NCBI GenBank assembly: GCA_017558065.1
Contig: JAFYWK010000071.1
Location: 1-43,693, forward strand
From: Paludibacteraceae bacterium
GTDB taxonomy: Bacteria; Bacteroidota; Bacteroidia; Bacteroidales; Paludibacteraceae
Direction: 5' to 3'
DNA: 43,693 bases
Shown: in pieces, positions 1 through 43,693 of the stretch
Numbering within the stretch: position 1 is the stretch's first letter
How the letters are laid out: each line of letters starts with the position of its first letter
Notes under the pieces: generated by a model
The model's database searches: none
Told to the model about the DNA's origin: nothing
What the model saw: only the letters and a program-made list of their open reading frames with translations
Position numbers and translations under genes: made by a program

Positions 1-2850
1 GCCTATGGCGAGGAGATTAGTTTTACGACCAACAAGCAGATTGTATTGCCAACTGTAAAAACTACTGCTGCAAGTTCCGTGACAGAGACAAGTGCTGCAA
101 CGGGTGGTAATGTGACCAGCGAAGGCAATGCGAGTGTGACGGAGCGCGGTGTGGTGTATGCAACGACACAAAACCCAACTACTGCGAACACGAAGGTAGC
201 AAGTGGTAGCGGTACGGGTTCGTTTGTATGTAACCTCAGTGGTTTGCAGCCAAATACAAAATACTACGTTCGCGCGTACGCGATAAATAGTAAAGGTACT
301 GCGTATGGCGAGGAGATTACATTTATAACCAATAAATCTATATCTTTGCCAATTGTGACTACTGCTGCAGTGACTTCCGTGACAGAAACAAGTGCTGTGA
401 CGGGTGGTAATGTGATCAGCGATGGCAACGCGAGTGTGACGGAGCGTGGTGTGGTGTATAGCACAAATCCTAATCCTGTAATTACCAATTTGAGTAATAC
501 TATACGTCCTTGTGGTAGTGGAACGGGAGAATTTACCTATACCATAACAGGCCTGCAAGCCAATACAAAGTACTATGTTCGTGCGTATGCAAAGAATGAT
601 GCTGGTACCGCGTATGGCGAGGAGATTAGCTTTGTTACGAATGAGAACACATCTCATAATGGGTATGAATATGTAGATTTAGGTTTGAGTGTGAAATGGG
701 CAACGATGAATGTAGGTGCTGAAATCCCAGAGGATTATGGAGATTACTTTGCTTGGGGTGAAACTGCGCCTAAGGAAGTGTATGATAGGAGTACTTATAA
801 ATGGTGTAATGGTTCAAAAAATACACTGACCAAGTATAATACCATTAGCAGTTATGGTATAGTAGATAATAAAACACAATTAGAGCTCAGTGACGATGCT
901 GCAAGTGTTAATTGGGGTGGCTCTTGGCGTATTCCGACAAATACAGAAATGACTGAGTTACGTGAACAATGTACTTGGACATGGATTACTCAAAATGGTG
1001 TGAATGGTTACAAGGTGACCAGCAAGAGCAATGGTAATAGTATATTCCTCCCTGCAGCGGGCTACTATTACGATAATTCAACTAACCGCACACGTAGTTA
1101 TGGTTACTATTGGTCAAGTCTGCTCAGTATGGGGAATCCAGATAATGCATGGTTTGTGTATTATGATACGGGTGATAAGTATGGAGAAGAAGGTAATCGG
1201 TATTATGGACGTTCTATTCGCGCTGTGTTTGGTGAGTATAAAGTGGAAGAAACACCTCCAATAGTAACTACCACTACAGCGACTTCTGTAACTGAAACGA
1301 GTGCTGTAACAGGTGGCAATGTGATCAGCGATGGCAATGCTACAATCACCGAGCGTGGTGTGGTATATGCTACTACTCAAAACCCAACGACCTCTAATAC
1401 AAAGATAACCAGCGGTAGTGGTACGGGGTCGTTTACTTGTAACCTCACAGGTTTGCAGGCGAATACGACCTATTACGTGCGTGCGTATGCGATAAATAGC
1501 AAAGGTACAGCGTATGGTACACAAGTGACATTTACTACTAGCAAATCTACGTCTTTGCCAAGCGTGACTACAAATATCGTAAGTTCTATTAGATATAATT
1601 ATGCTATGACGGGTGGAAATGTGACCAGTGATGGTGGTACCAGTGTGACGGATCGTGGAGTGGTCTATAGTACTACTAAAAATCCAACTACCACATCATC
1701 CACAAAAGTGGCTTCAGGTAGTGGAGTAGGAGTGTTTACTACTCCACTAGAAAATTTATCACCTAATACAACTTACTACGTGCGTGCATATGCGACAAAC
1801 TCAGCAGGAACAGCGTATGGAACAGAATTGACATTTACAACAGAGAAGCAAGTTGTGATGGCTACGGTAACTACTGTATCTGTGAGTCAGGTGACCACTA
1901 ATTCCGCATTTGTGGAGGCAAACGTAACCAATGATGGTGGCGGGGATATAACGGAACGTGGTTTTGTATATAGTAGTACCAGTCAGTATCCAACCACAGC
2001 TTCCGCCACGAAAGTGACATCAGGAACTGGAACAGGAGCGTTTAGTAGTACGATTGACGGTTTAACACCTAGTACAAAGTATTATGTTCGCGCGTATGCG
2101 AAAAACTCAGCAGGAACTGTGTATGGTGGACAGGCGATATTTACAACAAGTGACTTACCTACGTCAGTAACGTTACCAACTGTCACGACTACTGCAGCTT
2201 CTTCTATAAAGGAGACTTCGGCTGTGACGGGTGGCAATGTGACCAGTGATGGCAATGCCACTGTGACGGAACGTGGTATAGTGTATAACACGTATGCTAA
2301 TCCTACCGTAACAACTGCCACTAAGGTACTGATTGGTAGTGGAAAGGGTTCGTTTACATATACGCTTACAGGTTTGCAATCCAATACGAAATACTACGTC
2401 CGTGCATATGCTACAAATGAAAAGGGAACTGCATATGGTTCGGAAATCACTTTCACAACAAAGAGCGCTGAATCTGGTTTGGCAAAATTTGGTTGGGAAG
2501 ATAAAAATGACATGTTCCAAGAATGTATGGCCGATTGCGGTGTAACTGGTTTGCCTACGCTTGATGAATTGAAAGCTGCTGGTACTGAATCCTTCGCTAC
2601 TATTTGCAATAAGTTGACAGATGTGTCGGGTATGATGGACTTGCAGAAATGGGATTGGCTCACGGAGTATATTATGACAATCCAGAATGCGGATCCTAAT
2701 GCTACTGCTTTGGTAGCAGGTACAAGTTCTGCAGGTTGGCGATATGCTGTAGCGGCATTCTTCTTGGAGAGCCAACGTACTGGGTGGCCAAGAAGTGCTG
2801 ACTTCTCAGAAGCAGGAAAAGTAGAGGCGTTCTTACCTTATATAAAGTAA
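1..2850 (+). CDS. Fn3-repeat surface protein with internal FISUMP-like domain (5' partial)
   Basis: The reading frame is open at base 1, so the true start lies upstream. Visible are the tail of one fibronectin-III-like repeat and six further repeats of about 100 residues (nt 46-345, 346-645, 1255-1545, 1555-1845, 1855-2150, 2175-2460). Each repeat starts with a P-x-V-T-T motif and carries G-G-N-V, T-E-R-G-V-V-Y and YYVRAYA-N-GTAYG signatures. Between repeats 2 and 3 (nt 658-1242) sits a domain like the Fibrobacter succinogenes major paralogous (FISUMP) family, recognisable by YVDLGLSVKWA, YGDYFAWGE, GGSWRIPT and YYWSS. A C-terminal segment (nt 2466-2847) is rich in Trp and acidic residues and matches no family I recognise. 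The role is inferred to be an extracellular or surface-anchored adhesin-like protein. The repeats are very similar at DNA level, so repeat number may vary. Confidence 0.8.
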   Translation, partial: AYGEEISFTTNKQIVLPTVKTTAASSVTETSAATGGNVTSEGNASVTERGVVYATTQNPTTANTKVASGSGTGSFVCNLSGLQPNTKYYVRAYAINSKGTAYGEEITFITNKSISLPIVTTAAVTSVTETSAVTGGNVISDGNASVTERGVVYSTNPNPVITNLSNTIRPCGSGTGEFTYTITGLQANTKYYVRAYAKNDAGTAYGEEISFVTNENTSHNGYEYVDLGLSVKWATMNVGAEIPEDYGDYFAWGETAPKEVYDRSTYKWCNGSKNTLTKYNTISSYGIVDNKTQLELSDDAASVNWGGSWRIPTNTEMTELREQCTWTWITQNGVNGYKVTSKSNGNSIFLPAAGYYYDNSTNRTRSYGYYWSSLLSMGNPDNAWFVYYDTGDKYGEEGNRYYGRSIRAVFGEYKVEETPPIVTTTTATSVTETSAVTGGNVISDGNATITERGVVYATTQNPTTSNTKITSGSGTGSFTCNLTGLQANTTYYVRAYAINSKGTAYGTQVTFTTSKSTSLPSVTTNIVSSIRYNYAMTGGNVTSDGGTSVTDRGVVYSTTKNPTTTSSTKVASGSGVGVFTTPLENLSPNTTYYVRAYATNSAGTAYGTELTFTTEKQVVMATVTTVSVSQVTTNSAFVEANVTNDGGGDITERGFVYSSTSQYPTTASATKVTSGTGTGAFSSTIDGLTPSTKYYVRAYAKNSAGTVYGGQAIFTTSDLPTSVTLPTVTTTAASSIKETSAVTGGNVTSDGNATVTERGIVYNTYANPTVTTATKVLIGSGKGSFTYTLTGLQSNTKYYVRAYATNEKGTAYGSEITFTTKSAESGLAKFGWEDKNDMFQECMADCGVTGLPTLDELKAAGTESFATICNKLTDVSGMMDLQKWDWLTEYIMTIQNADPNATALVAGTSSAGWRYAVAAFFLESQRTGWPRSADFSEAGKVEAFLPYIK

Positions 2851-3010
2851 TCATTGTGCAAATGGACTCCTAAACGTAGTAAGTATAGCATATTATTTGC
2901 GAATAAAATAGTATGTTTTTGGTAGTATCATAGATTGTTGGCATAGTTTTTGTGTATGTATTGATGACAGAATAAACTATTTTTAACCATAAAAAACAAA
3001 AAAACGAATT

Positions 3011-3559
3011 ATGACAAAGAAATTTATTTGCCCAATATGTGGTTATGTACACGAGGGCGCACCTGCACCAGAGCGTTGTCCACAATGTAAACAAATCGTA
3101 ACTTGGAAAGAGGTAGATGAGTCTGCTGGTATTGCATTCGCTTGCGAGCATATCATCGGTGTAGCTAAAGATACAGACGAAGAAATGATTAAAGACCTCA
3201 ATGCACACTTTATGGGTGAGGCAACCGAGGTAGGTATGTATTTGGCTATGTCACGTCAAGCTGATCGCGAAGGTTATCCAGAAATCGCAGAGGCATTCAA
3301 GCGCTACGCTTGGGAAGAGGCAGAGCACTGCTCTAAGTTTGCAGAGTTACTTGGTGAGGTAGTATGGAGCACCAAAGAGAACTTGGAGAAACGTATGATG
3401 GCAGAGGCAGGTGCTTGCGACGATAAGTTGCGCATCGCTAAACGCGCAAAAGCTATGGACTGGGACGCTATCCACGATACCGTACACGAAATGGCTAAAG
3501 ATGAAGCTCGTCACGGAAAAGGATTTGAGGGCTTGTACAACCGCTACTTCAAGAAATAG
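3011..3559 (+). CDS. Reverse rubrerythrin (rubredoxin domain first)
   Basis: This 182-residue protein has its rubredoxin-type iron site at the N-terminus (C7, C10, C23, C26 in two CPxC motifs). A ferritin-like diiron four-helix domain follows (about residues 50-180) with EEAEH and KDEARHG ligand motifs. That order is the opposite of classical rubrerythrin and defines reverse rubrerythrin, known in anaerobes as an NADH-linked peroxidase that removes H2O2. The protein is cytoplasmic, with no signal peptide. The ATG at 3011 follows an A-rich leader without a Shine-Dalgarno sequence, as usual for Bacteroidota. It is monocistronic: an unrelated gene ends 160 bp upstream and a strong terminator lies downstream. 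The family call is firm; the electron donor is unknown. Confidence 0.9.
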
Positions 3560-3562
3560 ATC

Positions 3563-3597
3563 GCCACTTTGTGGCTTGAAGATCGGCGCAGAGCGCC
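3563..3597. repeat. Two small hairpins in a degenerate repeat tract
   Basis: GCCAC-TTT-GTGGC (3563-3575) and GGCGC-AGA-GCGCC (3585-3597) lie within a tract of degenerate units starting AGATCG and ending TGAAGAT that runs from about 3558 to 3629. It is noncoding and directly follows the rubrerythrin stop. This looks like a simple intergenic repeat family; no function is visible. Confidence 0.5.
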
Positions 3598-3635
3598 TGT
3601 AGATGGTAGATCGCTGCGCTGAAGATGATAAAAAG

Positions 3636-3665
3636 AAAGAGAGTGACAACAATCACTCTCTTTTT
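3636..3665. terminator. Bidirectional intrinsic terminator
   Basis: An 11-bp perfect stem (3636-3646 with 3653-3663) has a 6-nt loop and a T-run on the plus strand. The left arm starts with an A-run, so it also works on the minus strand. It sits between the convergent rubrerythrin and MBL-hydrolase genes. Confidence 0.85.
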
Positions 3666-3720
3666 GTTTTAACCAATATTCTATATCCAATACCCGATAT
3701 CCGATACCCAATCTCCAAAA

Positions 3721-4260
3721 TTATAGATACGGATTATACATCTTCTCATGGGCAATCGTAGTAGGGTATCCATGTCCAGGATACACCTGCGTGTCTTCGG
3801 GCAAGAGGACAAGTCGATTCAACGAACGAATCAGCGTAGCCATATCGCCGCCAGGGAGATCGGTTCTGCCAATAGACTCTTGAAAAAGCGTGTCGCCCGT
3901 GAAAAGAAGTTTTTCGGTAGGCAGGTAGTAGCAAACGCAATCTTCCTTGTGACCGGGGGTACTGATGACCTCAATATGCCATTCGGTTGTAGGTAGAGGC
4001 AAGATGCCCGCTTGGGGTTGGATGATAGGGGTGAGGTGGTAAGTCTGTTGCAAGAAATCTATGCCGCACACATGGTCGGGGTGCGCATGCGTGATGAGCA
4101 GGGCAACGGGGCGTAGGTTATGCTTCGTGAGATACTCGGCAAAACGCTGCTGCTCGCGCTCCTCATACATACCCGCATCGATGATAAGGGCTTGACCCGC
4201 TTCGTTGGAGAGCACATAGGTGCACTCGCGATAAGGATTAAAATAGAAAGTGTGAAGCAT
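3721..4260 (-). CDS. MBL-fold metallo-hydrolase (glyoxalase II-like)
   Basis: This 179-residue metallo-beta-lactamase-fold hydrolase has a complete zinc site: HxHxDH at H58, H60, D62, H63, then H104 in TPGH, D123 in TGDTLF and H163 in YPGHGYPT. The compact length and TPGHKED/GDTLF/PGHG motifs place it with small cytoplasmic glyoxalase-II-like hydrolases that cleave thioesters such as S-lactoylglutathione analogues. The substrate cannot be read from sequence. It is the last gene of a minus-strand run after yebC and rsmG, 18 bp downstream of rsmG, so cotranscription is likely. The shared bidirectional terminator at 3636-3665 ends the unit. Confidence 0.85.
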   Translation of the reverse strand: MLHTFYFNPYRECTYVLSNEAGQALIIDAGMYEEREQQRFAEYLTKHNLRPVALLITHAHPDHVCGIDFLQQTYHLTPIIQPQAGILPLPTTEWHIEVISTPGHKEDCVCYYLPTEKLLFTGDTLFQESIGRTDLPGGDMATLIRSLNRLVLLPEDTQVYPGHGYPTTIAHEKMYNPYL

Positions 4261-4278
4261 AGAGTGTAGGGTGTAGAG

Positions 4279-4932
4279 TTATAATGGTAGATAGACCACG
4301 GATTTCTCTTTGTACCAATCGCCTGCGAAGATTTGGGCTATATCAGTAATCTCTACGTACTTGCGGTATGGCTGTGTCTCGCCGTCTAAGTTACCCCCCT
4401 TGAGCACCATGAGTCCGTTAGGCATAGCGTTTTGGTGGTTGGTACTCACATTCTTGCGGATGAGTTTAACCAGATCGCTCAATGGCATCACTGCACGGCT
4501 GATGATGAAATCGAACTTGCCACGCTCCATCTCGGCACGCTCTTGGATACAGGTGACATTGTTTAGCCCAATGGCTTTGGCAATCTCGCTTGCCACTTTG
4601 ATTTTCTTACCAATGCTATCAATCAAGGTGAATTGGCATTGTGGAAACAATATTGCCAGCGGAATACCAGGGAATCCACCTCCTGTGCCGACATCGAGTA
4701 GGGTAGTGCCTGGTTGGAAATTCAGCACTTTGGCAATCGCCAACGAGTGGAGGATATGATGGGGGTATAGATTGTCGATATCTTTGCGCGAGATGACATT
4801 GATCTTCGCATTCCATTCTCGATACAAAGCGCCCAATGCAGCGAATTGTTGCATTTGCAGAGGCGTCAGGGAGAAATGTTCCCTGATGCTCTCTACACCT
4901 GCAAGATCGAGTTGATTAATAGCTTCACTCAT
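4279..4932 (-). CDS. rsmG: 16S rRNA (guanine(527)-N(7))-methyltransferase RsmG
   Basis: This 217-residue protein matches RsmG/GidB, which methylates N7 of G527 in the 530 loop of 16S rRNA using S-adenosylmethionine. The N-terminal part carries the family signature around WNAKINVISRKD and LYPHHILHSL. The SAM-binding loop LLDVGTGGGFPGIPLAI is near residues 78-94, and a later FDFIISRAVMPL segment is typical. Length equals the family norm. The ATG at 4932 fits the conserved N-terminus. It lies 25 bp after yebC and ahead of the MBL hydrolase in the same direction. Loss of this enzyme gives low-level streptomycin resistance in other bacteria. Confidence 0.93.
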   Translation of the reverse strand: MSEAINQLDLAGVESIREHFSLTPLQMQQFAALGALYREWNAKINVISRKDIDNLYPHHILHSLAIAKVLNFQPGTTLLDVGTGGGFPGIPLAILFPQCQFTLIDSIGKKIKVASEIAKAIGLNNVTCIQERAEMERGKFDFIISRAVMPLSDLVKLIRKNVSTNHQNAMPNGLMVLKGGNLDGETQPYRKYVEITDIAQIFAGDWYKEKSVVYLPL

Positions 4933-4936
4933 ATAT

Positions 4937-4968
4937 CCAGCCTTTAGCCTTTAACCTTTAGCCTATAT
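4937..4968. repeat. CCTTTAGCC-type simple repeat at gene junction
   Basis: A short tract built from CCTTTAGCC/CCTTTAACC words fills the yebC-rsmG junction. The same words occur at 11725-11762, 12793-12840 (inside the protease gene) and 21599-21620. This looks like dispersed low-complexity intergenic sequence rather than an operator. Confidence 0.5.
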
Positions 4969-5674
4969 TGGTAAATACATTTTGAACGTCCTCGTCCTCC
5001 TCGATACGGTCGATGAGCTTTTGTACGCTCTCCATCTCTTCGTCGCTGAGGGTCTTGGTGTCGTTAGGAATACGCACGAACTCGCAAGATTGGATATCAA
5101 AACCATTGTCCTCGAGGTACTTTTGCATTTGTGAGTATTGGTTGAAGTCGCCGTAGATAACGATAGTGCCTTCTTCCTCGTCGTGACCGAGCTCTTCTAC
5201 GCCAAAGTCAATCAACTCCAACTCCAGTTCGTCCAAGTCGATACCTTCTTTAGCAGAAACGGTGAAGCAAGCTTTGCGGTCGAAAAGGAATTGCAAGCAG
5301 CCTTGTGTGCCGAGGCTACCACCATGTTTGGTGAAGTAGCTACGGATATTAGCCACCGTACGCATATTGTTATCAGTAGCAGTCTCCACGAAGATTGCCA
5401 CACCGTGAGGGCCATATCCTTCGTAGCAAATCTCCTTGTAGCCTTCAGAGGATTTGTCGGTTGCTTTCTTGATAGCGCGCTCGATGTTTTCTTTAGGCAT
5501 GTTCTCTTTCTTACATTGTTGCATCAATGTACGGAGGCGAGGGTTGCTATCAGGATCTGGACCACCATCGCGCGCTGCCATGGTGATTTCTTTGCCTAAC
5601 TTAGTAAATACTCGGGCCATGTGACCCCAACGTTTCATTTTAGTCGCTTTGCGATATTCAAACGCTCTTCCCAT
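4958..5674 (-). CDS. YebC/PmpR family protein
   Basis: This 238-residue protein belongs to the YebC/PmpR (TACO1-like) family. These proteins act either as DNA-binding regulators or, as shown for several members, in helping ribosomes through polyproline stretches. The N-terminus has the hallmark GRAFEYRKATKMKRWGHMA, then FTKLGKEI, NPRLRTLMQQCKKENMPK, YEGYGPHGVAIFVE and TDNNMRTVANIR. The C-terminus has an acidic E-D-E-D stretch common in Bacteroidota homologues. It is the first gene of the yebC-rsmG-MBL unit, 37 bp from the OmpA-family gene upstream. No convincing -7 box lies in that gap, so it may be read from upstream. Confidence 0.92.
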   Translation of the reverse strand: MGRAFEYRKATKMKRWGHMARVFTKLGKEITMAARDGGPDPDSNPRLRTLMQQCKKENMPKENIERAIKKATDKSSEGYKEICYEGYGPHGVAIFVETATDNNMRTVANIRSYFTKHGGSLGTQGCLQFLFDRKACFTVSAKEGIDLDELELELIDFGVEELGHDEEEGTIVIYGDFNQYSQMQKYLEDNGFDIQSCEFVRIPNDTKTLSDEEMESVQKLIDRIEEDEDVQNVFTNIG

Positions 5675-5711
5675 AATGTTGTATTGATAATGAATTATAT
5701 GTTTTTATTTA

Positions 5712-8183
5712 TTAATCGATATACTTGGTTTCTTCAAATGTAATCTTGAACTCTACACGGCGGTTGAGTGCACGTCCCTCCTTGGTGCTGTTGTCAGCGA
5801 TTGGATTGTCTGGACCGTAGCCGTGTGCAGTGATGCGCTCCGCAGACACGCCATGCTGGATAAGGTATTCGCGTACTGCTTGAGAACGGTCCTCTGACAA
5901 GTCCACATTGTATTGATAGTTGCCTACATTATCCGTATGTCCTTGTACCTCTATTACATATGTAGGATTCTCCACGAAGACCTTGGCTACCTCGTCCAGA
6001 ATAGCATATGAGGTAGGTTTGATGGTGGCTTTGCCGTTTTCAAATTGGATGCCTTGCATAGCTTTGGTCAAGATGGTACGCACTTCGCGCTTGACTTCAG
6101 GACAACCAGAAGCACCTTTTTCACCCGCGATAGTAGGACAAAGGTCTTCGTAGTCATATACGCCGTCGCCATCGGTGTCTAATGGGCAACCTACTTCATT
6201 GACGTGATTGCGCGCTACAACAGGTGTGTTAGGACATTGGTCAAGATAATCCACCACACCATCTCTATCGGAGTCGATAGGGCAACCGTATTGGTCCACT
6301 TTGCCGTGTGCTTCAGCAGGAGTGTCGTTGCATTGGTCCATGTAGTCAGGCACATTGTCGCCGTCAGAATCCAATGGGCAGCCATATTCATCCAGATATG
6401 CATACGCAGCGGCAGGAGTACCAGGGCAAAGGTCAATGTAATCTTCTACACCATCGCCATCTGTATCTACGATACAACCCTTTTCGTCCACATAATTGCG
6501 TGCTTCAGGGGTGGTATTAGGACATTGATCCATGTAGTCAGCCACGCCGTCTAAGTCGCTGTCGATAGGACAACCTACGGAGTCGGTCAGACCGTATGCG
6601 CGAGCAGGCGTGTTAGGACACTCGTCCATGTAATCGGCTATGCCATCGCCATCTGAGTCGAGTGGGCAACCCATAGCATCGACACGAATATTGTCAGGCG
6701 TGTTTGGACACATATCCAACATATCCAGGATATTATCTTTATCTTTGTCAGCCGCTTTCTTCTTAGGATTGGTACCCGCTACGATAGCGATACCAAAGGC
6801 TAGGTTGATACCTTGTGTCTTGTAGGGCAGTGGAACCACAGCATCTTCTGCCACGGGGTACTCTACATAGCGCAATGGCACGTAGTCAGCTGCTAAGGTG
6901 AGCATGAAACCATCGTATGGAGCAAACGAAATACCTGCGCCCATATTGCTCCATTTGCCATTGAGGAACGAATAGGAGGCAGCCAATTGGAACCAGTTGC
7001 AAGGACGGAAAGCAGCACCCAAGGTGACTTCTTCGCTGATTTGCTTGTTGTGGAAGCGGGTGCGTGAATAGACACCGATACCGATACGGTTCTTCCAGAA
7101 ATTAGCATCAATACCTACGCTCAGATTGGCATTCAGCATTTGGTTGAATGCTTTGTCGGTGATGTCGGTCATGTGCAATGCTTGTCCGTATTGCTTGAGC
7201 GAATTGCCCATATAAGAAAGCAAACTATCCATCTGGAACTCGCCATTAATCACGTAATCCTCGTACACATAATCGCCAAGCCCCTCGAAGGTAGTATCTA
7301 CCTCCAATGCGCCTACGCTACCTGTATGCCAATGTATCATACCCAAATCGGTGACAGCAGCAGAGATTTGCAGATTCTTGATGGGTTTGTATGTGACACC
7401 CAAGTCCACGGCGCCACCATATCCCATAGGTTTGAGATAGCTCCATGCCTGTGACAATGAGCTGATTCCTATCTCCTCACCATTGATGAACTCTTTGACA
7501 ATACCTGCTTGTTGGAGCTCGGCATGTCCTTTCAGGTGGCTAATATCGGTGGTAGAGTTGAAATTGAGTTGGTCAAAATGAGCGCTCAGGTAGGTATGAC
7601 CGAGAAGCACTTTCAGTTTTCCACCCACTGTCCAATGGTCATTGATGCGGTGGGAGTAGCCAATAGCAATGTCGGTGTACATGGACGCTGAAGCGTTGAG
7701 GTTGTTCAGATCCAAGGCGCTGATGTCTTGGTTGAGTAGCGAGCCTAATATAGGTTTAGGCATGCCAGTGCCGATAGCCACGTGCTCTGTGATATTGAAG
7801 TGTGCATAGCCTTTTTCACGGATGCGCCAACCGAAACTGAAAAGGTTGAGGTGCACATCAGCATCTACGGTCATCATTTGTGGCAACTTGTTCCACAATT
7901 GTCCTTCCACGCTGGGGTGCAGGGCGGTGATGGTGTTGCCATTTGCATCATTGAAAATGATGTCTCCAAGACTCAATGCGTTGTTGCCCACCCACAGACT
8001 GGTGTAGCCAATAGCTGGCCAAGTCATGTAGAAGTTGCTAACTGGCTGAAAGGCAGGGTTGATGATGTGACGCATAGGAGCGTTCTCCAAGAAATAGAGG
8101 GTGTTCACTTGTTGTGCTTGACCGAAGGTTGTTGTGAGTGTCAAGCACGCAATAACGATAAATCCGCGTAAAAAGTTCTTCAT
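5712..8183 (-). CDS. DUF5723/thrombospondin-3/OmpA outer-membrane protein
   Basis: This 823-residue protein has a signal peptide (about residues 1-23, cleaved near GQAQ). A beta-rich N-terminal half (about 24-460) opens with LENAPMRHIINPAFQP and resembles DUF5723 porin-like barrels. Next come six or seven Asp-rich thrombospondin type-3 repeats (about 480-690) of the form DxDxDGVxDYxDxCPxTP, predicted to bind Ca2+. The OmpA/MotB peptidoglycan-binding domain (about 705-815) shows VEVQGHTDNVG and NRRVEF. The protein probably spans the outer membrane and tethers it to peptidoglycan. It starts 10 bp after the lipoprotein gene 8194-10077, so the two form an operon driven by the promoter at 10110-10141. 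Confidence 0.88.
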   Translation of the reverse strand: MKNFLRGFIVIACLTLTTTFGQAQQVNTLYFLENAPMRHIINPAFQPVSNFYMTWPAIGYTSLWVGNNALSLGDIIFNDANGNTITALHPSVEGQLWNKLPQMMTVDADVHLNLFSFGWRIREKGYAHFNITEHVAIGTGMPKPILGSLLNQDISALDLNNLNASASMYTDIAIGYSHRINDHWTVGGKLKVLLGHTYLSAHFDQLNFNSTTDISHLKGHAELQQAGIVKEFINGEEIGISSLSQAWSYLKPMGYGGAVDLGVTYKPIKNLQISAAVTDLGMIHWHTGSVGALEVDTTFEGLGDYVYEDYVINGEFQMDSLLSYMGNSLKQYGQALHMTDITDKAFNQMLNANLSVGIDANFWKNRIGIGVYSRTRFHNKQISEEVTLGAAFRPCNWFQLAASYSFLNGKWSNMGAGISFAPYDGFMLTLAADYVPLRYVEYPVAEDAVVPLPYKTQGINLAFGIAIVAGTNPKKKAADKDKDNILDMLDMCPNTPDNIRVDAMGCPLDSDGDGIADYMDECPNTPARAYGLTDSVGCPIDSDLDGVADYMDQCPNTTPEARNYVDEKGCIVDTDGDGVEDYIDLCPGTPAAAYAYLDEYGCPLDSDGDNVPDYMDQCNDTPAEAHGKVDQYGCPIDSDRDGVVDYLDQCPNTPVVARNHVNEVGCPLDTDGDGVYDYEDLCPTIAGEKGASGCPEVKREVRTILTKAMQGIQFENGKATIKPTSYAILDEVAKVFVENPTYVIEVQGHTDNVGNYQYNVDLSEDRSQAVREYLIQHGVSAERITAHGYGPDNPIADNSTKEGRALNRRVEFKITFEETKYID

Positions 8184-8193
8184 ATGTGTTTAA

Positions 8194-10077
8194 TTAAAAG
8201 AGTTCAGACAAATCAATAATAGCTTTCACATTGGCAGCAATGCCCAGTTTGATTTTCACAGAAGCTTCTGGAGTTAGATTTACATCGTGCATATTCTCTC
8301 CTAAGTGAGCTTCGAATACGATAGATTTGATGGTAGAGATGGTCTCAAAATCCTCTTCGTAGAGCTGTAATGGCACCTCTATGTTGTTGATGCTGGGTTC
8401 GGTGGTTATGCCGTCCACCACAGCGTTGGGGTAATCCAATGTGAGTGTGGCTACGGAGTCGGTCATGGTGTTGAGTTTCACCACGTTGTTGTTAGCATCT
8501 AAGAATGTGAATCGACCATCCACCTTGAATGGCAAGCTATTCTCAACCACCAGATACAGATTCAAGTTTGCATTGATACTATCTCCCTCGATAGGTGTGG
8601 AGGCCAGCAGTGAATCCATATTCATTGCGGCTATATCAATATCATGGATAGTATCTTTGTATGTCAGGTTGATGCCTTCTTGGAATGCGAAAGGCACTTT
8701 GATCATCGTCTTTAGATTCACCAGCGTGTTATCCAAGATGCGGTATTGTGTCATAGCCGAAGTGGTGTCGCTACTAATTGAGAATGCATAGGATATGGCG
8801 TGCATTGGTATGGTGAATAAGGTGTCGATATTGCCCCATTCCTCGGTATAATCCAACTGAAGTTCGGCGTGCGTAGTCTTATCCAATGGGTCGTCCACCG
8901 CAATTTGGGTGTCGATGTGTATTTGTTTGCTTTTTTGTTGTTTGTCGGCATCAAAAGTAGCGTCGCGTCGTTGTCCATCTTTGGAGGTCACATACAGGTG
9001 CTTTAGGTCCACGAGGAGGGGCACTGCCAAGGTGTGATCTACTTCCAAACGAACGGAAGGTTCGCTGATAGGTAATACCCAATTCTCGAATGTCTCCCAG
9101 CCGCTCCATAATTGGGTGAGCGGTGTCTCTATCATCTCGTCGCGCATCAATTCGTGGGCAGCAAAGTAGCCATACATGGCACTATAGTCTATGAGATTGA
9201 CATGGAAATCATAACCGATGTGTTGGTCATTATAGATGGTCAAATCATGTTTCAAGTCGAAGGTAAAACGAATGCTCAGGTGAATGGTGTCCTCAATATT
9301 GTCGCCACTGGAAGGCAGTGAGGGGTCTTTCATCAAGATGAGATTGAAATTGTCAAGATTGATAGGTATGGCTTGGTCGTATCCTTTTCCCTCGATAGGC
9401 AGGGTCAAGATTGGGTCGATGTTTCGGAAGTTATCACTGAGGAAAATCTCTGCGCTAACGATATCTTCCCATGGTAAGTCGAAATTGTGTGTTGTAAATG
9501 AAGAAGTGAAGTCGGCATGTCTAACCATGACGCTATCTACTCGTTGGTACTCCGCTCTTTCGTTCAGCTGTGCGAGGTCAATATCAATGGGGAAATCCAG
9601 CGAGAATATGAAGGATTCTTGACCAAACATTTTCAGAATCAATTCTATAGGTAATGGAAATCCTGTTTCAGGGATAGAGTCTATGTCTTTGAGTCCTGGG
9701 AGGTATGTTCCAATCATAGGATTGACTGCGAGCAACTGATCAATAATCTTGCCCAGTTCGTCTGCTACGTTCCACTGTGAATGGGTCTGTGTAACCAACG
9801 CGGACATATCCACGGGGTGGTACTCCTCAGATACCACAATCGTATCCATAAACACATATCTACCTTCCTCGTCGATGGTTATTTGAGGAATGGTGTTGCT
9901 GCCAATGAAATCTCCAAACTTGAATGTCATGGAGCCAATGGGCAATGCCAACGATGTTTGCACAGAAGTAGTAGCGTCGATATTGGTCAAGTCCACATCT
10001 TTCTCCACGCAACTATTCAGACACAAACTGACGAAAGCAATACATGCTATCAAAATGTAAACAAACGAATTTTTCAT
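8194..10077 (-). CDS. Large exported lipoprotein, unknown function
   Basis: The start is placed at the ATG giving MKNSFVYILIACIAFVSLC, because the promoter -7 box lies at 10110-10117 and an in-frame codon further upstream would precede transcription. The 627-residue product begins with a lipoprotein signal peptide and an LNSC lipobox (Cys19-20 region), so it is lipid-anchored. The rest is rich in acidic, beta-forming sequence with repeated PIELxL/IDIDLAQL-like strands; I recognise no named family. It is cotranscribed with the OmpA-family protein downstream (10-bp gap), so a joint role in the outer membrane is likely but inferred. Confidence 0.75.
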   Translation of the reverse strand: MKNSFVYILIACIAFVSLCLNSCVEKDVDLTNIDATTSVQTSLALPIGSMTFKFGDFIGSNTIPQITIDEEGRYVFMDTIVVSEEYHPVDMSALVTQTHSQWNVADELGKIIDQLLAVNPMIGTYLPGLKDIDSIPETGFPLPIELILKMFGQESFIFSLDFPIDIDLAQLNERAEYQRVDSVMVRHADFTSSFTTHNFDLPWEDIVSAEIFLSDNFRNIDPILTLPIEGKGYDQAIPINLDNFNLILMKDPSLPSSGDNIEDTIHLSIRFTFDLKHDLTIYNDQHIGYDFHVNLIDYSAMYGYFAAHELMRDEMIETPLTQLWSGWETFENWVLPISEPSVRLEVDHTLAVPLLVDLKHLYVTSKDGQRRDATFDADKQQKSKQIHIDTQIAVDDPLDKTTHAELQLDYTEEWGNIDTLFTIPMHAISYAFSISSDTTSAMTQYRILDNTLVNLKTMIKVPFAFQEGINLTYKDTIHDIDIAAMNMDSLLASTPIEGDSINANLNLYLVVENSLPFKVDGRFTFLDANNNVVKLNTMTDSVATLTLDYPNAVVDGITTEPSINNIEVPLQLYEEDFETISTIKSIVFEAHLGENMHDVNLTPEASVKIKLGIAANVKAIIDLSELF

Positions 10078-10109
10078 AATAACTTTGTATAAATAGCCAT
10101 AAGAGCCTG

Positions 10110-10141
10110 CAAAGGTACAACTTTTTTTGCAAATAAACAAA
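10110..10141 (-). promoter_or_regulatory. Bacteroidota-type promoter for lipoprotein/OmpA operon
   Basis: On the minus strand, TTTG (10138-10141), a 20-bp spacer and TACCTTTG (10110-10117) match the Bacteroidota sigma consensus. Transcription should start about 5-8 bp beyond, which supports the lipoprotein start at 10077. Confidence 0.85.
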
Positions 10142-10144
10142 TGT

Positions 10145-11557
10145 TTATTTACTTTTTGTAATATTTGTTAATAAATACACTTGCTCTGTGGCGCGCGTAA
10201 TGGCAGTATAGAGCCATCTATAGTAGTTTCTGTCGCGTTCTTCAGGGGGAATGTTGCCTTCGTCTATGAAGACACGTTTCCATTGTCCGCCCTGTGCTTT
10301 GTGGCAAGTGACGGCGTAGGCAAAACGAACTTGCAGGGCATTGTAATAGGGTGATTCATAGATGGTTTCTATGAGTTTCTTGCGGTTGCGTTGCAGTTCG
10401 GGGTAGTCTTCGCTGATGCGGTCGAAGAGCTGACGTTGCAGCAGATGATTGGCATCGGGCGAATCGGTAGTGAGTGTATCTAACCAGAGTATGACATCTA
10501 TTTCCCAATCATAGTCCACGGCTTTGAGTGAGGCGTCCACAAACTGAAAACCATACATCTCTCGCCAGTTGCGCAGGCGCACGATCTCCATCATGTCGCC
10601 ATTGGCGAGGAAGGGGATACCTTCGTAGTCTTTTGCCCAAAAGTAGTTGTTTTTGGTTACCATGATTCGGTCGCCAGCAGAGATGGCATCTTCTTTCCAT
10701 AACACACGCGCGCGCACACCTTGATTATATAGGTTCGTACGGCGATTGGTACGCGTGAGGATAATGGTCTCTTCCATGCCCACTTCGCGGTAGGATTGCT
10801 CCAGCAGTTCCAAGAAGTCGTTTCCGTCAAAGGGCTGAAAATCAGAAGTGAATTGGTATGTGTGTTCGGTATTTCTCAATGGCTGAAGTTCTGAGTCGTC
10901 AATGGCTTGTCTGATGGCGGTAGCGTTGCTCAAGATACCGCTGTCGAGTGCTTGTCGCGCCACTTGGGTGAGGGTGTAGGAGGTGAGTTCTAATCCATAT
11001 CCCAACAGATAATCGGTATCTAAGGCGGGTGAGAGTTCCGAGCCCACGGGTGGTAGCTGTGCATCATCGCCCAGCAGGAGTATGCTGCATCGCTCGCCAG
11101 CGTGTACGTACTTGATGAGGTCGTTGAGCAGTATGCCTGTACCGAAGGTGGTGTTGTCGCGTTCGCTAGATATCATGGATGCCTCGTCCACGATGAAGAG
11201 GGTGTCACGGTGTGGGTTGTAGGATAAGGAAAAGGCATCGGTACCCAGTTTGTCTTGTCGATAGATATATTTGTGAATGGTGTAGGCAGGCGCTTGGGCA
11301 TAGCGTGATAGCACTTTGGCAGCGCGTCCTGTAGGTGCGAGCAGTACTACGGGTTGCTTCAGTTCACCCAATGCTTTGACCAGGGCTGCCATGATACTAG
11401 TTTTACCGGTACCAGCGTAACCGCGCAGGACGAATGCTTTTTGCTCTTTTTTGGAGATGATAAACTGGGCGAGCAAGTGCAATAATTCCCCTTGTCCTTC
11501 GTTTGGAGCGAAGGGCAAAGCGTTCAATATTCTATTTTTTATGAATTTTTCGAGCAA
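10145..11557 (-). CDS. RecD-like AAA helicase
   Basis: This 470-residue superfamily-1 helicase resembles RecD/RecD2 and Dda-type enzymes that unwind DNA 5' to 3'. Walker A is GYAGTGKTS (about residues 45-53) and Walker B is LFIVDEASMIS (about 122-132). The motif-III-like stretch LLLGDDAQLPP follows, and the C-terminal UvrD-like part has TCHKAQGGQW and YTAITRATEQVYLLT. It has no RecB/RecC partner here. The start is unusual: no ATG lies upstream of the P-loop, and the best candidate is TTG at 11557 (or ATT at 11560), just after an in-frame TAG. The promoter is not obvious. The SRP RNA promoter diverges from the same gap. Confidence 0.85.
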   Translation of the reverse strand: MLEKFIKNRILNALPFAPNEGQGELLHLLAQFIISKKEQKAFVLRGYAGTGKTSIMAALVKALGELKQPVVLLAPTGRAAKVLSRYAQAPAYTIHKYIYRQDKLGTDAFSLSYNPHRDTLFIVDEASMISSERDNTTFGTGILLNDLIKYVHAGERCSILLLGDDAQLPPVGSELSPALDTDYLLGYGLELTSYTLTQVARQALDSGILSNATAIRQAIDDSELQPLRNTEHTYQFTSDFQPFDGNDFLELLEQSYREVGMEETIILTRTNRRTNLYNQGVRARVLWKEDAISAGDRIMVTKNNYFWAKDYEGIPFLANGDMMEIVRLRNWREMYGFQFVDASLKAVDYDWEIDVILWLDTLTTDSPDANHLLQRQLFDRISEDYPELQRNRKKLIETIYESPYYNALQVRFAYAVTCHKAQGGQWKRVFIDEGNIPPEERDRNYYRWLYTAITRATEQVYLLTNITKSK

Positions 11558-11570
11558 AATGCACTAAAAA

Positions 11571-11602
11571 TTTGGTAGTTTGAGAAAAAAGCAGTACCTT
11601 TG
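11571..11602 (+). promoter_or_regulatory. Promoter of the SRP RNA gene
   Basis: TTTG (11571-11574), a 20-bp spacer and TACCTTTG (11595-11602) match the Bacteroidota consensus exactly. It points into the SRP RNA and away from the helicase gene. Confidence 0.88.
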
Positions 11603-11608
11603 CAGCGT

Positions 11609-11716
11609 CTTAGGGTAAGTCCTACACGACCAGCTCCCTCTGAACTCCCCCAGGTCCTGACCGAAGCAAGGGTAAGAGGTTGTAGCGGTGCGATGTAGTC
11701 AGCTTACCCTTTTTTT
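11609..11716 (+). ncRNA. ffs: Small bacterial signal recognition particle RNA (4.5S-like)
   Basis: This is a roughly 100-nt RNA gene with its own promoter. Its ends pair (GGGTAAG 11613-11619 with CTTACCC 11703-11709) and a T-run follows at once, acting as terminator. The middle carries the domain IV signature CCCCAGGTCC then GAAGCAAGGG, with the AGG/AGCA internal loop that binds Ffh. Flanking CCTCT and AGAGG segments can pair. In place of the common GGAA tetraloop the tip reads TGAC or CCTG, depending on how it is drawn. The RNA works with Ffh and FtsY in co-translational targeting to the inner membrane. Confidence 0.85.
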
Positions 11717-11724
11717 TGTTCCTT

Positions 11725-11762
11725 GCCTCTAACCTTTCGCCTCTAACCTATAACCTATATCC
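11725..11762. repeat. CCTCTAACC-type simple repeat
   Basis: Words such as CCTCTAACC and CCTATAACC are reiterated between the SRP RNA terminator and the 3' end of the protease gene, slightly entering it. They are related to the CCTTTAGCC tracts elsewhere in the window. Confidence 0.5.
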
Positions 11763-13187
11763 CATTACATTGTATTTCTTGCCGCTGTGCAGAATCCATA
11801 GTTGGCCGTTGATGAGCAGTTTTTGTGCTGTAGGAGTGTGGTTGTCGGGTATGGATTCGATGTCGGTTGTCTTTCCGTATGCAAGCCATGCGTTGGGTAT
11901 GCCGTAGCCGTAGTGGTCGTGGGGTAGGGTGTAGCGGTCAGCGGAGTGAATGATACGTTCGCGTATCTCCCTATTGCTGGCGTTGGGTAGGGCAGACCAT
12001 AGGCATGCTGCCATGCTGGCTATGATGGGACAGGCGAAGCTGGTACCGTTGCCGTATAGCACGTTATTGTTCAGGGGGTTGATGAGCGCAGTCTGATAGC
12101 CAGTGGCGCACACTTCGGGTTTCACTCTGCCGTCTGCGGTAGGTCCCCATGAGGAGAAGGCGGCTATGCTGTCGTGTATGTTCACGGCCCCTACGGTGAG
12201 GATTTGGTCCGCATCGGCGGGTGCGCAGATGTAGTGCCATGCGTTGTTGCCATCATTGCCTGCGGCTACAACGACCAGCATACCTTTCGCAGCGGCTATC
12301 TGTGCCGCTTGCGAGCAGCGGGTGGTTTGTCCGTTCATGTCGCTATAGGAGAGTGTTTGCTGTGGGTCGTCAAACTTGGCATAGCCCAACGAGGAGGAGA
12401 GAATATCCACGCCCAGTGAGTCGGCTAATTCGATGGCTGCGACCCAGTTATCCATCTCTTTGGGGCTCTCGGTTTTGTTCTCTTCGCTGCGAATGAGGTA
12501 GTAGTTGGCGGCAGTGGCAGCACCTTGATAGTCGGGGGTGATGGCGGCTATGGCGCTAAAGCATTTCACGCCATGGTTGCCTGTAGTGCCCATTACGCTG
12601 TCGGTGTCGTCGGTGGTGTCGTAGATGCCGAGTATCTGTTCGCGTACGGCATCAAAGGCCGTGAGTGTATTCACGTTCTGAAATCCGCCATCCACGATAG
12701 CCATGGTGATGCCTTGCCCGTGGAAACCAGCTTCGTGTAGGAGATGCAGCTGCAGCTGTTCTGTCTGTGGGTCGGATAGCCATGTAGCTTCTTGCCTTAG
12801 CGGGTGCTCTTCGCCTATAACCTCTTGCCTCTTCGCCTCTGCGGGGTCCCCGAAAACGCCTGCGTTTTGGGGTGCTTTTTCGCCTCTTCGCCTTGTCATG
12901 TATATGGTGTCCACAAAAGCCCATTCTGCGATGTGCTGAATGGTAGTGCTATCGGTTTCGATGGTGGCACCGTTCATCCAACGTGAGGTGTGGTAGATAT
13001 GGCAACCTGTCTGACGCAGACTATCGAGGTAGATGGGTGATACGGCATAGTCTAAGGAGTCGATGGCTATGCTGCGTTCGGTTCGTTTGTCGAGCGCTGT
13101 TGGGCTGAGAGCGATGTGTGTGCTACCGGCTTTGTCCATAAACTGAACAAAGAACGCAAATAATAGGATGAGTAGTTGTGTAATCAT
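11748..13187 (-). CDS. Secreted subtilisin-like serine protease (S8)
   Basis: The start is set at the ATG at 13187 because the -7 box lies at 13196-13203. The 479-residue product has a signal peptide (MITQLLILLFAFFVQ), a prodomain to about residue 150 and a subtilase domain. The triad is D166 (AIVDGGF), H205 (TGNHGVK) and S383 (GNGTSFACP). The C-terminus (LLINGQLWIL, then GKKYNVMG) resembles short Bacteroidota C-terminal signals of the type-IX-secretion kind, but this is tentative. Oddity: residues 98-131 are encoded by a low-complexity tract plus a 32-nt palindromic element also found at two other loci, apparently inserted in frame in the prodomain. The protein is probably exported and self-processed; its substrate is unknown. 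Confidence 0.87.
   Translation of the reverse strand: MITQLLILLFAFFVQFMDKAGSTHIALSPTALDKRTERSIAIDSLDYAVSPIYLDSLRQTGCHIYHTSRWMNGATIETDSTTIQHIAEWAFVDTIYMTRRRGEKAPQNAGVFGDPAEAKRQEVIGEEHPLRQEATWLSDPQTEQLQLHLLHEAGFHGQGITMAIVDGGFQNVNTLTAFDAVREQILGIYDTTDDTDSVMGTTGNHGVKCFSAIAAITPDYQGAATAANYYLIRSEENKTESPKEMDNWVAAIELADSLGVDILSSSLGYAKFDDPQQTLSYSDMNGQTTRCSQAAQIAAAKGMLVVVAAGNDGNNAWHYICAPADADQILTVGAVNIHDSIAAFSSWGPTADGRVKPEVCATGYQTALINPLNNNVLYGNGTSFACPIIASMAACLWSALPNASNREIRERIIHSADRYTLPHDHYGYGIPNAWLAYGKTTDIESIPDNHTPTAQKLLINGQLWILHSGKKYNVMGYRL
12843..12874. repeat. 32-nt REP-like palindromic element, copy A
   Basis: It begins GGGGTCCCCG, contains a hairpin AAAACGC-CT-GCGTTTT and ends GGGGTG. Near-identical 32-nt copies occur at 36353-36384 and, inverted, at 43345-43376. 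This copy lies inside the coding sequence of the protease and keeps the frame open. Confidence 0.7.
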
Positions 13188-13195
13188 TTCGCCTG

Positions 13196-13227
13196 CAAAG
13201 GTACAAAAAAATGATAACTTATGCAAT
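13196..13227 (-). promoter_or_regulatory. Promoter of the protease gene
   Basis: On the minus strand, TACCTTTG (13196-13203) is preceded 20 bp upstream by ATTG (13224-13227), a near match to TTTG. The box ends only 8 bp before the ATG, so the leader should be just a few nucleotides long. Confidence 0.75.
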
Positions 13228-13706
13228 AGTATCGACACATTTTTTTAGGGAACTATATACATGTTGACACTGCAACTGAAAACAATAAGGATTATTTATT
13301 CAAAAAAAACAACATAAACAACTGACTGCGCGGCGCCAACATTGCGCCTTGCTGAGGGGGTATTCTTACCAACAATGAAAACAATGATGATCAACAATAT
13401 AAACAATACCAACGCATGGTGTCAACTGGTATATAAATCCCTAAAAAAATGCCAGACCGTGTTCAGCCATCTAGAGAGTGGTAACGAGGTGGTAACGGGA
13501 TGGTAACGGAAAAGATGAGTAGCCACAAATGGACATTAGACCAGACCCCCAAAAGTGCGTTTTATTAATATTCCCGCCTTTACACTCTCCACTTTACACC
13601 TTACACTTTTCACTAAACAGCAGGTGCATAGTGCCGTCCTTTAAATAAAACTCATTCCGTTATCCTTAAAACTTTTAAAACTTCTACAACTTTTTCTACT
13701 CAAAAA
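13228..13706. other. Intergenic tract without a recognisable gene
   Basis: No coding pattern is seen. It holds a small hairpin GGCGC/GCGCC (13332-13348), reiterated GGTAACG words (about 13484-13510) and reiterated CTTTACAC words (about 13571-13612). It separates the divergent protease promoter and the RNA-element promoter. Confidence 0.4.
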
Positions 13707-13738
13707 TTTGCAAATCCGCAAATTTTGTAGTACCTTTG
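13707..13738 (+). promoter_or_regulatory. Promoter of candidate structured RNA, copy 1
   Basis: TTTG (13707-13710), a 20-bp spacer and TACCTTTG (13731-13738) give a full consensus match. No start codon follows for about 500 bp, pointing to a noncoding RNA or a very long leader. Confidence 0.85.
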
Positions 13739-13743
13739 CAGCG

Positions 13744-14166
13744 CGAAACCCAATGAGGGGATGTCTGCGTTAGGGTTGTAGTGTAGAGTTTGTGAGTTGG
13801 CAGCTACAATGCTACACCATTCTACACAACGCTACACCATCCTAAACAAAGCAACTGGCGGAGGGTTTTGCAGACATATTAAAAAGGCGTTTATTGCGCT
13901 CTGTTCTGACACTTTGAAATGTCGCAACTTTCAAGAATAATCAGGACTTAGCAACGATAGATGCCCTACGGGATATAGATTGTCCCTCTTGTGCCTGTTT
14001 TGGTACGTCTTTTGCGTATATACGTATGCGCACACGCGTACCTTAACTATGTAGCACGGAGAATATTTATATTCGGCGTGGGCTTCGCGTTGTCAGTTCG
14101 ATTATTCTGGGCAATGCGACAGCCTCAAAGTGTGGAACTGGCAAAAGGCAAGTTCCGCGCTTTTTT
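13744..14166 (+). ncRNA. Candidate structured noncoding RNA, copy 1
   Basis: A roughly 420-nt transcript is predicted from the promoter to a hairpin (14134-14139 with 14151-14156) and a T-run (14161-14166). No coding frame fits. It shares an ordered set of elements with 36283-36618: a closing stem ending GCAGACATA (13761-13768 with 13870-13877), then AAAGGCGT, a TTGAAAT/TCGCAA segment, and the identical 15-mer TCGGCGTGGGCTTCG (14073-14087). After the 15-mer comes a helix GCGTTG/CAATGC nested in GGGCT/AGCC. G-U pairs and compensatory differences between copies support RNA structure. The family is not recognised; a Bacteroidales-1-like RNA is possible but unproven. Confidence 0.55.
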
Positions 14167-14189
14167 GTTGTGTCTAATTGGTTGAGAAA

Positions 14190-14218
14190 TCTCATGCATG
14201 AGAATAACATATATGTTA
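14190..14218. promoter_or_regulatory. Two adjacent perfect palindromes
   Basis: TCTCATGCATGAGA (14190-14203) and TAACATATATGTTA (14205-14218) lie side by side between the RNA element terminator and the ATG at 14240. They could be an operator or mRNA hairpins in the leader. No known regulator motif is recognised. Confidence 0.45.
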
Positions 14219-14239
14219 AACAATTAAAACAACAAAACA

Positions 14240-14992
14240 ATGAAAAAGACAATCGTATTAGCCCTTATGGCTATGGCTATTGTAGCCGTTCCAGCAACTG
14301 CGCAAACACGCAAAGACAAAAAAGCAGCTGAGAAAGCACAATGGGAACAACAACAGAAGTTTGCTGCCGAAGAGGCTGCACTCCGCCACCAAATGAAGAT
14401 GGATAGCCTTGCTAATGCTCAAAAGGTAGCAGAAGAGCAACGCAAAGAGGCAGAAAGAAAAGCTGCTGCAGAGAAGGCTGCTGCTGATGCACAAGCCAAA
14501 GCAGAGGCAGAAGCACTGGCAGCGCAAGAGGTAGAGATCTCAGAGCCTTGCGAGGAGTATTATAGCACTAAAGAGCTGATTCGTGGACGCGGTGTAGCTG
14601 AGTCACCTATCCAACAAGTAGCCATGGCACAAGCGCGTGTGTTGGCAGTGGAAGAGTTTGCTGCTCAAGTACAAACAACAGTGCAAGCAGTGGCTACTAA
14701 CAATATGGCTGCTTTGAATGGTGCAAATGATATGAATGTTCAAGTATTATTCAATGATAAGGTAAAAACTATTGTCGATCAAACAACAGGTTTCCGTATT
14801 GTATGCCGCAAGACCACCACATTCATGAAGAGTGGCAAGAAAATTTACAAACACTATATGGTGGTGGAGTTGGATATGGAAACTATCATGCAACCTTTGT
14901 ATAATGAAATACAGAAGGATCAAGCTACCAAATTAGAACTATCACTCGAAGAGTTCAGCGAGGAGTTTGAGAAGCACTTCCCAATCAACTAA
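14240..14992 (+). CDS. Exported LPP20-like protein with coiled coil
   Basis: This 250-residue protein has a signal peptide (residues 1-22, cleaved after ATAQ). A long charged Ala/Glu/Lys/Gln coiled coil follows (about 25-95). The globular domain (about 105-250) contains RGRGVAESPIQQVAMAQARVLAVEEFA, which resembles the LPP20/FlgT-like fold also seen in the protein at 20355-21434. It is likely periplasmic or outer-membrane associated. It is the first gene of the plus-strand block leading to the DGR, 80 bp before the CsgG-like gene. Function is not known; the family resemblance is by motif pattern only. Confidence 0.65.
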   Translation: MKKTIVLALMAMAIVAVPATAQTRKDKKAAEKAQWEQQQKFAAEEAALRHQMKMDSLANAQKVAEEQRKEAERKAAAEKAAADAQAKAEAEALAAQEVEISEPCEEYYSTKELIRGRGVAESPIQQVAMAQARVLAVEEFAAQVQTTVQAVATNNMAALNGANDMNVQVLFNDKVKTIVDQTTGFRIVCRKTTTFMKSGKKIYKHYMVVELDMETIMQPLYNEIQKDQATKLELSLEEFSEEFEKHFPIN

Positions 14993-15017
14993 TATCCTCT
15001 TTTCTCTATTGCACCAA

Positions 15018-15046
15018 TGGGGCTGATTACCCCATCGGTAGCCCCA
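15018..15046. other. Intergenic hairpin with alternative pairings
   Basis: TGGGGCT (15018-15024) pairs with AGCCCCA (15040-15046), while ATGGGG (15017-15022) can instead pair with CCCCAT (15030-15035). An A-run rather than a T-run follows, so it is not a plus-strand terminator. It could moderate expression between the two genes. Confidence 0.4.
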
Positions 15047-15072
15047 AAAAATAATATAATAATAACCATCTT

Positions 15073-15948
15073 ATGAAAAAACTTTTATTTCTTCTACTAT
15101 CAGCACTTTCTGTTGCTATTTTTGCACAAGAGAAACAAGTGGCTATTCTTGAACCGATAGCGATAACTCCTGAAGTTACGCTCATGCATTGTTCTATGGT
15201 GCGTGGAGAAATGGTTAAAGTAATCGGACGCCAAGAAGGTTATGCAGCATTTAACCGTGCGGACATTGACCAAATCATGAAAGAGCAAAACTTTCAACAG
15301 TCGGGAATGGTGGATGATGCTACGCGTAAACGCTTAGGTGCGATGCAGGGAGTTGACTGCGTATGTATCACCAAAATTACAAAAGAGGGAAATAATTACT
15401 ATTTGGAGGCAAATCTGGTTGATATTGAATCTGGACAAATATCTAATCCAGCGACACAATACGGCGAACTACAAGGTGGTAGTTTGGCAAACATGCTTGC
15501 TGCGTGCGAAAAATTAGCTGCAGAATTAGTAGGCAAGACGGTACAACGTACTACTATATATACAGTACCAGCCAGTATAGACACTCAAACAAATAACCCT
15601 TCATCTCCTCAACCTGTCGCAAAGCAAAATAGTACTGAAGAATTGAATAAAAATACTTTACACGAAAGCACAGATTTAGGAGAATATCGCATTAGTCTTG
15701 ATTCAGCTAAAATAGAACTACAAAAAATAATATTGAATCCTGCACTTCATACGAAATTTATATCAAATCCTGAATTGGGGAAAGAGTTAATGTCGAAACC
15801 AGAATCTGAATATATGTCTGTGTTGCAGTTAGAACTTTCAAAAGGAACTCCTAAGAAGCAAGCAAAAGAGATTGCAAAACAAGCAAAAGATAGCATAACT
15901 GTGATGGTGTTGTTAGATTATGTCAGACGAAATCCAATCGGTGATTAA
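15073..15948 (+). CDS. Exported CsgG-like protein, paralogue of DGR target N-terminus
   Basis: This 291-residue protein has a signal peptide (MKKLLFLLLSALSVAIFAQ) and a domain (about 22-160) with KQVAILEP, YAAFNRADIDQIMKEQNFQ, RKRLGAMQGVDCVCITKI and NLVDIESGQI. That pattern is typical of CsgG/LpoB-like periplasmic or outer-membrane assembly proteins. The same domain, with a nearly identical signal peptide, opens the next gene (15989-17269), so the two arose by tandem duplication. The C-terminal 100 residues (Ser/Thr linker, then a Lys-rich helix) are unrelated to the lectin-fold tail of the neighbour. It is likely cotranscribed with its neighbours (40-bp gap). Its function is inferred only. 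Confidence 0.7.
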   Translation: MKKLLFLLLSALSVAIFAQEKQVAILEPIAITPEVTLMHCSMVRGEMVKVIGRQEGYAAFNRADIDQIMKEQNFQQSGMVDDATRKRLGAMQGVDCVCITKITKEGNNYYLEANLVDIESGQISNPATQYGELQGGSLANMLAACEKLAAELVGKTVQRTTIYTVPASIDTQTNNPSSPQPVAKQNSTEELNKNTLHESTDLGEYRISLDSAKIELQKIILNPALHTKFISNPELGKELMSKPESEYMSVLQLELSKGTPKKQAKEIAKQAKDSITVMVLLDYVRRNPIGD

Positions 15949-15988
15949 TAATCATTGTAGTTACATAATAATATAAACAATAAAAGGT

Positions 15989-17269
15989 ATGAAAAAACTT
16001 TTAATCCTTTTACTATCTGCGCTTTCAATGATAGCTTATGCGCAGACACCAGTAAAAAAAGTAGCCATCCTCGAAACGGTGGATAAAATGGGCAATGTGC
16101 CTTATGGTGTGTTGCTGCAAGTACGAAGTAGTTTAACCTATGCAATCTCCAGCAATGCGGGCTACGAAGGCTACGACCGTGTGGATATGTCTGCCATTAC
16201 AGGCGAGCAGAATTTTCAACGAACAGGTATGGTGAGTGATGAACAAATCAAGCGTTTGGGCGAGATGACGGGCGCAGCGTATGTACTGATTGCGGAGGCA
16301 GCCCTCTACGATGACCAAAACATTATCATCGCAGCCAAGATTCTGGATGTTGAAACAGGTGGTGTAATGAGTAGTACTCCTCCTGCTGTGGCTCCTAAAG
16401 ACCCAATGAAAATGGCAGAGGCATGTATCAAATGCTCGCAAACATTGGTCGGTGGCAAAATGCCAATGCGCACAACCACCACTACCACTTATTCCCAAAC
16501 GGGCTATGCTTCGCAACCCGCTCCTGCCGCTAATCAGGACTTTACCGAAACCGCTTGGGGCGTCAATATGAAGATGATTTGGGTAGAAGGCGGCGATTTC
16601 CTCATGGGCTGCACTTCCGAACAAGGTGGTGACTGTAGTTCCGATGAACAAAATGTCCGTCGCGTAACCGTGGATGGATTCTATATCGGTATGTTGGAGG
16701 TTACTCAATCCCAATGGGAGAAGGTAGTAGGTACGAGCATCTACCAACAAAAATCCAAAGCAGGAGGTAGCAGTACCCCCGGTGTAGGTCCTGATTACCC
16801 AATGTATTATGTGAGTTGGGATGAGGCAATGGAGTTCTGTCGTTTATTGAGCAACAAGACAGGTCGCACCTATACCCTGCCTACTGAGGCACAATGGGAA
16901 TATGCCGCTCGTGGTGGCAATAATAACGAGGGCGCAAAATATGCAGGTAGCAATATGATTGATGCCGTAGCTTGGTACACCGACAATAGTGGTAGCAGTA
17001 CCCATATCGTGGGCTCAAAGCGTGCGAATGCTTTGGGTATCTATGACATGTCGGGTAATGTATGGGAGTGGTGCAAAGACTGGTACGCTAACTCGTATGT
17101 CAGTTACGATACCAACAATCCTGTAGGTCCATCGTCGGGGTCCTACCGCGTGAGTCGGGGCGGTAGCTGGTGCAGCAGTGCTTCCTGCTGTCGCGTTGCC
17201 GACCGTTACGGCAACTCTCCTGGCGATCGCGGCAGCTACCTTGGGTTCCGTGTTGTTCTTCTCCCCTAG
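15989..17269 (+). CDS. DGR target: secreted CsgG-like/FGE-sulfatase (C-type lectin fold) protein
   Basis: This 426-residue variable protein is the target of the retroelement. A signal peptide (1-20) is followed by a CsgG-like domain (about 22-160: KKVAILETVD, GYEGYDRVDMSAITGEQNFQ, AAKILDVETG), a Pro/Thr linker and an FGE-sulfatase domain (about 190-426). The latter shows LPTEAQWEYAARGG, MSGNVWEWCKDWY, RGGSW and GFRVV; its C-type-lectin fold is the usual scaffold of DGR proteins. The last 45 residues are encoded by the VR (17131-17265). Residues Y386, S389, C395, S396, C400, D405, Y407, G408, D413, G415, S416 and Y417 correspond to Asn codons in the template; only N409 is unchanged. It probably displays a variable binding face outside the cell. 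Ligand unknown. Confidence 0.93.
   Translation: MKKLLILLLSALSMIAYAQTPVKKVAILETVDKMGNVPYGVLLQVRSSLTYAISSNAGYEGYDRVDMSAITGEQNFQRTGMVSDEQIKRLGEMTGAAYVLIAEAALYDDQNIIIAAKILDVETGGVMSSTPPAVAPKDPMKMAEACIKCSQTLVGGKMPMRTTTTTTYSQTGYASQPAPAANQDFTETAWGVNMKMIWVEGGDFLMGCTSEQGGDCSSDEQNVRRVTVDGFYIGMLEVTQSQWEKVVGTSIYQQKSKAGGSSTPGVGPDYPMYYVSWDEAMEFCRLLSNKTGRTYTLPTEAQWEYAARGGNNNEGAKYAGSNMIDAVAWYTDNSGSSTHIVGSKRANALGIYDMSGNVWEWCKDWYANSYVSYDTNNPVGPSSGSYRVSRGGSWCSSASCCRVADRYGNSPGDRGSYLGFRVVLLP
17131..17265 (+). repeat. DGR variable repeat (VR)
   Basis: This 135-bp segment pairs with the TR at 18848-18982 (offset 1717). There are 16 differences, all at TR adenines (11 A-to-G, 5 A-to-T), and the 106 non-adenine positions are identical. 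The invariant last 28 bp (17238-17265) are the likely initiation-of-mutagenic-homing (IMH) region. Just outside the 5' edge three more adenine mismatches (17128-17130) suggest homology may reach 17126. Confidence 0.97.
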
Positions 17270-17300
17270 TTTATTGTAGTCCAAACTTTGCCATAAGCTA

Positions 17301-17373
17301 ATCAAAGCAATACAACGAGGCGGAGTGGGCAAGGGACGAAGCCCAAACAACGCCGAGAAAGTATTGCTTTGAT
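17301..17373. other. Nested hairpin/cruciform downstream of VR
   Basis: A perfect 13-bp stem (17301-17313 with 17361-17373) encloses GGCG/CGCC (17319-17322 with 17351-17354) and TGGGC/GCCCA (17326-17330 with 17341-17345). It begins about 35 bp after the VR. In the Bordetella phage DGR a hairpin just downstream of the IMH is needed for efficient retrohoming; this is the positional equivalent. There is no T-run, so it is not a typical terminator. Confidence 0.8.
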
Positions 17374-17389
17374 AAAAAACGAAAAAGAT

Positions 17390-17860
17390 ATGCAAGTGAA
17401 ATTATTTACCATTCCACTATTTGACAACGAAACCGAACTGAATGAGATGAATGGCTTTTTGCGTGCGCAAAAAGTGCTGACCATTGACAAGCAGTTTGTT
17501 TCGTTGGGCGAAAATGCATATTGGTCGTTTTGTGTTACTTATCTGCAATTATCTAAAGCATCTTCTGTTGCTCAAAATGCGCAACGACCAACGAAGGTTG
17601 ATTACAAGGAAGTGTTAGATGTTGCTACCTTTGCGGTCTTTTCTACTTTGCGTACTATTCGCAAGCAGATAGCAGAAAATGAGGCTATTCCTGCATATGC
17701 AGTATTTACAGATAGTGAGTTAGCCGAAATAGCGAAGTTGGAAAATATAGATATGGCTCATTTGCAATCTATACAAGGAATAGGGCAAAAGAAAGCAGAA
17801 AAGTATGGGCAAATCTTGTGTGAACAATACCACACACAAATGGGATTGAATGAGGGATGA
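17390..17860 (+). CDS. DGR accessory protein with HRDC domain
   Basis: The ATG at 17390 is preferred over an upstream in-frame TTG, which lies in the hairpin arm. The 156-residue protein starts MQVKLFTIPLFDNETELNEM, the N-terminal pattern of DGR-linked HRDC proteins. It has a C-terminal HRDC domain (about 90-150) with AIPAYAVFTDSELAEIA and LQSIQGIGQKKAEKYG. HRDC domains bind nucleic acid in RecQ and RNase D. In DGRs lacking the classic Avd barrel, such a protein is thought to assist the reverse transcriptase. It overlaps the RT gene by 4 bp (ATGA), so translation is coupled. Confidence 0.88.
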   Translation: MQVKLFTIPLFDNETELNEMNGFLRAQKVLTIDKQFVSLGENAYWSFCVTYLQLSKASSVAQNAQRPTKVDYKEVLDVATFAVFSTLRTIRKQIAENEAIPAYAVFTDSELAEIAKLENIDMAHLQSIQGIGQKKAEKYGQILCEQYHTQMGLNEG

Positions 17861-18870
17861 AGCGCGTTGGCTTTTTAATAGAGCAAATAGCGGATATGGA
17901 TAATCTGCGCCTTGCTTTTTACAAAGCGCAGAAAGGAAAACGCGGAAAAAGAGAGGTAATAGAATATCGTAATAATTTGCAGCAAAACCTGAAGTTATTG
18001 CATGAAAATGTATTGAGTGGTGAAGTGCAGGTGGGAGAATATCACTTGTTTAAGATATTTGACCCCAAAGAGCGTGTGGTATGTGCTGCTCATTTTAATG
18101 AAAGAGTACTACACCATGCAATAATGAATGTATGCGCTCCTTATTTTGATAAGCATTTTATCGCGACTACCTATGCCAATAGAGAAAACAAGGGCGTATA
18201 TAAAGCATTGGAGTTGGCACATTTAGCCACGGCACGGCATATGTTTGTGGCAAAATTAGATGTTAGAAAATACTTTGATACTATCAACCACGCGGTGCTC
18301 AAGCAGTTGTTGAAACGACTATTTAAGGATAAATGTTTGTTGCAACTATTGGGAAGAATCATTGATTCATATTCCGTGGAAGAGGGTAGAGGGTTGCCGA
18401 TTGGTAATTTAACGAGTCAGTATTTTGCCAATTATTATTTGTCGGGGCTTGATCATTATGCGAAAGAGGTGTTGGCTGTACCAATATATATCCGCTATAT
18501 GGACGATGTTTTGCTATTTGGGGATGATAGGAAACGCTTGCAAGAGCAAGTAAATGCTGTGATTTATTATGCTTCAGAATGTTTACATTTGCGGATGAAA
18601 TCGCCTATTGTGCAACCAACAAGCATACCAATTGCCTTTTTGGGCTATCGGTTGAAAACGAATTATATTGGTCTAACCCAGCGTAGTCGCAAGCGTTTTG
18701 AGAAGAAATATGGTCACGCAATAAAGATGTGGGATAAAGATCGATGGAGTGAGGAAATGGTGCAGGCGCATATATTGCCATTGCTTGCTTTTGTACGATA
18801 TGCCTACACTAAGAAATATAGAAATGTGATACTTGAAAAGGTGGAAAATCGTCGGGGTCCAACCGCGTGA
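17857..18870 (+). CDS. DGR reverse transcriptase
   Basis: This 337-residue RNA-directed DNA polymerase copies the TR RNA with errors at adenines. RT motifs are in order: [10 protein letters not shown] (about 134-143), LPIGNLTSQ (180-188) and the catalytic RYMDD (213-217), then LGYRL (about 265-269). The LPIGNLTSQ form of motif 4 is characteristic of DGR enzymes. There is no maturase or endonuclease domain, so it is not a group II intron protein. The start overlaps the HRDC gene by 4 bp. The last six codons and the stop (to 18870) lie inside the TR, so RT and template share sequence. No nuclease or integrase is nearby. Confidence 0.95.
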
Positions 18871-18982
18871 ATCGGGGCGGTAGCTGGAACAACAGTGCTT
18901 CCAACTGTCGCGTTGCCAACCGTAACAACAACTCTCCTGGCAATCGCAACAACAACCTTGGGTTCCGTGTTGTTCTTCTCCC
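18848..18982 (+). repeat. DGR template repeat (TR)
   Basis: This is the invariant donor copy of the VR. In the VR reading frame it encodes 13 AAY (Asn) codons, and its 29 adenines cluster there. Twenty-three bases at its 5' end overlap the 3' end of the RT gene. The 28-bp 3' block (18955-18982) equals VR 17238-17265; homology then stops. The RNA made from here is the mutagenic template. Confidence 0.97.
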
Positions 18983-19255
18983 AAAGCTTATGGCGAAGAT
19001 GGATGTCTGCAATAAACAGATTTTCTCACCTATCTAACATGTTAGATAAAATGATATTGTTAGATAAAACGAACGGTATTATACCGCCTAAAGAGCGTGT
19101 TGGTAGGTCAAGGGATATTGATTCGAAGACTCAATCTTTATACAACTGAACTCAATAGAATAATAATAATCGTTCTTTGACATATTGAATATTTCTATCT
19201 ATTGCGGTACGAAATTTGTAGCAGATTTGTAAAATCATGCAAATCGCACAAATTA
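18983..19255 (+). other. Noncoding tract after the TR, with palindromes
   Basis: No coding frame is supported. It contains an 18-bp perfect palindrome (19031-19048), a repeated 12-mer TGTTAGATAAAA (19040-19051 and 19058-19069), and CGGTAT-T-ATACCG (19074-19086). It may be the 3' part of the TR RNA, which in studied DGRs extends past the TR into a structured spacer used for priming. Confidence 0.5.
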
Positions 19256-19320
19256 TTTGCATTTTTCCAAATAATTGTGTATCTTCGGACGCCGCCTGCC
19301 CATTGGGCATTCCCCCGAAG
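19256..19320 (+). promoter_or_regulatory. Promoter-like site followed by a nested hairpin
   Basis: TTTG (19256-19259), a 20-bp spacer and TATCTTCG (19280-19287) differ from the Bacteroidota consensus by one base. A hairpin overlaps and follows: CTTCGG (19283-19288) with CCGAAG (19315-19320), enclosing TGCCCA/TGGGCA. It could be a small RNA start or a chance match. Confidence 0.35.
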
Positions 19321-19365
19321 TTACTGCAAAAAAATGCAGCCTATGGCAATAAAAATGAACTTTTC

Positions 19366-19396
19366 TTGCACATATACATTTTTTTTTGTATCTTTG
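19366..19396 (+). promoter_or_regulatory. Promoter of kinase-like gene
   Basis: TTG (19366-19368), a 20-bp spacer and TATCTTTG (19389-19396) fit the Bacteroidota consensus. It fixes the downstream start at 19419, since an in-frame TTG at 19386 lies within the promoter. Confidence 0.75.
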
Positions 19397-19418
19397 CAGC
19401 GAAATTGAGGATACTACT

Positions 19419-20237
19419 ATGTCTAATCAAGATTTTTGGCATTCAATACAACAGATCATCAACAACAAGTTTGATGCGGAAGGTCTTGCTAAATTGGAGT
19501 ACTATGCAGAACAATTTATCAGCAACAAGTTGGTTTATCAACGATTTTCACCGTTCGAACAGCATGGCTGCGCAACGGGAGGTGCAACGCATGTCATTGC
19601 AACCTTGCTCGCGGGAGCAGAAGTTGATGCAGATAGCATCACTGCGCCAATCGGCAGTTTCAAAAGAGAACAGCAATGCGCAGAGGCGCAAATGGAACGG
19701 ATAAAGCAGTGGGCTATTGCTACAAACTGCTGGATTGATAATGTGGACACAACATTATCTAATCTATTAGGAGAACAAATAGCAGAAGGTGGCGAAGCAC
19801 ATGTGTATGATCATGGCACTACGCTAATAAAAATCATAGGATTGGATTATTATATACAACCTGTTTTAGCGTTAGACCGTATCACTTTGCATAATGCATT
19901 TTTTCCAGAGACTCGCTTGAACGTTATTGGATTTGGATATTCCAATGATGGTGCATTTCAGATTGTAGTCGAACAACCGTTTATTCAAGGTAGTTCTATG
20001 ACCGACGAGGAAATTGCAGCGTATGCGAAGGCAATGGGCTTTGAACTACGTAATGCTCGTAATTGGACATTCGCAACACCAGAGATTTATCTGAGTGATT
20101 TGCACGATGAAAATGTTATTCGTTCAAAGGATGGCAACATTTTTGTAATAGATTGCGACATTCGCATCAATACACCCGAACTCAAGCAAGGTGGTGTTCG
20201 CACACTAACAAACGAGATAATATTCTTAGCAGAATAA
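19419..20237 (+). CDS. Polyvalent-protein-kinase-like protein
   Basis: This 272-residue protein starts at the ATG 23 bp after its -7 box. About residues 100-265 resemble the small kinase-like domain found in polyvalent proteins of Bacteroidota phages and conjugative elements: EGGEAHVYDHG, then TLIKIIG (the Lys suggests the ATP-binding residue), LHNAFFPET, IVVEQPFIQG, YLSDLHDENV (catalytic-loop-like D and N) and FVIDCD (metal-binding Asp). The substrate is unknown. It stands alone, with its own promoter and terminator, right after the DGR, and may be cargo from a mobile element. The N-terminal 100 residues match nothing I recognise. Confidence 0.65.
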   Translation: MSNQDFWHSIQQIINNKFDAEGLAKLEYYAEQFISNKLVYQRFSPFEQHGCATGGATHVIATLLAGAEVDADSITAPIGSFKREQQCAEAQMERIKQWAIATNCWIDNVDTTLSNLLGEQIAEGGEAHVYDHGTTLIKIIGLDYYIQPVLALDRITLHNAFFPETRLNVIGFGYSNDGAFQIVVEQPFIQGSSMTDEEIAAYAKAMGFELRNARNWTFATPEIYLSDLHDENVIRSKDGNIFVIDCDIRINTPELKQGGVRTLTNEIIFLAE

Positions 20238-20269
20238 AGCAGAAACTTACCTACCCATTAGATAGGACT

Positions 20270-20297
20270 GGCATAGAGTAATCTATGCCGTCTTTTT
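20270..20297 (+). terminator. Intrinsic terminator after kinase-like gene
   Basis: GGCATAGA (20270-20277) pairs with TCTATGCC (20282-20289) around a 4-nt loop, and a T7 run follows. Confidence 0.85.
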
Positions 20298-20354
20298 TTA
20301 TTTGAAATATTCAATACCCAAGAACCCAAAACGAATAACAAAAACATCAAACCT

Positions 20355-21434
20355 ATGAAGAAAATCATTTTGACACCTCTGGTCTGTTGGGCAATGACAG
20401 CCGTTAGTGCTTTTGCTCAAATGCCGCCTACATGGACTGACTACGACATGCGGCAATTGGAGTACCCCGACAGCGAGTATTTTACGGGCTACGCCGAAGG
20501 CGCTCCTATGACTGGCGAACGCCAAGAGGTGGCTACCCAACGCCTCAAAGATGCAGCGCGCGTGGAAGCCGTTTCTACCATTCGCGTACACATCACCAAC
20601 CAATCGACCAACGATCTCATTAGCCAACAACTGAGCAATATGGAAGGGGAGTTCTGGAATGTGATGAACACATTCACTTCCTCTACCACCACTACGGTGG
20701 ACATGAAAATCCCTGGTTTGCAGATAGAAGCATGGCACGACCCACAAACAGGCACTATCTACGCCTTTGCCTATGTGAAGAAAAGCACCCTTATTCGCCA
20801 ATTGGAGAAGCAAATCACCGTTGCCCTCACCAAAGTGGAGATGTCGCTCGACCAAGTGGACCAACTCATCGCCACAGGGCAGAAACTGCAAGCACGCAGC
20901 GCAGCCGAGAAAGCATTGCCCCTGTTCGCGGAAGTAGATGAGGCGCAGAAACTATTAGCGGCTGTAGATGCCGATGCTACCGAAGAGACACTCATGCTCA
21001 ACGAAACGCGCCAATTACAGCAACGATTGATGGCAATGGTGGCACACTTGAAGAATGCTCTTACTATCTGTATTCAGTGCGATGCCAGCATCTTTGGTAG
21101 CAATTACCCTACGTTGTCATCCACCCTGCAAGGACATCTGAGCAAGTTGGGCTGTAACTTCGTTAGCGACCCCAGCGTGGCAGATTGGGTGGTTACGATT
21201 CAGGCTTCAGCCAGAGAGTACAGCACTGTACTCACGGGGAATATCGCCACCTATTTTGTATATGTAGATGCCACCATATCCATTACCAAGACTGCCACAG
21301 GGCAGCTCGTGTATGAAAACATGTTTACCGAAAAGGGTGGGCATACCCACAACTATCACCAAGCTGCCCGCGAGGCATATCGCTACCTCACACCCAAAAT
21401 CTGCAAAGCAGTAGAGGAGCAGGTGAAGCAATAA
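20355..21434 (+). CDS. Exported LPP20-like protein
   Basis: This 359-residue protein has a signal peptide (1-21, cleaved after AFAQ). The first domain (about 30-150) carries YFTGYAEG, RLKDAARVEAVSTIRVHI and AWHDPQTGTIYAFAYV, a pattern of LPP20/FlgT-like lipoprotein domains although no lipobox Cys is present. A helical middle (about 145-235) is followed by a second alpha/beta domain (about 240-355) with FVSDPSVADWVVTIQA and YFVYVDATISI. It is similar in style to the protein at 14240-14992, so the DGR is bracketed by this family. Role inferred as outer-membrane or periplasmic; no partner is proven. A shared terminator separates it from convergent groEL. Confidence 0.65.
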   Translation: MKKIILTPLVCWAMTAVSAFAQMPPTWTDYDMRQLEYPDSEYFTGYAEGAPMTGERQEVATQRLKDAARVEAVSTIRVHITNQSTNDLISQQLSNMEGEFWNVMNTFTSSTTTTVDMKIPGLQIEAWHDPQTGTIYAFAYVKKSTLIRQLEKQITVALTKVEMSLDQVDQLIATGQKLQARSAAEKALPLFAEVDEAQKLLAAVDADATEETLMLNETRQLQQRLMAMVAHLKNALTICIQCDASIFGSNYPTLSSTLQGHLSKLGCNFVSDPSVADWVVTIQASAREYSTVLTGNIATYFVYVDATISITKTATGQLVYENMFTEKGGHTHNYHQAAREAYRYLTPKICKAVEEQVKQ

Positions 21435-21566
21435 TGTGAAAAGTGAAAACTGAAAGTTGACAACTGAAAGCTGAAAACGGGCAGCTAAACTTTCACTCCA
21501 CCGCCACCCGTGAACATCAGCGTGGTAACCGAGTGGTAAGCGAAGATCTCGCTATTTTCTCATACA

Positions 21567-21596
21567 AAAAAATCGCACCAACTGGTGCGATTTTTT
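21567..21596. terminator. Bidirectional intrinsic terminator
   Basis: A 14-bp stem (21567-21580 with 21583-21596) with A-run and T-run arms lies between the convergent LPP20-like gene and groEL. The preceding stretch 21435-21480 is a GTGAAAA/CTGAAAG-type simple repeat, and 21599-21620 is a CCTTTAGCC tract. Confidence 0.85.
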
Positions 21597-21634
21597 CTTG
21601 CCTTTAGCCTTTAGCCTAACAGCTTTTTAGCGTA

Positions 21635-23263
21635 TTACATCATGCCGCCCATGCCGCCTGCTGGCATAGCAGGAGCCGGAGTGTCCTCCTTGATGTCGGT
21701 GATGACACACTCGGTGGTGAGGAACATACCAGCGATGCTGGCAGCGTTCTCCAATGCTACGCGGGTCACCTTGGCAGGGTCCACTACGCCTGCGGTCTTG
21801 AGGTTCTCATAGATGTCCTTGCGTGCATTATAGCCGAAGTCTGCCTCGCCGTTGCGCACTTTATCCACCACTACAGCACCCTCTTTGCCAGCGTTGGCAA
21901 CGATTTGGCGAAGTGGCTCTTCTACTGCGCGGCGGATAATCTCGATACCTGTTTGCTCGTCCTCGTTCTCGCCCTTGAGGCCTTCAAGAGCCGCTTGAGC
22001 ACGGATATATGCCACGCCGCCACCTGCTACGATACCTTCTTCGATAGCAGCGCGAGTAGCGCTGAGTGCATCGTCCACACGGTCTTTCTTCTCCTTCATC
22101 TCCACCTCGGAAGCGGCACCTACATTGAGTTGGGCTACACCGCCAGCGAGTTTGGCAAGACGCTCTTGGAGTTTCTCCTTGTCGTAGGTGGACTTGGTGG
22201 TAGCGATCTGCGCTTTGATCTGTCCCACGCGAGCCGCGATGGCCTCTTTGTCGCCTGCGCCATTGACGATGGTGGTGTTGTCTTTGTTCACGGTGATGCT
22301 CTCCGCTGTACCGAGCATGTCGATGGTAGCAGCTTCGAGTTTGATACCTTTCTCTTCGCTGATGACGGTACCACCAGTGAGGATAGCGATGTCCTCCAAC
22401 ATCTCTTTGCGACGGTCGCCGAAGCCAGGTGCTTTGACTGCGCAGATCTTGAGTTGTGCACGGAGGCGGTTAACAACCAAGGTGGTGAGTGCCTCGCTAT
22501 CTACATCCTCTGCAATCACGAGCAATGGACGGCCACTTTGTACGGCTGGTTCGAGTACAGGCAGGAGCTCCTTGAGGTTGCTGATCTTCTTGTCATAGAG
22601 CAGGATATATGGGCGGTCCATCTCGACCTCCATCGTCTCGGTGTTGGTGACGAAGTATGGGCTGATATAGCCGCGGTCGAACTGCATACCTTGTACCACA
22701 TCGATGGTGGTATCCATACCTTTGGCTTCGCCAATGGTGATGACGCCATCCTTGCTCACCATACGCATAGCGTCAGCGATGAGTTTGCCAATCTCGGCAT
22801 CGTTGTTGGCAGAGATAGTAGCCACTTGCTCAATCTTGTCGAAGTCGTTGCCGACCTCCTCGCTTTGTGCTTTGATGTGGGCTACGATAGCGCCCACAGC
22901 CTTGTCCATACCGCGTTTGAGGTCCATAGGGTTGGCACCTGCGGTGACATTCTTCAGACCCACGCTGACGATAGCTTGGGTGAGGACGGTGGCGGTGGTG
23001 GTGCCGTCGCCTGCTTGGTCGCCTGTCTTGCTGGCAACCTCCTTGACGAGTTGTGCGCCGAGGTTCTCCGCTGCATCTGCGAGTTCAATCTCTTTGGCTA
23101 CACTGACGCCATCCTTGGTGATGTGTGGAGCACCAAACTTCTTGTCGATAATCACATTACGGCCTTTAGGACCGAGGGTTACTTTGACGGCGTTTGCCAA
23201 TTGGTCAACGCCACGCTTGAGGGCATCACGCGCCTCGATGTTGTATGAAATATTCTTAGCCAT
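21635..23263 (-). CDS. groEL: Chaperonin GroEL (60 kDa)
   Basis: This 542-residue protein is a full-length group I chaperonin subunit that forms 14-mers and folds proteins with GroES and ATP. It shows [20 protein letters not shown], the [10 protein letters not shown] and DGTTTATVL nucleotide-binding motifs, an [11 protein letters not shown] segment, [11 protein letters not shown] and the Gly/Met-rich tail GGMGGMM. It lies 55 bp after groES and ends at the bidirectional terminator. A long opposite-strand open frame across it is an artefact of codon use. Confidence 0.98.
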
Positions 23264-23318
23264 ATTCTTTGTTTACTTATAGGACCTATGAGACTCATGG
23301 GGCTCATAGAGAGTTATT

Positions 23319-23594
23319 TTACTTCAAAATTGCGAGGACATCGCTTTGGCGCATGATGAGGTATTTCTCGCCTTCGTATTCGAGCTCGGTACCTGCATAC
23401 TTGCCATAGAGTACGGTGTCGCCCTCTTGAAGGAGCATTTTCTCGTCTTTGGTTCCTTCGCCCGTTGCGATAACTTCGCCACGCAGCGGTTTTTCTTTTG
23501 CGCTATCAGGGATGATGATACCGCCGATAGTCTTTTCTTCTGCCGCCATTGGTTTTACCAATACGCGGTCTGCTAATGGTTGGATTTTGCTCAT
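23319..23594 (-). CDS. groES: Co-chaperonin GroES (10 kDa)
   Basis: This 91-residue protein is the heptameric lid of GroEL. It shows [10 protein letters not shown], a mobile loop [27 protein letters not shown] and [13 protein letters not shown]. It is the first gene of the groESL operon. Its leader is about 100 nt, and no Bacteroidota -33/-7 promoter is visible in it; a sigma-54-like site and an inverted repeat lie further upstream instead. Confidence 0.97.
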
Positions 23595-23704
23595 GATATG
23601 TTATTTTGTTCGTTAATACTCACGTTGTGTCGCTTTGCGAGGTTGTGCGCCTTCGGCGGGTTGTGTCGGCGTTGCCGAAGTTACCGCTGCTCTGCTGCGT
23701 TATT

Positions 23705-23757
23705 TACAAACTTTGTGCCAAACGGGTGATGGCAGGGGTTGTCTGCCAAAATGTCAG
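23705..23757 (-). promoter_or_regulatory. Possible sigma-54-type promoter and operator for groESL
   Basis: On the minus strand TTTGGCAC (23715-23722) followed by TTTGTA (23705-23710) resembles a -24/-12 element (TGGCAC-N5-TTGC), though the -12 GC is GT. Upstream, CTGACATTTTGGCAG (23743-23757) is an imperfect inverted repeat that could bind a regulator. The usual TAnnTTTG box is missing here. Confidence 0.4.
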
Positions 23758-23763
23758 TTGGTT

Positions 23764-24345
23764 TTACACTTTTCGGAATTGTGCGTTGGTACGCCTTGCC
23801 ATTTCGCCATCGGTGTCATCTCGGTCGCCAATGACGAGGCATTCTTGGGGTGCAACGCCGATACGCTCTGATATGATGTGCATGAGTTCAGGGGCAGGTT
23901 TGAGTCCGCCCAATTCGGGAGCGGAGATGACCCAATCGAATAGGGCGGGGGAGAGTCCGAGTGCCTGCAATTTCTCTTTGGCAAAGCCATAGTCAGAGAG
24001 AAGCACCAGCTGGATGCCCTTTTGTTGGCAGTCGTGTATAAAGGGTGATGCCCATTCGCTCAATGGTTGGTATTTGCCGATCATATTCACCATCAATGGC
24101 ATATAGCGTTGGTTGTACCACTGCTCGGCAGCCGTGGCGGAGCAGTGCATGCGCGCTGCCATACGCTGGAAAAATGTCTCATAGAAATGCTTTTCATCGC
24201 CCAGCCACATGCCTCTCATGCTGGCGCGCGTTGCGCGTTCGGCTTGCATCTTGCGTATGTCCATCGGTGCATGAAGCACCATGCGCAAGGATAGACCACG
24301 CTTGTTATAGAGCGTGCCGTCGAGGTCGAAAATGACAGCTTTCAT
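23764..24345 (-). CDS. HAD-family hydrolase (subfamily IA)
   Basis: This 193-residue haloacid-dehalogenase-type phosphatase has motif I FDLDGTLY (D7, D9), motif II LLSDYGF (Ser near 117), motif III Lys in GGLKPAPELMH, and motif IV VIGDRDDTDGEMAR. A helical cap sits between motifs I and II, as in phosphoglycolate phosphatase and beta-phosphoglucomutase relatives. The substrate is unknown. It starts 4 bp inside the 3' end of rmuC (overlap), so the two are translationally coupled. groES follows after a regulatory gap. Confidence 0.88.
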   Translation of the reverse strand: MKAVIFDLDGTLYNKRGLSLRMVLHAPMDIRKMQAERATRASMRGMWLGDEKHFYETFFQRMAARMHCSATAAEQWYNQRYMPLMVNMIGKYQPLSEWASPFIHDCQQKGIQLVLLSDYGFAKEKLQALGLSPALFDWVISAPELGGLKPAPELMHIISERIGVAPQECLVIGDRDDTDGEMARRTNAQFRKV

Positions 24346-25634
24346 TCTTCCTCCTCCTCTCCTAAGATGGGTGTCATGTCGCTGGGTAGTCGTTTGGTGG
24401 TCGTCACACCGTATTGCAAGAGCGATTCCAGTCGGCTGGATAGGTTGCCGCGCCCTTCGCGCAGTTGTCCGACACCTTTCTCGTAGGTGTTGCGTGCTGT
24501 ATCAATTTGGCGACCTAATGCGACATAACTCTCTGCAAAACTGGTGTATTTCTCATAGATACCCGCGGCGGCTTTGCGTATGGCCTCGTAGTTTTTCTCT
24601 TGTCGGGTGTTCTGCCATGTGAGGAAGATGAGGCGCAGCACGACCATGAGGTTGGTGGGATTGATGATGAGTACGCCTTTCTGGTAGGCCTTTGACCCCA
24701 GACTGGCGTCGTGGTTCATGGCGAGGATATAACTACCCTCGTTGGGCACAAACATAAGCACGATAGGCACGGCGTGGTCCACGAGTTTGGCGTAGTTTTT
24801 CTTTGCGAGTTCTTCCACGTGCTTCCATATGGACTCGTGATTGGCTTTGATAGCAGCTTTGCGTTGTTCGTCATCCTCGGCGCCTACATAATCTGAATAG
24901 GCAGTGAGTGACACCTTGCTGTCGATGATGATGCGTGTGCCGTCGGCACCTTTGACGATGACGTCGGGACGCAGGTTCTTGCCCTCTTCGTCCTTGACGT
25001 TGTCTTGCACGAAGTACTCTTCGCCCTCGCGCAGTCCGCTGTCGTGTAGGATATTGGTCAATACTTGTTCGCCCCAGTCGCCTTGCACTTTGCCTCGGTT
25101 CTTGAGGGCATTGGCCAGCGTTTGGGTGGTCTTGTCTCGTGCTTGGTCGTGCTCGATGATGGTGCGAATGCTTTGTGCCAGCGAAGCGGTGTTCTTGTCG
25201 CTGCTCTCCTTGCTTTTGGCAACGAGTTCGCGCAGCAGATCGAGTTCGCGTTTGAGTGGGTCAACCACCTGCTGCATATTTTCGGTGTTGGCTTTCTTGA
25301 GTTGCTCGGTGCGCTCTTTCATTTCCTTTTCAAAATGTGCGCGCATGCCCTCGCGTGCGAGAGCGAGTTCGGTTTGGAAGGCCTGTTGTTGGTCCTCCTT
25401 GTCTTGTTTGTGTTGCTCTTTTATGTGTGCGATTGTTTGTTCGGCGTTGGTGAGGTGGGCGGCCAGTGTTGCTTCGCGGCGTGTGAGGGCGTCTTTTTCC
25501 TCGCGCAAGGCATGGATATTGTTCTGCAATAATTGATTTTGTTGTTTCTCATTGCGTACCATCATCACCGCCACCACAGCAGCGGCAGCAGCGCCTAAGA
25601 TAAGTCCGATGAGGATAGGAAGTAGTATTTCCAT
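24342..25634 (-). CDS. rmuC: DNA recombination protein RmuC
   Basis: The start is set at the ATG at 25634, since the -7 box at 25664-25671 excludes a farther in-frame codon. The 430-residue protein has an N-terminal membrane helix (about 3-25, Ala/Val-rich), a long coiled coil (about 30-170) and the RmuC nuclease-like domain with RGKVQGDWGEQVL, LRPDVIVKG and IIDSKVSLTAY. The domain is related to PD-(D/E)XK enzymes. RmuC limits inversions at short inverted repeats. It shares a 4-bp overlap with the HAD gene. Confidence 0.93.
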   Translation of the reverse strand: MEILLPILIGLILGAAAAAVVAVMMVRNEKQQNQLLQNNIHALREEKDALTRREATLAAHLTNAEQTIAHIKEQHKQDKEDQQQAFQTELALAREGMRAHFEKEMKERTEQLKKANTENMQQVVDPLKRELDLLRELVAKSKESSDKNTASLAQSIRTIIEHDQARDKTTQTLANALKNRGKVQGDWGEQVLTNILHDSGLREGEEYFVQDNVKDEEGKNLRPDVIVKGADGTRIIIDSKVSLTAYSDYVGAEDDEQRKAAIKANHESIWKHVEELAKKNYAKLVDHAVPIVLMFVPNEGSYILAMNHDASLGSKAYQKGVLIINPTNLMVVLRLIFLTWQNTRQEKNYEAIRKAAAGIYEKYTSFAESYVALGRQIDTARNTYEKGVGQLREGRGNLSSRLESLLQYGVTTTKRLPSDMTPILGEEEEE

Positions 25635-25663
25635 CGTGTGTATGTGATTTTGTTTTGGATTTG

Positions 25664-25695
25664 CAAAGGTACACAAAAAAAAGTACATGCGCAAG
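25664..25695 (-). promoter_or_regulatory. Promoter of rmuC
   Basis: On the minus strand TACCTTTG (25664-25671) is preceded, after 20 bp, by CTTG (25692-25695). It predicts a leader of about 22 nt. Confidence 0.75.
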
Positions 25696-25784
25696 TGAAA
25701 GCGCAAAAAAATATCTTTTTTGTATAGTTAATAAGGGATAGAAATAGGAGAATTAACTAAAATTGCAGAAAAAACGAACTTCTC

Positions 25785-25816
25785 TTTGTGTATTTGGAAA
25801 ATATTTTGTACCTTTG
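25785..25816 (+). promoter_or_regulatory. Promoter of tamL-like gene
   Basis: TTTG (25785-25788), a 20-bp spacer and TACCTTTG (25809-25816) match the consensus exactly; the ATG follows 14 bp later. Confidence 0.88.
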
Positions 25817-25830
25817 TAGCGTGATTTATT

Positions 25831-28116
25831 ATGCGTAATTTGGTGGTAAATATATTTAATGCATGGCGAGGCGTGCGGCGGGTAGTGTGGCGACTGTCCG
25901 TAGGATTGTGCGTGGTTTCCTTATGGGGGTGCAACGCTACGAAGTTTGTGCCGCAGGGAGCGTATCTGCTCAACAAGGCGCAAGTGAAGGTGGAAGATAG
26001 CAAGGACGTGGCGACATCGGAGCTCTCCAATTATCTTCAGCAGAAGCAAAACACGGAGATATTGGGTTTCTTGAAATTGCAGTTGGGTATCTACAATACC
26101 GCCTCGTTGGATACAACGAAGTGGACGAGCAAGAATGCGCGCAAGATAGGTGAGCCGCCAGTGGTTTTTTCGCCTGAACTGACCGACAGGAGCATTACAC
26201 AGTTGCAAAAAGCGATGCACAACAGGGGATTTTTCTCTGCCGTAGTGGATACAACGATGAAGGTGAAAGATAGGAAGGTGAATCTGACCTACAATATTCG
26301 CGCAGGGTTGCCCTATATCATCAGGCGGTATGATGTGCAATTTCAGCAAGAAGAGCTGAAGCAAATCGCTACTGACGCGCGCAATACGCTTATTCAGGAA
26401 GGCATGCAGTACAATGTGGATGTGCTGAATCGTGAGCGTCAGCGCATAGCCAGTGCCATGCGTAGGAATGGCTGTTTCTACTTTGATGCCGAGTTGATAC
26501 GTTTTGTGGCGGATAGCACGCGCGGTAAGCAGCAGGTGGATTTAGCCATATGTTTGCAGGACTATGTGGATCAGTTATCGCCCGAACTGAAGGCGCAAAT
26601 CTTCAGGCACTACACTATTTCGCGTGTATGCTTCCATATGGACTATGAGCTGGGTCGTGCGCCTAAGGGGCAGATTATCCAAATATCGGCGCAAGATGGC
26701 TATGAGTTTACGTGGGTGGGGAGTCAGTTGCTGCGTGAGGATGTGTTGATTCGCAATTGTCCTATTCGTCCGGGAGAGAGGTATAGCGATTTTCGTGTGG
26801 ATAGGGCGTATAGCAATCTGAATCAGTTGGCACCTATCAAGTATGTAGATATTAGTTTTGAGCCCGTGTCGGATGATGCGTTGGAGTGTCATATAGTGCT
26901 TTCGCGCACGAAACTCAACTCGGTATCCGTGGAGGCCGAAGGTACGTATTCTGCGGGCGATTGGGGTATAGCAGTAGGTGCGGGTTATGCCAACCGCAAC
27001 CTCTTTAGGGGTGCGGAGGAGTTCACGTTGGATGGACGTGCCAGCTACGAATGGCGTCAGAATGGCGGACGTGCCATTGAGGGTAAAGCCACGATGGGGC
27101 TGAAGTTCTCGAATGCGATGGCAGTAGATCTGAATTACAACTACCAGAACCGTCCCGATGAATATACGCGTTCGATATTCAATGCCACGCTGCAATATCA
27201 GTTTAGACAATACACGAAGCGATTGCAACATCAGTTTCGTATAGCAGATATTAGTTATGTGTATCTGCCATGGATTCATCCTGAGTTTAGTGATAAGTTC
27301 TTGCAGTCCACCAACATCCTGAAGTATTCCTATGAGGACCACTTCATAGTAGGTTGGGGTTACTCGGGCAGTTATTCATCGTTTAGTTCGCGTAACCCAT
27401 ATCGCTCCTATACCAATGTGAATTACAATGTAGAAACGGCAGGAAACTTGATGTTGGGATTGGCTTCTATCTTTAAGTTTCCGACTGACGATGGTGGCAA
27501 ATACACGCTGTTCAAGACGCGTTTTGCTCAGTTTGCGAAGGCGGATGTGTCGTTTACCTATCATCAGATCATCAATCCATCGCATCGTTTGGTGTATCAT
27601 GCCGATATGGGCGTGGCGGTGCCTTATGCCAATTCGGAGGCGGTGCCCTTTGAGAAGCGTTATTTCGCGGGTGGGTCAAATAGTGTGCGTGGCTGGACGG
27701 CTCGCAGTCTGGGACCAGGAGGGTATCGTGGAGCAGGTAGTCAGATAGATTTTAACAACCAGTCAGGCGATATTCGTTTGAATCTGAACGTGGAATATCG
27801 TGCTAAGGTGTGGTCGTTTATTGAGTTGGCGGCTTTTGTGGACGCAGGCAATATATGGACGATTTTTGACTATGAGACCCAGCCACATGGCAGGTTTCAT
27901 TGGAATGAGTTCTATAGGCAGATCGCTTTGGCATACGGTGTGGGTGTGCGATTGGATTTCTCGATTTTTGTCTTCCGTGTGGATTTTGGTGTGAAGTTGT
28001 ACGACCCCAGTCGCTTGTATGACCAATGGGCTGGTACACAGTGGCGTACGCTGCCTAATGGCTTGAATTGGAAGGATGACATGACGTTGCATTTTGCGAT
28101 AGGTTATCCGTTTTAG
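25831..28116 (+). CDS. TamL-like BamA-family outer-membrane lipoprotein
   Basis: This 761-residue protein has a lipoprotein signal with lipobox WGC (Cys about 34), then POTRA-like domains (about 40-360). The C-terminal beta barrel (about 380-761) has the conserved barrel loop RYFAGGSNSVRGW and a terminal aromatic strand ending in F. In Bacteroidota, TamA is replaced by such lipid-anchored homologues (TamL), which act with TamB in the outer membrane. It is the first gene of the plus-strand run into rnhB, sppA, lpxK and msbA. The barrel family is firm; TamL over BamA is chosen because of the lipobox. Confidence 0.85.
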   Translation: MRNLVVNIFNAWRGVRRVVWRLSVGLCVVSLWGCNATKFVPQGAYLLNKAQVKVEDSKDVATSELSNYLQQKQNTEILGFLKLQLGIYNTASLDTTKWTSKNARKIGEPPVVFSPELTDRSITQLQKAMHNRGFFSAVVDTTMKVKDRKVNLTYNIRAGLPYIIRRYDVQFQQEELKQIATDARNTLIQEGMQYNVDVLNRERQRIASAMRRNGCFYFDAELIRFVADSTRGKQQVDLAICLQDYVDQLSPELKAQIFRHYTISRVCFHMDYELGRAPKGQIIQISAQDGYEFTWVGSQLLREDVLIRNCPIRPGERYSDFRVDRAYSNLNQLAPIKYVDISFEPVSDDALECHIVLSRTKLNSVSVEAEGTYSAGDWGIAVGAGYANRNLFRGAEEFTLDGRASYEWRQNGGRAIEGKATMGLKFSNAMAVDLNYNYQNRPDEYTRSIFNATLQYQFRQYTKRLQHQFRIADISYVYLPWIHPEFSDKFLQSTNILKYSYEDHFIVGWGYSGSYSSFSSRNPYRSYTNVNYNVETAGNLMLGLASIFKFPTDDGGKYTLFKTRFAQFAKADVSFTYHQIINPSHRLVYHADMGVAVPYANSEAVPFEKRYFAGGSNSVRGWTARSLGPGGYRGAGSQIDFNNQSGDIRLNLNVEYRAKVWSFIELAAFVDAGNIWTIFDYETQPHGRFHWNEFYRQIALAYGVGVRLDFSIFVFRVDFGVKLYDPSRLYDQWAGTQWRTLPNGLNWKDDMTLHFAIGYPF

Positions 28117-28161
28117 AGGTGATGAAGGTTTAAGGAATGAAGGTTTAAGGTGAGAGGTAGC

Positions 28162-28782
28162 ATGTTGGAGAAGTGTTGCATAGAAGGTGTGATAGAGGCG
28201 GGTTGCGATGAGGCAGGACGCGGGCCGTTGGCAGGCAGTGTGTTTGCCGCGGCAGTGGTGTTGGATGCCTGTTTGCTGGAGAAGGACGAACACCGCGAGT
28301 GGCTGTCGCTGCTCAACGATAGCAAGCAACTCACCGACAAACAGCGCCAATACTTGCGTCCGATGATAGAGCAATACGCCACGGCGTGGGCTGTGGTCGA
28401 AGTGACGGCGGAAGAGATAGACAGAATCAATATCCTCAACGCCTCTATTACGGGCATGCAGCGCGCATTGGATAAGTTGTCCATCACGCCCCAGCATATC
28501 ATCGTGGACGGCAACAAATGGCGACCATATATCCCCGAGGGGCAAGTGCTGGAGATTCCAGCGCGCACGGTGGTCAAAGGCGATGGAAAGTACCTATCCA
28601 TAGCGGCAGCGAGTGTGCTGGCCAAGACCTATCGCGATGAGTATATGTTGCGTTTGCATGAGGAGTACCCGCAGTATCATTGGGATACAAATATGGGCTA
28701 TCCTACCAAAGCGCACTACGAAGCCATTCGGCAGTATGGCATCACGCCTTACCACCGAAAGACTTTTAAGTTGATAAAATAA
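28162..28782 (+). CDS. rnhB: Ribonuclease HII
   Basis: This 206-residue enzyme cleaves RNA in RNA-DNA hybrids, including single ribonucleotides in DNA. It shows GCDEAGRGPLAG (catalytic D and E), LLNDSKQLTDKQR, HIIVDGNKW and SIAAASVLAKTYRDEYM, followed by YGITPYHRKTF at the C-terminus. ATG at 28162 is preferred over an in-frame GTG four codons upstream, as family members start close to this motif. A short AAGGTTTAAGG repeat fills the gap after the tamL-like gene. Confidence 0.95.
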   Translation: MLEKCCIEGVIEAGCDEAGRGPLAGSVFAAAVVLDACLLEKDEHREWLSLLNDSKQLTDKQRQYLRPMIEQYATAWAVVEVTAEEIDRINILNASITGMQRALDKLSITPQHIIVDGNKWRPYIPEGQVLEIPARTVVKGDGKYLSIAAASVLAKTYRDEYMLRLHEEYPQYHWDTNMGYPTKAHYEAIRQYGITPYHRKTFKLIK

Positions 28783-28841
28783 ACCCTTGTAACGATTAAA
28801 ACTATTAGAACTGTTAAAACTTTTTAAACATTTATATTAAC

Positions 28842-30590
28842 ATGGCAATTTTTGTGAAAAAAGAGGGCGAACCTCGTAAGAAAATGGGATGCTTAGGCAA
28901 AACCCTGATAGGTATTGGTGTGTATTTTGGTTTTTGTTTCCTTTTGGGTGCGTTGATGGGCGATATGATGTCCACGCCAGCCACCAAATTGGAGGAGAAC
29001 ACCATCTATCGTATTGATTTGAAAGGTAATCTGGTGGATCAAGCCAGTGAGGAGAATCCGCTGGACGCCATCATGGGCGAGATGTACGGTCAAACGACAG
29101 GTAACGTGGGTTTGAACGACTTGCTCAGCAATATTGCTTTGGCGAAGGAGAATGACAAGATTTTGGGTATCTACCTCAAAGGCGGCTCATTGGCTGCTGG
29201 TCCCGCTTCGGCAAAGGCATTGCGCGATGCGCTGCTCGACTTCAAGGAATCGGGTAAGTTCATCATTGCGTATTCAGATGCTTATACCCAGACCAACTAC
29301 TACATTGTTTCTGTAGCAGATAAGATTTTCTTCAATCCCGTTGGCACGTTGACTTGGGATGGTATGATTGCACAGAAAGAATACTACACCCGCCTCTTTG
29401 AGAAGATAGGTGTAGAGATGCAAATCTTGAAGGTGGGTACCTTTAAGTCGGCTGTAGAGCCATATTTCCGCACATCGATGTCAGAGGCCGACCGCAAACA
29501 GACCGAGCAATACATTGGCGGCATCTGGAGTGAGGTGAAAGCGGCAGTGGGACAAAGTCGAAACATCACTTCTGAGCAATTGCATGCCTATGCCGATGAG
29601 TGCATGTCGCTGCAACCACAAGAGAAATACCTGACATACCACTTTGTAGACTCATTGGTGTATATCCAAGAGATGGACAGCATTCTGCGCACATACGCGG
29701 GTACCAAGGATTATAAGCAATTGTCAAACAGCAAGATGACCAATGTAGAGCGCAACAAGGTAGAGGCGAAGGACAAAGTGGCTGTTCTCTATGCCGAAGG
29801 TGCGATTGTGGACGAAGGCAATGGTGGAATAGTAGAGGGCAAGATGCTGAAGAACATCAAGAAAATCTACGAGGATGAGGACGTGAAGGCCGTAGTCTTC
29901 CGTGTGAATAGTCCTGGTGGTAGTGCCGATGCGAGCGAGCAGATCTGGCATGCGATGAAGATGTTGCAAGACAAGGGGTTGCCTGTAGTGGTTTCTATGG
30001 GCGATTATGCAGCGTCGGGTGGCTACTATATCTCTTGCAACGCCGATTATATCTATGCGGAACCAACTACGCTGACGGGTTCGATTGGCATCTTCGGTAC
30101 AGTGCCTAACCTGAGCAAGATTCGCGAGAAAGTAGGTTTGGACGTGGATGCTGTAGCGACCAACAAACATTCGGGATTGATGACCAATGCTGTGATCAAT
30201 GGTATGAACCCACAGGAGATGGCGCTCATGCAAAAAATGGTAGAGCGTGGCTATGACCTCTTTACTCGTCGTTGCGCTGATGGTCGCGGTATGACCCAAG
30301 ATGAGATCAAGAAGATTGGCGAGGGCCGTGTATGGCTTGGCAAAGATGCGCTGGAGATTGGTTTGGTGGATGGTTTGGGTAATATCGACGATGCCGTGGC
30401 TAAAGCTGTGGAGTTGGCAGAGTTGGGTGAGTATCAGTTGGTTAGCTATCCAGAGAAGACCGACCCACTTCAAGAGATGCTGAAGCTGTTTGACACCACC
30501 ACCCCAGAGGAGCGTTTGGTGATGAAGGTGCGCGAGTTTGCTTCCAAACCACGCATTATGGCATTGATGCCAGAAGTGACCATCCAATAA
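28842..30590 (+). CDS. sppA: Signal peptide peptidase SppA, 67K type
   Basis: This 582-residue inner-membrane protease degrades cleaved signal peptides. It has an N-terminal membrane helix (about 20-42) and two tandem S49 domains. The first carries the general-base lysine in KVGTFKSAVEPYFR (about 200-207). The second carries the nucleophilic serine in MGDYAASGGYYIS (about 388-393). The length is that of the two-domain E. coli-type enzyme. It is 10 bp ahead of lpxK, so the two are cotranscribed. Confidence 0.94.
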   Translation: MAIFVKKEGEPRKKMGCLGKTLIGIGVYFGFCFLLGALMGDMMSTPATKLEENTIYRIDLKGNLVDQASEENPLDAIMGEMYGQTTGNVGLNDLLSNIALAKENDKILGIYLKGGSLAAGPASAKALRDALLDFKESGKFIIAYSDAYTQTNYYIVSVADKIFFNPVGTLTWDGMIAQKEYYTRLFEKIGVEMQILKVGTFKSAVEPYFRTSMSEADRKQTEQYIGGIWSEVKAAVGQSRNITSEQLHAYADECMSLQPQEKYLTYHFVDSLVYIQEMDSILRTYAGTKDYKQLSNSKMTNVERNKVEAKDKVAVLYAEGAIVDEGNGGIVEGKMLKNIKKIYEDEDVKAVVFRVNSPGGSADASEQIWHAMKMLQDKGLPVVVSMGDYAASGGYYISCNADYIYAEPTTLTGSIGIFGTVPNLSKIREKVGLDVDAVATNKHSGLMTNAVINGMNPQEMALMQKMVERGYDLFTRRCADGRGMTQDEIKKIGEGRVWLGKDALEIGLVDGLGNIDDAVAKAVELAELGEYQLVSYPEKTDPLQEMLKLFDTTTPEERLVMKVREFASKPRIMALMPEVTIQ

Positions 30591-30600
30591 TCGTGTAGCA

Positions 30601-31623
30601 ATGAAGTTCTTTCTGACCCCTCTCTCGTGGCTTTATGCCTTTGGCGTATGGGTACGTAATGTCCTGTACGACGACCGCGTGCTGCCTTCCCATAAGGTGG
30701 ACGTGCCAACCATAGCGATTGGTAATCTGGCAGTAGGTGGTACGGGCAAAACGCCTATGACGGAGTACCTGATCCGATTGCTGTCACCCAAGTATAAGGT
30801 GGCAGTCTTGTCACGAGGGTATGGCAGAAAGACCAGCGGATTTCGCTTAGCCAGCGAGCAGGACACCGCCAAGACTATTGGCGACGAGCCCATGCTGATT
30901 CACACTCACTTTCCAGATATACCAGTGGCAGTGTGTGCGGACAGAGTGCAGGGTGTCAAGCAGTTGCAGCACATGATACCTGATTTGCAGTGCGTGATTT
31001 TGGACGATGCTTATCAGCATCGCAAGCTGCGTGCGGGCTTCTATATTCTGCTCACTTCGTATGATAACTTATACGTGAATGACCACATGTTGCCACGCGG
31101 TACGCTGCGCGATTTGCCAGCGGAGAGTGCGCGTGCCAACGCGGTGGTTGTCACCAAGTGCCCGAGGACCATGCAGCCCATTGACCGCCGTATCGTGAGC
31201 AATAGTTTGCGTTTGGCATCGTATCAGCATTTGTATTATTCTTCTATCGGTTACGAGGTACTGCAACTATCATCTACTCCGCTGCTGGTGGCAGGTATAG
31301 CCCATCCAGCGCCCTTGCTCGAACACCTGCGGCAGTCGTTCCCCGAGACGGAGCTGCTGGCGTTTGCCGACCATCGTTCGTTCACAAAGGGCGATATACG
31401 GCTAATATTGAGCAAGGCGGAAGGGTATGAACATGTGGTGACCACCGAGAAAGATTATATGCGTATGCTGCAAACGCCTTTGGTAGAGGCCTTGGGCGAT
31501 AAATTGCATGTCCTGCCTATTCAGACTGATTTGGGCATTGACCAAGAGGCCTTTAATCGCCAAGTCCTGCTGTATGTCAGCGAGAATAATCGCACCACTC
31601 TAAACAATTCTAAACCACTCTAA
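30601..31623 (+). CDS. lpxK: Tetraacyldisaccharide 4'-kinase LpxK
   Basis: This 340-residue membrane-associated kinase phosphorylates the 4' position of the lipid A precursor, the last step before KDO addition. The P-loop GNLAVGGTGKTP is near residues 41-52. Next come VLSRGYGRK and GDEPMLI, then ILDDAYQHRKL, VVTKCPR and TTEKDYMR. The length is as expected. It is followed after 20 bp by an msbA-like exporter gene, so lipid A completion and export are linked. A repeated CTAAACAATT word spans the stop and the gap. Confidence 0.95.
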   Translation: MKFFLTPLSWLYAFGVWVRNVLYDDRVLPSHKVDVPTIAIGNLAVGGTGKTPMTEYLIRLLSPKYKVAVLSRGYGRKTSGFRLASEQDTAKTIGDEPMLIHTHFPDIPVAVCADRVQGVKQLQHMIPDLQCVILDDAYQHRKLRAGFYILLTSYDNLYVNDHMLPRGTLRDLPAESARANAVVVTKCPRTMQPIDRRIVSNSLRLASYQHLYYSSIGYEVLQLSSTPLLVAGIAHPAPLLEHLRQSFPETELLAFADHRSFTKGDIRLILSKAEGYEHVVTTEKDYMRMLQTPLVEALGDKLHVLPIQTDLGIDQEAFNRQVLLYVSENNRTTLNNSKPL

Positions 31624-31643
31624 ACAATTCTAAACCACATAAT

Positions 31644-33488
31644 ATGAATATCCTATCGCTATTAAAGCGTTTCGTACCGCCATACAAGTGGCAAGTGGCA
31701 GCCAACCTGTTCTTCAATGTGCTATCCACTGTATTGTCGCTGTTCTCGTTTGCTACGATTATCCCAGTTTTGCAGATTCTTTTCGGATTATCGGAGGGCA
31801 CTGCTGCATACATGCCTTTGGGGGCTGCTGCTACGATGAGCGACACGCTGGATATTCTGAAAAATAATCTGTACTATTTTCTGCAAACGCAGATTGAGAT
31901 ACGCGGTGCACAGTCCGTGTTGCTGCTTTTGGGTGCATGTCTGGTGCTGCTGACGGGCTGCAAATGTCTCACCGCATGGCTGGCTAACTATTTTATGGTG
32001 CCTATACGCACGGGCGTGTTGCGCGACCTGCGCGCGCAGCTGTATAAGAAGGTGGTCAGTCTGCCAATCGGTTTCTTCACCGAGGAGCGCAAAGGCGATG
32101 TCATGTCGCGTATGACCAACGATGTGAATGAGGTGGAAGCAAGTATCATGTCCACATTGGATATGCTGTTCAAAGACCCGATTATGATTCTGGTCTATCT
32201 CATCACGCTCTTCACTATCTCGTGGCAACTGACGCTGTTTGTGCTGGTGCTATTGCCCGTAGCGGGATTGTTGATAGGGCGTATCGGTCGTTCGCTCAAA
32301 CGCGCTTCTACCAAAGGACAAGAGCAAAACGCCGAGATCCTCACCCAGATAGATGAGACCTTGGGCGGTTTGCGCGTGGTGAAGGCGTTTAATGCCGAGA
32401 GCAAACTGACGGTGCGTTTCCTCCATCTGATCAATGCTACACGTGCTACGTTCAACCGTATCAACCGCCGCTACTATCTGGCGCACCCTGTGTCGGAGTT
32501 CTTCGGTACGGCACTCATTGCTATTCTCCTGTGGTTTGGAGGCACGTTGATTTTGGGCGAACACTCTTCGATTGATGCCGCTACATTCATCTATTACCTC
32601 GTGATTTTCTATTCCATCATCAATCCTGCCAAGGACCTCAGCAAAGCCACTTATGGCATACGCCGTGGTATGGCGTCTTTGGAGCGAATAGACAAGATTC
32701 TTAATACAGAAAGCAATATTCGCATGGCGGAAAATCCAAAACAAATAGCAGATTTTCAGTCGGTTATTCGTTATGAGGATGTTTGCTTCTCGTATAAGGC
32801 CGATCGCCCTGTGCTCAAGCATATCAATCTGGATATTAAGAAGGGTCAAACCGTTGCTTTGGTAGGGCAGTCGGGTAGCGGCAAGACCACGATGGCGGAC
32901 CTGCTGCCACGCTTCTATGACACCACGGCGGGTCGTATCACTATTGACGGTGTAGATATTCGTGATGTGAAAACATACGACCTGCGTGCGCTGATGGGTA
33001 ATGTGAATCAAGAGGCGATTCTCTTCAATGATACGTTCTACAATAATATCACTTTTGGTGTGGAATCAGCCACGATGGAGGAGGTGCGCCATGCTGCGCG
33101 TATAGCGAATGCCGATGACTTCATCATGGCAACGCCTGACCAGTATCAAACGACTATTGGCGACCGTGGTTCGCGTCTGAGCGGTGGACAACGCCAGCGT
33201 ATCTCCATTGCGCGTGCGATATTGAAGAACCCTCCGATCTTGATCTTGGACGAAGCCACTTCGGCATTGGATACCGAGTCGGAGAAACTGGTGCAAGAGG
33301 CCTTGGAGAACCTGATGAAGGACCGCACCACGCTGGTTGTAGCGCATCGTTTGAGCACTATCCGCAATGCCGACCTCATTTGTGTGCTGCATGAGGGGCA
33401 AATAGTAGAGCAAGGAACCCACAATGAGCTCCTTGCTAAGAATGGCTATTATCGCCGTTTGGTGGATATGCAGCAGGCAAATGCGTAA
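31644..33488 (+). CDS. MsbA-like ABC exporter (fused permease/ATPase)
   Basis: This 614-residue type IV ABC exporter half has six transmembrane helices (about 15-340) and a nucleotide-binding domain (about 370-610). Walker A is GQSGSGKTT, the signature is LSGGQRQR, Walker B is ILILDEATSALD and the H-loop is VVAHRLST. Next to lpxK it most likely flips lipid A core, as MsbA does. It ends 4 bp before the convergent mutS stop. The function is inferred from family and context. Confidence 0.9.
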   Translation: MNILSLLKRFVPPYKWQVAANLFFNVLSTVLSLFSFATIIPVLQILFGLSEGTAAYMPLGAAATMSDTLDILKNNLYYFLQTQIEIRGAQSVLLLLGACLVLLTGCKCLTAWLANYFMVPIRTGVLRDLRAQLYKKVVSLPIGFFTEERKGDVMSRMTNDVNEVEASIMSTLDMLFKDPIMILVYLITLFTISWQLTLFVLVLLPVAGLLIGRIGRSLKRASTKGQEQNAEILTQIDETLGGLRVVKAFNAESKLTVRFLHLINATRATFNRINRRYYLAHPVSEFFGTALIAILLWFGGTLILGEHSSIDAATFIYYLVIFYSIINPAKDLSKATYGIRRGMASLERIDKILNTESNIRMAENPKQIADFQSVIRYEDVCFSYKADRPVLKHINLDIKKGQTVALVGQSGSGKTTMADLLPRFYDTTAGRITIDGVDIRDVKTYDLRALMGNVNQEAILFNDTFYNNITFGVESATMEEVRHAARIANADDFIMATPDQYQTTIGDRGSRLSGGQRQRISIARAILKNPPILILDEATSALDTESEKLVQEALENLMKDRTTLVVAHRLSTIRNADLICVLHEGQIVEQGTHNELLAKNGYYRRLVDMQQANA

Positions 33489-33492
33489 ATGC

Positions 33493-36156
33493 TTATTTCC
33501 CGCCTACGAGTTTCTTTATCTCGCTTAGTTTGTTGAGCGCCTCCAATGGGGTCAGGTTGTTGATATCCAATGTCTTGACCTCATCGCGTATCTGCTCCAG
33601 TACGGGGTCATCCAGCTGGAAGAAGCTGAGTTGCATACCTTCGGGTGCAGTGACTGTGGCTTTGCCGCTGCCGATATTCTTTTGGGTATTGGATATTGGG
33701 TGTTGGATATCGGCGATTGGCGATTGGCGATTGGTACCTTCCATATCTGCCAGTATCTGGTTGGCGCGTTGTACGATGGACGATGGCATACCTGCTAGTT
33801 TCGCCACATGGATACCAAAACTATGCTCCGAACCGCCACGAACCAGCTTGCGCATGAAGATGATTTTGTTGTCCACCTCGCGCACGGATACATTGTAGTT
33901 GCGGATACGCGAGAAGTTCTTTTCCATCTCGTTGAGCTCGTGGTAGTGGGTAGCAAAGAGTGTTTTGGCGTGTCCTTTATGCTCGTGGATATATTCCACA
34001 ATCGCCCATGCGATACTGATTCCGTCGTAGGTGCTGGTACCTCGTCCTAACTCGTCGAAGAGCACCAGACTGCGTTCGCTGAGGTTGTTCAATATACTGG
34101 CTGCCTCGTTCATCTCGACCATGAACGTACTCTCGCCCACCGATATATTATCGCTCGCGCCCACGCGCGTGAAGATCTTGTCCACCACGCCGATGCTGGC
34201 GCTCTCTGCGGGTACGAAACTACCCATCTGCGCCATCAGTACAATGAGGGCTGTTTGGCGGAGTAGGGCAGATTTACCCGCCATGTTGGGTCCTGTCAGG
34301 ATGATGACCTGCTGTCCGTTGTTGTCCAATAGCACATCATTGGGCACATATTCTTCGTCCATCGGTAATTGCTTCTCGATGACGGGGTGACGACCTTGGC
34401 GAATATCAATCACCAGACTATCATTAATGTCAGGACAGATATATCGATTCTCCACGGCTACGGTGGCGAAGCTCATCAAGCAATCCAGTTGCGCAATGAC
34501 AGTGGCATTCTGTTGCATTTGTGCTACATATTCGGTCATCGCCAACATCAGTTCAGTGTAGAGGCGATTCTCTATTGTCTGAATCTGGCTCTCTGCGGTG
34601 AGTATCTTCTCCTCGTATTCTTTGAGTTCTTGGGTGATATATCGCTCTGCGTTCACCAGTGTCTGTTTGCGAATCCATGTCTCTGGCACTTGGTCGCGGT
34701 AGGTGTTGCGCACCTCCAGGTAGTAGCCAAAGACATTGTTGTATCCGATTTTCAGACTGCTGATACCTGTGGCTTCCACCTCGCGTTGCTGCAGTTGCAG
34801 CAGGTAGTTCTTGCCGTTGGTTTGTATGTCGCGCAGTTCGTCCAGTTGTGCATCGATGCCTCGTGCAAAGATATTCGGTCTGCCTTGTACAGCGGGTGGG
34901 TCTGGCATCAGTTCGCGCTCGATGCGTTCTCGTATCTCGGTGCAGAGCGATAGTTGCTCGCCCAGCAGGTGTAGGTAGGGGTTGTCTATTGCTTGTTGGC
35001 ACACTTCTTTGATAGGCGCAATAGATAGTAGAGCGCGACTCAGTTGGCGTATCTCGCGGGGCGTGATGCGTCCTGTGGACACCTTGCTCACGATGCGCTC
35101 CATGTCCTGAACATGTTGGAGGTTCTCACGAATAATCTCGCGATGTTCGGGGTGACGGAATAGGTACTCCACCACCATTTGTCGGTTGCGTATGGGGCGC
35201 ACCTCTTTCAGCGGGAATGCCAGCCAGCGGTGGAGTAGTCGACCGCCCATAGGGGTGATCGTTCGGTCAATGATATGGTAGAGCGTGATACTATTCTCTC
35301 GTTGTCCGCTGAGCAGCTCCAAGTTGCGGATAGTGAAGCGGTCCATCCATACATACTTGTCTTCTTCGATGCGGCTCAGGTGCTGGATATGTCCTGTTTG
35401 CAAGTGTTGAGTAGCATCCAAGTAGTGCAGGATAGCACCTGCGGCTATCACGCCTTGGGGTAGGTTTTCCACGCCAAAACCTTTTAGGTTCTGTACGTTA
35501 TACTGTTTGGTGAGTCGTTCGTGCGTAGCGGTAGGATTCATCATCCAGTCGTCCAGTTCGAAGGTGAAGTATTTGTTGCCAAACTGCTCTTCGAAATCGC
35601 GTTTCTTTCCGCGCAGGAACAGCACTTCTTTGGGTGCGAAGTTCACCAGCAGTTTGTCCACATAGTCGGCTGTGCCTTCTGCCACCAAGTATTCGCCTGT
35701 GGAAATATCCAGAAATGCCACGCCTACTGTATGTTTGCCCCATTGTATGCAGGCGAGCCAAGTGTTTTCGCGTTGCTGCAATGTGGTTTCTGAATAGCTC
35801 ACACCTGGTGTAACCAATTCGGTCACACCGCGTTTCACGAGTTTCTTGGTCAGTTTAGGGTCTTCCAATTGGTCGCAGATAGCCACGCGCAAGCCCGCGC
35901 GCACCAGTTTGGGGAGATAGGTGTCCAACGCATGGAAGGGGAACCCTGCCATCTCCAGCGCTTTGGCTTCTTTGCTTGCACCATTGCTGCGATGGGTGAG
36001 GGTGATATTGAGTATCTTGCTTGCGCGAACTGCGTCCTCTGCGTATGTCTCATAGAAGTCGCCACAGCGAAATAGCAATACCGCATCGGGGTATTGGTTC
36101 TTGATCTCGCGAAACTGTCGCATCATTGGTGTATCACCAGTATCAATCTTTGCCAT
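33493..36156 (-). CDS. mutS: DNA mismatch repair protein MutS
   Basis: This 887-residue mismatch sensor has the mismatch-wedging GDFYETY (Phe and Glu, about 32-38) near the N-terminus. The ATPase has Walker [15 protein letters not shown] (about 636-648), then [13 protein letters not shown] and ATHYHEL. The C-terminal linker contains a stretch (nt 33684-33734) made of GGCGATTGG/GGATATTGG repeats that also occur in intergenic DNA at 3674-3711, giving a low-complexity peptide after MEGTNRQ. It probably does not disturb the ATPase. Promoter at 36176-36207. Confidence 0.97.
33684..33734. repeat. Simple repeat inside mutS
   Basis: Reiterated GGATATTGGGTGTTGGATATCGG-like and CGATTGG words lie here, within mutS codons. 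The reverse complement of the same words forms the noncoding tract 3674-3711. Likely an intergenic repeat that invaded or expanded into the linker. Confidence 0.55.
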
Positions 36157-36175
36157 AAAGTTTCAAAATAGGCTG

Positions 36176-36207
36176 CAAAGTTATACAATTTTTTTGAGAT
36201 ACGCAAG
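36176..36207 (-). promoter_or_regulatory. Promoter of mutS
   Basis: On the minus strand TAACTTTG (36176-36183) is preceded, after 20 bp, by CTTG (36204-36207). It predicts a leader of about 13-15 nt. Confidence 0.7.
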
Positions 36208-36245
36208 AAAAGACCGAATTAAGATGCGTATTTTTTGTGGTTTTT

Positions 36246-36277
36246 CTTGCGTAATCCAAAATAAATCACTACCTTTG
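36246..36277 (+). promoter_or_regulatory. Promoter of candidate structured RNA, copy 2
   Basis: CTTG (36246-36249), a 20-bp spacer and TACCTTTG (36270-36277). It diverges from the mutS promoter. Confidence 0.8.
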
Positions 36278-36282
36278 CAGCC

Positions 36283-36618
36283 GTAATTAGCCCACGCTTG
36301 GGATTATGTCTTTAGGCTGGGGTGGTTGCAGACATAATAAAGGCGTCAAAACGGGGTCCCCGATAAAACTCGTTTTATGGGGTGTCCAACGCGCTTTGTG
36401 CTTGGCTATTCGAAATCTCGCAAATTTCAACATAGTATCCAACACATTGCAGCATTTTGATGTCCTCGGGATATGTATATCCAATTCGCCCGTATCTATA
36501 AATAGGTTCGTGTGCGTGCGTACATATCGGCGTGGGCTTCGGTGTTGCTTGTTCGGATACAAAGGCAATGCGAGAGCCTCGAATAGCGGAACAGCAACAG
36601 TGCAGTCCCGCTTTTTTT
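36283..36618 (+). ncRNA. Candidate structured noncoding RNA, copy 2
   Basis: A roughly 335-nt transcript is predicted from promoter to the hairpin AGCGG/CCGCT (36585-36589 with 36608-36612) plus T7. It shares the order of elements with 13744-14166: TTATGTCT/AGACATAA stem (36304-36311 with 36330-36337), GCAGACATA (36328-36336), AAGGCGT, a CGAAAT/TCGCAA stretch, and the identical 15-mer TCGGCGTGGGCTTCG (36527-36541) followed by a G-U-containing helix GTGTTGC/GCAATGC. A 32-nt REP-like element (36353-36384) is inserted relative to copy 1. Not coding; family unknown. Confidence 0.55.
36353..36384. repeat. 32-nt REP-like palindromic element, copy B
   Basis: It begins GGGGTCCCCGA, contains ATAAAAC-TC-GTTTTAT-like arms and ends GGGGTG. 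Same length and ends as 12843-12874. It sits inside the candidate RNA copy 2. Confidence 0.65.
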
Positions 36619-36644
36619 GTACAAATGCAACGCGTTTGTATTGA

Positions 36645-36681
36645 AAGCGGAGCAGCAGTTAAGCTGACAACCGCTTTTTTT
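36645..36681 (+). terminator. Second tandem terminator-like hairpin
   Basis: AAGCGG (36645-36650) pairs with CCGCTT (36671-36676), followed by T7. It resembles the first terminator (36585-36618) in its AGCGG...CAGCA...CCGCT pattern, so the two appear to be tandem duplicates. Confidence 0.65.
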
Positions 36682-36777
36682 GTATGCGTATTCAAAAATC
36701 AACAAACATAAATCAAATAATTAATCAACGGAATAAGCCGAAAATCCGATAAAGAGTAGGCAAAAAAAGATATAATT

Positions 36778-38430
36778 ATGAAACATAATTTATTTGCGAT
36801 ACTGATGTGTATCGTGGTTTGTTTTTCATGGATGTCATGTGAGTCAAATAGCCCTGACAATCCTTCCAATGCCTCAAAAGAGTTGTATATTGGTGTAGTT
36901 GCCTTTAATCAAGGCGTTCGTGAGTTAGCATTAACGAAAGATTTACGCAAAGCGAAGAGTTTTATCAATGACCAAAAAAATGACAAAGATTTTACCTCTT
37001 TTGCTTATGCGGTATCAAAGGGCAATATGCAATTTGATGCGGCAGAATTGCCTACTTTTGATAATATCTTTATGCTTAATTTCTCCGATGGAACAGATAA
37101 CTATTCGAATATGAAATGGGGCGAAGAAGGTCGTATTGTGGCGCCAAATGTGGTGTATGACGAAGCTCGCAAAGACTTGTTAAAGCGTGTGGGCTTGAAT
37201 TCTTACGCCATAGGTTTTGGTAATGATGTCGGTTTTGGTTCTGAGATGAAGAAAGTAGTTACAGGATCAGGTCGCTATTATAATGCTAAATCTTCTTCCG
37301 ATTTGCGCCCAACGTTCAATGAGATAGCTAAGGCAATGTTGACGACAGCAAAGAATGTGGTCATTAAGACTAATCCGGGTTATTATACTGGTTATTACAA
37401 GTATTTCCGTTTGAGTTTCAAGGCAGAAGATGGTTCGAAGGATGTAATTTATGCTCAAATGGAAGGAACTCCAAACGAGGGTTACACGCTATCTATCAGC
37501 AAAATAGAAAATGGTTATGCGTATTTTGATGCTCCTGCTAAGGGTATAGTTAATGAAGAAACAGGAAAAGTGCATATCCCGTTGAATAATTTGAAGTTTG
37601 TGAAGTCTAATAAGGAATTGCAATTCAACTTCTCTATTGAGGTGTCTTTTGATGGTGAGATGTATTATACGGATGTAGAGGAAGCATCTACTGCAGAGCA
37701 AGTAAGTAAACATATCGCAGTAGTCTTAGTGTTAGACTGCTCTACTTCTATGGGTAACGCTTTTGCCCCAATGAAAGAAGCTGCAATTGATTTTATTGAA
37801 GCGATGGAGCAGACAAGTACCGGAGATGGAGGTTTGGAATATGGACTGGAGAATGGCTATGAATATGTAGATTTGGGTTTGAGTGTGAAATGGGCAACCT
37901 GCAATGTGGGTGCTAGTAAACCAGAGGAGTATGGAGATTACTTTGCATGGGGTGAAACGACTACTAAAACAACCTATAAATGGAGTACTTATAAATATTG
38001 CAATGGCTCATATAACAGCCTAATCAAGTACAATACAAGTAGCAGTTACGGCACAGTAAATAATAAAATCACTCTCGAAGCAACTGATGATGCGGCAAGA
38101 GTCAATTTGGGTGGTAGTTGGCGCATGCCAACCAAGGCTGAGGAAGATGAGTTGCGAGTGAAATGTAAGTGGAATTGGACTACTCAAAATGGCGTGAAGG
38201 GATACAAAGTGACTAGCAAAAGCAATGGTAACTCTATTTTTCTCCCCGCGGCGGGCTATCACAGCGGTAGTGCGCTCGAATTTGTAGGTAACCGCGGTTA
38301 CTATTGGTCGAGTTCGCTCTATGCGGACACCCCAGACTGCGCGTCTGTACTTTACTTTTACTTAAGTTACGTGGATTGTGACAAGATTAGTCGGAGCTTT
38401 GGACAATCTGTTCGTGCAGTATGCCCTTGA
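36778..38430 (+). CDS. vWA-like lipoprotein with C-terminal FISUMP-like domain (candidate DGR target)
   Basis: This 550-residue protein has a lipoprotein signal (lipobox WMSC, Cys about 21). The segment 35-180 looks like the later part of a von Willebrand A domain (YIGVVAFN, then FSDGTDN, YAIGFGND). A beta-rich middle follows (about 195-310). The vWA opening strand with its metal site, VVLVLDCSTSMG, appears only at about 318-345, so the domain looks circularly permuted. The FISUMP-like domain (about 358-550) has YVDLGLSVKWA, YFAWGE and GGSWRMPT. Its tail (515-541) is enriched in Tyr, Asp, Cys and Ser at codons that could all descend from AAY, ending in GQSVRAVCP. The protein is probably surface-exposed. 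No matching template repeat is in the window. Confidence 0.8.
   Translation: MKHNLFAILMCIVVCFSWMSCESNSPDNPSNASKELYIGVVAFNQGVRELALTKDLRKAKSFINDQKNDKDFTSFAYAVSKGNMQFDAAELPTFDNIFMLNFSDGTDNYSNMKWGEEGRIVAPNVVYDEARKDLLKRVGLNSYAIGFGNDVGFGSEMKKVVTGSGRYYNAKSSSDLRPTFNEIAKAMLTTAKNVVIKTNPGYYTGYYKYFRLSFKAEDGSKDVIYAQMEGTPNEGYTLSISKIENGYAYFDAPAKGIVNEETGKVHIPLNNLKFVKSNKELQFNFSIEVSFDGEMYYTDVEEASTAEQVSKHIAVVLVLDCSTSMGNAFAPMKEAAIDFIEAMEQTSTGDGGLEYGLENGYEYVDLGLSVKWATCNVGASKPEEYGDYFAWGETTTKTTYKWSTYKYCNGSYNSLIKYNTSSSYGTVNNKITLEATDDAARVNLGGSWRMPTKAEEDELRVKCKWNWTTQNGVKGYKVTSKSNGNSIFLPAAGYHSGSALEFVGNRGYYWSSSLYADTPDCASVLYFYLSYVDCDKISRSFGQSVRAVCP
38260..38427 (+). repeat. Candidate second DGR variable region
   Basis: In the last 56 codons of the lipoprotein, codons 515, 517, 520, 521, 523, 526, 528, 530, 531, 533, 534, 535, 538, 540 and 541 read TAT, GAC, TGC, TCT, TAC, AGT, GAT, TGT, AGC and TTT. 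All are reachable from AAY by A changes. A constant GC-richer frame and a fixed 3' block (38401-38427) resemble an IMH. No template is present here, so this is a hypothesis. Confidence 0.4.
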
Positions 38431-38468
38431 GATGATTAGTTGTTATCGCGAAAGTTGAATGCATAAAT

Positions 38469-38505
38469 AAAAACTCTCACCTCAAAATACAAGGTGGGAG
38501 TTTTT
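38469..38505. terminator. Bidirectional intrinsic terminator
   Basis: A 14-bp stem with one G-T pair (38469-38482 with 38492-38505), A-run on the left and T-run on the right, lies between convergent genes. Confidence 0.85.
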
Positions 38506-38779
38506 GTTCTCCATTTGCTCCAAAACTGACAGTCATCCTTTATGGAAGTGAAAGGAGTAGTGCGGTTATTGTGCGAGTGAGGAACTCGGCGGGTAGCGCC
38601 GAGCACAGGACGGTGGGGGGAAGGAGATGAAAGTCTCCTTGCCACAATGATGAGCTACTGATGTGCCTACGATGTGCCAGTATCAACCCGTCAAGAACCC
38701 GTCATGAACCCGTAATTGCTCGCTGATTTGTAAGGCAACATCGTGGGCTATTTTATCTATTCAGCAACACTACGTTCAT
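38506..38779. other. Intergenic tract without a gene
   Basis: No coding pattern. It contains a hairpin CTCGGCG/CGCCGAG (38585-38591 with 38597-38603) and a reiterated AACCCGT word (about 38685-38713). Confidence 0.4.
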
Positions 38780-40186
38780 TTATCTTTTCTCGAGCAGAAC
38801 GACATTCTCCACATGGTGGGTGTGAGGGAACATGTCCACTGGTTGCACCTTCACGACGCGGTATTTGCTATCGAGCATATTTAGGTCGCGTGCCTGCGTA
38901 GCAGGGTTACAACTCACATACACAATGCGCCTTGGCTCGGCGAACAATATTGTATTGATCACATCCTCGTGCATACCTGCGCGGGGTGGGTCGGTAATAA
39001 TCACATCGGGACGACCATACTGCGCGATGAAGTCCTCGTTGAGGATGTCCTTCATATCGCCAGCGAAGAAGAGAGTGTTGTCCAGATTATTAATCTTCGC
39101 GTTCACTTTGGCATCCTCAATCGCCTCTGGTACATACTCTATACCAATCACTTGACGCGCTTGGTGTGCTACGAAATTGGCAATCGTACCTGTACCTGTA
39201 TAGAGGTCGAAGACCAGTTCGTTGCCTGTCAGACCTGCGAACTCGCGCGCCACTTTGTATAGCTCGTATGCCTGCAAGGTGTTGGTTTGGTAGAAGGACT
39301 TTGGTCCTACCTTGAACTGCAAGTTCTCCATCTGCTCCATGATATGGTCCTGTCCGTGGAAGACATGCACCTCTTGGTCGCCGATGGTGTCATTAAACTT
39401 GCGATTCACCACATACAGCAAGCTGATAATCTCTGGGAAGCTATCGCGGATATACTCCATCACGCGCATGTCAGGTTCGTCTGCCCACACGATGATGAGC
39501 ATGATCTCGCCCTTGTGGTTGCTGCGCAGGATGAGCGTACGCAGTTGTCCCTCGTGCGCGTGTTCATTATAGAAGGTGATACCCAACTGGCGTGCTACGT
39601 CGCGTATGCCGTTGCGGATGCGGTTGTTGATGTCTGGCATGAGGTGGCACTCGGTGATGTCGAGCACCTTGTCAAAGCAGTTAGGGATATGGAAGCCCAG
39701 TCCATGGGTGTTGTCCACGTTCTCCAGTCCGCCTGCGGCGCGGATAGTGTCCCAACTCAGCCATTTGCGGTCGGAGAAAGTGAACTCCAGTTTGTTGCGG
39801 TACTCGTAGATCTCTTTGCTGCCAAGGATAGGGGAGATCTCGGGCAGCTCGACCTTACCGATACGGGTGAGGTTGTCGATGATCTGCTGTTGCTTGTGGC
39901 GCAGTTGCTCCTCGTAGGGGAGGATCTGCCACTTGCAGCCGCCACATTCGCCATAGTGCTTGCATACGGGTTCGCAACGCACAGGAGATGGCTTCACGAT
40001 ACGCTCCACGCGCCCTTCCATGAAGGAGTGTTTCTTGCGTGTCACTTGTATATCGACAATATCTCCAGGCACGCAGTATGGCACAAACAGCACCATATCA
40101 TCCACACGGGTGAGAGCTTTGCCCTCAGCCGCGATGCCTGTAATCTCAATGTTCTGTAGTAATGGTAAGTTCTTTTTCTTTTTCAT
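38780..40186 (-). CDS. RlmD/TrmA-family RNA (uracil-C5)-methyltransferase
   Basis: This 468-residue enzyme methylates C5 of a uridine in rRNA or tRNA. It has a TRAM-like N-terminal domain (about 8-65: GIAAEGKALTRVDD, VPGDIVDIQV) and a 4Fe-4S cluster motif CxxxxxCGGC (about 78-92 region). The catalytic domain has FDLYTGTGTIANFVA, ITDPPRAGM and the nucleophile in YVSCNPATQARDL. The closest function is 23S rRNA m5U1939 (RlmD) or m5U747 (RlmC); the position cannot be decided from sequence. It is adjacent to the golvesin-domain gene (1-bp gap) and read from the same strand. Confidence 0.9.
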   Translation of the reverse strand: MKKKKNLPLLQNIEITGIAAEGKALTRVDDMVLFVPYCVPGDIVDIQVTRKKHSFMEGRVERIVKPSPVRCEPVCKHYGECGGCKWQILPYEEQLRHKQQQIIDNLTRIGKVELPEISPILGSKEIYEYRNKLEFTFSDRKWLSWDTIRAAGGLENVDNTHGLGFHIPNCFDKVLDITECHLMPDINNRIRNGIRDVARQLGITFYNEHAHEGQLRTLILRSNHKGEIMLIIVWADEPDMRVMEYIRDSFPEIISLLYVVNRKFNDTIGDQEVHVFHGQDHIMEQMENLQFKVGPKSFYQTNTLQAYELYKVAREFAGLTGNELVFDLYTGTGTIANFVAHQARQVIGIEYVPEAIEDAKVNAKINNLDNTLFFAGDMKDILNEDFIAQYGRPDVIITDPPRAGMHEDVINTILFAEPRRIVYVSCNPATQARDLNMLDSKYRVVKVQPVDMFPHTHHVENVVLLEKR

Positions 40187-40187
40187 T

Positions 40188-43109
40188 TTATTTCATTAAC
40201 CAGTTGATACTTTGTTGGTAGAGAGCGTGGAAATCATTTGCGCTCTCGAGCATGATGCTCCAGCAGAGGGTCTTGCTGCCGCCTTCGGCGGTAGCGTCAT
40301 GACCAATAGCCGCTGCCACGTTCACCTCTGGGAAGCGTGCGACTACTATACCATCTTCGGCTGGGTATATACCATCTGCGTTCTCCGTATGGAGCATGGT
40401 GTCATTGGGCTCTGTGCGGAACGTGTAGTTGCCTTTGGTGAGTTCGCGTTCGATGCGAATCTTACCCGTACGCGAAGCGTGGGTGCAACGAAACTCGTAG
40501 TGCAATTGGTTCTTGGTGAAGGCAGCATCTTGTTTCGTTTGCATGTCGCTGGCGATATGTGCACCAGAGAGCAAGAGGCGACCGCCGTGTTGCAAGTAGT
40601 GCGTGAGTGCATGTTGCATGTTCGTTGGCATACAGTGGAACGATGTGTCGTTGCCCATCACGATGGTCTTTTGTTTGCCGAGGATGACATCTACGAGGTC
40701 GTATCCAGCGATGCTATCCAATGCTGCCACGCTCGTGGTGACATACGAGTAGCCCATCTCTGCCAGCACGCTACCGTGCATCACGGGATAATCGAAGGTG
40801 TTGCCCACGGTAGGGTGATCCATGTGGTCGCTATGGCACATGCCCCAACCGCAGTTGTCGTCGGTCTTCCACTCGTTGCGGCTATCGAAGTCATACACCT
40901 CGCCTATGTAGTTCACACCTTTGCCATAGGGCACCGCATGGCTCATCGGACGAATACCGCCGTATATGCTGTCTTGCCACCATTCAGGACCGCTCACGCG
41001 GGTGAAACCATTGACGATGAGCACTTTGCCCTTCTCCTCTGGAGCAATGTATGCCGATAGCACTTCGCTCTTAAAACTCAGACCACCCGCATTGCCGGCT
41101 GCCACGCGAATGTCATAGCGTGTGCCTTTCTCAGGGGTGAAGGTGTATTGTGGAGTAGTCACGCGCACGCCATTATCCCAGTCGCCATCGTTCGTGCGGG
41201 TGTAAACGATATAGTAACTTGGCACGGCTGTTGGTTCCAGGACATCCTCTGTAGCTTGCCATGTGATTTTCATGGTCTCAGCTTGGCGGTTGATCGCCAT
41301 GCTGTTCACGGGCAATGGCTGCACCACGTACTCGGTGCCGTATTGTTCGTGCATAAAGCGTAGAATAGATTTGTACATCGCACGCGAGATGGTGAATCGC
41401 ACGCGAGGGTCTAGACCATATTGCATGTCGGTCATGTTCTGGTGAGAGAGTAGCTCGAGGAGCACCGCTGGCACTTTGGGGTGTCGTACCTCGGCGTAGG
41501 AGGAGTTGTTGAGTTGGCGACGAGTCCATTCGGGTGCATATACGGCACGCATGTCGTTCACGATTTGTGTTTGCATATAGTCTGCCAGGTCGCGTGCTAC
41601 GATGCGGCTTTTGCCTGTAGGGTAGGTCTTGCACTTCTCGTCATCGTGGTCTTTGTATATAATCAGGGTGCCTATCATATCTTTTTTCACACCTGCATCG
41701 GTATGGAAAGCCAGCGACATGTGCAGCGGAATCTTCAGTCCTGCTTCTTTGGGATTGGCTGCGCTACCGCCGGCCAGGTAGTTCACCCAGATGCCGCGAG
41801 CGGCGTAGTCGTCCACATAGTCGTTCTTGCTGTCGGTGTAGTTATAGATGCTGTCTGGAATACCCGAATACTGCATCCAGTAGCGTGCTGCTTCTATGTA
41901 TCGTGGCAATCCGCTGGTGATGGCATTGGCTTGATTGGCAAGCAGTTCCGCGCTGTCAATGATGGCTATGTCGCTCTCGGGCAGATCCTTCGATGAGGGT
42001 ATGTTCTCAAAACTATCGGGCTGTTTGTATCGTGCCACGCTGCCCATACCGCCACCAAACTTCACCGCGTCTGTGCTCACCACTTCCTTGCCATTGGCGG
42101 CTGCGGCTACGCTCACGTAGTTCTGCTGCTTGTCGTTGTCAAAAGCGAAGGTGCCGAGATATACCCATGTGCCGCCACCCATCTGTTGGTTGACAGCGAA
42201 TGTGGTCTTTTGCCCTTTGTGTACGACGGTGTATTGCGCTTTGTGGCTGCTATTGGGCAGGGTCTTATAGCTGACATAGACTGCATATTCGCCAGCAGGT
42301 AGTGTGGGGGTATAGATGACCTCGCTTTTGGTCTTCTCGTCGCATTTCACTTCTACTATATAACGACCTTTGGTAAACGGATTGTCGCCTTCGAGCAGAT
42401 GGGTCGTAGGATTAGCCCAACCCGTTCCTTCGCCAATAGCCCATTGTCCTTTGAGGGTGGCTTGGCTGTCGTCCAGCACTTGCTCGTATGTCTGCGTATC
42501 TCGTTCGCGGGGTTGTACTACGACGGCGCCTGCGTTCTCCAGCATAGGTACCAAGAATGGCATGGTGTAGCTGGTGGTGTAGAGGTCCTCCACGGTGCTC
42601 CATACTTTGGCCCTTTGCCAGCGCCATGACTCGGTGGGCTGGTGATAGTATTGTCCGTGGCTACCCCAGAGGGCAATATGCTTGCCGTCCAAGCCCTGTT
42701 TGGCGGAATATGGGCGTGATGTATTGGTTACCCATTGGGTGGTTGCTGGCAGCGTATAGCGGTTATTCTTGGCACGATGGCGATAGAGCGAGGTGACCAG
42801 TTCGCCTATCTCATAGTCGTCGGTGTAGATGGTCACTTTGCCTTGGTTGTTGCCCAACACCATTTGGCTGACCAATAGGCGTAGGTCGTGTACTTCGTCG
42901 GCTGTCAAACTGATGGTACTCAGAGCTCGATTGGTGCGAAGGGTCACATATTTGTTCTTCACGCGCACGCTATGTATTTTTACCGATTCGGTGTATGCAT
43001 GTTGTTTCACGAATGCTGTTAGCGTGTCGCTCAGCGCTTGTTTGTCAAGGGCCCAGACCGAACAACTAATACTGATGCCCAAGATGAGAAGAAACAGTTT
43101 ATTTTTCAT
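40188..43109 (-). CDS. Golvesin-domain, amidase-like exported protein
   Basis: This 973-residue protein has a signal peptide (1-20, cleaved after VWA). A golvesin C-terminal-like beta-sandwich lies at about 215-350 (GRYIVEVKC, LPAGEYAVYVSY, GTWVYLGTFAFD, VSTDAVKFGGG). An amidase_3-like region follows (about 355-600; LHMSLAFHTDAG and PAVLLELLSHQN hold candidate zinc ligands). Then comes an Fn3-like unit (about 610-690) and a C-terminal alpha/beta domain (about 695-973). Such proteins are often labelled xanthan lyase in Bacteroidota, but the amidase region suggests a cell-wall hydrolase. The activity is not proven. Confidence 0.8.
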   Translation of the reverse strand: MKNKLFLLILGISISCSVWALDKQALSDTLTAFVKQHAYTESVKIHSVRVKNKYVTLRTNRALSTISLTADEVHDLRLLVSQMVLGNNQGKVTIYTDDYEIGELVTSLYRHRAKNNRYTLPATTQWVTNTSRPYSAKQGLDGKHIALWGSHGQYYHQPTESWRWQRAKVWSTVEDLYTTSYTMPFLVPMLENAGAVVVQPRERDTQTYEQVLDDSQATLKGQWAIGEGTGWANPTTHLLEGDNPFTKGRYIVEVKCDEKTKSEVIYTPTLPAGEYAVYVSYKTLPNSSHKAQYTVVHKGQKTTFAVNQQMGGGTWVYLGTFAFDNDKQQNYVSVAAAANGKEVVSTDAVKFGGGMGSVARYKQPDSFENIPSSKDLPESDIAIIDSAELLANQANAITSGLPRYIEAARYWMQYSGIPDSIYNYTDSKNDYVDDYAARGIWVNYLAGGSAANPKEAGLKIPLHMSLAFHTDAGVKKDMIGTLIIYKDHDDEKCKTYPTGKSRIVARDLADYMQTQIVNDMRAVYAPEWTRRQLNNSSYAEVRHPKVPAVLLELLSHQNMTDMQYGLDPRVRFTISRAMYKSILRFMHEQYGTEYVVQPLPVNSMAINRQAETMKITWQATEDVLEPTAVPSYYIVYTRTNDGDWDNGVRVTTPQYTFTPEKGTRYDIRVAAGNAGGLSFKSEVLSAYIAPEEKGKVLIVNGFTRVSGPEWWQDSIYGGIRPMSHAVPYGKGVNYIGEVYDFDSRNEWKTDDNCGWGMCHSDHMDHPTVGNTFDYPVMHGSVLAEMGYSYVTTSVAALDSIAGYDLVDVILGKQKTIVMGNDTSFHCMPTNMQHALTHYLQHGGRLLLSGAHIASDMQTKQDAAFTKNQLHYEFRCTHASRTGKIRIERELTKGNYTFRTEPNDTMLHTENADGIYPAEDGIVVARFPEVNVAAAIGHDATAEGGSKTLCWSIMLESANDFHALYQQSINWLMK

Positions 43110-43171
43110 ATATTTATTTTATAATGTGTCGCATTGTTGTGTTCTACAGCGAGTATTACGCAATTCGTCTG

Positions 43172-43203
43172 CAAAGGTACAACAATTTTTCGAAAAAAAC
43201 AAT
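43172..43203 (-). promoter_or_regulatory. Promoter of golvesin-domain gene
   Basis: On the minus strand TACCTTTG (43172-43179) is preceded, after 20 bp, by ATTG (43200-43203), one base off TTTG. It predicts a leader of about 58 nt. Confidence 0.7.
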
Positions 43204-43252
43204 ATCTCACTTGTTTTTATGATTCTTTATGACAAAAAAGAGAGTAGAAACC

Positions 43253-43274
43253 TTTTGAGCCACTGGCCGGACTC
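43253..43274 (-). repeat. Duplicate of the tRNA-Thr 3' end
   Basis: These 22 bases are identical to 43447-43468, the last 17 nt of the tRNA gene plus 5 flanking bases, in the same orientation and 194 bp apart. The rest of the tRNA is absent. Such short 3'-end repeats are typical attachment-site scars of tRNA-targeted integration. Confidence 0.6.
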
Positions 43275-43344
43275 TGCCGCTCTGGTTAGTTTGGCTTATT
43301 GACTTGCTATGCAAGTAGGTTCGCTGCAACTAACCTTCGCTCCT

Positions 43345-43376
43345 CCCCATAACGCCACGAGCGTTTCGGGGGCCCC
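43345..43376 (-). repeat. 32-nt REP-like palindromic element, copy C (inverted)
   Basis: On the minus strand it begins GGGGCCCCCGAAA and ends in GGGG after a GCG-rich hairpin, with the same 32-nt length as copies A and B. It lies between the tRNA fragment and the tRNA gene. Confidence 0.6.
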
Positions 43377-43412
43377 ATAACGGTTCGAAGTCCAAGGGAC
43401 AGGTGGCAAAAC

Positions 43413-43445
43413 AAAAAAAGACATCCGCAAAGGATGTCTTTTTTT
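43413..43445. terminator. Intrinsic terminator of tRNA-Thr
   Basis: A 14-bp stem with a 5-nt loop (43413-43426 with 43432-43445) and A/T-run arms lies directly downstream of the tRNA on the minus strand. Confidence 0.85.
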
Positions 43446-43451
43446 GTTTTG

Positions 43452-43524
<73 letters not shown>

Positions 43525-43556
43525 AGCGAGTCAGCGGACATTGCTGAAATCGAGTG

Positions 43557-43588
43557 CAAAAGTACTGCTTTTTTGCGAAATATGCAAA
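43557..43588 (-). promoter_or_regulatory. Promoter of tRNA-Thr
   Basis: On the minus strand TTTG (43585-43588), 20 bp and TACTTTTG (43557-43564). It is back to back with the plus-strand promoter at 43593-43624. Confidence 0.8.
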
Positions 43589-43592
43589 TATT

Positions 43593-43624
43593 TTTGCGTA
43601 TTTGGGTAAATTTTTGTAATTTTG
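43593..43624 (+). promoter_or_regulatory. Promoter of the last, partial gene
   Basis: TTTG (43593-43596), 20 bp and TAATTTTG (43617-43624). Only 4 bp separates it from the tRNA promoter. Confidence 0.8.
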
Positions 43625-43649
43625 TCGGCGGAAAGGAGAAATTAGTACT

Positions 43650-43693
43650 ATGAAACGGAATTTTATAACCGTCAGAGAATTTCAAAAGATCCC
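43650..43693 (+). CDS. Start of an unidentified gene (3' partial)
   Basis: Only 14 full codons are present (MKRNFITVREFQKI...) before the window ends. An ATG at 43650 follows its own promoter and an AAAGGAG element 9 bp upstream, which is unusual for this organism, where Shine-Dalgarno sites are rare. The product cannot be identified. Confidence 0.6.
   Translation, partial: MKRNFITVREFQKI

Follow-up and report, generated by a model that had tools for sequence, protein, structure and literature searches.

Flank complementarity of template and variable repeats suggests how HRDC-type diversity-generating retroelements may find the gene to rewrite

The closest described elements and the locus under study

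In the diversity-generating retroelement (DGR) of phage BPP-1, an adenine of the spacer RNA primes the cDNA, and the two remain linked; homing is aided by a stem-loop that follows the variable repeat (VR), and targets are preferred whose cDNA-complementary strand is the lagging-strand template, while the delivery of the mutated cDNA to its target is incompletely understood even in this element (PMC12875486). The stem of the BPP-1 hairpin can be changed in sequence if its pairing is kept, group IIC introns also use a stem-loop at the target, and the DGR accessory gene is named as either avd or HRDC (PMC3240598). Cassettes in which the template repeat (TR) overlaps the reverse transcriptase (RT) gene are a described DGR group (PMC3521204). 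The DGR of Treponema denticola, which diversifies TvpA and its kin, has already made known remote target genes, an overlap between an HRDC accessory gene and the RT gene, and targets of the FGE/C-type-lectin kind in which the VR is C-terminal (PMC4891356).

The window, i.e. the whole stretch of 43,693 nucleotides that we analysed, comes from a Paludibacteraceae draft assembly of 83 contigs (2.44 Mb) and carries the following features:

15989..17269, + strand: target gene, 426 aa (PF03781, 1e-50; best PDB match 2y3c, 1.5e-35)
17131..17265, + strand: VR1, variable repeat, with 16 differences from the TR, all at TR adenines
17269..17299, + strand: target-side pairing block, reverse complement of 18985-19017 with wobbles and few mismatches
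17301..17373, no strand assigned: hairpin/cruciform site with a 13-bp perfect inverted repeat and an inner stem (DNA fold z -7.24)
17390..17860, + strand: HRDC accessory gene, 156 aa (PF00570, 2.7e-15; profile against the RecQ HRDC structure 1wud, 3.2e-17)
17857..18870, + strand: DGR reverse transcriptase, 337 aa (RVT_1, 2.4e-13; closest solved relative BPP-1 Brt)
18848..18982, + strand: TR, template repeat, overlapping the 3' end of the RT frame
18985..19017, + strand: template-side pairing block immediately downstream of the TR, the proposed RNA partner of 17269-17299 and of the block after VR2

The locus is an HRDC-type DGR and, as such, adds one more member to a class already described. 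The original prediction of a DGR was borne out by the adenine-only differences between the TR and two VRs and by an RT of the DGR class. The TR and VR1 align without gaps over 135 positions and differ at 16 of them, as had been claimed, with 11 A-to-G and 5 A-to-T changes, identity at 106/106 non-adenine positions, and 12 changed codons among the 13 AAY codons that the TR holds in the VR frame; the chance of all 16 differences falling on the 29 adenine sites of 135 is 2.9e-13. The likeness extends a few nucleotides past the repeat end (AGCTTAT after the TR, AGTTTAT after the VR). The RT and HRDC genes do lie between VR and TR, they overlap by 4 nt, a placement of the accessory gene that fits HRDC-type DGRs such as that of T. 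denticola, and the RT frame runs 23 nt into the TR. All parts run in one direction in the order VR-HRDC-RT-TR, while in T. denticola the accessory gene is placed between TR and RT; our comparison with that element covers gene order, accessory gene and targets. With BPP-1 (our locus L175) the window shares adenine-specific copying from TR to VR, a homologous RT, a VR placed terminally in the target gene and a hairpin after the VR; BPP-1 differs in having Avd, a TR before the RT, a hairpin immediately after the VR and only borderline flank pairing (see below). The assignment to the DGR class stood, and the comparison with BPP-1 has to be amended in one respect: the window has HRDC without detected Avd (iterated profile model), and its TR follows the RT.

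The LPIGNLTSQ and YMDD motifs are present in the RT; in a 12-row RT alignment, each column of GNLTSQ and YMDD is either invariant or shared by the majority of rows. In the search of the RT that had been proposed as a check, run here against solved structures, the best chain was 8ub7 (4.7e-41), followed by a group II intron RT (3.4e-13). The 8ub7 chain is BPP-1 Brt (4.5e-230 over 328/328 residues), and the window RT is 33.8% identical to the BPP-1 RT over 284 residues. No DGR model was seen among the NCBIfam matches of the RT, the best of which is a group II intron RT model at 92.5 bits against a cut-off of 300. A group II intron was rejected on this distance from the cut-off, on an Rfam scan of the locus that returned no intron and on the nearer relation to BPP-1 Brt; a retron was rejected with the Retron St85 model at 42.4 bits against a cut-off of 235, and with an Rfam scan that, at gathering scores, gave no retron RNA. 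A quick tree of 89 RTs, built without group II or retron rows, places the window RT among DGR RTs that have TR/VR pairs; in it, a branch with support of 100 separates the 40 HRDC-only rows from the rest.

The target gene ends in an FGE-sulfatase/C-type-lectin-like domain, and the VR lies in the coding sequence of this ligand-binding fold, at the C-terminal end of the FGE-sulfatase domain. The best PDB match, 2y3c, is T. denticola variable protein 1, and we read the N terminus as a signal-like stretch; the rewritten gene is a surface-type gene. A scan of the whole genome with the TR, suggested earlier as a way to find further VRs, returned the TR, VR1, a full match on another contig (VR2, contig C5) and two short matches at chance level. 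VR2 closes a frame of 712 aa that carries PEGA and FGE domains, and it differs from the TR at 17 sites within the 135 nt, 17/17 at TR adenines (10 A-to-T, 5 A-to-G and 2 A-to-C). Since the genome holds a single RT copy, one TR appears to serve two genes.

The proposed comparison of VRs between relatives was possible with a buffalo caecum MAG (L051) whose RT is 97% identical to that of the window and whose target gene is 87.8% identical upstream of the VR. Its VR differs from that of the window at 14/29 adenine sites and at 2/106 non-adenine sites; the non-adenine change at position 48 is common to the TR and VR of L051, and that at position 67 occurs in its VR only. The shared change and the near-constant non-adenine sites are what recopying of the VR from the TR would give. 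The 48 nt that follow the TR (18983-19030) are identical between the two loci (48/48).

Complementarity between the 3' flanks of TR and VR

In the window, a stretch of about 33 nt that follows the TR is, for the most part, a reverse complement of the roughly 31 nt that follow the VR. The score of the pair 17269-17299/18985-19017 was reached by 0/1000 shuffles, with a duplex energy of -39.1 kcal/mol. In order to survey this feature, loci were gathered from genomes and viral contigs through searches for the RT, TR/VR pairs were called with a purpose-built finder, and accessory genes were typed by iterated profiles. Each VR 3' flank was scored for its match to the reverse-complemented TR 3' flank, with 1000 dinucleotide shuffles for comparison, and repeat ends were shifted wherever sense similarity continued. 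The counts leave aside 12 loci treated as duplicates, pairs with at least 4 non-adenine or fewer than 7 adenine differences, short-flank pairs (L205) and at least 13 loci without a TR/VR pair according to the finder; among HRDC loci left out for their numbers of differences, L183 scored 15/500 shuffles, and L207 and L208 scored 0/500.

The 43 pairs of HRDC-only DGRs (41 loci; 42 pairs without L214+, a spurious antisense pair) comprise 32 at 0/1000, 36 below 10 and 40 below 50 (p<0.05), as against none, 3 and 5 of the 64 pairs from all other DGRs. The median predicted duplex energy is -42.9 kcal/mol in 40 HRDC pairs and -14.5 kcal/mol in the 64 others. Two HRDC-only loci (L063, L066) are without significant complementarity and four (L064, L181, L188, L217) show it weakly. 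DGRs with both HRDC and a separate bAvd gene (L071, L072, L073; L046 and L224 by models; bAvd Pfam-confirmed in the three tested) are like the window in accessory gene and DGR RT, but none of their 8 pairs falls below 10/1000 (p<0.01). One of 19 Avd pairs does so, as do two of the 37 pairs with neither gene; L199 and L201, which are not HRDC DGRs, are the loci with p<0.01 besides the Avd one. The Avd pair is BPP-1 (9/1000), a borderline score that we judged to be chance because six nearer relatives (L132-L134, L136-L138) are without pairing. Pairing scores of the 5' flanks are at chance level. No mention of TR-flank/VR-flank complementarity was found in the open-licence literature covered; the feature is new within that literature, and a prior description is possible.

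The complementarity is locus-specific and co-varies between loci. For partners outside the f136 family the median score is 35.5 with the own partner and 14.0 with that of another locus (754 comparisons), and the own partner is strictly best in 22/28 cases. At least three Watson-Crick pair types occur in 27/32 paired columns. Wobbles outnumber A.C/C.A oppositions by 44 to 4 (binomial p 1.5e-9) and by 27 to 4 without the f136 rows (p 3.4e-5), p values that are too small because related rows are not independent, in counts that rest on alignments chosen for pairing; taken by locus, the ratio is 24 to 0, and 13 to 0 without f136. A strand-symmetric mutation bias cannot produce this asymmetry, and the wobble excess points to RNA of the TR sense pairing with the target sense strand rather than to two complementary strands. 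Pairing of the cDNA with the other target strand was rejected, as the wobbles would there be A.C mismatches. Altogether, sequence comparison makes flank pairing well supported.

Beyond the block, the 13-bp inverted repeat that follows VR1 is also found after VR2 and is absent after the TR. About 109 bp after VR1, the inverted repeat included, recur after VR2 at 94% identity and were found nowhere else in the genome. Across loci, the 108 nt after the block fold with z < -2 in 36/40 cases on the VR side and in 12/39 on the TR side. Hairpin loop motifs were examined by eye only; an intrinsic terminator after the VR was rejected, no T run being seen by eye after the window hairpin.

Remote variable repeats and the pairing block

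The f136 family allowed us to follow the block into targets away from the RT. Each of its 22 genomes yielded between 2 and 20 matches to a TR query, a number that counts the TRs themselves. We took 60 stretches lying on other contigs or at other places, dropped 6 that were TR-like and kept 54 VRs. Complementarity was observed at fewer than 5/500 shuffles in 41/54 and at 0/500 in 37/54, with 57 wobbles against 13 A.C/C.A oppositions, while 13/54 have no significant complementarity. By eye, the remote-target blocks end at the motif GAGC, after which the sequences diverge.

The pairing score is inversely related to the number of non-adenine differences over the 54 remote VRs (Spearman -0.46). VRs with low pairing differ at a median of 15 non-adenine sites (n=11), and the block-keeping VRs still differ from the TRs they were compared with at a median of 7 (n=39; p 1.2e-4), the 4/54 with scores of 20-24 being placed in neither group. 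The stronger decay of low-score VRs would fit a need for the block, although age by itself may explain the link, both features being lost in dead VRs.

What the flank pairing may do

By homology with known DGRs, the RT would copy the TR RNA with errors at adenines, and the copy would replace the VR of the lectin-like target gene. We propose that about 30 nt of RNA 3' of the TR pair with the target sense strand directly 3' of the VR and that this docks the template next to the VR on that strand, either as RNA or as an RNA-cDNA product. We favour docking because, in the HRDC group, the sense strand would be the partner of both the cDNA and the spacer RNA, at adjoining places; the cDNA would thereby be delivered in place, and the hairpin or cruciform just beyond the block may hold this strand open. 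Group II introns, whose RT is kin to that of DGRs, find their DNA targets by RNA-DNA pairing. Docking through pairing of the TR and VR flanks is in our judgement the best explanation and probably the right one. Sense-strand pairing is compatible with mRNA as well as with DNA; we infer that the partner is the target DNA, not its mRNA, and that the pairing would be needed for homing.

The same duplex could instead be a primer-binding site: after a nick at the cruciform base, the 3' end of the target sense strand would pair 3' of the TR and prime cDNA into it. The geometry suits this reading, since within the duplex the target strand has its 3' terminus against that of the TR, the onset of pairing next to the TR is sharp (the paired fraction rises from 0.38 at position 1 to 0.80 at position 2) and the stretch after the block is rich in hairpins. 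A sharp onset would arise in any case, as the flank has no partner within the TR, and beyond the block a conserved cleavage motif was not noticed. The BPP-1 spacer RNA primes by itself (PMC12875486), and extra cuts would be required to turn the product into a replaced VR; we hold priming by the target to be improbable. Only a little less doubtful is a purely RNA-RNA interaction, in which the 3' untranslated part of the target mRNA would pair with the TR RNA, tethering the machinery to a transcribed target or regulating either RNA. Sense-strand pairing with wobbles fits an mRNA partner, as does the common direction of VR1, HRDC, RT and TR. Against it we set that targets on other contigs also carry the block right beside the VR and that the target frame extends 27-59 nt past the VR end in L053, L058, L059 and L060 (ORF script), although both are compatible with RNA pairing.

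Much further down in probability stand two readings that deny the pairing a role or the locus its activity. The element could be an ordinary DGR whose complementarity is a by-product, with no role in homing, of similar TR and VR hairpins or of an old inverted duplication. Indeed, the TR and VR flanks start alike (AGCTYA, AGTTYA) and the VR flanks self-fold weakly (median -8.8 kcal/mol); but this reading is very unlikely, given that sense alignments of the flanks are at chance, which also led us to reject likeness by common descent, that self-folding has a median z of -0.63 for the VR flank (z < -2 in 6/40 only) and 0.12 for the TR flank, on which a flank hairpin was rejected as the cause, and that complementarity is kept, with its wobble asymmetry, despite wide sequence divergence between loci. 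Least credible of all is that the locus is an inactive remnant in its source genome. The assembly is a draft, which would leave room for this, yet the RT, HRDC and target frames are open, VR1 and VR2 have no non-adenine differences within 135 nt, and the relative L051 carries a TR change in its VR.

The docking proposal would not extend to DGRs in general, because the BPP-1 stem is changeable in sequence and its flank pairing is borderline. In the RT tree, the HRDC-only group has among its neighbours the DGRs that carry HRDC and bAvd as separate genes, with the exact order weakly supported, and early branches within the HRDC-only group are L064 and L066 (both Planctomycetota) and L063, which scored 11, 106 and 180 of 1000. 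A possible order of events is that HRDC was gained beside Avd, Avd was then lost and pairing was gained afterwards. More tentatively, the product of HRDC-type DGRs might be colinear with its target, the spacer RNA, itself complementary to the sense strand just beyond the VR, being joined at the 3' side to the VR-complementary cDNA, and might sit on the lagging-strand template in the manner of an Okazaki fragment; the RNA would serve as an address tag, the target would be chosen by RNA-DNA pairing, and the whole scheme would date from about the time when Avd was lost. If flank pairing acts as proposed, the step from cDNA to target would become directly testable in another DGR class, with a candidate stand-in for Avd, an aid to finding remote target genes and an addressable tag for directing hypermutation.

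Genes and RNA features around the DGR

Several features of the window were located around the DGR and further away from it:

11606-11713, Bacteroidales small SRP RNA
14240-14992, frame upstream of the target gene
15073-15948, frame upstream of the target gene
19386-20237, Kinase-PolyVal gene (PF18762, 2.2e-46)
36728-36762, DUF805b cis-regulatory RNA
43451-43524, tRNA-Thr

The Kinase-PolyVal gene lies just 3' of the TR, and the family takes its name from the polyvalent proteins of mobile elements. The two frames immediately upstream of the target gene gave no match in a Pfam search at 0.001.

The region 3' of the VR

In six of the DGR loci compared (L053, L058, L059, L060, L217 and L222), the target frame overruns the end of the TR/VR match by 27-59 nt; there, the pairing block directly 3' of the VR may thus be translated in part, as judged from the frames. 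By eye, the loops of the post-VR hairpins in the window (17328-17345) and in L054, L055 and L060 have a similar, purine-rich appearance, examples of such alike loops being AAGGGACGAA, GAGGGACGA and AGCGGAG.

Related DGRs and multiple targets

The closest relative, the related MAG G058, carries a second, distinct DGR (L048, on contig C17) in the order TR then RT. Three further DGRs (L071, L072 and L073) encode HRDC and bAvd, each as a separate gene, and are possible intermediates.

A second VR, in trans, was found on another contig of the window's own genome:

G000:C5:63022-63165, second VR at the end of a PEGA + FGE protein (L003; L019 8028-10166, minus strand)

With the same query, the TR and VR1 alone were matched in G058, with no further VR. 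Among the genomes of f136, a family with HRDC-type DGRs, a TR query returned up to 20 TR-like matches per genome, as in G773, so there may be HRDC-type DGRs with many targets each.
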